Below, piece by piece: positions 1-64,000 of a stretch of DNA of 64,000 nucleotides (positions within the stretch are counted from its first letter, which is position 1; every line of letters starts with the position of its first letter). Below the pieces are notes generated by a model that was not told the origin of the DNA, did no database searches, and saw only the letters and a program-made list of their open reading frames with translations. Made by a program: the position numbers and the translations under genes. Location: assembly GCF_012222305.1 (NCBI RefSeq), contig NZ_CP035730.1:1639501-1703500 (forward strand). The letters are read 5' to 3'. The DNA is from Sulfolobus sp. S-194. Lineage in GTDB: Archaea; Thermoproteota; Thermoprotei_A; Sulfolobales; Sulfolobaceae.

Positions 1-1374
1 GCTGGGCTATTATTAGATAAGGCAGATGATTTATTAGATCAAAACATTCACCCTACAATAATTATTGAAGGATATAAGAAAGCTCTAAATAAGTCCTTAG
101 AAATTATTGATCAGTTAGCTACTAAAATTGATGTATCTAACTTAAATTCGCCTGCTACGAGGGATCAGTTAAAGAAGATAGTATATACAACAATGTCTAG
201 TAAATTCATAGCTGGCGGCGAAGAGATGGATAAAATTATGAATATGGTAATTGATGCTGTCTCAATAGTTGCTGAACCTTTACCAGAAGGAGGATATAAT
301 GTACCATTGGATCTAATAAAGATTGACAAGAAGAAAGGAGGAAGTATTGAAGATAGCATGTTAGTTCATGGTTTAGTTTTAGATAAAGAAGTAGTCCATC
401 CTGGAATGCCAAGAAGAGTTGAAAAAGCAAAAATTGCTGTATTAGATGCTGCATTAGAAGTAGAAAAACCAGAAATTTCAGCTAAAATCAGTATAACTAG
501 CCCAGAACAGATTAAAGCTTTCCTTGATGAGGAAGCAAAGTATCTAAAAGATATGGTTGATAAGTTAGCATCAATAGGTGCTAATGTTGTAATATGCCAG
601 AAGGGTATTGATGATATAGCACAGCATTTCTTAGCCAAGAAAGGGATATTGGCTGTAAGAAGAGTTAAGAGGAGCGATATAGAAAAATTAGAGAAGGCAT
701 TAGGTGCAAGAATAATAAGTAGCATTAAAGATGCTACTCCCGAAGACTTAGGATATGCTGAATTAGTTGAGGAAAGGAGAGTTGGGAACGATAAAATGGT
801 ATTCATTGAAGGAGCAAAGAATCCAAAGGCTGTAAACATATTACTGAGAGGTTCAAATGATATGGCATTAGATGAGGCTGAGAGGAGTATAAATGATGCA
901 TTGCATTCATTAAGGAATGTATTAATGAAGCCGATGATTGTTGCTGGTGGTGGTGCTGTAGAGACTGAATTAGCATTAAGATTAAGAGAATACGCAAGAT
1001 CTGTTGGTGGCAAAGAACAATTAGCAATTGAGAAGTTTGCAGAGGCATTAGAAGAAATACCAATGATATTAGCTGAAACTGCTGGTATGGAGCCAATTCA
1101 AACATTAATGGATCTAAGAGCAAAACATGCTAAAGGGTTAATTAATTCTGGAGTTGATGTTATGAATGGAAAAATCGCAGATGATATGTTAGCTCTTAAT
1201 GTGTTAGAGCCAGTAAGAGTTAAAGCTCAAGTATTAAAGAGTGCTGTAGAAGCGGCTACAGCAATATTAAAGATTGATGATCTAATAGCGGCTGCCCCAC
1301 TAAAGAGTGAGAAGAAAGGAGAGAAGAAAGAAGGAGGAGAAGAAGAGAAATCAACTCCTTCTTCATTAGAGTAA
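1..1374 (+). CDS. Thermosome (group II chaperonin) subunit, 5' end cut off
   Basis: The reading frame is open from the first base of the window and gives 457 residues, so about 100 N-terminal residues, including the first part of the ATPase domain, lie upstream. Family: group II chaperonin (TF55/CCT-like), forming double rings that fold proteins using ATP. Visible features are the apical domain ([20 protein letters not shown]) and the C-terminal equatorial ATPase block with [10 protein letters not shown], followed by a Lys/Glu-rich tail ending in SSLE. Sulfolobales carry alpha, beta and gamma paralogues; the acidic/basic tail suggests alpha or beta but I do not assign it. A T-rich stretch follows the stop. 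Confidence 0.96.
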
Positions 1375-1383
1375 ACTAATTTT

Positions 1384-1728
1384 TTATTTATACATCATTA
1401 GTTGATTTGTTTCTTCTGAATTATATCCTTCAAGCTCATCAAGAATTTTTTTAACTGCATCTTTGATTTTTTGACTTGAATAATTATCATAAACTATATT
1501 AAGTAATTTTTTAGTTAGATCTATTCCAATTATAAAAATTAAATTTGTAAAATCTGGACTTAATAAAAAATCTGCTAATTTTTCGGGGTCTCCTCCATAG
1601 GATGAAAAACCATACTTTGATTCTGCCTTTGCTAATAATTTTTGAGCCTCATCTAAGCGTTTCATGTCTAAACTGACGGGCGTTAATACTTTACTCACAA
1701 TATGTCTTAGAAAGTCAGGTTCGCCCAA
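1384..1728 (-). CDS. Conserved hypothetical protein (114 aa)
   Basis: I do not recognise a family. The protein is mostly predicted helix, with no cysteines, no membrane segment and no enzyme motif; it carries one hydrophobic stretch in the middle (NLIFIIGIDL). It converges on the thermosome gene with a 9-bp gap. The start is a TTG at 1726-1728, and a TATA-like AGCTTTTATATG lies 30-45 bp upstream on this strand (about 1760-1772). The next gene (1853) is divergent, so each has its own promoter in the 124-bp gap. Likely a real Sulfolobales gene because the frame fills the space exactly, but function is unknown. Confidence 0.6.
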   Translation of the reverse strand: MGEPDFLRHIVSKVLTPVSLDMKRLDEAQKLLAKAESKYGFSSYGGDPEKLADFLLSPDFTNLIFIIGIDLTKKLLNIVYDNYSSQKIKDAVKKILDELEGYNSEETNQLMMYK

Positions 1729-1852
1729 TTAATTCGCCTAAGATATAATTAATATAGTAGGCATATAAAAGCTGTAATTTTAAGTTTCACATTTCATCAA
1801 CACTTATAAGTATTAAAAATTCTAAATATGATTAGGTATTGAGGGTTTAGTA

Positions 1853-2158
1853 ATGGCTTCGGCAAAGAAGAAGAAAAGAATAAGTGAAAAAGAAGAGGAG
1901 ACTTCTAATAAGATTGAGAGTAAACTCCGTGTGTTATATTCTGATAAAGAAGTAGTTGTTATGACTGCCCCTAACGAAGAAGAGTTAAAGCAAATATTAT
2001 TAGATTTACTAAGTGAGAAGCCCATGAATCTAAAGGAACTTCATTCTTATCTCTCAGGAATAGCTAGTGAGGATAAGATAAGGAAAGCATTATCTGATTT
2101 AGCAGAAAAAAATATGGTGACAATGCTAGAAGATGGAAGATATGCAAAGTTAGGCTAA
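1853..2158 (+). CDS. Small winged-helix-like protein with basic N-terminal tail
   Basis: 101 residues. The first ~20 are Lys/Glu-rich and probably unstructured. The remainder looks like a small winged-helix fold: helix 40-53, a turn, helix 57-70 (LKELHSYLSGIASEDKIRKA) and a wing with VTMLEDGRYAKLG at the C-terminus. That architecture is common in DNA- or RNA-associated small archaeal proteins, but I cannot name a family. A Shine-Dalgarno-like GAGGG precedes the ATG. It overlaps the last 9 bp of the convergent cysteine-rich gene at 2150. Confidence 0.6.
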   Translation: MASAKKKKRISEKEEETSNKIESKLRVLYSDKEVVVMTAPNEEELKQILLDLLSEKPMNLKELHSYLSGIASEDKIRKALSDLAEKNMVTMLEDGRYAKLG

Positions 2159-2530
2159 GTTTTTAAACGGGCAATTTCTCCATTGTGTTGAACACAAACT
2201 AGCTTGTGATTCAGTTAATATTCTTCTTATTATTTTGCAATATGCAACTAATCCTTTTTCAGTTTTTATTATTTGAAAATAACTACATTCACTATCTATT
2301 ACTTTCTCTAAAATATTTATTTTAGGATAGAAATTTACTTCCTCTTCGGCATTTTCATCAGATGTAAATATTTCTAACCCTTCTCTTTTTTCTTTAGCTA
2401 TAAAGAATCTACAACTTTTGTAATCTCTTAAACATCTATTAGGACTTGTTACCGTATCAGAAGGATTTTCTAACATTGGAGAAGTACAGAAGCCTCCTTT
2501 ATAAAAGGGACATATGCTATGTTTCTGCAA
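2150..2530 (-). CDS. Cysteine-rich protein, possible metal or Fe-S binding
   Basis: 126 residues with eight cysteines: near the N-terminus (SICPF, GFCTSP), mid (RCLRD, SCRFF) and C-terminal half (ECSYF, YCKII, LCSTQ, NCPF). The spacing is not a classical zinc ribbon; paired CPF motifs at both ends suggest two metal or iron-sulfur sites. It overlaps the upstream small gene (2517-2714) by 14 bp, so the two are co-transcribed, probably starting just upstream of 2714. No enzymatic motif is recognised. The family is unknown to me; the metal-binding role is inferred from cysteine number only. Confidence 0.6.
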   Translation of the reverse strand: MQKHSICPFYKGGFCTSPMLENPSDTVTSPNRCLRDYKSCRFFIAKEKREGLEIFTSDENAEEEVNFYPKINILEKVIDSECSYFQIIKTEKGLVAYCKIIRRILTESQASLCSTQWRNCPFKNLA

Positions 2531-2714
2531 TTTCTCTCACTATTATGTGAACACCTAATAAATCGTCATCTCCCGTTTCTGTCGGTAACGTAATTTTATT
2601 TATAATAATTTCATCAACTCCATTTATCTTCTCTATAATTTCGGATACTCTATTTTCATCTACCTTTCTCTCTCCTCTTAAATCTTCTACTATTAATACC
2701 TCAGCTCTTTTCAT
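2517..2714 (-). CDS. Small conserved protein (65 aa)
   Basis: A compact 65-residue alpha/beta protein (MKRAEVLIVEDLRGERKVDE at the start) with two beta-strands, a helix and a C-terminal strand (GVHIIVREIAE). No cysteines or membrane segment. First gene of a two-gene unit with the cysteine-rich protein at 2150, which it overlaps by 14 bp. It is divergent from argS, with 54 bp between them holding both promoters. Function unknown; translational coupling suggests a shared role with the cysteine-rich partner. Confidence 0.55.
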   Translation of the reverse strand: MKRAEVLIVEDLRGERKVDENRVSEIIEKINGVDEIIINKITLPTETGDDDLLGVHIIVREIAET

Positions 2715-2740
2715 AGTTTATGACTTAAGAGAGGAAAAAG

Positions 2741-2748
2741 ATATAAAG
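2741..2748 (+). promoter_or_regulatory. TATA box of argS
   Basis: ATATAAAG centred ~25 bp upstream of the GTG at 2769. This places transcription start at, or within a few bases of, the start codon, the normal leaderless arrangement of Sulfolobales genes. Confidence 0.6.
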
Positions 2749-2768
2749 ATAGTGGCTTATGCTCTGTT

Positions 2769-4640
2769 GTGAATCCTATAAAAGAAGTGAAGCTTGAATT
2801 TGCTAAAATTTTATCACAAAGGCTAAACATTGATCAAAATAAGATATATGAGAATTTTGAGTATCCTCCAAAAGAGCAAATGGGAGACGTTTCACTACCA
2901 TTACCAACAGTTACTAAGAATAAAGAATTGCTTAATATCTCTGATTTTCCCTCTAGTGGAAAACTTATAAGAGAGATTAAAAAATCTGGCATATACATTA
3001 ATGGTGTCATAAACGAATCTGAGCTCTTTAAACTTATTTTTACTAATTTTACCGAGGATTATGGCATTGAAAAAATACAAAAACCCCAAAGGATAGTGGT
3101 AGAGCATACCAGTGCCAATCCTATTCATCCCTTACATGTGGGTCATTTGAGAAATGCAATATTAGGTGATGCAATAGCTAGAATGCTAAAAGCTAGAGGG
3201 CATGAAGTTAATATAAGGTTTTATGTTAATGATGCTGGGCGACAAGTTGCAATCCTTGCTTTAGGCTATCTTTTATTAGGGGAACCGAATCCTCCTAGAG
3301 ATGAGAAAATAGATCAATGGATAGGTGCTATTTATGCTATAACTAATATTTTAATTGAGATAAATCAATTAAAGAAAGAACTTTCTAGTTCTAATGAAGA
3401 AGAGTATAGACAAAAAATATCTAAGTTAGACGAATTAGTTTCGCTAGCAGGTAAGCATAGAGAAAAATATCCAGAAATATTTGATAAACTTGCTGATGAG
3501 ATAAGTAAGATAGAAAACATAGAAGAAAAAATACAAAACATAATAAAAAATTATGAGAGGCATAGTGATGAGAAAATTGTGAATGTAATTAGAAAACTAG
3601 TAAATTGGACATTAGAAGGTTTTAAAGGTAGTTTAAAGATATTAGATATTCATTTTGATAATTTTGATTATGAAAGTGATCTATTATGGAGTAAGAGAGT
3701 AGATGAGATTGTAAAATTAGCTCTTTCCTCAAAAAATATAAAGGAGCATAAAGGTACTATAGCCCTCTCACTTGATTTAGATCCAGAGACGAGGAAAAGG
3801 CTTAATATTCCGTTAGGGTTAGAGCTCCCTCCCCTTGTTTTAGTTAGGTCTGATGGAACAACTCTTTATACTACAAGAGATATAGCTTATTCTTTGTATA
3901 AATTTGAAGTTTTTTCTGCAAATAAAGTAATAAATGTTATAGCTGAACAGCAATCAGTTCCGCAAATGCAATTAAGAGCTTCATTATACCTTTTAGGTTT
4001 CAAAGATATAGCAGAGAATCTTATACACTATTCGTATGGTATGGTGAATTTACAAGGAATGAGAATGAGTGGTAGACTGGGTAGATATGTTTCTTTAGAT
4101 GAAATAATAAATGAGGTAAAAGAAGTTGCTGAAAGTAAAATAAAAGAAAAAAGGGGGGACTTAAATAATCTGCCCGATATTGTTAATTCGGCTATTAGAT
4201 ATGCTATTCTGTCAGTATCAGCAAATAAGCCTGTTTCTTTCAACATAAAGAATATAGTTGATTTTGATCAAAATAGTGGACCTTATTTACAATATACTTA
4301 TGCTAGAGCGTACAACATACTGGTAAAAAATGAAGAAAAAATAGATATTAATAAGGTAGATTTTAGTGATATAGTAGATGATAAGAGACGTCTTTTACTA
4401 TCAATTGCAAAATTCCCAGAAATAGCTACTAAAGCTGTTGATGAATTAAGACCAGAAGATTTGTTAGGGTTTATGAAGAGTATGGCAGATATATTTAACA
4501 GATGGTATAATTTCGAAAGAGTTTTACAAGAACCAAACGAAGGAAAAAGAATGTTAAGACTGTTTATAGTTAAAGGTATTGAAAGAGTTCTTTATAATGG
4601 CCTAAATATTGTTGGAATAAAACCGCTAAAGAGAATGTAA
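2769..4640 (+). CDS. argS: Arginyl-tRNA synthetase
   Basis: Class I aminoacyl-tRNA synthetase that charges tRNA-Arg with arginine. 623 residues. An N-terminal additional domain (~1-100) binds the tRNA D-loop. The HIGH-type signature is seen as SANPIHPLHVGH near residue 115-125. The KMSK-equivalent is MRMSGRLGRY near residue 430, and the DALR anticodon-binding domain occupies ~490-623. GTG start chosen because the TATA box sits 25 bp before it and the conserved N-terminus begins there. The gene ends 6 bp from the 3' end of an oppositely oriented tRNA-Arg gene, its own substrate. Confidence 0.97.
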   Translation: MNPIKEVKLEFAKILSQRLNIDQNKIYENFEYPPKEQMGDVSLPLPTVTKNKELLNISDFPSSGKLIREIKKSGIYINGVINESELFKLIFTNFTEDYGIEKIQKPQRIVVEHTSANPIHPLHVGHLRNAILGDAIARMLKARGHEVNIRFYVNDAGRQVAILALGYLLLGEPNPPRDEKIDQWIGAIYAITNILIEINQLKKELSSSNEEEYRQKISKLDELVSLAGKHREKYPEIFDKLADEISKIENIEEKIQNIIKNYERHSDEKIVNVIRKLVNWTLEGFKGSLKILDIHFDNFDYESDLLWSKRVDEIVKLALSSKNIKEHKGTIALSLDLDPETRKRLNIPLGLELPPLVLVRSDGTTLYTTRDIAYSLYKFEVFSANKVINVIAEQQSVPQMQLRASLYLLGFKDIAENLIHYSYGMVNLQGMRMSGRLGRYVSLDEIINEVKEVAESKIKEKRGDLNNLPDIVNSAIRYAILSVSANKPVSFNIKNIVDFDQNSGPYLQYTYARAYNILVKNEEKIDINKVDFSDIVDDKRRLLLSIAKFPEIATKAVDELRPEDLLGFMKSMADIFNRWYNFERVLQEPNEGKRMLRLFIVKGIERVLYNGLNIVGIKPLKRM

Positions 4641-4642
4641 AG

Positions 4643-4734
<92 letters not shown>

Positions 4735-5064
4735 ATGTATATTCTATTTTACATTCTTAAATCAGTTTTTATCTAACCTTAGATGCTATATATCCATAAA
4801 TATTTTTAGGTCTTGGTTAACATGTGTTTAAGGAAATCATGCATTCAATAATGTTTATTCGTTACTTTAGAATACATAATAAGATCTAATTGATTTAATA
4901 AAATAGAAACTTTATGATTTGTATCATAGTGCTCTAAAATTAATAAACTATAAAATTCGACTAAAAACTAAAGGTATTAATATATTAATTCTCTTTGAGG
5001 TAATACTTTTCGTTATTGGCGAACGGTATATATACCTGGGAAGATAATATTTAATGATTAGAAA
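4735..5064. other. 330-bp intergenic region before nrdJ
   Basis: No open frame of gene quality. It holds the upstream region of the tRNA-Arg gene at its left end and the nrdJ promoter at its right end. An AT-only 14-bp palindrome (ATTAATATATTAAT, 4976-4989) lies ~40 bp upstream of the nrdJ TATA box; base composition makes it weak evidence of an operator. Confidence 0.6.
5025..5036 (+). promoter_or_regulatory. TATA box of nrdJ
   Basis: GGTATATATACC, a strong archaeal TATA element, itself palindromic. Start of transcription is expected near 5055-5060, giving a leader of only a few bases before the ATG at 5065. Confidence 0.6.
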
Positions 5065-7560
5065 ATGCAAAAAGCTGACATTACCATCCTCTCACTCTCA
5101 AAGCTTAAGGTTCTCAAAAGAAGTGGTAAGGTTGAAGAGTTCAAATCGGATAAGATATTTTCAAAGTTAGGAATTATACCAGAAGATGTGATGGACGGAA
5201 TACTTAATGATATCAGTCAAAATGCTAAGGATAATGCTATAGATACAAGAACTATAGCAGATATTGTCGAAAGGAACTTGATTGAGCACTCTTTAGATCA
5301 TCCAGAATTAATGGATCTTGCAAAGAAGTATGTTTTAGCTAGGATTTATAATCATGTATTTGGTAAGGGCAATTGGAAAAGTTTTGATGAAAGAGATTTG
5401 TTGCTAACATATAACGCGTTAAAAGTATTAGAAGCAAGGTATTTGTTAAAAGATCCAGACACTTTGCGTTATGTTGAAACACCACAGATGATGTTTATGA
5501 GAGTAGCAAAACATTTGGCTAATGTAGAAAGTCAGTATGGTAGATCTGAGAGTGAGGTTAAACAATTAGAGGAGAAATTTTATAAAATAATGTCTGAGTT
5601 AAAGTTCTTACCAAATACGCCTACATTAATGAATAGCGGTACAAGATTGGGAATTTTGTCTGCATGCTTTGTAATCCCAGTTAGGGATTCAATGATTACT
5701 CCAAATGGTGAAGGTATTTATGATGCATTAAGAGCTATGGCTGTTGTTCACCAACAAGGTGGAGGGACTGGTTTCGATTTCTCAGAATTAAGACCTAAGG
5801 GAGACGTAGTAGCTTCAACTGCGGGTGTGGCGTCTGGTCCGGTTTCATTTATGAAAGTATTTGATGCCTCTACTGATGTTATAAAGCAAGGTGGAAAGAG
5901 AAGAGGAGCTAACATGGGAGTGATGCACGCATGGCACGCTGATATAGAGGAGTTTATTAAAGCAAAAACTGGTCAATTAAAAGATGCGCAATTACAGAAT
6001 TTCAATATTTCTGTAGGTGCTTATGACTACTTTATGCAAGCTGTAGAGAGAGGCGATGTTGTACCATTAATTAACCCTAGGAAAACTAAGATTGCTGATT
6101 GGGATTATTACATGTCTAGGGCTAGGGGTTATATGAGTGAGGAGTGGATTCAAGAGGTTATATTGTCAGAATTAGAAGAGAAGGGCGGTACGATTGATCT
6201 TGCTGAAAGTAAGATAATAACTATTGATGAGGCTTTAGTAATTGCTGAGAAGGAAAATGCTATAACACAATGGGTTAATTCTAGGAATTTGTTCGAGGAG
6301 ATTGTAAAAGGTGCTTGGGATTCTGGTGATCCAGGATTACTATTTATAGATACAATTAATAGGAGACATCCTGTTTGGTATTTAGGTAAGATTAATGCTA
6401 CAAATCCATGTGGTGAAGAGCCACTATTACCTTGGGAGAGTTGTAATTTAGGCTCTATAAATCTAGAGAAATTTGTTGTGGATGGTAAGATTGATTGGGA
6501 TGGTTTGGCTGAAACTATTCGTTATGCTGTTAGACTTTTAGATAATGTAATAGATGCTAATCGTTATCCGTTAAAGCAAATTGAAGATGCAACCAAGAGA
6601 ACTAGGAAAGTAGGTTTAGGTGTTATGGGACTAGCTAGAATGTTAATCAAACTAGGTATACCTTATGACTCTGTTGATGCTGTGTACTTATCTTATCAAC
6701 TAGCCAAGTTCATCTATTATCATGCTTTTAAGGAGTCAATTGAGATTGCTAAAGAAAAGGGTTCATTCCCAGCTTATGATCCAAAATTGTATAAAGACAT
6801 ATGGGAGAGTGCAAAGGACTTTTACGAAATACTTGAAATTATGGGTATTAAGGAGAAGCCTAGTGACTATGTCAAGAAGCTAACCTCAATTGTTGATAGG
6901 TTAGATTTTGATAAACTTAAGGAGGATAGGATAAAGTATGGATTAAGGAATGCTACTGTAGTCTCAGTAGCACCTACTGGTACTATTTCAATTATTGCTG
7001 GTACTTCATCATCAATAGAGCCACTGTTTGCGTTAGCATTCATAAGAAATGTCGCTGTAGGAAAGTTTATGGAAATTGACCCATTATTTCTAGATTATCT
7101 GAGGAAATATGAGCTAGATAATCCTGATGTTGTCAAAAAAATTGCTGAGACTGGCATGATTGGTAATAATCCATTTATGCCAAAAAGTATGAGGAAAGTA
7201 TTTAGAACTGCACATGAGGTATCACCAGAGTATCATTTACTTCATCAAGCTGCTTGGCAACAGTGGAACGATTCAGGTACTTCAAAGACGATAAACTTAA
7301 GGAGTGAGGAACCACCAGAAACTGTAGAAAAGGTGTATATGCTAGCATGGAAGCTTGGAATTAAGGGTGTTACTGTATATAGAGATAAATCAAAGAGTCA
7401 ACAAGTAATTTACTTTGGAATAAAGAAAGAAAGAGAAGAAGTGAAGAAAGAGGAGGAGAAGAAGATACAACAATTACTACCATCTTCATTAAGAATTCAG
7501 AAAAAGTTTGTTGAAGTAAGCGAGACATATGCTGGTGGATGTAAAACGTGTGAATTGTAA
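5065..7560 (+). CDS. nrdJ: Adenosylcobalamin-dependent (class II) ribonucleotide reductase
   Basis: Makes deoxyribonucleotides from ribonucleotides using a B12-generated thiyl radical. 831 residues. ATP-cone at ~15-100 ([19 protein letters not shown]), then the ten-stranded barrel. The first redox cysteine is in LSACFVIP (~201) and the radical Cys with its Glu partner in [19 protein letters not shown] (~447). The C-terminal shuttle pair is CKTC, three residues from the end. No small R2 subunit gene is next to it, as expected for class II. It is a single gene with its own promoter and a T-rich terminator; the downstream HTH protein may be separate. Confidence 0.96.
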
Positions 7561-7562
7561 AA

Positions 7563-7580
7563 ATTTTTATTTTTATTTTT
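7563..7580 (+). terminator. T-rich terminator of nrdJ
   Basis: ATTTTTATTTTTATTTTT immediately after the nrdJ stop: three T5 runs, the usual archaeal intrinsic terminator without a hairpin. Confidence 0.55.
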
Positions 7581-7607
7581 CGATATTCCTATTGTAGTGT
7601 GTTTATT

Positions 7608-8000
7608 ATGCAGTTAATCCTTCCTTGTGAGTATTCAGTCAAAGAGATTTTGCCAGCTATTAGGGCGCTAATAGCTGAAAAACTTGTTGAAGAAAAAAAT
7701 CTTTCTATATATAAGACTGCTGATTTAATGGGTTTAACTCCTGCTGCTGTAGAGAATTATTTAAAGAAGAGGAGAGGTACTGCTGTTAAAGAGATTTTAA
7801 GAAGAGATAAAGAATTTATGGAATTCCTAGAGAATTTTAGTGATAAAGTAGTTAAGGAAAAGAATATAAATTCTATATCTTCTTATTATTGTATTTTATG
7901 TGCTGAAGGTAAGAAAGTGTTAAATAAAAATGGTTACAAGTTGTCACATTGCATCGTTGAAAGTGCTTTAGGAGCTTATAATTTTTCTCTTAAGGAATGA
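7608..8000 (+). CDS. Helix-turn-helix transcriptional regulator (COG2522-like)
   Basis: 130 residues from the ATG at 7608; a GTG nine bases upstream is possible but MQLILPCEYS is the expected family start. The N-terminal half carries a helix-turn-helix (LSIYKTADLMGLTPAAVENY, ~37-56) of the archaeal family in which the HTH is followed by a short C-terminal part with cysteines. Those are present (CILCAEGK ~103-106 and a further Cys ~120) and could sense metal or redox state. The gene lies ~40 bp downstream of nrdJ, so regulation of nucleotide reduction is a guess from position only. The last 33 bp overlap the convergent gene at 7968. Confidence 0.75.
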   Translation: MQLILPCEYSVKEILPAIRALIAEKLVEEKNLSIYKTADLMGLTPAAVENYLKKRRGTAVKEILRRDKEFMEFLENFSDKVVKEKNINSISSYYCILCAEGKKVLNKNGYKLSHCIVESALGAYNFSLKE

Positions 8001-9023
8001 TTCTAGAAGTTTTCTTATTTTTAATCTAATATATACAATACCTAATTTTCTTAAAGGTATTTTTATTCTATCAAATTCTGGATTTAATTTCTCTATTTCT
8101 TCTCCTTGTGGTGACAATAAAACAGATTCTTCAATACGTGCTGCTAATACTAAATTTGCTATAATAGGTGTTTCATTTAAATTTATTAAACCTAATGTCA
8201 ATGTGTGATTTTCATATTTTATAAAAAATGGTAAAATTCCTGAGGGATACAATTTATATAATGAAATAGGGAATGATAGCTTACAATTTACTCTTTGTAC
8301 CTTATTTTTTAAGTTCCATACAATTTCATAAGGCTTAGTTTCTTTCCAAGAAATCGACTTTGTTAATGCTATTCTTCCATTAGATTCTACTTTAATATAT
8401 CCGTTATTATTTTCAAGATATAATTTATTCTCTCCTACAACTGTATAAGTTTCTTTTAGTGAGATACCAAAAAACTCCGATTTTCCTATTATTTTCTTAG
8501 ATTGAGAAATAATAAAGGGATTAAGATATGTATATAGTGGGTTAACGTACCCTAATTCTAAGCTTAAGTTGTTATCATAAAAGGTTAATTTGTGATTTCT
8601 TTCCCTTAATTTTTCATTTATTTCTCCGCTTTCCATTATAATGTTCTTATTTTCTATTATATCTTCTCTATACCAGAAAGAAGGATTAAAGTAACTTTCT
8701 CCTTCTTTGCAAGGGAGCAAATCGTATATCATATTTTCTAATGATTTAATGCTACTAAGCCTCAAATCCCATCCTATTTGTGATTCATAAATAGGTGATA
8801 AGTAATAGTATTCTTTGTCTCTTTTACTACCTCTAGTTTGAATTTCTGTTCCATCTGGTCCAACTATTATGGAGTTGTACTTCCATTCAATTTCTTCGGG
8901 ATTAAGTAAAGATATAAGTTGTGGTGCTTGTTCAATAGAAAAAATATCATCTGAAATACTAATTTTTCTGACTTTTTGAACAGGAAAATCAGAGGCTACC
9001 TTTATTATATCATCTAGCTTCAT
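7968..9023 (-). CDS. Conserved hypothetical protein (351 aa), beta-rich
   Basis: I do not recognise the family. The sequence alternates short polar and hydrophobic strands. The last ~100 residues (GLINLNETPIIANLVLAARI, then a closing strand pair) resemble the beta-sandwich tail found in some glycoside hydrolases; this is a weak likeness, not an assignment. No signal peptide or membrane helix. The ATG at 9021-9023 has a TATA box (ATTTAAAT) 20-25 bp upstream, indicating a leaderless transcript. It runs convergently into the HTH gene (33-bp overlap). Confidence 0.6.
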   Translation of the reverse strand: MKLDDIIKVASDFPVQKVRKISISDDIFSIEQAPQLISLLNPEEIEWKYNSIIVGPDGTEIQTRGSKRDKEYYYLSPIYESQIGWDLRLSSIKSLENMIYDLLPCKEGESYFNPSFWYREDIIENKNIIMESGEINEKLRERNHKLTFYDNNLSLELGYVNPLYTYLNPFIISQSKKIIGKSEFFGISLKETYTVVGENKLYLENNNGYIKVESNGRIALTKSISWKETKPYEIVWNLKNKVQRVNCKLSFPISLYKLYPSGILPFFIKYENHTLTLGLINLNETPIIANLVLAARIEESVLLSPQGEEIEKLNPEFDRIKIPLRKLGIVYIRLKIRKLLESFLKRKIISS

Positions 9024-9041
9024 AAGTGGTCAAGCTCATCA

Positions 9042-9047
9042 TTTAAA
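9042..9047 (-). promoter_or_regulatory. TATA box of the 351-aa hypothetical gene
   Basis: TTTAAA on the minus strand, ~22 bp before the ATG at 9023. Confidence 0.5.
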
Positions 9048-9101
9048 TCCGACAAATGCCTTGTCTTCATCATTTCTGTCTCGGGGGTAATTCTTCATCG
9101 C
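9048..9101 (-). ncRNA. Possible C/D-box guide RNA overlapping the gatE stop codon
   Basis: Minus strand: C-like GCGATGA (contains the gatE TGA stop), 12-nt spacer, D'-like GAGA, 5 nt, perfect C' ATGATGA, 15-nt spacer, D-like CGGA. The C' box and first spacer fit archaeal C/D RNAs; D' and D are imperfect and the second spacer is long. Offered as a candidate because similar arrangements occur at 34912 and 43690. Confidence 0.3.
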
Positions 9102-10981
9102 AGATGCTTCTTTATTAGTTCAATTACTTTTTTGCTATCTGCTCTTCCTCTTACTTTATTCATTACTTTACTCATTATTATGTTAAACGCTTTATCTTTT
9201 TTCTTTTCTATTTCTTTTCTATTTTCTTCTATTGTTTCTAATATAATTTTCTCTAATTCTACTTCATTTAATGGAGTGTATTTCTTGATTATCTCATTAA
9301 GCTGAGTTTTACTCGTTGCTAATTCTAATAAAATTTCTTGAACAGCATCTTTACTTATCTTATCTTCATATACATATTTTATTAACTCTTCTAGTATGTT
9401 ATCAGTAATAACCGAAATATCACCACCTTTACTTTTTACATATTTTACTGTTATTTCTAATGTAGATGCTATAAATGTAGGAGATACTTTTGGAGAATAC
9501 TTCTTAACTAGCTCTTCAAACAAATCTAATCTTAAACTGTTTAGCATTATACTAGCCAGATCCTTACTAAGTCCTAATTCAATTAATTTCTTTAATTTTA
9601 TTTCAGGTTGTTCTGGAATAAATTGTTTAGATAACTCTAATATTCTCTCATCTATTCTTCTTGGTGGTATATCTGTTTCTGGATACATCCTAGCTGATCC
9701 AGGTTGTGGTCTCATAAATTTAGTTGTACCATCATCTAATGCTGCTCTTGTCTCTTTTGGAACTCCATCAAAAGCATATAATATTCTATTTAAAATCGTA
9801 TTTGTAGCTATATCTAGTTTTTCTTTCGGTCCTACAATAATTATAAAAGCATCGTTTTCATTAATTCGAAGAATTTTTCTTACTTTTTCTACTTCTTCCT
9901 TAGTTATACCGTAATTAGGAAGCTCGTCTGAGTGGAATAATCCTCCTAAACCAGCTAATGCTCTTACATAATCTGCTACTTCAGTCCCAAATCTTCTATT
10001 AGGCATTAATTGCCAGCCTAATATTCCCCTAAAACCTGCTATTTTTAAGCCATATATTCTTCCATTCTTTTCTAATTCTTTTCTAATTATTTTACTATTA
10101 GTATCTTTTAATTCCTCTGTTAAATCAACTATTTTAAAAGAGTTCTTCACTATATCCTTATTAAGATTTCTTTTTTGTAATTCTTCTTTAATTCTTAATA
10201 ATTCATACTGTCTTCTTGCCTCATTACTTATAATATCCGGTATCAACTCTAAAAGTTGTACTCCTTTTATTTCAGTCTTTACTCCTCCTTGAATAGATAC
10301 ATTAAGATCTTGCCTAATTGTACCTATTCCCCTTTTTACTTTACCCGTTAATCTTAATAATTGTCCAATCTTTAATGCTACCCTTTCTGCCTGTTCTGGG
10401 GTTTTTATGTCCGGTGCAGTAGAAATTTCTATTAGAGGAATCCCAAGTCTATCAAGATTATATACCGTTTCTGTTAGTGAATCTGTAATTTTTCTTGATG
10501 CATCTTCTTCTAATGCTATTGTTTGAATGCCTATTCTTTGTCCATTATCTTCTATATAACCACCTAAACTAATAATTGCTGTTCTTTGAAAGCCTGATGT
10601 GTTAGAACCATCAATTACGATTTTTCTCATTACATAAACTTCATCAACTAATGTAGAATGTAATGCTAGAGAAACCGCTACAGCTATACTTAATGCTTCT
10701 TCATCAATAATATGTGGAGGTTCTTCGTCACATTCTACCAAGCAAGAGTTTGGAGGAACTCGATATACGTATTTTTTACCTTTTTTCCACTCAAACAATG
10801 CTGCGACATCGACTTCTCCTAATTCACTAAATGAGGGTCTGAGATATCTTTCTAATTGTGTATGATATTCTTCATGAAGTGTTGTTGGACATTTGCAAAA
10901 TAGTTTATGAACTGTATTTAATTGTTGGTGAATTTCAAGACCAACTTTTAATCCTATTTTACTGTAATCTAATTCCATCAT
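9095..10981 (-). CDS. gatE: Glutamyl-tRNA(Gln) amidotransferase subunit E
   Basis: With GatD it converts Glu-tRNA(Gln) to Gln-tRNA(Gln), the archaeal route to glutaminyl-tRNA. 628 residues. The GatB/GatE cradle starts with [14 protein letters not shown]. The middle part (~280-410) is the AspRS-like insert specific to GatE, and the C-terminus is the helical tail plus YqeY-like domain that holds the tRNA. Cysteines FCKCP (~29-33) and a later SCLVEC may bind zinc. It overlaps the upstream gatD by 23 bp, so the two are translationally coupled in one operon. Confidence 0.96.
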
Positions 10982-12305
10982 GGAACCACCTTGGAAAGTA
11001 TTCTGGTATGTGCCTGTAGTTTATTTCTCCTACAAAATTAGTAAGCATTAAACTTCTTATCCTATCTAAGTCAGTTTCATGTGCAAGAATCCACATAAGT
11101 TTTACAAGGGCTGTTTCTGGTAGCATATCTTCCAATGGGGTGACACCAGCATCGAGTAACTGTCTTCCAGTAGTATATACATTCATATTAACTCTTCCAA
11201 ATAGACACTGTGTTGTCATTCCTATAAATACTCCATTTTTAGTTGCTTTTTTGAAATAGTCTACAAATTCAGTAGATGTGTGGCCTAATCCTGTCCCCTC
11301 AATTATTATCCCTCTAATTCCAGAAGAAATTAAGTATTCTATTATTTCAGGATTCATACCGGGATAGTATTTTAATAAGAATACTCTTGTATCGAATTTT
11401 GCATCTAAAGCATTTTCTTCTTTTCTTTTAATATAATCGTCTCTCAGAAGTTTAATTTCTTTTTCCTTCCAAAGAACTTTAGCTAAAGGTTTATCGTTCA
11501 CTGACTGAAAAGCATCTCTTCTACTGCTGTGCATTTTTCTAACCTTTACTCCTCTATGTACTAAAGTATATGTATCGGAACTTTCTCCATGCATATTAAT
11601 AGTTACTTCTGCAAATGGAGAGTTTTTAGCTACTAATATAGCAGAATAAAGATTTATTGGGGAGTCACTACTAGGTCTATCACTACTTCTCTGAGATCCT
11701 ACAAGAACTATAGGTCCAGTTAGAGATTTAAATGAAAAAGCTAAAGCTGAAGCAGTATAAGCCATAGTGTCGGTGCCATGAGCGATTACAACACCTAAAT
11801 TTCCTTCGTCTAAGGCCTTCTTTGCACTTTCTGCGATTTTAATCCAATATTCAGGTTTCATATTTTCGCTTAATATAGAAAATAATACTTCTACATCTAT
11901 TTTTGCAATCTCATTTATTTCTGGCATAAAATTTATAATTTCTTCGGTTGTTAGTGCTGGTCTTACGGCACCAGTTTCATATTCTACTTTACTTACTATC
12001 GTTCCGCCTGTACTAATTATTTTAACTTCGCTCTTTTCTTTTAGGATTTTTTGTTCTCCTTTATTAGTCTGGGTATTCTGTCTCTTTTTTTCCACTAATT
12101 TAAAGTTAGAAATTCCATTTATCGAAACTCCTATGTTATATCCATTATCTAATTTTATAACTATTATATCATCTTCCTTCGAATAACTTGGCATTACTAC
12201 TCCTTTTATAGATAACCCATCTTTTTGTAGCTCTATTAGATCTCCTATATCAACATTATGAGAGGATAAAAATTCTAATGCCTTACCTCTATAACCTTCT
12301 AACAT
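10959..12305 (-). CDS. gatD: Glutamyl-tRNA(Gln) amidotransferase subunit D
   Basis: Asparaginase-like subunit that releases ammonia from glutamine and channels it to GatE. 448 residues. The N-terminal Tudor-like domain (~1-80) is followed by the type I asparaginase core. Both catalytic threonines are seen (STGGTIVS ~100; [10 protein letters not shown] ~175 with the Asp), as is the catalytic Lys in VKVRKMHSS. First gene of the gatD-gatE operon; its ATG lies 33 bp from the end of the S30e gene on the same strand, so all three may share a transcript. Confidence 0.96.
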
Positions 12306-12338
12306 TAAAATAAAAGATATAAAAATAGATAAAAACGT

Positions 12339-12506
12339 TTACCTAGCAGGTACAGCTTGCTTTGCTTGTTTAGCTTTTACAACTCTCTTCTCATATTCAA
12401 TTCTATTTCTAACTCTTGGAACTTCTTTATGTCTTTCTTTTTTTGGCATTTTAGGTGTAGCATTTCTTACTTTTCCAGCTTTTGTGAGCGAACCGTGGGA
12501 TGGCAT
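12339..12506 (-). CDS. rps30e: Small ribosomal subunit protein S30e (eS30)
   Basis: A 55-residue basic protein. It starts [20 protein letters not shown], continues through a Lys/Arg-rich middle and ends VPAR: the eS30 pattern, without the ubiquitin-like fusion seen in animals. Length matches archaeal homologues (~55 aa). It sits at the head of the minus-strand unit S30e-gatD-gatE and is divergent from nop5 with 63 bp between the start codons. It was found by translating the gap. Confidence 0.93.
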
Positions 12507-12569
12507 ACTAAATTATATGTGATGAAGAAAAATTTAAACTTAAATGCTAATTAGTTGTTTTGAGTACTG

Positions 12570-13799
12570 ATGAAAGTATATATCGTGGAACATGCGATAG
12601 GGTCGTTTGCGTATGATGAGCAAGGTAAGCTTATAGACTTTGTATTGAGTAATAAGGATTTAGGAAAAGTTGTAGATTCTTTGTTAGATAATGAAAAAGG
12701 TATACCATTGCCAACTACCATAGAATTAATTAAGAAAATAAAACCAGAAGAAGTAGTAGTGGAGAATGAGGCAGAAATACCAAGTTTGCAACAGTTAGGT
12801 GTTAAAGCTTCTTATGAGATACATAATCTTGGAAGTAGAATATTTAGAGAATCATTACCCCAAATAGCGATAGAAACAAAATTTGTATCTTCAGAGAATG
12901 ACTTATATTCGTTTTTATATGAGGTTTCTTTTGAATATACTAGAAGAAAATTAAGAACTGCAGCCAGTAAAAGAGACTTACTAGCAATTCAAGCTATTAG
13001 GGCAATTGATGATATTGATAAAACTATAAATCTATTTTCTGAAAGATTAAGGGAGTGGTATAGTATTCATTTCCCAGAACTTAATAAGCTTATAGAAGAT
13101 CACGAACTTTACGCTTCTATTGTTTCAAAATTCGGACATAGGGACGAGATAACAGGTGCAGGGTTAGATGAAATAGGAGTGAATAAAGATTTGAGCACTA
13201 AAATTCTAGATGCATCGAAAAAGAGTATTGGAGCTGATATTACTGATGTAGATATAAGATCAATTAAGATGTTAAGCGATACCATATTAGAGCTTTTCAA
13301 AATAAGAGCAGAACTTACAGATTATGTTGAATCAGTTATGAAAGAAGTGGCTCCTAATGTTACTGCTTTAGTAGGACCAACATTAGGTGCACGATTATTA
13401 AGCTTAGCTGGTAGCCTAGAAGATTTAGCTAAAATGCCTGCTAGTACAATTCAAGTCTTAGGTGCAGAGAAAGCTCTGTTTAGAGCTTTAAGAAAAGGAG
13501 GCAAACCGCCAAAGCACGGTGTTATATTTCAGTACCCGGCAATTCACACTTCTCCAAGGTGGCAAAGAGGTAAAATTGCAAGAGCATTGGCTGCTAAATT
13601 GGCAATAGCTGCTAGGATAGATGCTTTTAGTGGCAGATTTATAGGTGATAAGTTAAATGAGGAGTTAAAGAAAAGGATTGAAGAAATTAAGACAAAGTAT
13701 GCTCAACCTCCACCAAGGAAACCACAAGAACAAAAGAGAAAAGAAGAAGAAAGAAAAGGTAAAAAAGGAGGAAGAGAAAAAAGAAAAGGTAGGAGATGA
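12570..13799 (+). CDS. nop5: C/D-box RNP core protein Nop5 (Nop56/58 homologue)
   Basis: Scaffold of the box C/D ribonucleoprotein that 2'-O-methylates rRNA and tRNA, bridging L7Ae on the guide RNA and fibrillarin. 409 residues: N-terminal fibrillarin-binding domain (~1-120), coiled coil (~120-250), then the Nop domain with [20 protein letters not shown] and [13 protein letters not shown] (~270-340), and a Lys/Arg/Glu-rich tail. TATA-like AATTTAAACT lies ~35 bp upstream. The stop overlaps the fibrillarin ATG by 4 bp: an operon running on to trm1. Confidence 0.97.
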
Positions 13800-14506
13800 A
13801 ATTTATGTCAGAATTAGTTAAGATTTCAAAAACACAGTTTGAAAATGTATTTCAATGTGAGTTTAATGATGGCACAATAAGGCTTTGTACTAAGAACTTG
13901 GCTCCTGGATTTAGTGTTTATGGCGAAAGATTATTTAAGGTAGAAGGGATTGAGTATAGAGAATGGAATGCTTTTAGAAGTAAATTAGGCGGTGCTATTC
14001 TAAAGGGTTTAAAACAGAATCCTATTGTAAAAGGAACTAAAGTACTTTATTTGGGTGCAGCTTCTGGAACTACCCCAAGTCATGTTTCTGATATAGTGGA
14101 ATTAGAAGGAAAAGTATACGGAGTGGAATTTTCTCCTAGAGTAGTTAGGGAATTTTTACTTGTTGCTCAGCATAGACCTAATTTATTTCCTATTTTAGCA
14201 GATGCCAGATTTCCGCAGTATTATAGGACTCTTGTAGAAGATGTTGATGTGATATATGTAGATATTGCTCAGCCAGATGAAACAGATATAGCAATCTATA
14301 ATGCCAAATTTTTCCTTAAAAATGGTGGATATATGATGATGGCAATAAAAGCTAGAAGTATTGATGTTACAAAAGAGCCTACTGAAATCTATGAAATAGA
14401 AGTCAATAAGTTAAAAGAGAATAACTTTGATGTTATTCAAGTTATTCAGCTAGATCCTTACGATAAAGACCATGCAATGGTGTTAGCAAAATATAAGGGA
14501 AAATAA
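13796..14506 (+). CDS. flpA: Fibrillarin-like rRNA/tRNA 2'-O-methyltransferase
   Basis: SAM-dependent methyltransferase of the C/D-box RNP. 236 residues from the ATG that overlaps the nop5 stop (ATGA); a second ATG three codons later is possible. The SAM-binding motif is [19 protein letters not shown] (~82-100), followed by acidic [20 protein letters not shown] carries the motif II Asp, with catalytic Lys in [10 protein letters not shown]. The downstream UPF0216 gene starts at the very next base after the stop, so translation is coupled along the operon. Guide RNA candidates for this machine occur elsewhere in the window. Confidence 0.97.
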
Positions 14507-14923
14507 ATGATAGATAAAATTTTTGAGATAGGATTAAAGAATTTTTTAAGTTTTTATCCTCAAGATTTCGTAAGTATTCGTGAAGCTCTAGATGGAAAAT
14601 TAAATATTAGATTATCTGATGGTTACTCTCATTTATTAAAGAGGGAAGAAGTAGAAAAAATCTCTCATTATATACCTCTTTATTTATGGTCATTAGTAAG
14701 AATTCCTTTTATAATAATAAAAACTATGGAACCAGGCGAATACATTGTAAATGGTAGCGAATGGGAAATAAAGGCATTGTCAATATTACTTAATAAAGAT
14801 GCAAGTAAGGGACTACGTACGGGAGATATTGAAAAATTAATAAAAGAATATAAATCTTTAATAATTATAACATTGAGTCCTATTAATTTAGCTAATGAGG
14901 ATGAAGAAGATGGTTACTATTGA
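14507..14923 (+). CDS. UPF0216 (DUF61) family protein
   Basis: 138 residues of the archaeal UPF0216 family, recognised by YLWSLVRIPFIIIKTMEPGE followed by EWEIKALSILL. No biochemical role is established for the family that I know of. It starts immediately after the fibrillarin stop and its end overlaps the next HTH gene by up to 29 bp, so it is embedded in the nop5-flpA-...-trm1 RNA-modification operon; a role in RNA metabolism is an inference from that. Confidence 0.8.
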   Translation: MIDKIFEIGLKNFLSFYPQDFVSIREALDGKLNIRLSDGYSHLLKREEVEKISHYIPLYLWSLVRIPFIIIKTMEPGEYIVNGSEWEIKALSILLNKDASKGLRTGDIEKLIKEYKSLIIITLSPINLANEDEEDGYY

Positions 14924-15794
14924 TGAAGTTGCAGAGATACTTTCAAAAAGATCATTAGAGTATTCTATGATTAATTATCCAGATAAAAAAGAAAAATCAA
15001 TAGATATAATAACTGTAAATAGGAATAAGAAAATGATAGTTAAGATTTTAGGTAATAAGAAATCATCAAAAATTAAAAATGACTTGAAAAACATAGCAAG
15101 AATTGGACTAGGAATTCCGGTAATAATTGAAGATTCCACTGAGCAAGAAATAATAAATGATAGAGGTAACATATTAGGTATGAATGTAGAGACTTTTGAA
15201 AGGATTCTAGATGGAGAAAAAGTCTTCCTATATAAGACAAGGGGAGGAATCTTTGTTAAAATTAACTCTAAGGAGCTAAAAAAGAAAAGAGAAGAGATGG
15301 GTTTAAGCTTAGGAGAAGTTGCTCAAACTTTAGGAGTTTCGAGAATATCAATCTATGATTATGAAAGGGAAGATTCTTATGTGTCAATTGATATTGCTGA
15401 AAAACTTGTTGAACTTTTTGGTGATGAGATATTAGGTGATATAATAAGCGGTTTTAAGGTTGATGAAAAAGATATTAATTTAGAAACACAGAGAGATAGC
15501 TTTTCTGATAAAATTATGTTAAATTTGAATGAAAAAGGATATAAAGTAGTGAAGATGAACTTTACTGCAGTGGACATTATTGCCTCCAAGAATGATAAGA
15601 AACTATTATTTTCAGTGGAGGCTGATAACGTCTCTAAGTCCTTAAGAAAATTTAATGAAGCTAAAAAGATTACTAGCAAAATAAAAGCAAGCCTTATTGT
15701 GGTTGTGAAAGAGAGTAAAAATAAAAAAATATATGAAAAAGAGGATTTTAATACAATAAGTGAAAACGAAATTATGAACTATGAATTTGATTGA
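14895..15794 (+). CDS. XRE-type HTH protein with two flanking related domains (COG1395-like)
   Basis: 299 residues; start uncertain among three in-frame ATGs (14895, 14901, 14910). The centre is a Cro/CI-type HTH (LKKKREEMGLSLGEVAQTLG, then VSRISIYDYERED, ~115-150). The flanks look alike: residues ~5-85 and ~205-290 each show a 'D-I-I-x(6-8)-K-x-hydrophobic' strand pair followed by a helix and a hydrophobic VVV/VII strand. This resembles a PD-(D/E)XK nuclease-like fold, though the catalytic set is not clear. Archaea-specific predicted regulator family. It overlaps UPF0216 upstream and trm1 downstream (14 bp). Confidence 0.75.
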   Translation: MRMKKMVTIDEVAEILSKRSLEYSMINYPDKKEKSIDIITVNRNKKMIVKILGNKKSSKIKNDLKNIARIGLGIPVIIEDSTEQEIINDRGNILGMNVETFERILDGEKVFLYKTRGGIFVKINSKELKKKREEMGLSLGEVAQTLGVSRISIYDYEREDSYVSIDIAEKLVELFGDEILGDIISGFKVDEKDINLETQRDSFSDKIMLNLNEKGYKVVKMNFTAVDIIASKNDKKLLFSVEADNVSKSLRKFNEAKKITSKIKASLIVVVKESKNKKIYEKEDFNTISENEIMNYEFD

Positions 15795-16902
15795 AATAAG
15801 AGAAGGTAAGGTTTCTTTATTAATTCCTAATCCTAAAGATTATGAAAAAGAAGGGAGATACGATCCCAGTTGGTCTCCAGTTTTCTACAATCCTAAGATG
15901 AGATTAAATAGAGATATTAGTGTATTAGCCTTAAGTGTGATAAAGCCTAAAAGCGTTGTTGATGCTCTTTCTGCCTCTGGAGTCAGAGGGATAAGGTATT
16001 ATATTGAAATTGGAGGAATAGAAAAATTGATATTAAATGATAAAAATCCTATAGCAACAGAATTGATTATGAAAAATGCAGAGAAGAATAACGTAAATGC
16101 TCAAATAACAACAAAGGACGCAAATTCTTTATTATATGAGATTAAAGCGGATTTTGTAGATATAGATCCTTTTGGTTCTCCTGCACCTTTTATCTTATCA
16201 GCTATAAACGCTACAATGAATAAAGGCTATGTAGCTTTTACTGCAACTGATTTATCTGCCCTAGAATGTTCTTCAAGTTTTTCTGCTAGGAGAAAATACG
16301 ATTTGACATGTGAAAAATTAAGTTTTTCCAAAGAATTAGGAATTAGAGGTTTAATTGCCAAGGTAATAAGAGAAGGCGCAATTATAGAAAAAGCCGCATA
16401 TCCTATGTTTTCATTATACTTTGATTACTATTATAGAGTATTCTTTAGAATAGAAAATGGTGCTAAAAAAGTTGATAAATTACTTGAGAAACAAGGATAT
16501 TATTATGAGTGCTCTAAATGTGGATATCGTGAAGTCGATTATTATGCAGAAAGAAAAATATGTCCTAGATGTGGTATAGAGATGAAAAGATATGGTCCAG
16601 CATGGACGGGGGAACTATGGAATAGGGAATTTTTGTTAAGTATGAAAGAAAATCTAAAGAATTTCACGTACTTTGATACTTTGATGCAAGTAAATAAGTT
16701 ATTGAATATATTAGTAGAAGAGTCAAAGTATGTATCACCTTATTTTAGACTAGATTTTATAGCATCTTTAATAAAAAGAAATATACCAAAAAGAGAAAAA
16801 ATGTTAGAATGTTTAAAAGAAGCTTCAATGACTCATTTTGATTATAGAGGTATAAAAACTAATAAAGAAATACATGAAATAGTGAATTGTATTAAAAATT
16901 AA
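15781..16902 (+). CDS. trm1: tRNA (guanine26-N2)-dimethyltransferase
   Basis: Methylates G26 of tRNA at the D-arm/anticodon-arm hinge using SAM. 373 residues. The Rossmann core shows VVDALSASGVRGIRYYIE (~58-75) and the family motif DIDPFGSPAPF (~125). A zinc-binding CSKCGYREVDY / ICPRCG region lies at ~241-262. The ATG overlaps the upstream HTH gene by 14 bp. Last gene of the nop5 operon; its final 4 bp overlap the convergent Rpc34-like gene. Confidence 0.95.
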   Translation: MNLIEIREGKVSLLIPNPKDYEKEGRYDPSWSPVFYNPKMRLNRDISVLALSVIKPKSVVDALSASGVRGIRYYIEIGGIEKLILNDKNPIATELIMKNAEKNNVNAQITTKDANSLLYEIKADFVDIDPFGSPAPFILSAINATMNKGYVAFTATDLSALECSSSFSARRKYDLTCEKLSFSKELGIRGLIAKVIREGAIIEKAAYPMFSLYFDYYYRVFFRIENGAKKVDKLLEKQGYYYECSKCGYREVDYYAERKICPRCGIEMKRYGPAWTGELWNREFLLSMKENLKNFTYFDTLMQVNKLLNILVEESKYVSPYFRLDFIASLIKRNIPKREKMLECLKEASMTHFDYRGIKTNKEIHEIVNCIKN

Positions 16903-17276
16903 CTAGCTGATTTAGCATTAGTTAGTAAGTATTTAGATAGTTGCGGACACGTTGAAGGAGAAATATAGCTACCATTTCCACATTTTTTGAGAATTTTACA
17001 AGTATAGCACGGAATTTCTATAATAGAAGATAAGCTAACATATATATCTATTCCATCGTCATCTATTGCAAATAGCTTTAATATGCTTTTCCCGTTTTCC
17101 TTTACAGATCTTTTAATTATTTTTTTCTTCTCAATAAGTTTTTTAATTATAAGGCTTGCTTCCTTAGTTGATAATCCCAATTCTTTTATTAAATCTTTTT
17201 GCGGTATCCCATTATCTCCTGCTTCTTTTATCTTTTGATAAGCAAGATCTTCATATGATGATGTAGTTGATTCCAT
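16899..17276 (-). CDS. Rpc34/RPC39-like protein with Fe-S cysteine motif
   Basis: 125 residues. The N-terminal winged helix (YQKIKEAGDNGIPQKDLIKE, then a recognition helix to ~60) matches the RNA polymerase III subunit Rpc34 family. The C-terminal IPCYTCKILKKCGN...STCPQL supplies four cysteines, the arrangement that in the crenarchaeal homologue holds a cubane [4Fe-4S] cluster. Role in archaeal transcription is not settled. It lies 60 bp downstream of TFB on the same strand, after Gar1-TFB; the promoter region contains TTAATATATTG. Confidence 0.8.
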   Translation of the reverse strand: MESTTSSYEDLAYQKIKEAGDNGIPQKDLIKELGLSTKEASLIIKKLIEKKKIIKRSVKENGKSILKLFAIDDDGIDIYVSLSSIIEIPCYTCKILKKCGNGSYISPSTCPQLSKYLLTNAKSAS

Positions 17277-17336
17277 AAAACCACCGTGTTGGCTATATTA
17301 ATATATTGTAAAACTAGCTTATTTATTTTGTTGTCC

Positions 17337-18224
17337 TTAAAGTTTAACTTCTATTTCGAAATTTGATATAATTTCCTTATATCTATTTCTTATTGTAACT
17401 TCTGTTATATTTAGTGCATTAGCTATGTCTTTTTGAGTCTTTTTTGCATCCATTAATGTACTTACTAGGTACACACTAGCAGCTGCTAATGCTGTGTATC
17501 CTTTTCCACTAGTTAGACCATTTTTGTGCATTAAGTCAACTAATTCAGAAGCTTTAGTAGAGATATAGGGTGGTAAATTAAGTTTTTCTACAATTTTTGG
17601 AATAAACTCTGTAGGTTTTATATTGGGTTTAAATTCTAATGAACTCTTAGCTACTTTTTGGACTCTCTCTAATGCCTTCCATAATTCACTAGACGAAATT
17701 CCATAATTGTTCTTTATTTCTTGAAGGGATTTTGGTATTTTATTTACTTGGCAGGAGTAGTAAAGTACCGCAGCAATTAACGTATATATGTCTATTCTTT
17801 TAGCTTTTCCTTCATCGATTATTTTTCTTATTAAAAGAGAAGCTGTTTCTTTTACGTATTCGGGAAGATTTAGTTTAGCAGCTTCATTGTTTAATACAGA
17901 TAAATAAGTGACTAATTTTCTATCCTTTGGGGAAACTCTAAGTTTGTTCTGTATAGCTCTTAATTTTTCTATTTTAGTTTTATTGCTAGACCTAGAATAT
18001 CCAATTGTTGTTGTTATTCCAAAATCATGAACTTTTGCAGTAATAGGAGAACCTGTTCTTTCTCTTTCCAACCTATCTTGTTCTGTATATGCTCTCCACT
18101 CTGGACCTTGATCTATAACAAATTCATCAATAACATATCCACAATTAGTACAAATGTACGTACCTCTGTTTAGATCTAGTGTTATGCTTTCACTCCCGCA
18201 ATTAGGGCACTTTATTTTCTCCAT
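17337..18224 (-). CDS. tfb: Transcription initiation factor B (TFB)
   Basis: Recruits RNA polymerase to the TBP-TATA complex. 295 residues. Zinc ribbon [10 protein letters not shown]...[10 protein letters not shown] (~4-25), B-reader/linker ([20 protein letters not shown]) and two cyclin repeats (~100-190, ~195-290). The C-terminal HTH ([20 protein letters not shown]) contacts the BRE. Sulfolobales have TFB1, TFB2 and the truncated TFB3; this has full domain structure so it is TFB1 or TFB2. From memory the TFB gene near the fibrillarin/TBP block is TFB2, but I cannot confirm it. It overlaps gar1 by 13 bp. Confidence 0.94.
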
Positions 18225-18514
18225 TTTTTCTTACCTCTCTTTTCTTTAAGTTCTACATATAACTTACCTTGGGGTATCTTTTCTGATAACGGCAATACTA
18301 GTATGTATGGTTCCTCAATGTTTCCAATTATATCTAAGATTTTGCCTACTCGATTTCCTTTTTCATCAACTAAAACCTTACCAGCATATTCTTGCGACGA
18401 ATAATCTATTTTAGGATTTCCTTTAAGAAGCCATTTATTATTTAGTGTATTTTTTAAGTATTCGCCTACCTCTACAAGTTTAATCTTTGTCACAAGTATA
18501 ATATATTCCCCCAT
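18212..18514 (-). CDS. gar1: H/ACA RNP protein Gar1-like
   Basis: 100 residues, almost all core Gar1 fold: a six-stranded barrel with the signature [20 protein letters not shown] and EEPYILVLP (~46-75), ending in a basic RGKKKWRK tail. Gar1 binds Cbf5 in H/ACA pseudouridylation complexes. The eukaryotic glycine/arginine domains are absent, as in all archaea. First gene of gar1-tfb-rpc34; a TATA-like TTATAAATAT lies just upstream (~18524-18535). The exact start (18514 ATG or an internal GTG) is not fixed. Confidence 0.85.
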
Positions 18515-18654
18515 ATATTAGTTGATATTTATAATAATACTCTTTGAGAAGAAGATGGGGTATTATTGGGCTTAAGATTTAGATTATTGGCTTGAAAGCT
18601 TATATTTGGATTAAGAAATAACTATAATAACTCTTGCTAAATAGTGATATTCGA

Positions 18655-19590
18655 ATGAGCGATTCAGTTGAATCAGAAGAAGAGATTCAGCAGAAATTAT
18701 CAAAAGCCTCAGAGGAGTTAAGAAAATTAAGAGAAGAAAGACAGAAAATAATTGAAAATATAAGAAAATTAAGAGAAAAGAGAAGAGAAAAAGTTGGCAG
18801 GCTTAGAAGTATAAGAGAGCAAATAAAACAATTAAGAGAAGAGTTAAAAGCTAAAAGTGAAGAAATTAAGCAACTTTCCCAGCAGAAACAAAGTTTGATC
18901 CAGATTATAAGTGAAATAAAAAAGGAATTTGAACAAATCAAAAACGTTGAGAAAGTGAAGGAAAAATTGGATCCATTACAAATTTTAAAGAAAATAGAGC
19001 AATTGGAATGGAGACTACAAACTTCTAGCCTCTCATTAGAAGAAGAGAAGAAAATAATCCTAAAGATAGCTAACTTAGAGAAAAAACTAGAAACAGCGAA
19101 AAAATTAGCACAACTTAAAGAGAAAAATACTGAGAACAGAGCAGAACTTTTAGCTAAAAGAGTTGAACTATCAACAATAAGACAACGTATAGTTGAATTA
19201 AGAAATCAAATTTCAGAGAAAGTGAAAATATACCAACAACTAAAGAATGAGAGAGATTCACTAGTGAAAGAAATTGAGACTTTAAATAATCAAATTAATG
19301 AACTAGTAAATAAGAATAACGAGATAAAAAATAAAATTAATGAGAAAAAAGATGAGATTAAGAAATATAGGAATGATTTAAAGAAAATTAAGGATATGTT
19401 AAAATCAAAGAATATCACGGAAGTTTACGAAAATCAACTTAAAAGTGTTAATAAAGAGATAATCGAGAATAAGCGTAAGAAAGCCGAGGAAAAGCTGAAG
19501 AATAATAAGAGGCTAACATTTGATGAACTTTTAATATTGTACTATAATGATAAGGATAATAATGAGCAAGATTCTAATAATTTACGTTGA
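18655..19590 (+). CDS. Long coiled-coil protein (COG1340-like)
   Basis: 311 residues from ATG 18655 (MSDSVESEEEI). Nearly the whole protein is heptad-rich Lys/Glu/Leu coiled coil; there is a short break around residues 95-115 (VKEKLDPLQILKKIEQLEW), probably a hairpin turn between two helices. The C-terminus has a small hydrophobic patch (LTFDELLILYYND). Matches the widespread archaeal uncharacterised coiled-coil family. It overlaps the DUF373 gene by ~29 bp, so the two are likely co-expressed; the membrane protein may anchor it. Confidence 0.75.
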   Translation: MSDSVESEEEIQQKLSKASEELRKLREERQKIIENIRKLREKRREKVGRLRSIREQIKQLREELKAKSEEIKQLSQQKQSLIQIISEIKKEFEQIKNVEKVKEKLDPLQILKKIEQLEWRLQTSSLSLEEEKKIILKIANLEKKLETAKKLAQLKEKNTENRAELLAKRVELSTIRQRIVELRNQISEKVKIYQQLKNERDSLVKEIETLNNQINELVNKNNEIKNKINEKKDEIKKYRNDLKKIKDMLKSKNITEVYENQLKSVNKEIIENKRKKAEEKLKNNKRLTFDELLILYYNDKDNNEQDSNNLR

Positions 19591-20602
19591 TATTGATGAT
19601 GATATAGGAAAAATAGGCTTAGAGACTCCTATTATAGGAGAAGAACTTGTAAAAAAAGCTATTGATGTTGCTTCAGAAACAATTCCAACGGATTCAGACT
19701 TTAATACTATGGTAGTAGCATACAATATCTATAAGAAGCTTCGTAAAGAAAACAATGATGTAGAGATAGCATTTATATCTGGCTCAGAAAGAAGTAACAT
19801 AGAAGGTCAAATAGAATTTTCGAGAAAATTAGATGAAGCTATAAAAACTACGAATGCGGAAGAAGCAATCATTGTATATGATAGTCCAGAAGATGCTAAA
19901 GCTATACCAATTATACAATCTAAGTTGAAAGTTATAGGTATCGAAAGAGTTTTAGTTGAACAATATAGAGGAGTCGAGGAAACTTACGCTTTATTAGGAA
20001 GGTATATCAAAAAAGCTATTTCTGATCCTAGGTTTGCAAGAATTTTTTTAGGTGTTCCTGGAATTATTTTGATTACAATAGGTATATTTTCTCTATTAAA
20101 TCTTACAGTTTATGCAACGCCAGCTATTCTAATAATAATTGGTTTAGCCTTATTAGGTAGAGGTCTCAGAATAGATGAATACATAGAACAATGGTGGGAA
20201 AATTCTACAATAATGGTAATAGCAGCGATTATATCTCTAATTTCGACTATTGTAGGGATAATTGAAGGTTATTATGTTGGAGCATCTATAAAAGTATACG
20301 ATCTCTCTTCTATTTTTATAATTTTAACTACTATTCTTCCCTTTATCGTATTCGCTATAATAGTTTTATTTGGGGCTAAAGCAATAAATAAAGTTATGAA
20401 TAGAGATATAAAAGTATGGCATGATGTATTTAGAATAATTGCAGTAATTATAATCTATTATATGATGGTTTTAATATCTAAGAATCTTGAGGAAAATGTA
20501 ATAGGTGTTCAACTTGAAACAATGTATACATTATCTGTAATAACACTCGTACTTGTTTCTTTATATATAATTTTTTCTATAATAGAAAAACGTATAACAT
20601 AA
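19562..20602 (+). CDS. DUF373 family integral membrane protein
   Basis: 346 residues from ATG 19562 (MSKILIIYVDID); an ATG five codons upstream is less likely. The N-terminal ~150 residues form a cytosolic alpha/beta domain with DIDDDIG near the start and the family's IGLETPIIGEE. The rest contains about six hydrophobic segments (from ~165 GVPGIILITIGIFSLL to the C-terminus). Archaea-specific family of unknown function, usually next to the COG1340 coiled-coil gene, as here. A membrane complex of the two is an inference. Confidence 0.8.
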   Translation: MSKILIIYVDIDDDIGKIGLETPIIGEELVKKAIDVASETIPTDSDFNTMVVAYNIYKKLRKENNDVEIAFISGSERSNIEGQIEFSRKLDEAIKTTNAEEAIIVYDSPEDAKAIPIIQSKLKVIGIERVLVEQYRGVEETYALLGRYIKKAISDPRFARIFLGVPGIILITIGIFSLLNLTVYATPAILIIIGLALLGRGLRIDEYIEQWWENSTIMVIAAIISLISTIVGIIEGYYVGASIKVYDLSSIFIILTTILPFIVFAIIVLFGAKAINKVMNRDIKVWHDVFRIIAVIIIYYMMVLISKNLEENVIGVQLETMYTLSVITLVLVSLYIIFSIIEKRIT

Positions 20603-20605
20603 AAA

Positions 20606-20821
20606 TTATTTAGGAAGTTTATCTCTTACTTCAACTGGTAAATCTTCTCTTTTGAGGATTTTGGCTTTTCTGCTGACTTTAGTAACTATTTTACCTAGAA
20701 TTATATATGCATTAACATCATTTGCTTTTTCTGCTTTCTCATAGGATTTTAAATATCTCATCTTAACATATTTGTTTTTATCTAGTTGAACATAAACATA
20801 TTTTCCGTGTTTTAATGTCAT
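20606..20821 (-). CDS. Small conserved Sulfolobales protein (71 aa)
   Basis: Starts at ATG 20821, preceded by a good Shine-Dalgarno (AGGTGAT) four to five bases upstream; an in-frame GTG at 20830 is part of that SD. A basic beta-rich protein (KYVYVQLDKNKYVKMRYL) ending in LPVEVRDKLPK. It follows TBP on the same strand by 14-24 bp and is presumably co-transcribed. The SD fits an internal operon gene, since leaderless first genes lack one. Family unnamed to me; function unknown. Confidence 0.65.
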   Translation of the reverse strand: MTLKHGKYVYVQLDKNKYVKMRYLKSYEKAEKANDVNAYIILGKIVTKVSRKAKILKREDLPVEVRDKLPK

Positions 20822-20844
20822 GGTTATCACCTATAATTATATCT

Positions 20845-21438
20845 TTAAAACTCTAACTCCTCTTCTTCAAATGGTTTTACACAATCTAGCTCAACTAACT
20901 TATCGAATATTTTCTTTACGGCTTTATGTACTTCTTCTTCTCTTTTAGCTCCTGTAATAACCATTTTACCACTACTAAAGATAAGTAATACAACTCTAGG
21001 ATCTTCCATCCTATATATTAATCCAGGGAATTGTTCGGGTTCATACATATTATTTTCTAACAAGAACGCCGCTTTATCTAAATTTACAATAACATGTAAA
21101 TTTGCTGATGCAACAATATTTTGTATCTGTATTTTTGGTTTTCCAGTTAAATTCATTCCATATCTCTTTAGGGTTTTTATTATTCTTTTTACTGCTTTTA
21201 TTAATTCGTCAGTACTCTTAGCCCCAGTAACTACCATTTTACCTGATTTGAATATAAGAGAGGTAACCTTTGGTGCTTCAAGCCTAAATATAAGACCAGG
21301 AAATTGATCTGGGTCGTATTCAACATTCGGTACACTTCTTTCCATTGCATATAAGTCTAAGTTCTGATCTAATGTTACTGTAGCTACAATGTTTTCAATA
21401 TTTACTACCGCTTTGTACGGTATTTCTGGTATATTAGG
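20845..21438 (-). CDS. tbp: TATA-box-binding protein (TBP); start codon unclear
   Basis: Saddle-shaped core promoter factor made of two ~90-residue direct repeats, both complete ([18 protein letters not shown] and [14 protein letters not shown] mark each repeat), plus an acidic tail ending EEEELEF. The conserved family N-terminus [20 protein letters not shown] is encoded in frame upstream of the first ATG (21345). However, between the in-frame TGA at 21439-21441 and that ATG there is no ATG, GTG or TTG. Starting at 21345 would delete the first strand and a helix of the fold, so I give the open region. See the findings for possible starts. Confidence 0.9.
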
Positions 21439-21482
21439 TCACCTACAAAATAGTTTATAAATACACATTTATAAATTCCCAT

Positions 21483-22271
21483 TTAAAGCATAATGTCCTT
21501 AAGTAGTCCTAATTCAGGAAACTCCATTATACCCTCTTTTTCAATAATAACATAAGGTTTAGATTTTTCTAGAATAGAATATTCTCTCATAAGTGGAGAC
21601 ATATAGTTAGAATGATTAAGCGAAATATCGTTCCCTGCTTGATAAATGCCAATTGCAGGTAAAACAATTACTTTTGAGTTATTTTTCAGTGGAGTTACTA
21701 GAAAGCATTGCATTCTTCTTACAAAGCCTAGTTTATCTCTTAATCCTAACCTTGGATGCTCATGTCCTATGATATATATCTTATTCTCATCTACATCTAT
21801 ATTCGTATGTCCATGAAATATAACAATATTATCGACTATCAAAGATTCTACTAGCTTAATATTATCATAATTCTCAGTAACTAAAGACAAATAATTATCA
21901 TGATTACCTCTAATTATCGTAATTTCGGTACCTTCATCTTTTAATATTCGGAATATTTCATTAAGTTCAGTTTTTTCTTGTTTGGTTAATTTACTAAAAG
22001 AGTGCTTAAGATCTCCATTAATTATTAGTTTGTTTGTTTTAAAAACCTCTCTTGCCCTATTGAAAATATTGAGAAAACGTTTCTTTTGAACTTTTGGTAT
22101 GAATATTCCTTTTGATGCCATCTCTTCTTCGTAACCTATGTGTACATCAGATAGAATTATAGAGTCAAATCTTCTTATATATATAACGGGTAAATCTTCA
22201 TCAATGTAAATGTCATCAACTAAACTTATCATCTTGTTCTTATAATCTAATTTAATACTAATAAATACCAA
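21483..22271 (-). CDS. Predicted metallophosphoesterase (ICC-like, COG1407)
   Basis: 262 residues. All calcineurin-type metal motifs are present: [11 protein letters not shown] (~38), NGDLKHSF (~85), IIRGNHDNY (~115), FHGHTN and IGHEHPRLG (~153-173). The usual substrates are phosphomonoesters/diesters or nucleic acid ends; the specific one is unknown. The longest start is a TTG at 22271; an ATG at 22232 (residue 14) leaves more room for a promoter opposite the divergent dph5 gene, whose ATG is only 9 bp from the TTG. TBP lies 45 bp downstream on the same strand. Confidence 0.85.
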
Positions 22272-22280
22272 TTTAAAAAC

Positions 22281-23045
22281 ATGCCAACGCTCAAGCTTAT
22301 AGGGTTGGGCCTATCTGCTAAATTTGTAACTAGAGAAGCAATTGATGAGTTAAGTAAATGCGATATTGTATTATTCGAGAGTTATACTTCTCTCTCTTGC
22401 GATATAAATTTAGATTTTATTAAATTTTTAAATAAAAATGTTATTATTGTAGATAGAAAATTTATTGAAAATAATATTAAAGAAGTTATTAAATTGTTAA
22501 AAGAGAAGGAAAACGTTTGCATAGTAACTATAGGGGATCCTATGATTGCAACAACACATGTGAGTCTTATTGTTGAGGTTAAAAATAAGGGCTATAATTT
22601 TAAAATAATTCCGGGCATATCAGTTCACTGCTATATAATTTCAAAATCTATGTTATCTTCCTATAAATTTGGCAAATCTGTAACTATAACTTATCCCTAT
22701 AATAATAAAATTGATACAACTCCTTATGATGTAATTTATGATAATTTTATACGTGGACTCCATACAATATTATATCTTGACTTAAAAGAAGATAAAATTA
22801 TGACAACTAAAGAAGCCGTAAAACTTCTAATAGAAATGGAGAAAATAAAGAAGCAAGGATTAATTAATGATGATAGAATCCTTATAGTAGGTCAGAGATT
22901 AGGATGTGATGACGAGGAAGTAGTTGCATTAAGATTAAAGGAAGTATTTAATTATAAATTTAAAGAACCACCACATATTATTGTATTTCCTACAGATAAG
23001 TTACACTTCATGGAGGTAGAGGCTTTAAAATGTCTAATGAAATAA
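22281..23045 (+). CDS. dph5: Diphthine synthase
   Basis: SAM-dependent methyltransferase that trimethylates the modified histidine of elongation factor 2 on the way to diphthamide. 254 residues of the tetrapyrrole-methylase fold. Motifs seen: [19 protein letters not shown] at the start, [15 protein letters not shown] (~90-105) and [11 protein letters not shown] (~115). Slightly short compared with the family's ~257. It overlaps the next gene by 16 bp. Confidence 0.95.
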
Positions 23046-23716
23046 GGAATAGAGTTGAAAAGTACATAAAAGGAATGGAAGAAAGGTTACAAAAAATACC
23101 TGGTCATATCTATGAAAAATATCGTAAAGTGTTAGATCTGGCTAGACAATACACAGAGGATGCAAAATATTATCTAAATAAAGAAGACGAAGTTACTGCA
23201 TTGGTTGATGTAGTTTATGCTGAAGGTTTATTAGATTCGGTTGTATTCAATGAAAATCTTGATATAGATTCACAAATTTCTAAAAAAGTCTTTGTAGGGG
23301 GTACATTTGATATACTTCACCCAGGTCACATAGAATTTTTAAGGGAAGCTTCTCGTTATGGAAGAGTTTATGTTTCTGTTGCAAGAGATAAGAACTCAGA
23401 AAAGATAAAACGGAGAAAACCAATAAATGATGAAAATCAAAGATTAGAAGTAGTAAAGAGCATTAGGTATGTCTATGAAGCATTTCTAGGAGATGAGAAA
23501 GATTTTCTAAAAAGTGTTGAAAGAGTAAAACCAGATATATTGTTTTTAGGCCCTGATCAGCAAGTCGATGAGAATAAATTAAAAGAAGAGTTAAAGAAAA
23601 GAGGAATTAATAACATAGAAATAATAAGAATGAAAGAAAGAATAAATAATTGGTCTCACTCAAGTACTACATCAATAATTCAAGAAATAGTCAAAAGATA
23701 TTGTAATCAAAGATAA
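23030..23716 (+). CDS. DUF357 fused to cytidylyltransferase (FAD synthase-like)
   Basis: 228 residues. Residues 1-75 form the helical archaeal DUF357 domain. Residues ~85-228 are a nucleotidyltransferase with [20 protein letters not shown] (HxGH catalytic motif) and the C-terminal [11 protein letters not shown] signature. That domain is the RibL/glycerol-3-phosphate cytidylyltransferase type; in archaea RibL makes FAD from FMN. The convergent neighbour is riboflavin kinase RibK (10-bp overlap), which supports a flavin role, though phosphopantetheine or other cytidyl transfer cannot be excluded. It overlaps dph5 by 16 bp. Confidence 0.8.
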
Positions 23717-24324
23717 ACTTCAATTTCTACCTCATCACCATCTTTAAGATTAAGTTTTTCTCTCAAATAATAGGGAGAGATAACTTCAATAACACTCTTA
23801 GGATGGGTAGTTCTTGCTGGAATTACTATAGCTGCTGGTGAAATAGAATTTATTGAAGAAGGAAAGGCTTTTACACTCCCTAAAACCCTATTTGGTTCTT
23901 TATATTCAGGGATAATAATTCCTTTAGCTAAATCTAGTATCAATCTATTTTCTAGTGATATTCTATCATAGATAACAATATTTAAAGTCCCTGCATAAGG
24001 CTCAAATCCTAAGTATTTTTTAAAAGAATCAATATAATAAGGAATTGAAAGGAAAATTCTTCCTTCTCCTAATCCTGCTGTTACTTTTCCTCTTATACGC
24101 AATATTTTGGTTCTCATAATTAACTGTAGTATATCTTCTATGCATTTCTTTAGTTCTTCTTCTCCTTTATCGGTAAGTTTTATATACTCTCCTTCTTTTA
24201 CTATAATTCTTTGTATTATTCCTTCTTCTTCTAGTTCTTTTAATTTTCTTGATACAGTTTGCTGCGATAATCCAGACTCTTTTGAAATCTCTGCTTGTGT
24301 TAGTAATTTATTATTATTTAACAA
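23707..24324 (-). CDS. ribK: CTP-dependent riboflavin kinase with N-terminal HTH
   Basis: Archaeal RibK makes FMN from riboflavin using CTP. Residues ~1-75 are a winged-helix domain ([20 protein letters not shown]). The kinase domain begins ~[20 protein letters not shown] and holds the family motifs [12 protein letters not shown] and [19 protein letters not shown]. The HTH suggests that the same protein may autoregulate flavin genes. The frame is open upstream to the shared TGA at 24358 but offers only TTG (24324) or CTG as starts, so a few residues of helix 1 may be missing. It follows taw1 on the same strand. Confidence 0.9.
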
Positions 24325-24357
24325 TTTGAACAGTTTACATGTAAATAGTGTATCTTT

Positions 24358-25434
24358 TCAAGTCTCTCCCTCCGTACAACCTAGTTCTGCTTCTTTATAT
24401 TCTCCATTTATATCATCTTCTATGTCTTTAGTTGCCCAATTCCAATTATCTGTCCAAGCGTTACCTATCTGTATAGGCTTATCTAACTTACTTAATAAGA
24501 CTATTCTACTAGGTATATGTTCAGATAGAATCTTATAACCAGTATACTCAGCTAATTTTTTAGCAAATTCTTTAATTTCAAAATGTCTAGGCATAGCATC
24601 TTTACTAAGTCTATAAGTAGAAGGTCCTACATGCATATATGCTTTTACTTCAATATATGTTGGTTGTGAGATCTCCATGAGCCTTGCAAACTCTCTTGCA
24701 TCTTCATCACTCATATTAAATCCCTTTATCATAGTCATTCTTATAACTGTGGGCGAACTAAAGCTTGGAAGAATTTCTAATGTTTTCATAACTAAGTTCC
24801 AAGAGTTTGCAACAATAGGTCTATTTATTAGTTTATGTTTAAATTCGTTAGGGGCTTGAAGTGATACGAACAATTGAGTAGGCTCTTCTTCTAAGCTTGC
24901 CAATATGTCTGGCCTTACGCCACTTGTTACAAGAAAGGTTGTAAGCCCTTTTTTATGGTACTCTTTGATTAGTTCTCCAAGCCTATCATATAGGGTGGGC
25001 TCACCGGTAAGGCTTATAGCTACATGTTTAGGTGTTATAGCCTCTTTAACTTTGTTCTTATCTACTCCCTCACGCCCAAAATAACCAGATACTGCCCTTT
25101 TATGCTCTTCTATACTTTTTTCTGCAATAATATCTGGATCGTCTTCTACTGGTAATTTTGTTTCATCCCATTCAATTCCTATATCCTCTGGTTCTAATCT
25201 CCAACAATGTACGCATCTAAACCAGCACCAAGCCGCAGTTGGAGTCATCTGTACACATCTATGGCTCTCAATTCCGTAAAACTTGCCTTTATAGCAATAT
25301 CTTCCTGAAGTTAAGGCTTCATGAGTCCAATGACACTTCTTATATGCACTATGAGTTCCAATGATATGGTACTTTTCTTTTTCTAGTTCTTTCATTATTA
25401 AGCTTAAAGTATCTATCCTAAGATTACTTACCAT
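24358..25434 (-). CDS. taw1: tRNA 4-demethylwyosine synthase (radical SAM)
   Basis: Builds the tricyclic core of wyosine at G37 of tRNA-Phe from m1G and pyruvate. 358 residues. The radical-SAM CX3CX2C motif CWFRCVHC (~residues 68-75) is preceded by the TYW1-specific cysteines [20 protein letters not shown], which may bind a second cluster. [15 protein letters not shown] is the GGE-equivalent. Ends TEGET just before ribK. It has its own promoter region between 25435 and 25466 or shares one with gatA; the gap is only 32 bp. Confidence 0.95.
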
Positions 25435-25466
25435 CTACTAAACTACTGAATGTAAGATTAAAAACT

Positions 25467-26885
25467 TTAACTTATAGGTGCTGTTAAATCATAAAGGTTA
25501 AGTACTTTTTCTATTTTTGCTGAAAGGGCCATAAGGTAATAGTCAGACAAATATCTTCCCATAAGTTGTAATCCTATGGGTAAATTATTATAGAATCCTG
25601 CTGGCTGAGATAAAGCCGGGACTCCAGCTAAATTTGCAATTACTGTGTTTAGATCCATAGCATACATTTTAATAGGATCCTCAACTACCTCACCTATTTT
25701 TGGAGGCAATATAGGCATAGTTGGTGATGCTATTACATCGAATTCTTTAAGTATATTATCAACATTATTTTTTATTAATCTTCTAATTTTAAGGGCCTTA
25801 ATGTAGAACTCCTCATAATACCCTGCACTTAGGATAAAGCTTCCTAATAATATTCTTCTTTTAACTTCTATTCCAAATCCTTCTCCTCTATTTTTGGCAA
25901 AAGTCTCTCTCCAATTACCTTCATAGTATTTACTATACCCGTATCTTACACCATCAAATCTAGCTAAATTAGAACTAGCCTCTGACATAGCAATAATATA
26001 ATAAGCCGGTAAAGCATATTCAGCATATCCTAAATTCGCTTCTTTAATTATTGCCCCCTCAGAACTTAGTTTATCTAGAGTTGAGTTAAATATTGAAACA
26101 ACTGGTTTATCTGACGCCTCTACTATATCCTTTAGAATAGCAATTTTGAGATCTTTCAGTTCTACTTTTTCTGGTAACTGTGGTTCAAAATGAATTGTTG
26201 TAGCATCTTTAGGATCATCCCCAGAGATTATTGAATAAAGCAAAGCTAAGTCTTCGGCATTTCTAGCCATTGGTCCTATTTGTTCTAAACTATTTGCGTA
26301 AGCTACTAGACCAAATCTACTCACTGTACCATAAGACGGCTTTAAACCAAAAATGGCATTATATGCTGCAGGTGCTCTTATGGAACCTCCAGTGTCACTA
26401 CCTAAGGCTATATCTACTATTCCTGCAGCTAATGCGGCTCCACTTCCCCCAGAGCTTCCCCCAGGTATTCTCTCTAGGTCCCAAGGATTTCTTGTAGGGC
26501 CAAAATAACTTGTCTCCGTTGTTGATCCCATTGCAAATTCATCCATATTTGTTTTACCTAGAATAACTGCCCCTTCCTTCTTTAATTTTTCTATCACTGT
26601 AGCATCGTATGGAGGTATGTAATCTTCTAACATTCTTGAAGCGCAAGTGGTTCTAATTCCTTTTGTGGAAATGTTATCCTTAATAGCTATTAAAATTCCA
26701 GATAATTTTCCTTTAGTATTCTTAAGTTTTTCCCTTACTTCTCTTTTAACTTCTTCTTTATCCCTTATTGTTATAAACGCTTTGATTTTTTTCTCAATTT
26801 TATCGATTCTTTCGTATGTTCTTTCAACATATTCATCAATATCTAAGTTCTTATTTAGTAAGTCTTCTACTAGTTTGGTAATCAT
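25467..26885 (-). CDS. gatA: Asp-tRNA(Asn)/Glu-tRNA(Gln) amidotransferase subunit A
   Basis: Amidase subunit of GatCAB; in archaea that also have GatDE it chiefly serves Asn-tRNA(Asn). 472 residues. Catalytic Ser-cisSer-Lys triad: Lys in LIAIKDNIS, Ser in [14 protein letters not shown] and [13 protein letters not shown] chose ATG 26885, which lies directly after the gatC stop with a GGGGAGT Shine-Dalgarno in front; an ATG four codons upstream overlaps gatC. The gatB subunit gene is not in this window. Confidence 0.94.
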
Positions 26886-26886
26886 A

Positions 26887-27180
26887 TTACTCCCCATAGG
26901 TAGCAGGTCCTATTATAAAACCATCCTCTTTTCTTTTTACATTACTTAATGCTTCATCTCTACTTAATGGCTTTATAATTTCATCTTTTCTAAGCTTACC
27001 AGTAGATATAGGATGGAATAAAGGTTCTACATTAGAAAGATCTAATTTATTTATCTGATCAAAGAAATCAAGAATATTCTTTATATCTCGTTTTATTCTT
27101 TCTTTTTCTCTCTCATTTAATTCTACTAGGGCTAAATTCTGTAATTTAGAAATAAGTTCATTATTTACTTCAATTTTCAC
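26887..27180 (-). CDS. gatC: Asp-tRNA(Asn)/Glu-tRNA(Gln) amidotransferase subunit C
   Basis: 97 residues, the small belt subunit that wraps around GatA. Family pattern [20 protein letters not shown] at the N-terminus and [16 protein letters not shown] in the middle. GTG start (27178-27180), overlapping the cutA stop by 11 bp; ends one base before the chosen gatA ATG. Operon cutA-gatC-gatA. Confidence 0.9.
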
Positions 27181-27496
27181 TTCTTCTCACGCTCTCATTA
27201 ATCCATTTTAAATAATCTGGTAAACCATCATTAAAGTTTATTATAATAATTTCTGGTAGAGTATAAGTATGAAGTTCCCTTATTCTATTTATTAGTTTTT
27301 CCTTTACTTTTTCATCGCTTTTTATGATCAGTAAACTTTCATCATCTTCAGTGGTTTTCCCTTCCCAAACATAAAAGGATTTTACATACGGTATTATGTT
27401 AACACAAGCTGCAAGTCTTTCATCAACTAGAGTTTTTGCTATTTTCTTAGCAGATTCCATTCCACTAATTGTGGTAAGAGCAATAATATACGACAT
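27170..27496 (-). CDS. cutA: CutA1-family protein
   Basis: 108 residues of the trimeric ferredoxin-like CutA1 family: VDERLAACVNIIPYVKSFYVWEGK and a C-terminal LPEIIIINFNDGLPDYLKWI. Named for divalent-cation tolerance in E. coli, but the true function is open. First gene of the operon with gatC-gatA. The ATG at 27496 is divergent from the gene at 27531 with 34 AT-rich bases between them, so both are probably leaderless with overlapping promoters. Confidence 0.9.
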   Translation of the reverse strand: MSYIIALTTISGMESAKKIAKTLVDERLAACVNIIPYVKSFYVWEGKTTEDDESLLIIKSDEKVKEKLINRIRELHTYTLPEIIIINFNDGLPDYLKWINESVRRSEN

Positions 27497-27530
27497 ATTA
27501 ATTAGTTACTACTTTTTAATTAAAAAATCA

Positions 27531-27911
27531 ATGAAGGTTGAAGAACTAATTGATATCATAAAATGGGAGGGATTTAAGGAAGCGTTATTTTATGGACTTA
27601 GCGAGTGTGAGGAGTTGGGAAAAGAGTTCATAGGTATCACGCTGGATAATGGTGATGGAATTATTTTAAGAGTTAATCCTTATGAATATGAAATTCTTTA
27701 TATTTTACTATATTCTAATAAGAAATATTCAAATAATGATTTGAGATTAATTGGAATTTTTAAGTCAGAGGAAAATGGTAATACCTATTTTATATACCAA
27801 ATAACTAATTTAAGGAATTTTATAAATATGTTTGGTAATGATATAAAAGTTATTTATGTTGAAGTGATCAGAGATGCTCTTGAAGACTTTTTATACACAG
27901 CGATGGCTTGA
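27531..27911 (+). CDS. Hypothetical protein upstream of XPB helicase
   Basis: 126 residues from ATG 27531 ([20 protein letters not shown]). Alpha/beta, acidic, with no cysteine beyond one and no membrane segment. Unknown family. It overlaps the XPB-helicase ORF by up to 38 bp, so the two are translationally coupled; a helicase-associated role is a guess. A longer in-frame start inside cutA (27396) is unlikely because it would run antisense through that gene. Confidence 0.6.
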
Positions 27912-29505
27912 TGATGAGACATTCAAAAAATTGCTAACATTTTCTAGGTTTTTAGGCAGAGATAAGAATGGTTCACAATTTGTGATAGACATAGAAAGAG
28001 CAAGAAGAAATAAAGTTAAAATAGACGATATACTTTCTATTTTATCTGAACTAGGCATAGAACTAAGTGAAACCGATTTAAGGGAAATAGCTAAATATTT
28101 GCCCGAGTATGACTTAGAATTTGAACTTAAAGATGGAAAGCTAATAATAAAACCTCACGTTTTTATTCTAGCTATTATAAAGGATTACAAAGATAAGGGT
28201 ATTCTAAAATATGATAAGCAGAGTAAAGTATATGTAACAGATCCATACTACTACTATCAGATAAAAAATAGATTAGAGGAAAACGGGTTAAAGGTTAAAG
28301 ATTTAGAATTAGATGTAAAAGACTTAAACATTAATTTCAAGGGAGAACTAAGAGATTATCAGAAAGAGGCAGTAGATATGTGGCTACAACGTGGTTCTGG
28401 AGTAATAGCACTTCCTACTGGTGCAGGTAAGACAGTCATTGGAATAAAAATAATTACTGAAGTTAGGAAGTCAACACTAATAGTTACATTTACTAAGGAT
28501 CAAATGTTACAGTGGAGGGATGCAATACTTAAATTTACAGATGCGAATAGAAGTGATATTGGTCTTTACTATTCTGAGGAAAAGAACATAAGACCTATCA
28601 CAATAACAACGTATCATACTGCATATAGACATATGGATGAACTATCTGGCAAATTTGAGCTTTTGATAATAGACGAAGCACACCATTTACCTGCAGAGAG
28701 ATTTAAGGAGATAGCGCTTAAATGCATAGCCCCTAAAAGGCTTGGCCTTTCAGCTACTCCAGTGAGGGAGGATGGAAAGCATGAGGAACTATTTAAATTG
28801 ATGGGCGGATTAATATATTTTAAAACTCCACAAGAATTAATTCAGAAGGGTTATTTAGCCCCATTTGAATTAATTCAAATTAGAGTTAATTTAACGTCTA
28901 AAGAAAAATTAAAGTATGCTACTTTACTCTCCCAATTTAGAAAAGTTTCTGGAGGTAAAAAGGTTTCGGAGTTAATACAGTTAGTAAAAGAAGGTAATTC
29001 TAATGCTATTGAAGCCATGAGAGTTTATAATGAAATGAGAAAAATTGTTAACCTAGCTGAAAATAAATTAAAGGCTCTTGATGATATAATCCAAAAGGAA
29101 AATGGAAACAAGATACTAATTTTTACACAATACGTAGATCAGGCTGAAGAAATTGCAAAGAAATATAATGCTTATTTAATAACCGGTAAGACAAATAAGA
29201 ATGAAAGAGAGAAAATACTGCGAATATTTAAAACATTAAAATCTGGGATATTAGTGTTAACTACTGTAGGTGATGAAGGACTAGATATACCAGACGCTAA
29301 TGTAGGGATAATAGTTACTGGAACTGGATCAAGAAGGCAATTTATTCAAAGATTAGGAAGACTTTTAAGACCAAGTAATGGTAAAGTTGCAAAACTTTAT
29401 GAAATAGTTACTAGAGGTACGGCAGAAGAGTATCAAGCTTCTAAAAGGAAAGATATAACATTTGGATTAGATATTTATTCTTCTTCAGAAGAAGATTTGA
29501 TATAA
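27874..29505 (+). CDS. XPB/Ssl2-type superfamily 2 helicase
   Basis: 543 residues. N-terminal damage-recognition-like region (~1-160), then helicase domain 1 with Walker [12 protein letters not shown] (~182) and DEAHH (~266). The XPB-specific RED motif lies in [16 protein letters not shown] (~295). Domain 2 contains [17 protein letters not shown] and [13 protein letters not shown]. It acts in DNA opening during repair or transcription. Sulfolobales have two XPBs; the one paired with the Bax1 nuclease is the other, since no Bax1-like gene lies beside this one. It overlaps the hypothetical gene upstream; a later start near residue 6-10 is possible. Confidence 0.93.
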
Positions 29506-29972
29506 TAAAACACAGAATAAGCAAATGTTTTTATAATAGGAATTACAGTTGGAGTGTATATTACAACAGAGTCTTTATATAAACTAATCAATGTGTATCT
29601 ATTGATTGATAAGATAGGATATCCTTTAGTGGTTACATTTGATATTTGCAATTTAACTTCCCCTAGAATTTTCTTTAATGTATATGCTGTTAATACTTTG
29701 CTGCAATCTACATCAATCTCTCCTTTAACAGTAATCAAATTCTCTGTTATAATTTCTAATCGTTCATTTCCTTTCACAACATAACCATCAACCCATGAAG
29801 GACTTTCTATTTCATCTTTACACTCGTCTGATATTTTTGATAAAGGTGGATAAATTATTAGATTTTTATTAACTTTTAACAATGCTGGGTAGGTTATTAT
29901 TATGTCGTTAGATTTTATATCTAAGTTGTACTCAGCTTTACATATATGAGAGCCCTTATCAACATAAGGCAT
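29475..29972 (-). CDS. Conserved hypothetical protein (165 aa)
   Basis: Starts at ATG 29972 ([20 protein letters not shown]). A beta-rich first 110 residues with two cysteines near residues 11 and 52 and another at ~91; the C-terminal 35 residues contain a moderately hydrophobic stretch ([19 protein letters not shown]) that could be a membrane-associated helix. Convergent with the XPB gene, 31-bp overlap. No family recognised. Confidence 0.55.
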
Positions 29973-29998
29973 TTTAACTCCATTTTTATATTATTTTT

Positions 29999-30052
29999 GA
30001 ATGATATAACCTTGTAAGGTCTGATATATGATGAGTAACTAGGCTGTTGATT
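29999..30052 (+). ncRNA. Candidate C/D-box guide RNA
   Basis: C-like ATGATAT (30001-30007), 13-nt spacer, perfect D' CTGA (30021-30024), 3 nt, perfect C' ATGATGA (30028-30034), exactly 12-nt spacer, D-like TTGA (30047-30050). The D'/C' pair and spacer lengths fit archaeal C/D RNAs; C and D deviate by one or two bases. It lies directly upstream of the ATG at 30053, so it may instead be a leader. Confidence 0.4.
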
Positions 30053-30328
30053 ATGAGATGGTTAAAAAAACGTGAAATAGTTATATATTATTTACTATAT
30101 AGGAAATTTAAAAATGATAAGTTTAATATAGGCTTAGCGTTAGATACTTTATCCCCATATTTTTCAAAAAAGGTTATTAAAAACACGTTAAAATATATGG
30201 TGAAGTTAGGTCTTATAGTTAAGGTTAACGAACTAGAATATAGGTTAATTTCCTTTGATGAATACTTATCTATTGTATCTTATGAATATTTAAAAAGAAG
30301 GCTTACTCTTCGTCATAAAACTCAATAG
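30053..30328 (+). CDS. Small winged-helix protein
   Basis: 91 residues from ATG 30053 (MRWLKKREIVIYYLLYRKFK). Pattern of a compact winged helix: helix 6-18, then KVIKNTLKYMVKLGLIVKVN as recognition helix and wing, ending basic (KRRLTLRHKTQ). A TTG two codons upstream is less likely. Convergent with the gene at 30303 (26-bp overlap). Possible DNA-binding protein; no family name. Confidence 0.6.
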   Translation: MRWLKKREIVIYYLLYRKFKNDKFNIGLALDTLSPYFSKKVIKNTLKYMVKLGLIVKVNELEYRLISFDEYLSIVSYEYLKRRLTLRHKTQ

Positions 30329-30632
30329 TAATTTTAACCTTTACATCTTTTTTACTAATTGGAGGTATTTTATCACCGAAATCTACTCCTACAACAACTG
30401 GATTACCCATAGAATCATTGAATTTTACTTCTGCTACATAATGTAATTTAGGTTGTTGTTGCATCATATTTAATACTTCGTTGTATATTCTGGTTAAAGC
30501 CATTTGAAAAGCTAGAGGGCTAGAAAGATCTTCTGGTTTTAGCTGTATTGAAACTAGATTACCCATTACTTCTCCTATTTTTGCTCTTCCTTCAAATTCT
30601 ACTTTATAAGAAGGTTGAGTATTTTCTGGCAT
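30303..30632 (-). CDS. Conserved hypothetical protein (109 aa)
   Basis: Alpha/beta protein starting MPENTQPSYKVEFEGRAKIG, with a Met/Gln-rich helix (YNEVLNMMQQQ) and a closing strand DVKVKITIEFYDEE. No cysteines. The gap to the upstream Alba gene on the same strand is 85 bp, so a shared or separate transcript is possible. I do not know a function; the even strand-helix spacing and acidic tail suggest a genuine conserved crenarchaeal protein. Confidence 0.6.
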   Translation of the reverse strand: MPENTQPSYKVEFEGRAKIGEVMGNLVSIQLKPEDLSSPLAFQMALTRIYNEVLNMMQQQPKLHYVAEVKFNDSMGNPVVVGVDFGDKIPPISKKDVKVKITIEFYDEE

Positions 30633-30717
30633 ATTACCACAGAATTATATAATATATGAAGATACTAATTAATCTATTGCTTAAAGAAAAGGACTGAATA
30701 AAAAGGCTTTATCTTTG

Positions 30718-31017
30718 TTATGCTTTCTTCCTTATAGCTATCTCTATTGTTGATACTCTAGATTGCCTTCCGTCTTGGCTTGTTACTACTTGACTTCCTA
30801 CTCTAATTTCCTTAATCTCTATCTTGTCTGGTAAGAATCTGTTCCTTACTATTTCTACAGTATCTACAGCTTTACTTATTGCTCTACCTCTAGCCTTTAT
30901 TATTATTTCACTTACACCCTGGTTTAATAGAGTTAGAGCTGCTAACACATAATTCATTACTGGTTTTTTACCTACTAATACTACATTGCTTGGAGTTGGG
31001 GTTGCAGTGCTGCTCAT
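30718..31017 (-). CDS. alba: Chromatin protein Alba (Alba1)
   Basis: 99 residues. Abundant DNA/RNA-binding dimer that coats the chromosome. Family signature [19 protein letters not shown] at residues ~10-28, including the acetylatable lysine pair (GKKP), then [20 protein letters not shown] and the beta-hairpin [25 protein letters not shown] Shine-Dalgarno precedes the ATG, and a TATA-like CTTTATTATCC lies ~50 bp upstream. Divergent from reverse gyrase, with 142 bp between. Confidence 0.97.
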
Positions 31018-31159
31018 CTTTTTCCACCCAAGTGGTCGGATAATAGAATTACGAATAAGGATAATAAAGTTATCTTAAAGGTCTTGTTAAAAGAATTCAT
31101 TAAGTATCACTTAGTTTTTTGATTTTTAAGATCATACTAATCTAATCTAATACTTTAGC

Positions 31160-34100
31160 ATGCTGAAGGTTTATTATACGTTTGGTTGTCCTAACTGTGG
31201 TGGTCCTATCGATGATGAACATTTACTAGCAGGAGTTCCATGTAGTAAATGTGTACCTGGAAGAGTAGAAAATTTAGATTACAGAGTAATCTATGATTTA
31301 TTAGTTAAAAATTCTACGTTAAAAGGTTATGCAGAATACTTTTATGATAATGAATCTTTTGAAGAAATAGTTAGGATATTTAAGCGGGTAATAGGAAATG
31401 AGCCCTGGAATTTGCAAAAATATTGGATAAAAAGATTAGCTAAGAGTGAGAGCTTTTCACTTTCAGCACCTACTGGATTAGGGAAAACAACAACTCTTCT
31501 AGTATATTCCTTATTCTTTAATAATACGACTTTATACGTAGTTCCAACTAACTCTTTAAAAGATCAGATATGCGAACGATTAAGAAACATGGGGGCCCAC
31601 GTTAGCTGTAATGACATTAAAGAAGAATACATAAATGTTGCAACTTTCAATAGAATATTAAGGCATTATGATAACTATGTCAGTCTACAACCAAAGTTGG
31701 TCATAGTGGATGATTCTGATATGATTCTAAAAAGTGGTAAAACAACAGAGGTAATGGCTAAAATATTAGGAATATCAGAAGAAATTTTCCAGCATGCTAT
31801 CAGTTTAATAAGACTGAAAAGAACTCTTAAATTTAATGAAGATGATAAAGAGTTAAAAAATAAAATAGTAGAACTAGAATATAAAATTGGTAGCTGGAAG
31901 CCTTTCGTTCAGTTTCTAGTAGCCAGTGCTACTTTGAGGCCAAAGGGTATAAAACAGCAAGCCTTAAGGACATTAATAGGATTTGAACCTTCTACCATTC
32001 AGACTTATTTGAGAAACATAGCCGATCTGTATTATCAAGGAGTAAATATAGAGGAAATTTTAGATAAAATTTCAGATAGTGGTGGACTATTACTAGTTTC
32101 AAAAGAATATGGAAGAGAAAAAATGTTAGAGCTAAAGGAAATCATAGAAAAGCGAGGATATTCTGCTGGTCTTGCTATATCGGGAAGAAAATTTCTTGAT
32201 AAATTTAGTGAAGGTAAAATTGATTACTTGATTGGTTCTGCCAGTTATTATGGAGTAGCAGTAAGAGGTCTTGATGAGCCTAAAAGGCTAAAATACGTAA
32301 TCTTTTATGGCATACCTAAAATTAGGATGAATTTGGCCGATGCATTAAACAATCCGTCTCTTATAGTAAAAATAGGAGAATTACTTAATATAGATGTAAA
32401 AGATATCAGAAGAAAGCTTCTGTTTCTAAGTCCCCCAGAATTTCAAATATTAAGGTATAGTTTAATGAAAGGTGAAGAGCTTAGTGGAAAACTAAAAGAT
32501 ATTAAAACTAATTTAGTAAAGATTAAAGAAAAAATATGGGATATTTTAAGGAGTGATAATATTAAAAAACTAAAAGCAGATACGTTTCTAGTAGCTGAAA
32601 ATAATAGTAAATATTACTTATATATACCCGATACTGTCACCTATATTCAAGCTTCTGGTAGAAGTAGTAGAATAATTAATAACGGTTTAACGTTTGGAAT
32701 TAGTATAGTTCTAGTGGATAGTGATGACTTGCTGGATATTCTTTTCCAAAAACTCAAGAAAATTATACCTAATTTTACATTTAAAAGTATAAATGAGGTA
32801 GATATGAGAGAATTAAAATCTTTGGCTATCTCAAGTAGGGAAGTATCTATATCCCAGAAAAAGAAAATAAATATTAAAACTATATTGCTGGTAGTAGAAT
32901 CTCCTACGAAAGCTAAGACTATAGCGAGACTATTTGGAAGACCCAGTAGGAGAGAAGTTCATGGCATACCTGTCTATGAAACTATAATTTTAGTTAACGA
33001 CGAGATTTTAATAGCTAATATTATAGCTACTAAAGGTCATATAACCGACTTAACTACAGAAAATATAGGATATTATGGCGTTGAAGTCGGTAATAATGAA
33101 TTTAATGCGTACTATTCGCCAATTTATAAATGCTATAATTGTGGAAAAACGTTTACAATCAGGTCTAATACTTGTCCTTATTGCGGGTCTGCATTTATCT
33201 CTTCATCAGAGAAAGTTATTTCGGCATTAAGAAAGTTAAGCACAGAAGTAGATGAGATATACATAGCATCTGACCCAGATCAGGAAGGAGAAAAGATTGC
33301 ATATGATGTAGCTATGTTAATTAGCCCCTATAATAAGAATATTTATAGAATTAAATATCACGAAGTTACTAGAAATGGAATTCTTAATGCTATATTAAAT
33401 AAAGGAAGAATTAATATGAATCTAGTAAGATCACAAATAGTAAGGAGAATAGAAGATAGATGGATAGGTTTTGAGCTGAGTTCAGCATTAAAATCTATGT
33501 TTTATGACAAGAATCATGGTTCAGGTAGGGTGCAAGGGCCTGTATTAAGTTGGATTGCACAGAGAACAAAAGAATATAAGACGAATTATGGTTGGATTCT
33601 TTATATAAAACTAGGAGATTACACTGTAAAGAAATTCTTTAGGACCAAAGAGGAAGCAAATAAATTCATAGAAAACTTAAATATTAAAGTTAATTTAATA
33701 TCAGAAAGGGAGGAAATACAAAATCCTTTGCCCCCATTTACTACAGATTCATTATTGATGGATGCATACGATAAACTAGGGATTAGTTCCCAGATAGTAA
33801 TGAAAATTGCACAAGAACTATTTGAATCTGGTTTAATAACCTATCATAGGACTGATAGTACTCATGTATCTGCATTAGGTATATCTATTGCGAAAGAATA
33901 TCTTGAATCTAAAAACTTAAATGATAGCTTTAGTGGTAGATCATGGGGAAATGAAGGCACACATGAGGCAATTAGACCAACATCTTCAATGGATACAGAA
34001 AGTCTTATTAAAGATATAGAGGATAATCCAAATAAATATTTCATAAAGTTCAATAAATATCATTTAAGAGTATATGATTTAATATTTAGAAGATTTATAG

Positions 34101-34630
34101 CAAGTCAAATGAAACCAGCCACAGTTACTTATAGTAAATTTGAAATATTTATAAATGATGAAAAATTTGAGGTAGAATTACCCACAAAAGTAAGTGGTGG
34201 ATTTTCTATAATTTATCCTTTAAAAACTTATATAGTAACTGAAAAATATTCCACATATTTGAATAAAGGATCTATAATACCATTATTCACATACGCTGAG
34301 GTAATAAAGAATATGAAAGAAAAAGAGATAGGAAGACCTAGCACTTACGCTAAGACTATTTCCGCACTTATAAGGCATGGGTATGTAGTAGAAAGCAAAA
34401 GAAAGGCATTGCTTATAGCTACTAACAAAGGGATAAAAGCTTATGAATTCTTATCTTCATGTTGTAGTGACTTAATCAGCGAAAATAGGACAAAACTGTT
34501 ATTACAGAAAATAGATAAAATAGCAAATGGCGATGCAAATGTTGATGATGTACTAGAAGATTTACACAAGGAGATTACACAAATATCTGGAAAATTAATA
34601 AACTCTCTTAAGCTTGATGCTAATATATGA
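31160..34630 (+). CDS. rgy: Reverse gyrase
   Basis: Introduces positive supercoils; hallmark of hyperthermophiles. 1156 residues. Zinc finger 1 CPNCGG...PCSKC (~10-33), helicase-like domain with APTGLGKTT (~103) and VIVDDSDMI (~178). The topoisomerase IA domain runs from ~575 ([18 protein letters not shown]). Zinc finger 2 is CYNCGKTF...CPYCG (~658-676), Toprim ASDPDQEGE, and the catalytic Tyr is in [10 protein letters not shown] (~893). Sulfolobales have TopR1 and TopR2; the neighbouring Alba gene suggests TopR2 (from memory of gene order). Its last 36 bp overlap the convergent second Alba gene. Confidence 0.97.
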
Positions 34631-34867
34631 TATTCTTCTTCTATCTTTTACTTCACTCCCTATATCAGCTTTTTCTAAAATTACACCATCTCCAAGTCTA
34701 TCTTTAAGTTGATTATAGACTTCAACGGCTTTATATATACTATTTCCAACACCCTTAAGTTCTACTTCATCGTATCCTTGATTAAACATAACTATTACAT
34801 CTAAAACGTAATCTTCTACCCTTTTTGTTTTACTTATTAAAATTTCATTTGGCTTTTTCACAGCCAT
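34595..34867 (-). CDS. Alba family protein (Alba2)
   Basis: 90 residues: [20 protein letters not shown] then [20 protein letters not shown], the Alba fold but with the Lys pair replaced (SKTK), as in the less abundant Alba2 that forms heterodimers with Alba1 and alters DNA bridging. Convergent with reverse gyrase (36-bp overlap). Both Alba genes thus flank reverse gyrase, a DNA-topology cluster. Confidence 0.92.
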
Positions 34868-34911
34868 TTTATATCGTTAGTGGATTATAAAGGAAGAAAA
34901 ATAAATCTGTC

Positions 34912-34963
34912 TATCAGTAACACGGGCCTTTATCACCGATCATATTTAAGGGCTTCATCATCC
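34912..34963 (-). ncRNA. C/D-box guide RNA candidate overlapping the lhr stop codon
   Basis: Minus strand: C box GATGATGA (34955-34962, containing the lhr TGA stop), 12-nt spacer, weak D' (TGAT), 2 nt, C' GTGATAA (34930-34936), exactly 12-nt spacer (AGGCCCGTGTTA) and a perfect D box CTGA (34914-34917). Only D' is poor. The guide next to the D box would target a complement of AGGCCCGTGTTA. Confidence 0.5.
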
Positions 34964-37747
34964 AAATTTCTTATTCTGAATATAACTAACAGCATTCAGT
35001 ACTAAAAATCCGACAGTAGACTTACTTACGTAATAGTATTTAGGAGATATTGAGAATATTAGTGCATCATTTGGATCTTTAAGTCTAAGTTCTAGAATTT
35101 CATTGAAAGGAATTTTTCTGAGGAAATAATTTGGATTTTCTACTAAATCTTTAACTCTGAAAACTATTTCTGTAGTTCCTTCAGATTGTAATGGTCTCAT
35201 AACTGCAATGTATGTTTCATCAAGATTTATTGGACTAAAGGAATTATAATAATCACCCGAGTCTACTATATCTTTTATATCTTCAGCCAGACACCATCTT
35301 GTTTCTCCACTATCAATATCTATGAATGATAACGTTCTATATTTGGAGCAAGGTTTTCTCATTTTCTTTAACTTTAACTCTAATGTTTTTTTCGAAACTC
35401 CAACTAATTCGGCCAACTCTTCTAATGTATATGCTCCTCCTTTTAATGCTTGGTATATCTTTAACTGTAAATCAGAAATCCAAGGTCTTATTGGAGTATG
35501 AGTTAACACAGCTTTTCCTAATGGTGTTAATCCTTCTATAGTAACTAGTCTAACTTTTCCTTCTTTTATTTTAATAATATAGTTAAGAGTTCCATTTATG
35601 CTAAAGTATTTAGATACTGTCTGTTTGAGTGCTTCCTTTATAATAATTTTATCTTCTTTTGGAATAAGTTTTCCTAATTTACCGAAACTGTATTGAATTT
35701 CTTTAGCTATTGCAAAGAACAATGGAGATCTTAATATTGATTTAATTATTAATTTCTTAATATCTTTATAATCTAATGCCAAGATTTCTCTAAATAAATC
35801 CTCTTTAATACCCCTTATCGAAAAACCATAGATTGATGCTCTTGCTGATACATTTAAGTTATATTTCTTTGTAGCTAAATATAATAGCATATGTGAGATT
35901 GTATTAGCTATTTTTTCTGAAATAATCGTAGAGTATATTATTTCATCATCATCATTTTCTACATAGATAATTTTTTGTGAAGGTAGCGGTAAATTATGGA
36001 CTTTATAATAATTAATAAATTTCTCTATTGATAACATAGCCTCTTTATCTAATAATTCCTTTTCTTTATCTATGTCTTTAATAACATTAGCTAGTTCAGA
36101 AGTTAGTAAATTAGACTTAGATATGTTTTCTCCTTTCCAAATAGGTATTTCTCCTTCTCCATTATTTACTGGAACTACATTAATTAAATGTTTATTAAAA
36201 TCTATATTTACTATTTTCCATATTTTTCCACTTATTCTAATAATATCGTTATTTCTTAAGTGTCTGTAAACGTATATAGCATCTATTTCACCTACTGGTG
36301 TATTTTCAAAACGAATAGAGAAAGTATCATCAGTATTTATAAATGAGAAAAACTCTGAAAATTCTTTAGCCCAACTCATCTTATTATCTTTTTCAAATCG
36401 CCATATTTTGAAGAATGCTTTACCTAGTTTAATACTGTTATTTTCTATTTTAATTACTTCTCTTTTTGCTAAATATTTAATTAATTCATCAAATTTTTGT
36501 CTAGAAAGATTTCTATAATAATAGGATGATGTTATAATTTCGTATACTTGATCTACGTTTATTTCGTCATATTGTAACGCTAAGCCAATTATTTCTCTTG
36601 ATGCAACATCAAGATACGGAAATACATAGGGGCTTTCAATTTTCCCACTTTTAGCCAGTTTATAAAGTGCCAAACTTTCTAATATGTCAAAATCGTATAA
36701 ACATAATATTTCTCCTCGAGAAATACTATTTACAGCATGTCCACTTCTACCTAGTCTTTGTAAGAATGAGGCTACTGAGGGTGGAGGTCTATATAAGAAT
36801 ACCTTTTTAATATCTCCTACGTGTATACCAAGTTCAAGAGTTCTAGTACATATGACGAGATTAGCTTTTCCTTCTCTTAGGCTTGTTTCTACTTTTATTT
36901 TCTCTTCTTTTGATATAGAAGAGTGATGAACATAAATATCATTTGCATTCATTTTTTCAAGTTCTTCATATAATCTCTCCGTAGTGAACCTTGAATTTGT
37001 AAATAATAAGCTAGGCCTTTCAATTTTTGACAAAATATTTTTTGCAGCAGATTCCCATATATCTTTTTCAGAAGGAATTTTAGATATTTTTACATCAAAA
37101 GATTTTGAAGAACTTACTCTTATTATATGATGTCTTCTTTGAGAGGATCCAAATATAAGTTTGGCAACTATCTCTTCATTATTTATAGTAGCAGATAAAC
37201 CAATTCTCTGGAAATCATATCCAATAAAATTCTTTAGTCTTTCAAGGAGTAAAGATAGTTGAGCTCCTCTCTTAGAATTTATTAACTCATGAACTTCATC
37301 TATTATGACCCATCGTAAATTTTTATAATATTCCCTAAATTTAGTTGCCCAATCTAAGTCAATTTCTAGTCCCTCTGGCGTTGTAACTAAAATATGGGGA
37401 GCTTTTCTTAATCTGTAACTTTTTTCCTTTTGTGGAACCTCTCCATGTTTTCTGCTAACAATAAACCCAAGTTTGTTTGCCCACCATTCTATTCTTAACG
37501 TTATATCATTAATTAGAGCTTTTAATGGTGTTATATATAAAACGGCAACCGGTTTTATGTTTTCATGAAGCATTAAATTAAATATCGGTAAAATTGCTGC
37601 TTCAGTCTTTCCATAACCAGTAGGTGCAATAACTAATGTATTATATCCTTCCAAAATTGGAGATAATGTTTGCTTTTGTACTGGCGTTAACTCGTCCCAT
37701 CCTTTTTCTTTTATAAGGGTCAGCAACTTAGCGTGCAAATTATTCAC
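34958..37747 (-). CDS. Lhr-type superfamily 2 helicase
   Basis: 929 residues. RecA-like domains with APTGYGKTEAAILPI (~40), DEVHELINSKRGAQ (~150), SATIN and TRTLELGIHVGDIKKV...RLGRSGHA (~305-335). These are followed by the winged helix and the Lhr-core beta-barrel/HTH region (LGVSKKTLELKLKK near 790). Lhr helicases act in DNA repair and recombination and possibly RNA metabolism. No Hel308 features. The gene stands alone; its stop codon region doubles as the C box of a guide RNA candidate. Confidence 0.92.
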   Translation of the reverse strand: MNNLHAKLLTLIKEKGWDELTPVQKQTLSPILEGYNTLVIAPTGYGKTEAAILPIFNLMLHENIKPVAVLYITPLKALINDITLRIEWWANKLGFIVSRKHGEVPQKEKSYRLRKAPHILVTTPEGLEIDLDWATKFREYYKNLRWVIIDEVHELINSKRGAQLSLLLERLKNFIGYDFQRIGLSATINNEEIVAKLIFGSSQRRHHIIRVSSSKSFDVKISKIPSEKDIWESAAKNILSKIERPSLLFTNSRFTTERLYEELEKMNANDIYVHHSSISKEEKIKVETSLREGKANLVICTRTLELGIHVGDIKKVFLYRPPPSVASFLQRLGRSGHAVNSISRGEILCLYDFDILESLALYKLAKSGKIESPYVFPYLDVASREIIGLALQYDEINVDQVYEIITSSYYYRNLSRQKFDELIKYLAKREVIKIENNSIKLGKAFFKIWRFEKDNKMSWAKEFSEFFSFINTDDTFSIRFENTPVGEIDAIYVYRHLRNNDIIRISGKIWKIVNIDFNKHLINVVPVNNGEGEIPIWKGENISKSNLLTSELANVIKDIDKEKELLDKEAMLSIEKFINYYKVHNLPLPSQKIIYVENDDDEIIYSTIISEKIANTISHMLLYLATKKYNLNVSARASIYGFSIRGIKEDLFREILALDYKDIKKLIIKSILRSPLFFAIAKEIQYSFGKLGKLIPKEDKIIIKEALKQTVSKYFSINGTLNYIIKIKEGKVRLVTIEGLTPLGKAVLTHTPIRPWISDLQLKIYQALKGGAYTLEELAELVGVSKKTLELKLKKMRKPCSKYRTLSFIDIDSGETRWCLAEDIKDIVDSGDYYNSFSPINLDETYIAVMRPLQSEGTTEIVFRVKDLVENPNYFLRKIPFNEILELRLKDPNDALIFSISPKYYYVSKSTVGFLVLNAVSYIQNKKFG

Positions 37748-37819
37748 TAACTATCACCGCAATCACTAAATGCACATTATACCGCTATTTTTAAAAATTT
37801 AAACTCTACGATTCAAAAC

Positions 37820-38059
37820 ATGATTGAAAAATACGTTTGTGCAGTTTGCGGTAGAATGTTTCCTCAAGGACAAGGAGTCAAAATAACAATAAAAGGTACT
37901 GATTATTACTTTCATAGTAAGGCTTGTGCATATAAGTTCTTGCGTGAAGTTGTTCTCTCAGCAGATCCTGATTGTATATTTGGAGTAGCTAAAGATGTTA
38001 AAAGAAAATACGATGATATATTAGAAAAGAAGAGAGAAGCTTCTAAAAAAGTAATATGA
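37820..38059 (+). CDS. Small zinc-binding protein, TRASH/YHS-like
   Basis: 79 residues. CAVCGRMFPQGQGVKI then YYFHSKACAYKFLREVV: a CxxC plus a distal Cys (~36) with aromatic residues, the TRASH/YHS-type metal site used in metal-sensing or ribosome-associated proteins. The basic C-terminal helix (KRKYDDILEKKREASKK) could contact nucleic acid. It has an own promoter region after divergent lhr (72-bp gap). Function unknown. Confidence 0.7.
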   Translation: MIEKYVCAVCGRMFPQGQGVKITIKGTDYYFHSKACAYKFLREVVLSADPDCIFGVAKDVKRKYDDILEKKREASKKVI

Positions 38060-38201
38060 TCAGAGCTGCTTTATGGACTAGTTGAAATTTCTTAGGCCTT
38101 AAGATAAGGGAAGCAAAATAAAATCTAAATCTTTCGTTAAATTAGAAGTAAACTATACACTCCTATTTAGAAAAACTGAAGAATCCACAAAACAGATCAG
38201 A

Positions 38202-38250
38202 GCTCAGCCAGTGAACATCATTTCTCAGCGTCCGCTATTGTCATCATCAA
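38202..38250 (-). ncRNA. C/D-box guide RNA candidate
   Basis: Minus strand: C box ATGATGA (38241-38247), 12-nt spacer CAATAGCGGACG, perfect D' CTGA (38225-38228), 3 nt, C' ATGATG (38216-38221), short 8-nt spacer, perfect D CTGA (38204-38207). Three of four boxes are perfect and the D' spacer is the archaeal standard. It fills the otherwise empty 230-bp gap before rtcB. Confidence 0.55.
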
Positions 38251-38290
38251 AACAGATTTATTAACAAATTACTATATATTTTCATTTGGA

Positions 38291-40674
<2,384 letters not shown>

Positions 40675-40704
40675 GCGAATAAAATATTTGTATTGTGATG
40701 ATTT

Positions 40705-42303
40705 ATGTCATCTGAGAAGTTTACTAGTATTTCTCCTGCAGAATTCTTTAAAAGGAATCCAGAGTTAGCTGGTTTTAGTAACCCTGCTAGAGCTTTATAT
40801 CAAACAGTCAGAGAATTGGTAGAAAATGCATTAGACGCAACTGACGTCCATAATATTTTACCTTCAATTAAGATAATAATAGAATTAGTAGATCCTCAGA
40901 AGCAAATATACAAGGTTAATGTAGAAGATAATGGAATTGGTATCCCTCCTCATATAGTTCCTAATGCTTTTGGTAAAGTTCTTTATAGCTCTAAATACGT
41001 TTTAAGGCAAACTAGAGGTATGTACGGACTAGGAGTTAAAGCAGCAGTTCTGTATAGTCAGATGTATCAAGAAAGGCCAGTAGAAGTAATTACTTCTCCT
41101 CTTAGTTCTAAACGAATTTATTTCTTCAAATTAAAGATAGATGTAGTTAAGAACGAACCTATAATTCTTCAAAGAACTTCAGTAGTTAATGAGAAGGGAT
41201 GGCATGGTACTTCTGTTACACTTTATTTATATGCTGACTGGCAAAGAGCAAAACAAAAGATTTATGAATATGTGAAGAAAACGTACATTATTTCACCTTA
41301 TGCTGAATTCTTTTTCAAAGATCCAGATAATAATGTAATTTATTATAAAAGATTAACAGATAAGATACCAGAACCCCCTAAAGAAGTTAAGCCTCATCCA
41401 TACGGTGTGGATATTGAGCTAATAAAGTTCATGATTGTTAAGAAGGAAAAACCCATTTCAATTAGAGATTTTTTAATTAATGAATTTCAGAGTATAGGTG
41501 ATGTTACTGCTGATAAAATATTAGAAATGGCTAAAATTCTAAAAGATAAGAAAACTACTGAATTAACTGATGAAGAGATTTCCAGACTAGTTGAGGTAAT
41601 GAAAAAATTTGAAGATTTTAGGCCTCCTTCAGCAGAGGCTCTTTCAGTTATAGGGGAAGATTTAATTGAATTAGGTTTGAAAAGCATCTTTAACCCAGAA
41701 TTTGCTGAAGCTATTACGAGAAAACCTAAAGCGTATCAAGGGCACCCTTTTATAGTAGAGGCAGGAATAGCTTATGGTGGAGCAATACAACCATCTCCAG
41801 AGCCAATAGTATTAAGATATGCTAATAAAATACCATTAATTTATGATGAAAAATCAGATGTTATTTGGAAAGTTGTTACAGAAGAAATGGACTGGAAAAG
41901 ATATGGGATAGAGGAAGAACAACCTCCGCTAGTAGTTATGGTGCATTTGTGCAGTACAAAAGTTCCTTATAGAAGTGCTGGTAAAGAAAGCATTGCTGAT
42001 GTCGAAGAAATAGAGAAAGAAATAAAACTTGCTCTAATGGATGTAGCGAGAAAATTAAAGAAATATATAACAGAAAAAAGGAAAGAAGAAGAGGCAAAAA
42101 AACGCCTTATTACTTACCTAAAGTATATCCCAGAAGTTAGTAGAGGACTAGCTCTATTCTTAGTAGGAGGAGATAAACAGAAAATTAATGATTCGTATTC
42201 AGATCTGAGAGAAAAACTACTTAAAATAGCGTTGAATAAACTTGAGGTAAATGATAAAAAATTAGAGGAAGAAATACGTAGTTATAAAGTAGAGGAGTTA
42301 TGA
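40705..42303 (+). CDS. top6B: DNA topoisomerase VI subunit B
   Basis: ATPase subunit of the type IIB topoisomerase. 532 residues. GHKL motifs: RELVENALDATDVH (~40), VEDNGIGIPPH (~73), GMYGLGVKAAVLYS (~104) and switch Lys further on; the H2TH and transducer domains follow (~230-470). The GTGATGATTT before the ATG can serve as a Shine-Dalgarno. It overlaps top6A by 4 bp (ATGA). Confidence 0.97.
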   Translation: MSSEKFTSISPAEFFKRNPELAGFSNPARALYQTVRELVENALDATDVHNILPSIKIIIELVDPQKQIYKVNVEDNGIGIPPHIVPNAFGKVLYSSKYVLRQTRGMYGLGVKAAVLYSQMYQERPVEVITSPLSSKRIYFFKLKIDVVKNEPIILQRTSVVNEKGWHGTSVTLYLYADWQRAKQKIYEYVKKTYIISPYAEFFFKDPDNNVIYYKRLTDKIPEPPKEVKPHPYGVDIELIKFMIVKKEKPISIRDFLINEFQSIGDVTADKILEMAKILKDKKTTELTDEEISRLVEVMKKFEDFRPPSAEALSVIGEDLIELGLKSIFNPEFAEAITRKPKAYQGHPFIVEAGIAYGGAIQPSPEPIVLRYANKIPLIYDEKSDVIWKVVTEEMDWKRYGIEEEQPPLVVMVHLCSTKVPYRSAGKESIADVEEIEKEIKLALMDVARKLKKYITEKRKEEEAKKRLITYLKYIPEVSRGLALFLVGGDKQKINDSYSDLREKLLKIALNKLEVNDKKLEEEIRSYKVEEL

Positions 42304-43463
42304 GTAGTGAATTAACTTCTAAAGTAGATAAAGAAGTTAGGAAGAAGGCGGCTGATACTCTTAGGCAGGTTTTTATAAAATTAATTGAGCAAATAAATAA
42401 CTCTGAACCTCCAACTATGGAAATTCCAAAGAGAACTCTCGGTAATACTATTTATGATGAGAAAAGAAAGTTACTTCTTTTAGGCGAAGAGAAATTAAAG
42501 AGAAGTTTCTTCGATCTTAATGAGTCTAAAAGGTTTATGCAAACAGTACTTATGGCTAGCATAATATATGATGCACTTATTAACGATGAATATCCAACAA
42601 TACGTGATCTATATTATAGAGGTAAACATTCTATTATATTAAAGGATCCTAGAGGTAAAACTTATGAAGAGAATACATGGGATGAGCAAAAGGAGTCCGA
42701 TAGTGTTATAGTTGATATTGAAGTATTTACATCTCTTCTTAGAGAAGAAATGCTAATTCTCAGTAAAGAGAAAGGTAAGGTTGTTGGTGATATGAGAATC
42801 AGAAGCGGAAATGACATAATTGATTTAAGTAAAATGGGTCATGGTGCGTATTCTATCGAGCCAACCCCAGATTTAATAGATTTTGTAGACATTAATGCTG
42901 AATTTGTACTAGTAGTTGAGAAAGATGCGGTATTTCAACAGCTTCATAGAGCAGGATTCTGGAAACAATATAAAGCTATCTTAGTAACGAGCGCAGGACA
43001 GCCAGATAGAGCAACAAGGAGATTCGTAAGAAGACTGAATGAAGAACTAAAATTACCGGTTTATATTTTAACTGATGCGGATCCATACGGATGGTATATT
43101 TATAGCGTTTTTAGAATAGGATCTATTTCGTTATCATATGAAAGTGAAAGACTTGCTACTCCTAATGCTAAGTTCCTTGGAGTCTCAATGACTGACATTT
43201 TTGGTGATAGTAATAAGAAACCGTATCTATCTGAGCAAGAAAGAAGAAACTATATTATAAAAGCCAAAGATGCTGATATAAAGAGAGCTACTGAAATAAA
43301 GAATTATCAATGGTTTAAGACTAAAGCATGGCAACATGAAATAGAGATCTTTCTTAATAAAAAATCTAAGTTAGAAATAGAAGCTATGGCGAGTAAGGGA
43401 TTAAAATTCTTAGCGTTCCAATACATTCCAGAGAAAATTAAATCAAAAGATTATATTGAGTGA
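42300..43463 (+). CDS. top6A: DNA topoisomerase VI subunit A
   Basis: Spo11-like DNA-cleaving subunit. 387 residues. Catalytic Tyr in PTIRDLYYRGKH (~103); Toprim motif VEKDAVFQ (~203) with DADPYGWYIY (~258) binding Mg. It forms the A2B2 enzyme with top6B, which overlaps its start; the pair decatenates and relaxes DNA. Confidence 0.97.
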   Translation: MSSELTSKVDKEVRKKAADTLRQVFIKLIEQINNSEPPTMEIPKRTLGNTIYDEKRKLLLLGEEKLKRSFFDLNESKRFMQTVLMASIIYDALINDEYPTIRDLYYRGKHSIILKDPRGKTYEENTWDEQKESDSVIVDIEVFTSLLREEMLILSKEKGKVVGDMRIRSGNDIIDLSKMGHGAYSIEPTPDLIDFVDINAEFVLVVEKDAVFQQLHRAGFWKQYKAILVTSAGQPDRATRRFVRRLNEELKLPVYILTDADPYGWYIYSVFRIGSISLSYESERLATPNAKFLGVSMTDIFGDSNKKPYLSEQERRNYIIKAKDADIKRATEIKNYQWFKTKAWQHEIEIFLNKKSKLEIEAMASKGLKFLAFQYIPEKIKSKDYIE

Positions 43464-43510
43464 TCCGCCGAGACAGGTTATTTCATCATTCAAAAATTGG
43501 GGTCTCTTCA

Positions 43511-43657
43511 TCATTCATAGTATCCTAGGATATCATTAAAAGTATTTCTTTTGCATACTCTACAGTATTGATATATTGCTGGCTGTTTACTTATATCAAA
43601 GCTTATATTAATAGTCCATTCGGTTCCGCAATTTCTGCATTTAAGTTTCCATGGCAT
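43511..43657 (-). CDS. Small zinc-ribbon protein (48 aa)
   Basis: MPWKLKCRNCGTEWTINISF at the N-terminus and YCRVCKRNTFND near the end give a CxxC...CxxC zinc ribbon spanning residues 7-35, a typical archaeal stand-alone ribbon. The frame lies in the gap between top6A and aIF5A, too short for common length cut-offs. It ends ...GYYE TGATGA. Role unknown; such ribbons often bind RNA or RNA polymerase. Confidence 0.7.
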   Translation of the reverse strand: MPWKLKCRNCGTEWTINISFDISKQPAIYQYCRVCKRNTFNDILGYYE

Positions 43658-43689
43658 AATGCTTTTTATATTTCTAAAGTTAAATAAGA

Positions 43690-43749
43690 TTTGCTGTGAA
43701 GAGGCTAGATATACTGAATTTGTGATGAGGGGCCAAAGCTCGGAGCAAA
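43690..43749 (+). ncRNA. C/D-box guide RNA with terminal stem
   Basis: Terminal stem TTTGCT (43690-43695) with AGCAAA (43744-43749). Between: C box GTGAAGA (43696-43702), 11-nt spacer, D' CTGA (43714-43717), 4 nt, C' GTGATGA (43722-43728), 12-nt spacer GGGGCCAAAGCT, D-like CGGA (43741-43744). Spacer lengths match the archaeal rule and the stem supports a 60-nt RNA. It ends just before the aIF5A TATA box. Confidence 0.6.
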
Positions 43750-43752
43750 GAG

Positions 43753-43758
43753 TTTATA
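43753..43758 (+). promoter_or_regulatory. TATA box of the aIF5A gene
   Basis: TTTATA within AGTTTATAGC, ~37 bp before the ATG at 43793; transcription would start near 43781. Confidence 0.5.
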
Positions 43759-43792
43759 GCTTTGCCTTAATTAGGTTATTTTGGGAATATAA

Positions 43793-44188
43793 ATGAGCAT
43801 CCAATACACGACTGTAGGTGATCTAAAGGTAGGTAATTATGTAGTTATTGATGGTGAACCTTGTAGAGTAGTTGAAATAAGTAAGGCTAAAACTGGAAAA
43901 CATGGAAGCGCTAAAGCTAATATAGTTGCGATTGGTCTTTTCACCGGGCAAAAAAGAACATTGATGGCACCAGTGGATCAACAAGTGGAAGTTCCGATAA
44001 TTGAAAAACATATAGGTCAAATTTTGGCCGATAAAGGTGATACTATTACGATTATGGACATGGAAAATTATGAGACATTTGATATAGAAAAACCAACAGA
44101 TGCAGATATAGTTGATAAAATTAGACCAGGAGCAGAGGTAGAGTATTGGGAAATTATGGGTAGAAAGAAAATTGTTAGGGTAAAGTAA
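43793..44188 (+). CDS. eif5a: Translation initiation factor aIF5A
   Basis: 131 residues. N-terminal SH3-like domain with the hypusination loop [15 protein letters not shown] (Lys36 is the modified residue) and a C-terminal OB fold. It relieves ribosome stalling. The modifying enzyme deoxyhypusine synthase is at 39739. The srp54 start follows the stop by one base. Confidence 0.97.
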
Positions 44189-44189
44189 A

Positions 44190-45527
44190 TTGTTAGATAA
44201 TTTAAAAGACGCAGTTAGAAAATTTTTAGGTTCATCTAATTATGATAAAGCAGTAAATGACTTTATAAAAGAACTCCAAATTTCTTTAATTAAGTCAGAT
44301 GTAAGCGTAAAACTTGTAAGTAATTTAACACAAAAAATAAAAGACAGACTTGAAAAAGAAAAGCCGCCTACTGCAATAGAGAGAAGAGAATGGTTTATCT
44401 CTATTGTATACGATGAATTATCTAAGTTATTTGGTGGTGATATAAACCCAGAAGTAATGCCTAAGAAAATTCCTTATGTGATAATGTTAGTAGGCGTTCA
44501 AGGAAGTGGTAAAACTACAACAGCAGGCAAATTAGCTCTATTTTATAAGAAAAAAGGATATAAAGTTGGGTTAGTTGCCGCTGATGTATATAGACCAGCA
44601 GCATATGATCAATTAGTCCAGATAGGTAAGCAAATAAATGTTCCAGTGTATGGAGAGCCAAATAATACAGATGCTGTTGAAATAGCAAAGAGAGGAGTTG
44701 AGAAGTTCCTATCTGAAAAATACGATATTATTATTGTTGATACTGCTGGTAGACATGGTTATGGCGAAGAAGTAAAACTTTTAGAAGAAATGAAAAATAT
44801 GTATATTGAAATAAAACCAGATGAAGTAATATTGGTAATAGATGCTTCAATAGGTCAAAAAGCTTATGATTTGGCTTCTAGATTTCATCAAGCAAGTCCC
44901 ATAGGGTCAATTATAGTAACAAAGATGGACGGAACGGCTAAAGGCGGTGGAGCTCTTTCTGCTGTAGCAGCTACTGGTGCTGTTATAAAATTCATAGGTA
45001 CTGGAGAAAAATTGGATGAGCTAGAAGTCTTTAATCCACGAAGATTTGTTTCACGTATCTTAGGAATGGGAGACATAGAGAGCATTATAGAAAAAATTAA
45101 GGGAATGGAAGAATATGAACAGCTTCAAAAGAAAATGGAAGAGGTTATGAGTGGGAAAGCCAAATTGACGTTAAGGGATATCTACAAACAATTAACAGCT
45201 CTAAGAAAGATGGGTCCTTTAAATAAGATTTTACAAATGTTACCAGGCTTCGGGGTCTTTTCTCAAATTCCAGAAGACCAATTGAAATTAGGAGAGGAAA
45301 AGATTAAGAAATTTCTTGTAATTATGAATTCTATGACATATAAAGAGTTAGATAATCCTTCAATAATAGATAAATCTAGAATAAGAAGGATAGCAAAGGG
45401 TTCTGGTACTTCGCCAGAGGAAGTAAAGGAATTATTAAAGCAATATCAAGTAACCAATAATTTGTTAAAAATGGTTAAGAGGAGAAAAGGTCTTGCAAAA
45501 CTTTTTGAAGACAGAAATTCTAAGTAA
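44190..45527 (+). CDS. srp54: Signal recognition particle 54 kDa protein
   Basis: GTPase that binds signal peptides and 7S RNA. 445 residues, TTG start (44190). N domain ~1-90; G domain with GVQGSGKTTTAGKLA (~104), DTAGRHGYGEE and TKMDGTAKGG; the Met-rich M domain starts ~300 (GPLNKILQMLPGFGVF). Overlaps pus10-like by 35 bp. Confidence 0.97.
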   Translation: MLDNLKDAVRKFLGSSNYDKAVNDFIKELQISLIKSDVSVKLVSNLTQKIKDRLEKEKPPTAIERREWFISIVYDELSKLFGGDINPEVMPKKIPYVIMLVGVQGSGKTTTAGKLALFYKKKGYKVGLVAADVYRPAAYDQLVQIGKQINVPVYGEPNNTDAVEIAKRGVEKFLSEKYDIIIVDTAGRHGYGEEVKLLEEMKNMYIEIKPDEVILVIDASIGQKAYDLASRFHQASPIGSIIVTKMDGTAKGGGALSAVAATGAVIKFIGTGEKLDELEVFNPRRFVSRILGMGDIESIIEKIKGMEEYEQLQKKMEEVMSGKAKLTLRDIYKQLTALRKMGPLNKILQMLPGFGVFSQIPEDQLKLGEEKIKKFLVIMNSMTYKELDNPSIIDKSRIRRIAKGSGTSPEEVKELLKQYQVTNNLLKMVKRRKGLAKLFEDRNSK

Positions 45528-46572
45528 ATCATTAGAGTTATTATCTAAGTATCCTCTTTGTGATAATTGTCTAGGAAGATGTTTTGCAAGGCTTAGTTTA
45601 GGTCATAGTAATGAAGAAAGAGGTAAGGCAATAAAGATATTATTACTAATGGAAATAGATAAGGCAATAAAAGAGCATAAAATAGAAGATTTATCACAAA
45701 TAAAGGAAGTTCTATATAATATAGGAGAAATAAGCCAGATTTTATATAAGAATTATTTTAATGACGAGTTTCAAAATAGAAGTTGTTACATATGTGATAA
45801 TAGAATAAATGAATTTAAAGAAAATTTTCTTAAGAAAGCATTAGAAAAGATAGGAAATAATAGGACTTTTGTATTAGGTGTTAAACTCACTGATGAATTA
45901 AAGAATAGAGAAGAAAAATTTATGGTGGAAAATCAATTATTTTATTATGAAAGTATAAAAAATGAAATAAAAAGAGATGTAGGAAAAAAATTAGCTAGTA
46001 TGGGTTTTATGCCAGAATTCGATAACCCTCAAGTAGAACTTGTCTATGATATGGAATATGACACTGTCATAGTATTTACTAAGTCTAAAAAGTACTTAGC
46101 TTTTTATAATAGACTTAGTAGAGGTATACCTATATCTAGTTGGGTTTCTAAAGGAAGAGAATCTTTAGAGAGTCTATTATCTACGCAAGTTGTTGCTCCT
46201 TATTCTGAGTTTTCAGAGTACAGAATAATTGATGACTATCCGCTTATAATAGAAAATATAACTGAGAAAGAGGTACACTTGCAAGGATTCCATATTGCTG
46301 TAGTATCAAAAATTGCTGGAAAGGAATTATCAACAATTTTTACCATAAAGCCTACCAGACGCCTATATAGAATAACAGTTTATTCAGACGAGGAAATTAA
46401 GGAAGGAGTTAAGATTTATGATAAGATTTATGATATATTTATAGAGGCAAAGGATTTTAAAGAACTGAAGGAGAAGATAAAAAAATACCAAGTTATATCT
46501 ATAGATTTGTTATCTACTATAGGCAAAAGTAAGCTGGTAGCCGACACTTATATTAAAAAGAATTTTTCATAA
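45493..46572 (+). CDS. Pus10-like protein, catalytic motif not seen
   Basis: 359 residues, TTG start inside srp54. The N-terminus is typical Pus10: PLCDNCLGRCFARL (~21-34) and SCYICDNR (~97) zinc cysteines, then a THUMP-like domain (~150-200) and YNRLSRGIPISSW. Active Pus10 has a GRED/DVRML block holding the catalytic Asp. Here the corresponding stretch reads EFSEYRIIDDYPLIIENI and lacks it, and the C-terminal domain is shorter than usual. So tRNA pseudouridine-54/55 synthase activity is doubtful. Confidence 0.75.
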   Translation: MQNFLKTEILSKSLELLSKYPLCDNCLGRCFARLSLGHSNEERGKAIKILLLMEIDKAIKEHKIEDLSQIKEVLYNIGEISQILYKNYFNDEFQNRSCYICDNRINEFKENFLKKALEKIGNNRTFVLGVKLTDELKNREEKFMVENQLFYYESIKNEIKRDVGKKLASMGFMPEFDNPQVELVYDMEYDTVIVFTKSKKYLAFYNRLSRGIPISSWVSKGRESLESLLSTQVVAPYSEFSEYRIIDDYPLIIENITEKEVHLQGFHIAVVSKIAGKELSTIFTIKPTRRLYRITVYSDEEIKEGVKIYDKIYDIFIEAKDFKELKEKIKKYQVISIDLLSTIGKSKLVADTYIKKNFS

Positions 46573-46580
46573 TTAATGAG

Positions 46581-47378
46581 ATGAATGTCGATATAAATGG
46601 TAAACGAATCTTAATAACTGCCTCCACTGAAGGAATAGGTAAAGGTCTGGCAAGAACCCTATCACGAGAAGGATGTAAAATTGTTATTACTTCTAGGAAT
46701 GAAAATAAGGTTAAATCTACTGTTGAAGAGCTTAAAAAATACAATCCTGAAGTTTACGGTTATGTATCAGATTTAACTAATTATTCAAACTTGGAAGTCT
46801 TAGTTAAGTTCATGATAGAAAAGATTGGAGGCATCGATGTTCTTATTTTTAATTCTGGGAATCCTCCTTCTGAACCTTCTTACTTTGATGAAACGTCGAT
46901 AGAGGACTGGGAATATTCTGTTAAACTTTATTTACTAAGTGCAATAAAACTTACTAAACTGGTTTTGCCATATATGAAGTCGCAGAGATGGGGCAGGATT
47001 TTATATTTATCTTCATGGACAATTAAACAACCTCAAAGAATTTTTGTTTTAGCTGATGTTTCTAGGTCTTCAATAGTTCAATTAACTAAGATTCTCTCTA
47101 AAGAATTAGGAATCTATAACATAACTGTGAATACAATATTAATGGGAAGTTTTGAGACCGAAGGGGCAAAAAAAAGTCTTAAAAAATTAGCAGAGAGACA
47201 AAAGATATCTTTCGAAGAGTTATGGAAAAAGGAAGTAATAGAAAGATCTCCATTAAAAAGAACTGGCGATATTGAAAAAGAATTAGGTTCGCTTATTGCA
47301 TATCTAATTTCTGATTATGCTTCATATATAACAGGTTCCGTAATACAAATAGATGGAGGTACTAGTGATGCAATATAA
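46581..47378 (+). CDS. Short-chain dehydrogenase/reductase family protein
   Basis: 265 residues. Rossmann start ILITASTEGIGKGLARTLS with the TGxxxGIG-type loop, NSGNPPSEPS (NNAG-equivalent) and the C-terminal ASYITGSVIQIDGGTSDAI. The usual YxxxK active site is replaced: after LYLSSWTIKQPQ the aligned residues are Ala and Arg (LADVSRSSIVQLTK). Resembles the atypical SDR branch with Ser/Ala and Arg there. Substrate unknown. It lies 8 bp after the Pus10-like gene. Confidence 0.85.
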   Translation: MNVDINGKRILITASTEGIGKGLARTLSREGCKIVITSRNENKVKSTVEELKKYNPEVYGYVSDLTNYSNLEVLVKFMIEKIGGIDVLIFNSGNPPSEPSYFDETSIEDWEYSVKLYLLSAIKLTKLVLPYMKSQRWGRILYLSSWTIKQPQRIFVLADVSRSSIVQLTKILSKELGIYNITVNTILMGSFETEGAKKSLKKLAERQKISFEELWKKEVIERSPLKRTGDIEKELGSLIAYLISDYASYITGSVIQIDGGTSDAI

Positions 47379-47450
47379 GTATTAAAGGACTCCTTTAACT
47401 TTGACTTAAGTTACTCATGGTATTACACCTTACAATACTTGACAAAATGT

Positions 47451-47458
47451 TTATAAAA
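47451..47458 (+). promoter_or_regulatory. TATA box of cren7
   Basis: TTTATAAA 25 bp upstream of the first ATG (47479) and ~34 bp upstream of the second (47488). Confidence 0.6.
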
Positions 47459-47487
47459 TTGTTTGAACAAGTACTATAATGATAGGT

Positions 47488-47664
47488 ATGGCTGAGAAAA
47501 AGGTAAAAGTAAAGACTCCTAGTGGGAAAGAAGCCGAATTAGCACCAGAAAAAGTCTGGGTATTAGCGCCTAAAGGAAGAAAAGGTGTGAAGATAGGTCT
47601 ATTTAAAGATCCAGAAACTGGAAAATACTTCAGACATAAACTACCAGATGATTATCCAGTCTAA
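47488..47664 (+). CDS. cren7: Chromatin protein Cren7
   Basis: 58 residues from ATG 47488 ([20 protein letters not shown]), an SH3-like DNA-binding protein conserved in Crenarchaeota: [20 protein letters not shown] and the end HKLPDDYPV. The TATA box lies 25 bp before an in-frame ATG at 47479, so a leaderless transcript could add MIG at the front; family length favours 47488. Confidence 0.96.
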
Positions 47665-47684
47665 ACTTTTTAATAAAGTCATAA

Positions 47685-48377
<693 letters not shown>

Positions 48378-48382
48378 TAAAA

Positions 48383-48658
48383 ATGTCTATACTAAATGAA
48401 GAGGAATTTAGGTTATTAAGGGAGCATAGGGGTAAAGTAAATATCAATATAGTAGAAAAGATATTAAGTGAGATAGAGGAAGACTATGAAAAAACAAATA
48501 ATATTGTCTCATCTGTTATATTTGTATATTCTAATTATTTTGATATTATAAAGCAGAATAAAGATACATTTGATTTAATATCGAAAATATTGAATAAATA
48601 TACTTCAAAAATAGGAGCAGAAAATGTAATTCAACTGATAATAAACTCTCTCAAATAG
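48383..48658 (+). CDS. Hypothetical protein (91 aa)
   Basis: From ATG 48383 (MSILNEEEFRLLREHRGKVN); a GTG three codons upstream overlaps the pyrH stop. All-helical, acidic, no cysteine. Co-transcribed with pyrH by spacing (5 bp). The helical repeat-like layout (YSNYFDIIKQNKDTFDLISK) is reminiscent of small protein-interaction modules, but no family is recognised. Confidence 0.55.
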   Translation: MSILNEEEFRLLREHRGKVNINIVEKILSEIEEDYEKTNNIVSSVIFVYSNYFDIIKQNKDTFDLISKILNKYTSKIGAENVIQLIINSLK

Positions 48659-48689
48659 TTTTTTATTCGAACTTTCCTTTATAGCTTTA

Positions 48690-48697
48690 TTTATAAG
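48690..48697 (+). promoter_or_regulatory. TATA box of the homocitrate synthase gene
   Basis: TTTATAAG ~31 bp upstream of the ATG at 48725; transcription start expected within a few bases of the ATG. Confidence 0.55.
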
Positions 48698-48724
48698 GGG
48701 ATTACCAAAAGTAAAACTACTAGT

Positions 48725-50107
48725 ATGAAAGTAGGAATCCTTGACTCAACCCTAAGAGAAGGAGAACAAACACCAGGAGTCGTATTTACAATAGATCAAA
48801 GAATCGAAATAGCAAAGGCATTATCGGATATCGGCGTTCAAATGATAGAAGCGGGACATCCTGCAGTATCCTCTGATATTTATGAGGGAATAAAAAGGAT
48901 TATGAGACTTAAAAGAGAGGGACTTATTACATCAGAAATAGTAGGGCATAGTAGGGCTGTAAAAAAAGATATTGAAGTAGCGGCAGAATTAGAAGTAGAT
49001 AGAATAGCAATATTTTATGGTGTAAGTGATATACACCTTAAAGCAAAACATCATGTTACAAGGGAGGAGGCGCTTAATATAATAGCAGAAACAATAAGTT
49101 ATGCAAAAAGTCATGGTGTTAAAGTAAGATTTACAGCAGAAGATGGTAGCAGAACCGATTTGGATTATTTAATAAAAATATGTAAAACAGCAAGAGATGC
49201 TGGCGCTGATAGAGTAAGTATAGCCGATACTGTGGGTATTCTTTATCCCACAAAAACAAGAGAATTATTCAGTACCTTAGTAAAAGAAGTCCCAGGTTTA
49301 GAATTTGATATTCATGCTCATAACGATTTAGGTTTAGCCGTTGCTAATGCATTAGCAGCCGTAGAAGGCGGAGCTACTATAATTCATACCACAGTAAACG
49401 GACTAGGAGAGAGAGTAGGGATTGTTCCTCTACAAGTAATTGCTGCAGCAATAAAATATCATTTTGGAATTGAAGTTGTAAAGTTAAATAAATTACAGCA
49501 ATTAGCCAGCCTAGTTGAAAAATATAGCGGCATACCGATGCCTCCAAATTATCCAATAACTGGAGATTATGCATTTATTCATAAAGCTGGTATTCACGTG
49601 GCTGGTGTTCTTAATGATCCATCAACTTATGAGTTTATGCCGCCAGAAACTTTTGGAAGAAGCAGAGACTACGTTATTGATAAATATACTGGAAAACATG
49701 CATTAAAAGATAGATTTGAAAAGTTAGGTGTTAAATTAAATGACGTAGAATTAGATCAAGTACTAGCTAAAATAAAATCCAATCCAAATGTTAGATTCTA
49801 TAGAGATGTAGACTTATTAGAAATAGCCGAGTCAGTTACTGGCAGAGTATTAAAACCTAAACCGCCAGAAAATATCGAAGCTTTAATTTCAGTTAAATGT
49901 GATTCTAACGTTTATACCACAGCAGTAACTAGAAGATTATCTGTTATTCCGGGAGTTAAAGAAGTTATGGAAATCTCTGGAGATTATGATATTCTCGTTA
50001 AAGTTGAAGCAAAAGATCCTAATGAACTTAATCAAATTATTGAAAATATTAGAGCGGTAAAAGGTGTAAGTTCTACTTTAACGTCATTAGTCCTTAAGAA
50101 AATGTAA
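48725..50107 (+). CDS. Homocitrate synthase with C-terminal RAM (Lrp-type) domain
   Basis: First step of lysine synthesis by the LysW/alpha-aminoadipate route: 2-oxoglutarate plus acetyl-CoA. 460 residues. The TIM-barrel has DSTLREGEQTPGVVFT (~8), the metal-binding HAHNDLGLAVANAL (~198) and HTTVNGLGERVG. Residues ~387-460 form an Lrp/AsnC-type ligand-binding domain (VYTTAVTRRLSVIPGVKEVM), a likely lysine sensor in place of the LeuA-type regulatory domain. 2-isopropylmalate or citramalate synthase is the alternative, but the RAM tail favours homocitrate synthase. Confidence 0.88.
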   Translation: MKVGILDSTLREGEQTPGVVFTIDQRIEIAKALSDIGVQMIEAGHPAVSSDIYEGIKRIMRLKREGLITSEIVGHSRAVKKDIEVAAELEVDRIAIFYGVSDIHLKAKHHVTREEALNIIAETISYAKSHGVKVRFTAEDGSRTDLDYLIKICKTARDAGADRVSIADTVGILYPTKTRELFSTLVKEVPGLEFDIHAHNDLGLAVANALAAVEGGATIIHTTVNGLGERVGIVPLQVIAAAIKYHFGIEVVKLNKLQQLASLVEKYSGIPMPPNYPITGDYAFIHKAGIHVAGVLNDPSTYEFMPPETFGRSRDYVIDKYTGKHALKDRFEKLGVKLNDVELDQVLAKIKSNPNVRFYRDVDLLEIAESVTGRVLKPKPPENIEALISVKCDSNVYTTAVTRRLSVIPGVKEVMEISGDYDILVKVEAKDPNELNQIIENIRAVKGVSSTLTSLVLKKM

Positions 50108-50218
50108 ACTTTTCTAAACAGTTAGATATAATTTTTCTTTTAGTAAATTTTCTAAAAAATTATAATATTTAAATTATTTTCTCAAGTCTTAATAGATAAA
50201 ATTCTTTTTATCGGTTAA

Positions 50219-50520
50219 CATTTATCGGAAAATCATAATAGTAGTTTACCCTAGACCTCAAATTCATCACAACAAAAATAATTTAAGTGTGTTAAAAAAC
50301 GAATAAAGTAGTTTAACTGAATATTCTTGAGTTGTTGTAATGTTATCGTGTAGCATTTTACGTAAAAATACTACGTTGAAACAGTTTTTAAACAAATATG
50401 ATTCTATTGTATAAAATTTTCATCTAATACTGATAAATTTATTCTCTTTGAGATGAAATATAGTATAAATATCTATAATATCTTTTGAAATAATTATTCA
50501 CTGCAAGGATTTTCCGATAA
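50219..50520. repeat. Miniature element with inverted repeats, interrupted at its right end by an IS
   Basis: CATTTATCGGAAAATC at 50219-50234. The inverted partner GATTTTCCGATAA is at 50508-50520 and continues ATG after the inserted IS (51636-51638), restoring a perfect 16-bp inverted repeat. The same terminal sequence occurs at 57484 and 58661, at the ends of IS family B. The interior (~270 bp) has no coding frame and contains a piece of IS family A, so this is a non-autonomous composite. Confidence 0.65.
50249..50355 (+). mobile_element. Solo end fragment of IS family A
   Basis: CCCTAGACCTCAAATTCAT onward matches ~105 bp of the left end of the family-A copy at 53356 (shared blocks include CCTAGACC, TTTAACT, AATATTCTTGA and TTGTT). 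There is no transposase part. It lies inside the miniature element at 50219-50520. Confidence 0.6.
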
Positions 50521-51630
50521 CGGTAGACCACAAAATCACCCCCTTGAAAATAAGTCTAATGCATAAAAAAGTGATTTTAGAGCATTAAACGAATATTCGT
50601 AAAAATAATTAATATTATCAAATAAAAATAATATGATCAAGAATAAACGAAAAGTCTTCTCTAGATATCTTCCCCTTAACAAACAAGAACAATATGTAAA
50701 TAAGTATAGCTAGAACGAAGATAAACAAGCGAAAAACCCAACTCCTAGAAGACGTGAAAATCAAGAAAGATTTAACCATCCTAAAGTCTCAATAGGAGTC
50801 CTAACCTCATTATACAACCTTGTATTTGGGCAAATCAAGATTAGTCCCCTTAGCAAAATACTCCCTCTTGCCATCCCTTACCCTATGATGATTAACCTAA
50901 AAGCAACCCTATCCTTCCCCTTACTCCTCGTCCTATATATACCATCAAAATCGTGGTGAACCTTAACGTCACGGGGCACAACAACCACAAACTTAAATTG
51001 AGACAAGTACTTTAACACGTCAACAGAGTAAAAACCTGCATCAAGCGTTACTAACGCCCAAGGCCAAGACTTGCTCAAGGTCTTGACAATATCTGCTTTC
51101 CTTTGGTTATGTGTGTTAGGGCTAGTACTAGGGTTTTTCCGTTAATTTGTGTTGTTGTGTAGTTCCATGCGTAGCCTTGTTTTGATCCTCCTATTCTACT
51201 GGTTTTCCCTTGTTATTGATGTCCAGTCTATTGAAATTTTTATTGGTCTGTGGTTTTTAATTCGTTTTTTTAGTTTTTTTATTGAGAGTTTTTTATTATT
51301 TTCTCTGTCATCTTGTCTATTGTTGTTTGTTCTACGTAGTTTCTTGCTGTTTGCCGTTGTGCTTTTTTGCCTTGTTTTCTATTGAGTCTCTTGTTATTGC
51401 TGCTGAGATTATTACTTGTTTTGCTTGTTCTGCTTTTCTTCCTTTGAAGTTCAAGATGGAAGATAATTTATTTTTGACTTGGTTGGGAGAGCTCGGTGTT
51501 ATCACGTTGTATCTCCTACTAGTAATACCGGCTCTCCCAACCTTAAATTTTTACTATTAGTTTCTAAATTTTCTATTATCATTTAAGTAATTCGCTGAGA
51601 TAATTTTTGTAAAATGATTTTGGGTCTACC
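50521..51630 (-). mobile_element. Insertion sequence, family A copy 1 (decayed)
   Basis: 1110 bp. Terminal inverted repeats GGTAGACCACAAAATCA (left) and, on the other strand, GGTAGACCCAAAATCAT (right). Flanked by a 5-bp direct repeat GATAA (50516-50520 and 51631-51635), the target duplication. It carries a broken minus-strand transposase. Same family as 53356-54469; an IS4-superfamily DDE type, possibly an ISC1225/ISH3-like group, but I cannot fix the family name. Confidence 0.75.
50650..51475 (-). pseudogene. Family A DDE transposase, frameshifted
   Basis: Several frames together give a DDE transposase: first Asp in RPIKISIDWTSITREN (~51210), then QGYAWNYTTTQINGKTLVLA, second Asp in ALVTLDAGFYSVDVLKYLSQ (within the longest intact piece, 50878-51078), and RTPIET supplying the Glu. 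Stops and frameshifts interrupt each junction, so it cannot make an active enzyme. Confidence 0.75.
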
Positions 51631-51656
51631 GATAAATGCTACTCCAACTTTTTCAG

Positions 51657-51851
51657 CTAAAAGTGAAAAAGGGAATGGAAAGTAGGACTTCGGTTATAAC
51701 ATAAACCGATAATAGAGCAGATGCTTTTACATAAAGTTATTGAGAAATCTTTAGCTATTAATGGAATGGCCATTAATATCTTTGTAGCCTCAAGCGAAGA
51801 GATGAATGAAGGTAATGAAGAGATAATAACTGATCTAGATAATTCATTCAT
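51657..51851 (-). CDS. Doubtful small ORF with a good Shine-Dalgarno
   Basis: 64 codons from an ATG preceded at a good distance by GGAGGTG. Translation begins MNELSRSVIISSLPSFISSL and ends in Ser/His/Phe-rich sequence that does not look conserved. The opposite strand is also open here. It could be a remnant of a small gene cut by the IS at its 3' side. Low confidence. Confidence 0.25.
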   Translation of the reverse strand: MNELSRSVIISSLPSFISSLEATKILMAIPLIAKDFSITLCKSICSIIGLCYNRSPTFHSLFHF

Positions 51852-52356
51852 CTTTACCACCTCCATTTTTTACATATTTGTTCTAAAACGCATAATAGAT
51901 TGTAATACACAATTTCTTCTTTTACTAATTCTTTCTCTTTGTCAATAATTAATATATTTACTCCTATTATTTTGAATTTTTTATTCTATTTTTAATTACT
52001 AATCAGTATCTCTTTTCAGTAAAACGACTTTTCTATCCATTCATCGAGCTCTGCGTTGTCATACCACGACACATTAATTAATTCAAATTTATAATTATAA
52101 ATTATTTAAAACTTCTAGCTATTTTATAGATTATTCTAGGATATTATTTTACATAAAATCTAGTAATGAAGTAATTTCTAAGTATATATGATTCTATGAT
52201 ATAGAATTTTTATTAAACCTTAGTTAATTTGTTTTTATGTAGAAATTTAATAATATTCTAAGTTATATAGTTTTATATTTCTAATAAATCTTCTTGAAAT
52301 TCTAATAAATAATTACATTTCTTCTTCTTTTACTAGGAGTAGCAATAACTAAAAAA
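51852..52356. other. 505-bp non-coding stretch before rpiA
   Basis: Very AT-rich with no gene-quality frame. On the minus strand around 52018-52075 an in-frame piece reads VSWYDNAELDEWIEKSF then stop, which looks like the C-terminal tail of a lost gene. Nothing else is recognisable. Confidence 0.4.
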
Positions 52357-53016
52357 TCATAAAATACTAATCCTTCCATTTTCATTGGCCAAATAAATTT
52401 CATAATCTTTTTTGCAAAATATACCACTTTCAATTATTGCAGGAATTTCTTTTACCAATTTTTCAAAATCGCATAATTTTTCCCTCTTTACAATAACATC
52501 TAAAATTATATTCCCATTATCTGAGATTATGGGACCGATTTTACCATTTCCCTCTCTTATTTTTGTTTCATATCCCTTTTCTTTAAGAGCTGAAATAACG
52601 TATGATACTCCTACCGGTACAACCTCAACAGGAACAGAATACTCTTTTAAATCCTTAAGTTTTGACTCTTCACCGACAAATACTTTTTCTTTAGAGAATG
52701 TATACAACATTTTTTCTCTAAGCAAAGCAGCTCCTCCACCTTTAATCATAATCTTATCAGAAGTCACGAAATCAAAACTGTCTATATATATTTGTGGTCT
52801 TAAACCGGAATATAGAGTAATTACTATTCCTTCTCTCTTGCTAATCTCTAACTCTGTATCTATTGAACTCGCTACAAACATTTTTTCCTTTAGAAGACCT
52901 TCTTCACTTAAAACTTCTATTAGTTTCTTTACTGTTTTACCTGTACCTAAACCTATTAATTTATACTCCTTTAATTTATCAACAATAAAACGAGATACTA
53001 CTTCTTTTGGGTCCAT
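52357..53016 (-). CDS. rpiA: Ribose-5-phosphate isomerase A
   Basis: Interconverts ribose-5-phosphate and ribulose-5-phosphate. 219 residues. LIGLGTGKTVKKLIEVL (phosphate loop ~21-37), FVASSIDTELEISKREG, MIKGGGAALLREKML (~90-104) and DVIVKREKLCDFEKLVK. Isolated between IS-rich tracts; divergent from the tRNA-Leu gene by 83 bp. Codon use looks like the rest of the chromosome, so it is a resident gene. Confidence 0.93.
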   Translation of the reverse strand: MDPKEVVSRFIVDKLKEYKLIGLGTGKTVKKLIEVLSEEGLLKEKMFVASSIDTELEISKREGIVITLYSGLRPQIYIDSFDFVTSDKIMIKGGGAALLREKMLYTFSKEKVFVGEESKLKDLKEYSVPVEVVPVGVSYVISALKEKGYETKIREGNGKIGPIISDNGNIILDVIVKREKLCDFEKLVKEIPAIIESGIFCKKDYEIYLANENGRISIL

Positions 53017-53099
53017 GAGAAGAACTATTGATATGTTGAATAAAAGGTTTAGGATGAAGAAAACCTATTTAAGCTATTGTACAAAATTTATAAACTAGA

Positions 53100-53195
53100 G
53101 CGGGGGTGCCCGAGCTGGTCAAAGGGGGCGGACTCAAGACGTAGGGGGATATCCGCTGGCGTAGGCCTGCGTGGGTTCAAAGCCCACCCCCCGCA
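53100..53195 (+). tRNA. tRNA-Leu (anticodon CAA) with 12-nt intron
   Basis: Type II tRNA: acceptor GCGGGGG/CCCCCGC, D-arm, anticodon stem GCGGA/TCCGC, long variable arm (GCTGGCGTAGGCCTGC), T-arm GTGGG TTCAAAG CCCAC, discriminator A, no encoded CCA. Nineteen bases lie between the anticodon stem strands. Removing 12 nt (53139-53150, or shifted by one because both borders are A) leaves the loop CTCAAGA with anticodon CAA. The bulge-helix-bulge is relaxed, with one A-G mismatch. Confidence 0.92.
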
Positions 53196-53355
53196 TTCAT
53201 TTATTTAAATAGTAAGCAGCAATTCATATGATTTAAATCTTACAAGAAAAATTAACTTCTTATAGTGGATTGGAGCGTGTAAATTTTTGTTTTGTATAAA
53301 TTTTTAGTAGGAGGGAGTGAAGTTGTAATATTTAAGGCAGTATGAAAGGTAGATT

Positions 53356-54469
53356 CCCTAGACCCCAATTTCATCATCCCGAAAATAACTCAAGTGAATT
53401 AAAAAGTGGATAAAATAATTTAACTAAATATTCTTGAATTGTTATAATATTATCTTGTAAAAACAAGACGATTAGGAGTAAGAGAAAATCTTCCTTGCTC
53501 GTTGTCCCCTTGAGGAGCAAGTATAGATTAGCATTGCTAGGACGAAGATAAACAAGCGGAATAAGCGACTCCTTGATGATGTGAAGATTAGGAAAGACTT
53601 GATTAACTTGTATAATGTCTCTATTGGTGTCCTAACCTTGTTATACCACTTTACAATAATACTTCTATTCACGTTTAGGTTTGTCCCCTTAGCCAAGTAC
53701 TCCTTTTCCCTACCACGATGTATTATTAGTCTGAATTTTGCTTTTTTGCCTCTTGATTTTGCAGTGTAATCTCCGTCAAAATTTCTATGTATTCCAACCT
53801 TTTTCACGTGTACTCCAATGATGAAGCTGACAAGTAGTTGATTACGTCTACTGAGTAGAATTCGGCATCTAGTGCTATTAGTCCTAATGCTAGTATTTGT
53901 TTTATTAGGTTTTCAGCTATCTCTAGTCTAGTCATTCTATGCGTGTGAATGCTAGTATTAGTGTTTTTCCCTTTACTTTTGTCTTTGTTGTTGCGTAGTT
54001 CCATGAATAACCTTTTTCCGATCCGCTTAGTCCTTCTACTGGTTTTCCATTGTTATTGATGTCCGGTCTATTACTATTTTTACGCGTCTTCTTTCGCTTA
54101 GTTGCTTGATTGTTTTGGTCACGTTTAGTATTTGTTCTATTACTTGTGGTTGTTCTTTCACGTAGTTTCTTGCTGTTTGTGGTGATATGCTAAACTCTTT
54201 TGCCTTGTTTTCTACGGAATCTTTTGTTAGTGCTGCTGTTACAAGTGTTTTCTTGACTTCTTCCTCCCTTGAAGTTTATGATGGAAAATAATTTTTCCTC
54301 GATTTGTACACGTATTTTAGGGTAGATGTAGTCTGGTATTGTCAAGTGTTTCTGCCCTAAAGTAATACCACTCCATCTACCTTAACTTTTTCTCTAATTA
54401 TAAAATTTTCAAGATAATAGATAATTATGCCCTGTAATTATTTTTGTAAAATGAATTTGGAGTCTAGGG
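53356..54469 (-). mobile_element. Insertion sequence, family A copy 2 (decayed)
   Basis: 1114 bp. Inverted ends CCCTAGACCCCAATTTCATC (left) and, on the opposite strand, CCCTAGACTCCAAATTCATT (right). No matching target duplication, so either old or rearranged. Same size and transposase as the copy at 50521. The 160 bp before it (53196-53355) contain nothing recognisable. Confidence 0.72.
53480..54330 (-). pseudogene. Family A DDE transposase, frameshifted
   Basis: N-terminal HTH-like SVENKAKEFSISPQTARNYV (~54180), first Asp in VKIVIDRTSITMENQ (~54060), second Asp in LGLIALDAEFYSVDVINYL (~53850), then KFRLIIHRGREKEYLAKG and RTPIETLYKLIKSFLIF. In-frame stops follow ITMENQ, and there are frameshifts near 53806 and at the C-terminus. 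Inactive. Confidence 0.75.
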
Positions 54470-54958
54470 TGTTAGGTTTCATCAGCACGTTAAAAGATTA
54501 GTTTTCTTTATCCCTTCCAGCAGGATTAATTCTATTGTTGTATGCCCCTACTTTTTGCAAGAGCTAACTTAAAAACCCTTAAGAAAGCGATACTTAGAGT
54601 AACCTTTTCTTAACTTCTTCACCCGCATACTTTGGACTAATCCTATCAGCATGCTCACGAGCTAATTTCTTGATCTCATTAACCGAACCTATTTAATATG
54701 TGTTTTGTTTTGCGGAAGTATATTGGGGACGAGTAGGGTCTTGAAGGGAGTAAAAATCCCTCTAACGATTACCCTTCACGATAGTGGTTTCAAGTTTGTC
54801 CATAGTATAACCTCCTACTCACCCCTTAATTAATATTACTGAATGTACAATCAATTATTACAATCTCACATTAACAAAATAAATTGAATTAGTAAAGGAT
54901 GTGTGAACGACCCCTAGGATAATATAAGGCGGAATTTATCTAAGTAAATTGGAAGAAA
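54470..54958. other. Gene remnants between IS copy 2 and the MFS gene
   Basis: On the minus strand an open piece at ~54602-54690 reads GSVNEIKKLAREHADRISPK and ends EEVKKRLL-stop. Upstream of it at ~54770-54815 is MDKLETTIVKGNR-stop, whose start resembles AbrB-type antitoxin N-termini. Both look like fragments of one or two small degraded genes. The last 100 bp hold only AT-rich sequence before the MFS stop. Confidence 0.35.
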
Positions 54959-56140
54959 TTATTTTAAAACTCCGATAAACTCTGCAAATTTTATAGTAAA
55001 TATTGCTAATATCCCTAGGAAACCGGTGAAATAAAATGAGTATAACGGCGTTATTTGGAACAGCAAACCTACGATTGCATTATAAAATACTGAAAATATT
55101 CTCACAAAAGTACTAATTAGTGCAACTTGAGTCCCCCGGATTTCAGGCTTAGTAACGCTCTGTGCGACATTATAATCCACTATACTTTCCATAGCTACAA
55201 TTACCGTCCAAGCGTAAAATAATAAGAATAAAATATAAACATTAGTAAAGAGTGGAACTAGGAAAAATATGACGGAGTTGGAGAAGATTAAGATTGATAA
55301 GTTCTTAAAATTACTACGTTTACTTAAAATAACCGAGAACAGTAACGGTAAGAAAGCCATTATTAATGCGTATGATGAATATAACACACCTACAAATGTT
55401 AAGGGTAGTAGTAAGTCTTTTACGAAATAGATTGTTACGTAATATGTCTCTAGGCTTAAACCGGAAGAAAGAATTGAAACTAACAAATAGAGTAACAATT
55501 TCTTGTCTTCTTTAAGGTATTTAAAGCCTAATCTTAGAGATCTTTTCACTTCAACCTTGTTCTCGTCTTTCGGTAATTCAAGAAACCTTATAATACCGCT
55601 GATTCCGAAAAGAACCGCTATTATTGTGAAAAGTAGCGTAGAGACCGAGTGTTGTAACAAGTAGCCCCCTAACATAATCCCTATAGCTGCTAAGATGCTG
55701 GTTATGAGGGAGAAAACCCCAAAGGCCTTCCCTGCATTCGTATAATTTAGCATAAATCTATGCGCTCCTAAGGAATTAACTATTCTTATCACAGATTCAA
55801 AAATTACAAGAGAAATTATAAAAAGTAAGGGATTAAGCGTTCCCATCAAGAGGAACAAAGGTACTGCCATTAGTGCTGATAGAGTGACTGCATTCTTACT
55901 ACCTATTTTATCAACTATAGCACCTAATGGAATATTAAAAACTACGTAAAGGAAACTGATTATACTGTAAATTATACCAATTGTGAAGGTAGTAATGTCG
56001 AGGTTAGTCATAATTATAGGAAAATAGTATGTCAACAGTGAGTAAGCAAAGGTAGAAATCCCCAAAGATAATGAAAAATAGAGCAGTCTCTTATCTGCTA
56101 CAATGTAATAGATCTCTTTTAGTGTTTGCTTCAGACCCAT
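54959..56140 (-). CDS. MFS transporter, probable exporter of the peptide cluster
   Basis: 393 residues with about 12 hydrophobic segments. The loop between TM2 and TM3 carries the major facilitator motif GAIVDKIGSKNAV (~78-90). Starts at ATG 56140 with a GAGGTC Shine-Dalgarno 8 bases upstream, 18 bp after the radical SAM gene stop: same operon. Substrate unknown. Its place after a precursor-like peptide and a SPASM maturase suggests export of the modified peptide; drug or sugar transport is an alternative. Confidence 0.88.
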   Translation of the reverse strand: MGLKQTLKEIYYIVADKRLLYFSLSLGISTFAYSLLTYYFPIIMTNLDITTFTIGIIYSIISFLYVVFNIPLGAIVDKIGSKNAVTLSALMAVPLFLLMGTLNPLLFIISLVIFESVIRIVNSLGAHRFMLNYTNAGKAFGVFSLITSILAAIGIMLGGYLLQHSVSTLLFTIIAVLFGISGIIRFLELPKDENKVEVKRSLRLGFKYLKEDKKLLLYLLVSILSSGLSLETYYVTIYFVKDLLLPLTFVGVLYSSYALIMAFLPLLFSVILSKRSNFKNLSILIFSNSVIFFLVPLFTNVYILFLLFYAWTVIVAMESIVDYNVAQSVTKPEIRGTQVALISTFVRIFSVFYNAIVGLLFQITPLYSFYFTGFLGILAIFTIKFAEFIGVLK

Positions 56141-56158
56141 AACTAATAGACCTCTTCT

Positions 56159-57244
56159 TTAACTTTTTCCAATATAATCTTTAACTATTTGACATGAAGG
56201 GTCTGGAGCAAATAGGTCATTCTTAGTTATATATGCATTAAACCTAAAACCACCTCTACAAAGCTTCTTAACTTCACAACTCTTACAAGGCTCTCTAAGG
56301 AAAGATAGACTTCTTATTTTATTAAGCAAGAGATTGTTAAACCAAATTTCAACTAATGAGTCGTTTTTTATATTACCTAGCTTTGATAATGGGATAGATG
56401 TCGCCTCGGAACTAGGATAAATGTCACCGTTCGGAGCTATAACTAAACCTACTTCCCCCCAATTTGTAGGGATTGGTATCCTAGAATATAAAATGTCAGT
56501 ATCCACATAATTTTGTATAAAATTCTCCCCATAAATTTCTATGAGTCTCTTTAATTTTTCTTGAATTGTTCTTTCATCGTTAGGATCTGGTACTATGAAC
56601 TTTTGGTTTATATAACCATGACCTACCTTTATAACACTATGAATTTCAATCCAATCTAAGTTTGATTTATATGCAAGTTCCGCAATTTCTTCTAAGAAGT
56701 CCAAATAATAACTAGTCAAGACTATATTGCCTCCAACTTCCTTTACTCCAAAATCTTTAAATTTCTTTGCGATATTAATCTTCTTAGCTACTTCGTTCTT
56801 GATATGCATTATTGGGGATTGTATATTAAAGACGTATTTATGTGAAGTAAGGTTAATTCTAATCTTTTCTAGACCACTTTCTAGCAATTTTGTAATTCTA
56901 TCATCGGAAATAGGTTCTCCGCTACTTAATAACATGTGCCTTAGTTTTTGTCTTGTAACATATGACAAGATTTCCTCTAAATCGCTTCTTAACAACGGTT
57001 CTCCTCCAGTTATCACAACATCCATGATTCCCTCGTATTTTTCATCTAACCTTTTAATTTGATTAATTACTGATATCCACTCACTTAAGTTTAGCTCATT
57101 CATTTCTATTACAGATCTAGGTTTTGGAACTTTATCAGCTATATAAAATTTTAGATCTTTAGGTGGATTATGACAATAAATGCATTGCTGACTACATTTA
57201 TAAGTTAATTCTAATTCAATAAAAAAAGGTTTACGATTTATCAA
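56159..57244 (-). CDS. Radical SAM/SPASM-domain protein
   Basis: 361 residues. Radical SAM cluster CSQQCIYC (Cys17, 21, 24) after IELELTYK, then VVITGGEPLLRSDLEEIL (~95-110). The C-terminal SPASM domain has EPCKSCEVKKLCRGGFRF (Cys320, 323, 329) and DPSC (Cys351), seven or more cysteines for auxiliary clusters. This is the domain order of peptide maturases (PqqE, MftC, sactionine and cyclophane enzymes) and of heme-synthesis relatives (AhbD, NirJ). TTG start (57242-57244) with GGGTGA five bases upstream. A short peptide gene precedes it and a transporter follows. Confidence 0.9.
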   Translation of the reverse strand: MINRKPFFIELELTYKCSQQCIYCHNPPKDLKFYIADKVPKPRSVIEMNELNLSEWISVINQIKRLDEKYEGIMDVVITGGEPLLRSDLEEILSYVTRQKLRHMLLSSGEPISDDRITKLLESGLEKIRINLTSHKYVFNIQSPIMHIKNEVAKKINIAKKFKDFGVKEVGGNIVLTSYYLDFLEEIAELAYKSNLDWIEIHSVIKVGHGYINQKFIVPDPNDERTIQEKLKRLIEIYGENFIQNYVDTDILYSRIPIPTNWGEVGLVIAPNGDIYPSSEATSIPLSKLGNIKNDSLVEIWFNNLLLNKIRSLSFLREPCKSCEVKKLCRGGFRFNAYITKNDLFAPDPSCQIVKDYIGKS

Positions 57245-57281
57245 CTATTTCACCCTCACTATCTTAGAATATATTACAAGA

Positions 57282-57407
57282 TTACCAAGAAACCATGTAG
57301 TATGAAGGTGGATGTATTGTATAGTACATCATATATTTTCTTCGTTGCATTGCTATTTCGGTTTCAAACTTTTTTATAATATATTCTTTACTTACTTCTG
57401 TTTCCAA
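57282..57407 (-). CDS. Putative RiPP-type precursor peptide (41 aa)
   Basis: Short frame 37 bp upstream of the radical SAM gene, same strand. TTG start (57405-57407) with GGGTGA exactly five bases upstream, the same signal and spacing as the radical SAM gene. Residues 1-24 are charged (METEVSKEYIIKKFETEIAM, then QRRK), leader-like. Residues 25-41 are YMMYYTIHPPSYYMVSW: five Tyr, one Trp, two Pro, core-like. The frame is open 16 codons further upstream (possible TTG 57452), giving a 57-residue version. No homologue known to me; the call rests on context, size, start signal and composition. Confidence 0.5.
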   Translation of the reverse strand: METEVSKEYIIKKFETEIAMQRRKYMMYYTIHPPSYYMVSW

Positions 57408-57483
57408 TGTTTTCACCCGTATGATATAGATGTTTTGAACAGCTTTTTTCAACTCTCAATAATAATGAAAATTTTTAATACAA

Positions 57484-57548
57484 TTAGCACTTGTCGGAAA
57501 ATCCGTGCAGACCAAGGAGACCTTGAAAACTTTTTAAAATTAACCCGG
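57484..57548 (+). repeat. Direct repeat, left copy (IS family B end)
   Basis: About 63 bp running from TTAGCACTTGTCGGAAAATC through CTTGAAAACTTTTTAAAAT; repeated in the same orientation at 58661-58732 with roughly 80 percent identity by eye. Confidence 0.7.
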
Positions 57549-57559
57549 ATGAAATATGC

Positions 57560-58622
57560 ATGGATAAAAACTCAGAAAAACAAGCGTATTACAAAGCGTT
57601 GGAGAATGCAATAATCATAACACTTACCCCACTAGAGGGCTTAAGAAAAAGCACAGCAGCAAAACTAATACTAGGGGGAGTAATAGGTTGCACAGCATCA
57701 GAAATAGCACAAGAAATAAACATGGACTATGAGACAACACTAAAAAACTTGGACAAGATAGCAAACACTAGCTTAATAAAAGCAGTAAAACAAATAGTAA
57801 AAGACCACCCAGTACAACTAATAGTAGACGACACACATGACCATAAACAATACGCAAGAGCAATACCAGTATCGAGAAACTGCACACAAATATACTACTG
57901 CAGAGAACACAAGAGATACGAACCAGCAATACAACTACTAATAATAGTATTAAAGGACTTGAGAACAAACGAATCATACATAGTAGCAATAACACCCTAC
58001 ATACCGCAAAAGGTTGCAGAAATACTCAAAGAAAGGGGTGAAGAGGCAGAGTTCAAGACAAAAATCCAGTTATACCTAGAGTTACTACCGATACTCTTAA
58101 GCGAGTTCAATGTTGTTATTATCTCCTTAGACTCTTGGTATGTTAATTCTAAGACTCTTTTACCTAATACTGTGGGGGAACTCAAGTCCAGCGCGCGGGT
58201 CGTCGAGGGTGGCAGATCCGTGCCCGTTGGCGAGTTCCCCCAAGGGGAGTACCTAGTAGAATATCTAGGTGTTCCCATAAAGTTACTTGTAGTAGATGAT
58301 TATAAGGGTTTGGGTAAGAGGTACTTCTTCTCTACTAATGTAAATGATACTTCAGAGGACATAATAACTTCATGGGAGAGTCGTTGTTGGGGTTTTGATT
58401 AGGGAGTTAAAGGCGTTGGGGTTGGATAAGGGTTCTTTCCTCACTTGGGTTAGGAATAAGGGTTTCATAACCCTTAAAGCCCTCTCCCTCCTCTTCGTTC
58501 TCTTATTCAAATACTCCCTTGGTTTACACCTCGGTGCCAAGAGAATTGCTAGATTGATAAAAAATGTTTATCAAGAATCTGGAGGGATAAAGAAATTGTT
58601 TATGCGGAGGAGAAAAACATAA
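57560..58622 (+). pseudogene. Family B transposase with +1-type frameshift
   Basis: First part 57560-58402 (280 residues): VQLIVDDTHDHKQYARAI (first Asp), VVIISLDSWYVNSKTLLPN (second Asp). It ends WESRCWGFD-stop where family members would continue into the Glu helix. Second part 58395-58622 continues LIRELKALGLDKGSFLTWV in the +1 frame. Either one indel inactivated it or frameshifting joins the halves; the run GGGGTTTTGATT lies at the junction. Otherwise well preserved, so more recent than the family-A copies. Confidence 0.8.
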
Positions 58623-58660
58623 ACTGCTATACAATGTAAGTCGGTAATAATCAAAACAAA

Positions 58661-58732
58661 ATAGCATTTATAGGAAAATCCTTGCAGTTTAAGGAGACTT
58701 TGAAAACTTTTTAAAAAATAACCAAACAAAGT
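58661..58732 (+). repeat. Direct repeat, right copy (truncated IS family B end)
   Basis: ATAGCATTTATAGGAAAATC then AAGGAGACTTTGAAAACTTT: same order and orientation as 57484-57548. It stops where a family-A end fragment begins (58739). Confidence 0.7.
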
Positions 58733-58738
58733 ATATTC

Positions 58739-58836
58739 CCTTAGACCCCAAAATCATTTTATAAAAATAATTGCAGGTCATAATTCTTTCTAACCCAGAA
58801 AAATTTGTAATTGTAGAAAAGTTAAGGTAAATGACC
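58739..58836 (+). mobile_element. Solo end fragment of IS family A
   Basis: TTAGACCCCAAAATCATTTT and the following ~80 bp match the reverse complement of the right end of copy 2 (54469 leftward), through AGAAAAGTTAAGGTAAATG. It stops 12 bp before the 3' end of the tRNA(CAT) gene. No transposase part. Confidence 0.65.
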
Positions 58837-58848
58837 TAATTTAATTAG

Positions 58849-58942
<94 letters not shown>

Positions 58943-58986
58943 TAGAAATAATTGCGTGAATGCTTATAAAGTTTAATTTCATTAAC

Positions 58987-59829
58987 TTATGAAGTTCCTA
59001 TCATCATTGTAGCTGAAACATAATATGCTGATACGCCTTTAATTAATATATTTACTTTTATTAGGTAAGGCGAATTAGGATATTTAAGTAGTGGTGTTGT
59101 TACTATTGGAAGCAGTAGTTCATTATATTCATATGGTATCTGGATATTTGTACTGTAGGTCTTAGTGTTGTTTATATATACTTCTATCTTATAAGTTCCG
59201 GGTTTTATATTAAAATTAGAGGGATTCATAATAAGGTAAATATTTTCATAATAAGTTGAGTTAAAGAAATATGTTATGTTGTATGGTACTGGATAATATA
59301 ATGGTTGAGCTGATTTTATTAAACTAATATTTGTTGATGCTGTTATTGTTGTTATTGGTAACCCGTCTATCTTATAAACATTTTCTATCATCTGGTCTAT
59401 TTGGGTAACAAGTTCTGTTGTTGATTGATTAATGTAATGATAGTTATAATATCCTGATGCTTGTATGTATATATATGATATAAATTGTATATTCTCCGGC
59501 AAGACAAAGGTTATTATTGATTTACTACTACTTGATGGTCCTACGCTTATCGTAGTGCTGTTGGCATATTGTTTCAGAGATCCAGTAATTGATGAATTAG
59601 TATGTAGAGAAACTCCTAGAATTATTGATGCTGATATGGTCATAGGCAATATTCCGTAGTTTATCGAGTTTATTTCTAACTTTAGTATGAAATGTCCAGG
59701 ATATGCACTTTCATATGTTAGACTATACGGTACTATGTTTATATCAAATTTTATGTTTTCATAATAAAATAATACTCCAATTACAATTAATATTATTATT
59801 ATTATGCCAAGAATATATATACCTTTCAT
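58987..59829 (-). CDS. Membrane-anchored extracytoplasmic protein
   Basis: 280 residues. The N-terminal hydrophobic segment (ILGIIIIILIVIGVLFYYEN, ~6-25) acts as an uncleaved signal anchor. The rest is beta-rich, Ser/Thr/Asn/Tyr-rich and has many potential N-glycosylation sequons (NSS, NST, NQST, NTS), typical of secreted Sulfolobales proteins; no cysteines. Two repeated 'hydrophobic-polar' sheets (LKLEINSINYGILPMTISAS and later PYLIKVNILIKGVSAYYVSA) resemble Ig/LEA14-like folds. Function unknown. Divergent from the arginine decarboxylase gene. Confidence 0.7.
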   Translation of the reverse strand: MKGIYILGIIIIILIVIGVLFYYENIKFDINIVPYSLTYESAYPGHFILKLEINSINYGILPMTISASIILGVSLHTNSSITGSLKQYANSTTISVGPSSSSKSIITFVLPENIQFISYIYIQASGYYNYHYINQSTTELVTQIDQMIENVYKIDGLPITTITASTNISLIKSAQPLYYPVPYNITYFFNSTYYENIYLIMNPSNFNIKPGTYKIEVYINNTKTYSTNIQIPYEYNELLLPIVTTPLLKYPNSPYLIKVNILIKGVSAYYVSATMMIGTS

Positions 59830-59943
59830 TATGAGGTAATTCTTGTTAGTAGTATTTGAGTTTAATTCAAAGGCTAATTAGGACAGATTACTTTATTAAT
59901 CATAATATATTTAAGGGCTAATTGGAGGGCCTTAGGAAAAGAA

Positions 59944-60330
59944 ATGAGCTCTCAACTAATTTCTCTAGTTAATACAGATAGAATAATAGGTAAACATGTT
60001 TTTGGAAATCTATATGATATAGATCCAAAAATTTTAAATGATAAAGATTTTTTACATAATTTAGTATTAGAAGCTGTAAAAATAGCTAATATGAAGTTAG
60101 TTGAAATAAAGTCATGGAATTTCGGTGGGAAAAAAGGTGGGGTTTCAGTTATAGCATTAGTAGAAGAGAGTCATATAGCTCTTCATACATGGACAGAATA
60201 TAATTACGCTACTCTAGATGTATATACTTGCGGAGAAAATAGTAATCCTCAAGCTGCTTTTGAATATATTGTATCTCAACTTAAACCAAAACGGTATCAA
60301 ATGTTTTATGCTGATAGAAGTTCAGAGTGA
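59944..60330 (+). CDS. Pyruvoyl-dependent arginine decarboxylase (AdoMet decarboxylase family)
   Basis: 128 residues. Self-cleaving proenzyme: cleavage is expected in [20 protein letters not shown] between Glu and Ser, creating the pyruvoyl group; the catalytic Cys is in DVYTCGEN. Crenarchaea have two such proteins, a true AdoMet decarboxylase and one that became an arginine decarboxylase making agmatine for polyamines. The N-terminal [16 protein letters not shown] and the position before HMG-CoA synthase match my memory of the arginine enzyme in S. solfataricus. A GGAGGGCC Shine-Dalgarno and TATATTTAAG lie upstream. Confidence 0.8.
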
Positions 60331-60351
60331 GCTGAGCAAATCATCAAATCA

Positions 60352-60400
60352 TTTTCTATTTTTTCATCATTCCCTTCGTCTTTTTCCTATTTCCTTTTTT
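60352..60400 (+). terminator. Pyrimidine-rich terminator of the arginine decarboxylase gene
   Basis: A 49-bp tract with several T5-T6 runs (TTTTTT, CTTTTTCC, CTTTTTT) right after the gene and before the mevalonate promoter. Confidence 0.5.
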
Positions 60401-60419
60401 AAACTTATATTCGACATTA

Positions 60420-60437
60420 GTCTATGAATTCATAGAC
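60420..60437. promoter_or_regulatory. 18-bp perfect palindrome upstream of the mevalonate operon
   Basis: GTCTATGAATTCATAGAC, a perfect inverted repeat of 9 bp, 20 bp upstream of the TATA box of the HMG-CoA synthase gene. Position and symmetry fit a dimeric regulator operator or an upstream activating site. Confidence 0.6.
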
Positions 60438-60457
60438 AATTGTAGAAACTCTTTTTA

Positions 60458-60465
60458 TTTAAAAA
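60458..60465 (+). promoter_or_regulatory. TATA box of the mevalonate operon
   Basis: TTTAAAAA ~22-25 bp upstream of the ATG at 60483, indicating a leaderless mRNA. Confidence 0.5.
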
Positions 60466-60482
60466 TGTCCTTATAATAGCCG

Positions 60483-61529
60483 ATGAATTCTGGGATAGTA
60501 GGATGGGGAGCATATGTTCCTCGTTATAGATTAGATGTCCTAGAAATAGCTAAACTATGGGGATATGATGAAGGTGTCGTAAAAAGTTTGGGTTTGACAG
60601 AAAAAGCTGTTCCTTCTCACGATGAAGATTCAACAACAATGGCATGGGAAGCAGCAAGAAATGCTTTAATGAGAGCAAAGATTGATCCTTCTGAAATTAA
60701 AGCTGTGTTATTTGGTTCTGAGTCTAAAGTTTATGCAGTCAAACCTACTTCCACAATAATTATTGATTCTCTAGGCATATCGCATGAAACTTTGAGTGCA
60801 GATTTAGAATTTGCTTGCAGAGCTGCCTCTGTCGGTTTAAGGTTATTGTCTGGTATGGTTGAAGCAAATAGAATAAAATACGGCTTAGTAATAGGAAGTG
60901 ATGTAGCCCAATCTAATCCTGGGGATGTGTTAGAATTAAGTTCTGCTGCCGCTTCGGTAGCATATATTGTTGGTCCAGCTAATGAATCTTCAGCAATAAT
61001 AGAATATGCCACTTCATATACAACTGATACACCAGATTTTTGGAGAAGAGACGGGATGCCTTATCCACTTCACGGTGAGGCATTTACTGGCGAACCGGCT
61101 TATTTTGCTCATATTATATCTGCTGTTCAGCTTCTACTTAAAGAGGGTGGGTATTCAATATCTGATTTTGATTATTTCGTATTTCATCAACCTAATGGTA
61201 AATTCCCATTGCAAGTTGCTAAAAAGCTAGGTGTTCCATTAGAGAAAGTCAAAGAAGGATTAGTGTCTCCATATATAGGAAATCCTTATAATGCGTCAGC
61301 ATTATTAGGTTTAGCAAAGGTTTTAGATATTGCTAAACCTGGACAAAGAATATTAGTTGCTCCTTTTGGAAGTGGTGCTGGAAGCGATGCATTTAGTATC
61401 TTGGTGACAGATAGAATAGACGAGAGGCAAAAACTTGCTCCAAGAGTTGAAAATTACATTAATAATAAGAAAGTAATTTCGTATTCTGTTTACGCAAAGA
61501 CAACAAACAAGTATAAGGTGTATGAGTGA
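60483..61529 (+). CDS. Hydroxymethylglutaryl-CoA synthase
   Basis: Condenses acetyl-CoA with acetoacetyl-CoA to HMG-CoA for isoprenoid lipids. 348 residues. The catalytic Cys is present at residue 112 ([15 protein letters not shown]), with [11 protein letters not shown] (His) and the [16 protein letters not shown] end. Begins [20 protein letters not shown]. First gene of HMGCS - thiolase-like - DUF35 - HMG-CoA reductase; the stop TGA overlaps the next ATG. Confidence 0.96.
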
Positions 61530-62620
61530 TGGTTTCAATAGCTGAAGTTTCTTTCATAAAAATTGATCGTTATTATGAGTATTCCGAAAAAGACTTAGTT
61601 ATAGAGGCTTATAAGCAAATTGAAACTAAGGTAAAAGATTACATAAAACCAGATGTGGTTATAGTCTCAAGTGGCTATGCTGAGAGTATTGGAAAATCTT
61701 CTTTATCAGCTGTAAAACTCTCATCTTCTCTTGGATTTAAAGGGGTAAAAGCGTTTAGAATAGAGAATGGAGATAATGGAGGACCTTCTATTTACACTGC
61801 TTATTCTCTTATAAAATCTGGGTTAGCAAAATCAGTACTTCTGATTGGTATTGATAAATTTTCAGATCTAGCTTCAAAACAACTTAATGATGTTTTAGCT
61901 ATGAATTTACTTCACGATCACGAATATCATCTAGGATTAACTCCTCAATCATATGCTGCTATTTTAGCTAAACTTTATATGAAAAAATATAATGTTCCAT
62001 ATGAATATTTTGCAAACTGGCCATTAAAGATGCATGATAATGCAGTAGAGAATCCGTTCGCATATTTGAGGTTCAAGACAGATATTAAAACTATCACTTC
62101 ATCTCAATTAGTCTCTGAACCTTTAAGAATATTCGATACAGCTGCAAGAGCTGATGGAGCTGGTATTATATTATTGACCGATGATGAGGTAGCTAAGAAG
62201 TACACAGATACTCCAGTATATTTAGCAAATGTTCACGGCTCAATATATGAATATGCATATGATTTAAGTTTACCCTCTATAAAATTAGCTCTAAACGAAC
62301 TTAAGTATACTCCTAGTAAGAATGACATCATAGAAATTCACGATTCTTATAGTGTATTGGCTGCTTTAGAGTTAGAAGAATTAGGTCTAGGAGAAAAGGG
62401 CAAATCTTTACTAGAATTAGATTCTTATCAAGTAAATTATAGTGGTGGTCTGAAAGCCAGGGGTTATCCTGGAGGAGCTACAGCTATTTATCAGCTAGCT
62501 GAGGTTGTTATGCAGCTTAGAGGTGACTTTCCTGGAAAGAAGGCTATAGGTGAAAGTGGGATAGTTATTTCGGCAGACGATTTAGTCACATCTTCGTATA
62601 TTTCAATTTTAAAGAGGTGA
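61529..62620 (+). CDS. Thiolase-family protein lacking all cysteines
   Basis: 363 residues from ATG 61529. Thiolase fold by order of motifs: GSxxx-type SVLLIGIDKFSD, IHDSYSVLAALELEELGLGE and GGLKARGYPGGATAIYQ. The nucleophile region reads ENGDNGGPS where active thiolases have ENACASG, so Asp82 stands in the Cys position; the GHP histidine is Tyr; and there is no cysteine anywhere. In archaea this gene normally supplies acetoacetyl-CoA within a thiolase-HMGCS-DUF35 complex. Here it may be structural or use other chemistry. An upstream GTG (61526) is less likely. Confidence 0.85.
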   Translation: MVSIAEVSFIKIDRYYEYSEKDLVIEAYKQIETKVKDYIKPDVVIVSSGYAESIGKSSLSAVKLSSSLGFKGVKAFRIENGDNGGPSIYTAYSLIKSGLAKSVLLIGIDKFSDLASKQLNDVLAMNLLHDHEYHLGLTPQSYAAILAKLYMKKYNVPYEYFANWPLKMHDNAVENPFAYLRFKTDIKTITSSQLVSEPLRIFDTAARADGAGIILLTDDEVAKKYTDTPVYLANVHGSIYEYAYDLSLPSIKLALNELKYTPSKNDIIEIHDSYSVLAALELEELGLGEKGKSLLELDSYQVNYSGGLKARGYPGGATAIYQLAEVVMQLRGDFPGKKAIGESGIVISADDLVTSSYISILKR

Positions 62621-62627
62621 ACTTAAA

Positions 62628-63035
62628 GTGAAAATTAGTCCTCCAAGAAATTGGAGATTAAAAGAAACCTTATATTCAATTGTTTTAGGTAAGTGTGAAA
62701 AATGCGGAAGTATATTGTATCCTTATCAGCAACTATGTAGTTCATGCGGTTCCACTAATATAAAGAAAATTGTTTCGAGAGGTCACGGAAAACTAATTGA
62801 ATACACAATATCTTATCAATCACGTGAGGGATATGAAAAGGCTTTACCTATGGCTGTAGGATTAATAGAGTTAGATGAAGGAGTTAGGATTTTAGCCCCT
62901 CTTACTGATACTGATAACATTAAAGAAGGTGCTGAGGTTGAAGCTGTTCTAAGGAGGATTACTGCTGATTCTAATAATGGTTTAATACAGTACGGTATTA
63001 AATTTAGAGTGATAGATAATGCAAGAGATAATTGA
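62628..63035 (+). CDS. DUF35 (rubredoxin-like zinc ribbon plus OB fold) protein
   Basis: 135 residues, GTG start. The zinc ribbon [20 protein letters not shown] (~24-43) is followed by an OB fold. In archaeal thiolase/HMG-CoA synthase complexes DUF35 shuttles CoA intermediates between the two enzymes; its conservation here argues that the complex still forms. It overlaps hmgA by 17 bp. Confidence 0.88.
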
Positions 63036-64000
63036 TGAGGTAGTTAATAAGGCTCTTAAGGGTAAGATTGAGCTTCATGAGATAGATAATTTATTAGAAG
63101 CAAATGCTGCAATGGTGGCTAGAAGATTAGTTATAGAAAAACTAACAAATACCAAACTTCCTTCTATTGGATCTACAATTCTTGATTATGCTGAGATAAA
63201 AAATAGAAATGCAGAAAACGTTATAGGTGGAATTCAAATACCAGTAGGTGTTATAGGTCCTTTAAGAGTAAATGGTGATTATGCTAAAGGAGATTTTTAT
63301 GTTCCCCTAGCAACTACTGAAGGCGCGTTAATAGCAAGTGTAAATAGGGGTGCAAAAGTTATATCTAAAAGTGGGGGTGCAAGAGTAAAGATAATTTTTG
63401 ATGGAATGACTAGAGCACCAGTTTTTAAACTTAGTAGTATAGAAGATGTTATAGATTTTCTAAACTGGATAAAAGATAATTTTTCAAAGATAAAAGAGAT
63501 TGCAGAAAGCACTACTTCACATGGTAAGTTAATAAACATAGAGCCATACGTTCTAGGTAATAATGTATGGCTTAGATTTGTCTTTGAAACAGGTGATGCG
63601 ATGGGTATGAACATGGTTACTGTAGCTACTGAGAAAGCATGTGAGTTTATTGAGAGAGAATTTGGAAGGGCTGTATGTTTGGCGGTAAGTGGTAATATGT
63701 GCAGTGATAAGAAACAATCTCAAGTAAATTCTCTGCATGGTAGGGGTAAAACTGTTGTTGCAGAGGCACTAATTCCACACGAATTGATTAAGACTGTGTT
63801 AAAATCTGATTCAGCTTTAATTCATGAAGTTAATTTAAGGAAAAATTGGTTAGGCGGAGCTAGGGCTGGTACAATGTTTCAATTTAATGCCCATTTTGCT
63901 AATATTGTGACAGCTATTTTTATAGCCACTGGGCAAGATGTAGCTCAAGTTGTTGAAAGTAGTTCTGGGTATACATGGACTGAAATACGCGATAATGGAT
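63019..64000 (+). CDS. hmgA: HMG-CoA reductase, 3' end cut off
   Basis: 327 codons visible, running off the window. NADPH-dependent reduction of HMG-CoA to mevalonate. Class I signatures: [17 protein letters not shown] (~76), [16 protein letters not shown] (catalytic Glu ~99), DAMGMNMVT-like ([17 protein letters not shown] ~193), [15 protein letters not shown] (catalytic Lys ~233) and [11 protein letters not shown] (Asp ~310). It starts with ATG inside the DUF35 gene, so it is translationally coupled to it. Confidence 0.95.

Follow-up and report, generated by a model that had tools for sequence, protein, structure and literature searches.

Three minus-strand genes of Sulfolobus sp. S-194 (genome G000), located in the 64,000-nucleotide stretch of DNA that was analysed in this work (the window), most likely constitute a new RiPP-type pathway which, as judged from sequence, would be PqqE-like in mechanism but would not be a PQQ pathway. 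We estimate at roughly three in four the probability that the 41-residue peptide encoded by the first gene is the substrate of the radical SAM enzyme encoded by the second. The genes, and the elements found upstream of them, are the following:

57282 to 57407, minus strand: candidate precursor peptide gene, TTG start, 41 amino acids, (M)ETEVSKEYIIKKFETEIAMQRRKYMMYYTIHPPSYYMVSW
56159 to 57244, minus strand: PqqE-like radical SAM/SPASM enzyme gene, TTG start, 361 amino acids, Pfam PF04055 and PF13186
54959 to 56140, minus strand: putative MFS exporter gene, ATG start, 393 amino acids, PF07690 (98 bits)
57472 to 57480, minus strand: TATA-like box TATTAAAAA of the operon, assigned by eye
57485 to 58629, plus strand: ISC1217-type insertion sequence, PF04693 (442 bits), not part of the unit

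The coordinates that the sequence-only reading had assigned to the three genes were all correct, as were the intergenic gaps of 37 bp (peptide to radical SAM gene) and 18 bp (radical SAM to MFS gene). A Shine-Dalgarno-like GGTGAAA lies before the TTG codons of both the peptide and the radical SAM genes, and GAGGT precedes the ATG of the MFS gene. Radical_SAM, SPASM and MFS_1 domains scored above the Pfam cut-off in the two larger proteins, confirming the third gene product as a transporter of the MFS; a Pfam search of the 41-residue peptide gave no domain match. The order peptide, radical SAM/SPASM enzyme, MFS protein was kept across the readable copies of the unit.

Each component of the unit is of a known kind; the novelty lies in how peptide and enzyme are paired, in the PPSYYM motif, in a PqqE-type enzyme that has lost Aux I and is not accompanied by an RRE, and in the group of hosts. 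Among Thermoproteota, radical SAM RiPPs have hardly been studied, and the unit offers a three-gene, thermostable and self-contained case, in which an exact conserved hexapeptide makes the precursor-enzyme pairing directly testable. No description of a Sulfolobales radical SAM RiPP was found in the literature searched, which was a partial collection. Genome mining is reported to have yielded many clusters in Thermoproteota (PMC12144867), so that this locus may already have been predicted automatically and left unnamed.

A conserved short peptide upstream of the enzyme

The proposal of a RiPP-type operon gained support from the genes upstream of the enzyme homologues: wherever this region survives a short ORF is present that carries PPSYYM, or in one case PPIYYM. 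This was so in six copies, with the ORF at about 150 bp or less from the enzyme gene. Orthologues of the peptide were identified in L056, L057, L058, L059 and L061, one of them in another family of the order (G054), and the retention of the short ORF at the same place in these five further copies implies that the frame at 57282-57407 is beyond chance. The peptides, as read upstream of the enzyme, are:

G000 and G016: ...RRKYMMYYTIHPPSYYMVSW
G024: ...RRKYMMYYTTKPPSYYMVSW
G030, copy a: ...RRKYMMYYTKNPPIYYMVS
G030, copy b: MTTQRRKYIIYNTKTPPSYYMMSA (the first ~17 residues are missing)
G054: MADRCIDIPPPCTPPSYYMTMKDLAIYVGLVKKKDREIGEKCVEETR

Their lengths range from 24 to 47 residues, the residues invariant in the alignment are R23, P33, P34, Y36, Y37 and M38, and the nucleotide differences favour synonymous sites (omega 0.4-0.6, from few sites). 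The upstream comparison was inapplicable in G017 and G029, where a remnant of the enzyme lies by a tRNA-Gly gene and the matching upstream region is gone, and in G021, where the region before the enzyme fragment is rearranged.

The enzyme of G054 is only 37-39% identical, yet a PPSYYM-type ORF sits upstream there too; conservation of the motif at depth rests on this one diverged comparison, and the flanks of the G054 peptide could not be aligned with those of the Sulfolobaceae peptides. Given a six-frame background for PPxYYM of 1 in 728,784 residues, a chance match within 250 bp upstream of the G054 enzyme is expected at about 3 in 10,000 or less. At the DNA level, the pattern PP-Ser/Thr/Arg-YYM matched 19 times in 229 genomes, 5 times beside the enzyme family and 14 times elsewhere, the latter in unrelated frames and roughly as often as with the reversed pattern used as a control. 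PPxYY was found within 400 bp upstream of 3 out of 64 distinct radical SAM loci, all three of the enzyme family, and was absent from that interval in the remaining 61 loci collected. A search with the peptide across the order gave no copies besides those adjoining the enzyme, and its matches at E > 0.01 were mostly interrupted by stops or contained within long frames.

Two features initially ascribed to the peptide were not sustained by these comparisons. Tryptophan had been suggested, along with tyrosine, as a target for crosslinking; W41 is absent from three of the five distinct peptides (G030a, G030b and G054), implying that this terminal residue is not a conserved target. The plan of a charged leader followed by an aromatic C-terminal tail is not fixed either: the PPSYYM core closes the peptide in the Sulfolobaceae copies, whereas in G054 it lies near the N-terminus and is followed by a 28-residue charged extension. 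The location of the core near opposite ends of the peptide suggests recognition without a fixed N-terminal leader; alternatively, the charged part might act as a leader in one lineage and as a follower in the other.

The variable position of the motif also bears on a different role for the short ORF, that of a regulatory leader peptide on which ribosomes would stall at Pro-Pro-Ser-Tyr-Tyr, thereby controlling translation of a radical SAM enzyme and an MFS protein that act on another substrate, in drug resistance or in a small-molecule pathway. PP is a known ribosome-stalling context, the ORF lies just 5' of an MFS-containing operon, and it is the amino acids, and not the DNA alone, that are conserved. 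However, such control needs a fixed geometry, and the distance from the motif to the stop codon changes from 3 residues in G000 to 28 in G054, with the distance to the next gene varying as well. Furthermore, no Rfam regulatory element was detected at the site, and the enzyme belongs by tree and fold to a peptide-modifying lineage. We consider a leader peptide improbable and retain the short ORF as a candidate precursor.

Affiliation and cluster content of the enzyme

The CX3CX2C motif at C17/C21/C24 and the four-Cys SPASM tail (C320/C323/C329/C351) recognised in the sequence-only reading account for all seven cysteines of the enzyme, each of which could be placed as a cluster ligand. PqqE has two auxiliary clusters, whose ligands include cysteines for Aux I and the residue Asp319 for Aux II (PMC5715301); in the alignment to this protein, our enzyme has Ser and Phe at the Aux I cysteine positions, and Cys329 in place of the Aux II aspartate. 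With its seven cysteines and without the Aux I ligands, the enzyme is expected to hold no clusters other than the radical SAM cluster and Aux II. The same Aux II-only layout, CX2CX5C..C, was present in two heme-type proteins of G000, L002 (AhbC/NirJ1-like) and L003 (TIGR04053/AhbD-like); thus it is not unique to the enzyme, and it differs from that of PqqE.

This common layout is what would favour an enzyme of the heme or heme d1 type (AhbC, AhbD, NirJ), or another small-molecule SPASM protein, next to an incidental ORF. The phylogeny, from which a placement among AhbD/NirJ proteins could have emerged, instead grouped the enzyme with PqqE. In the maximum-likelihood tree (43 rows), the three family members formed one clade that was sister to four PqqE proteins with 100/98 support, apart from the L002 and L003 proteins of its own genome, although the program warned of long branches meeting within the clade. 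PqqE was likewise the best NCBIfam match, at 154.5 bits with the G000 enzyme and 179.3 bits with that of G054; the G000 enzyme scored 73.8 bits with NirJ2, 69.9 with AhbD and 58 with both AhbC and NirJ. Moreover, G000 already possesses the core L002/L003 pair elsewhere, and a conserved peptide adjoins the enzyme under study. A heme-type or similar function is, on these grounds, very improbable.

The closest solved structure by sequence was also PqqE (6c8v). The predicted model of the enzyme had a mean pLDDT of 83.9, superseding an earlier model built from four sequences (pLDDT 53); plasmid-record rows were left out of one alignment. PqqE was the top fold match of the model (Z 27.1, 295 residues, 2.9 A), followed by SuiB (Z 25.5), SkfB (Z 24.9), CteB and ChlB; PqqE, SuiB and SkfB are all RiPP maturases.

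The unit resembles PQQ biosynthesis (PqqA/PqqD/PqqE, TIGR02109, PDB 6c8v) in that a gene for a short, Tyr-containing peptide precedes one for a radical SAM/SPASM enzyme of that lineage, PqqE being the nearest protein by sequence, tree and fold. The unit differs from it in that both PqqE scores fall below the equivalog cut-off of 381.35 bits, the ligands of Aux I are lost and that of Aux II is changed, the conserved motif has no Glu-X3-Tyr, PqqB, PqqC and PqqD are missing, and an MFS exporter is added. None of these three proteins, nor a protease, was recognised among the neighbouring ORFs of the main copies, and no RRE domain, a feature that many but not all radical SAM RiPP systems possess, was found in the enzyme or the operon. 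One clear PqqD-like gene was located outside the operon in each of five genomes (in G000 it encodes 93 residues and lies between the SSB and MoeA genes, L136 3406-5789), and it is a core gene, present in 31/31 genomes of the family. Being universal and linked to housekeeping genes, it provides no evidence of a partnership with the enzyme, and we rejected it as a trans-acting RRE partner.

Mycofactocin biosynthesis also relies on a single SPASM enzyme, MftC, which acts on a Tyr-containing peptide. The enzyme of the window, however, reached 60.9 bits with the MftC model (TIGR03962), whose cut-off is 265, its peptide lacks a C-terminal Val-Tyr and its operon lacks an MftB-like RRE. The streptide enzyme SuiB and the sactisynthases SkfB and CteB rank second to fourth by fold (Z 25.5 to 22); they have an RRE at the N-terminus and additional ligands for auxiliary clusters, whereas the peptide described here has no conserved Lys-Trp. 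The Sulfolobaceae peptides contain no Cys, unlike the cores of sactipeptides and ranthipeptides. In archaea, the Htur_1727 family, a candidate haloarchaeal RiPP, likewise places a small protein beside a SPASM-type protein (TIGR04347), but it is an acidic 110-residue protein without PPSYYM, and its partner branches far away in the tree.

Proposed reaction and product

In the mechanism that we propose, the enzyme would bind its peptide directly, no PqqD-like partner being encoded in the operon, and SAM would be reduced at the C17/C21/C24 cluster to yield a 5'-deoxyadenosyl radical. This radical would set off an oxidation within the conserved Ser-Tyr-Tyr-Met segment, and the electron would pass to Aux II, the only auxiliary cluster. 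The leading candidate for the bond formed is a cross-link, either C-C or C-O, to the ring of a Tyr, an assignment that we hold as doubtful, at odds clearly below even. The modified peptide would be trimmed by host proteases, and the MFS protein would export a small product that would act outside the cell as an antimicrobial, metal-binding or redox-active compound. The fuller reading, of a new RiPP family of hot-acid Thermoproteota carried between genera by mobile elements, in which a PqqE-derived, RRE-free enzyme with a single auxiliary cluster recognises its peptide on either side of the PPSYYM core and turns this core into an exported cofactor, metallophore or antimicrobial, is tentative and falls a little short of an even chance.

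The doubt about a PqqE-like bond arises because the conserved motif offers no equivalent of the glutamate of PqqA. This difference leaves room for a RiPP with another chemistry, a possibility that overlaps with the mechanism above and comprises a three-residue cyclophane (Tyr-Tyr-Met), tyramine excision or epimerisation. Tyr-Tyr-Met formally fits the aromatic-X-X pattern of the triceptides, and radical SAM RiPP enzymes are known to vary widely (PMC8326336); on the other hand, the enzyme scores best with PqqE, and not with a cyclophane, splicease or epimerase family. We regard such a chemistry as quite possible, if somewhat less than evenly so. The loss of Aux I within a PqqE-type lineage bears on the purpose of the auxiliary clusters and on leader-free recognition.

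As for export, the gene behind that of the radical SAM enzyme encodes an MFS protein in G054, G017 and G029 too. The transporters of G000 and G054 are only ~26% identical, and the best NCBIfam match of the window protein, TIGR00900, was weak.

Distribution, mobility and decay of the unit

A whole-genome search of 98 relatives identified an enzyme 100% identical in G016, which belongs to another genus, and identities of 95% in G024, 92% in copy a of G030 and about 60-70% in the decayed copy b of G030 and in a fragment in G021, and 39% in G054; disrupted relatives were found in G017 and G029. A class-wide profile search of 229 genomes added no family members, and phylum-wide searches retrieved only more distant SPASM proteins, implying that the family is small and patchy. 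Degenerate-pattern scans of genome and viral contigs gave no relatives, and tblastn against plasmids returned only PqqE, TIGR04053 and TIGR04347-type proteins. In G030 the whole unit occurs twice, copy b (L059 4100-5900) being decayed.

The coding DNA of peptide, enzyme and MFS protein showed 0 differences in 2,385 bases between G000 and G016, while the HMG-CoA synthase-like core protein of the window is 76% identical in G016, which indicates that the unit moved very recently. An apparent small-molecule trait is thus moving at present among hot-spring archaea. The intactness of the unit had been attributed to selection or to recent acquisition; the identity of the G000 and G016 copies favours recent transfer, whereas long selection is disfavoured by the pseudogenes among the other copies. 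In the window, the unit is flanked by tRNA-Leu and tRNA-Met genes, and in G003, a genome of the same genus, both tRNA flanks are present and the unit is absent. A tyrosine-integrase gene adjoins it in G024, where it is beside a tRNA gene, and in G030. Synonymous divergence between G000 and G030a (L058) was 0.45 for the MFS gene and 0.13 for that of the enzyme, a more than 3-fold gap which suggests that the parts of the module were exchanged and reassorted.

Decay was seen in G024, G030b, G021, G017 and G029. In G024 (L057 4099-4170) the enzyme gene has lost one T near its start and bears a TGA at the third Cys of CX3CX2C, so it looks dead, a likely pseudogene. A tRNA-Sec call by ARAGORN at window positions 58848-58940 (minus strand), made when introns are disallowed, was rejected; the gene is that of a tRNA-Met(CAT) and contains an intron of 8 bases, and it gives no support to a selenocysteine reading of that TGA.

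The unit was described as lying among decayed IS elements, and an ISC1217-type element indeed abuts the peptide promoter. Its transposase is split over two frames (57560-58402 and 58395-58622), it is bordered by the target duplication TACAAT (57479-57484 and 58630-58635), and the sequence at this site is uninterrupted in G016. The string TATTAAAA also occurs in L056, L057 and L058, some 65 bp upstream of the start of the peptide. Since the element disrupts the upstream flank some 5 bp from the TATA-like box, expression of the window copy may be altered. This copy could even be silent already, a passenger cut off from its upstream regulatory sequence and heading to decay, as is common in its relatives; against this, none of the three frames is interrupted, they match those of G016 exactly, and the TATA-like box is still there. 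We consider silencing rather unlikely; it is in any case compatible with a RiPP-type function for the family.

Other genes were observed close to the unit in two of the relatives. In G016 (L056 6375-9060), a 286-residue protein, a QueC-like protein and a membrane-like protein of 362 residues without a Pfam match form a second possible small-molecule gene group. In G024, ~1.8 kb from the unit (L057 1345-2004, minus strand), a gene encodes a 219-residue protein that had no Pfam match and has a cysteine-rich hydrophobic C-terminal domain, which we take to resemble the halocin C8-like bacteriocins.
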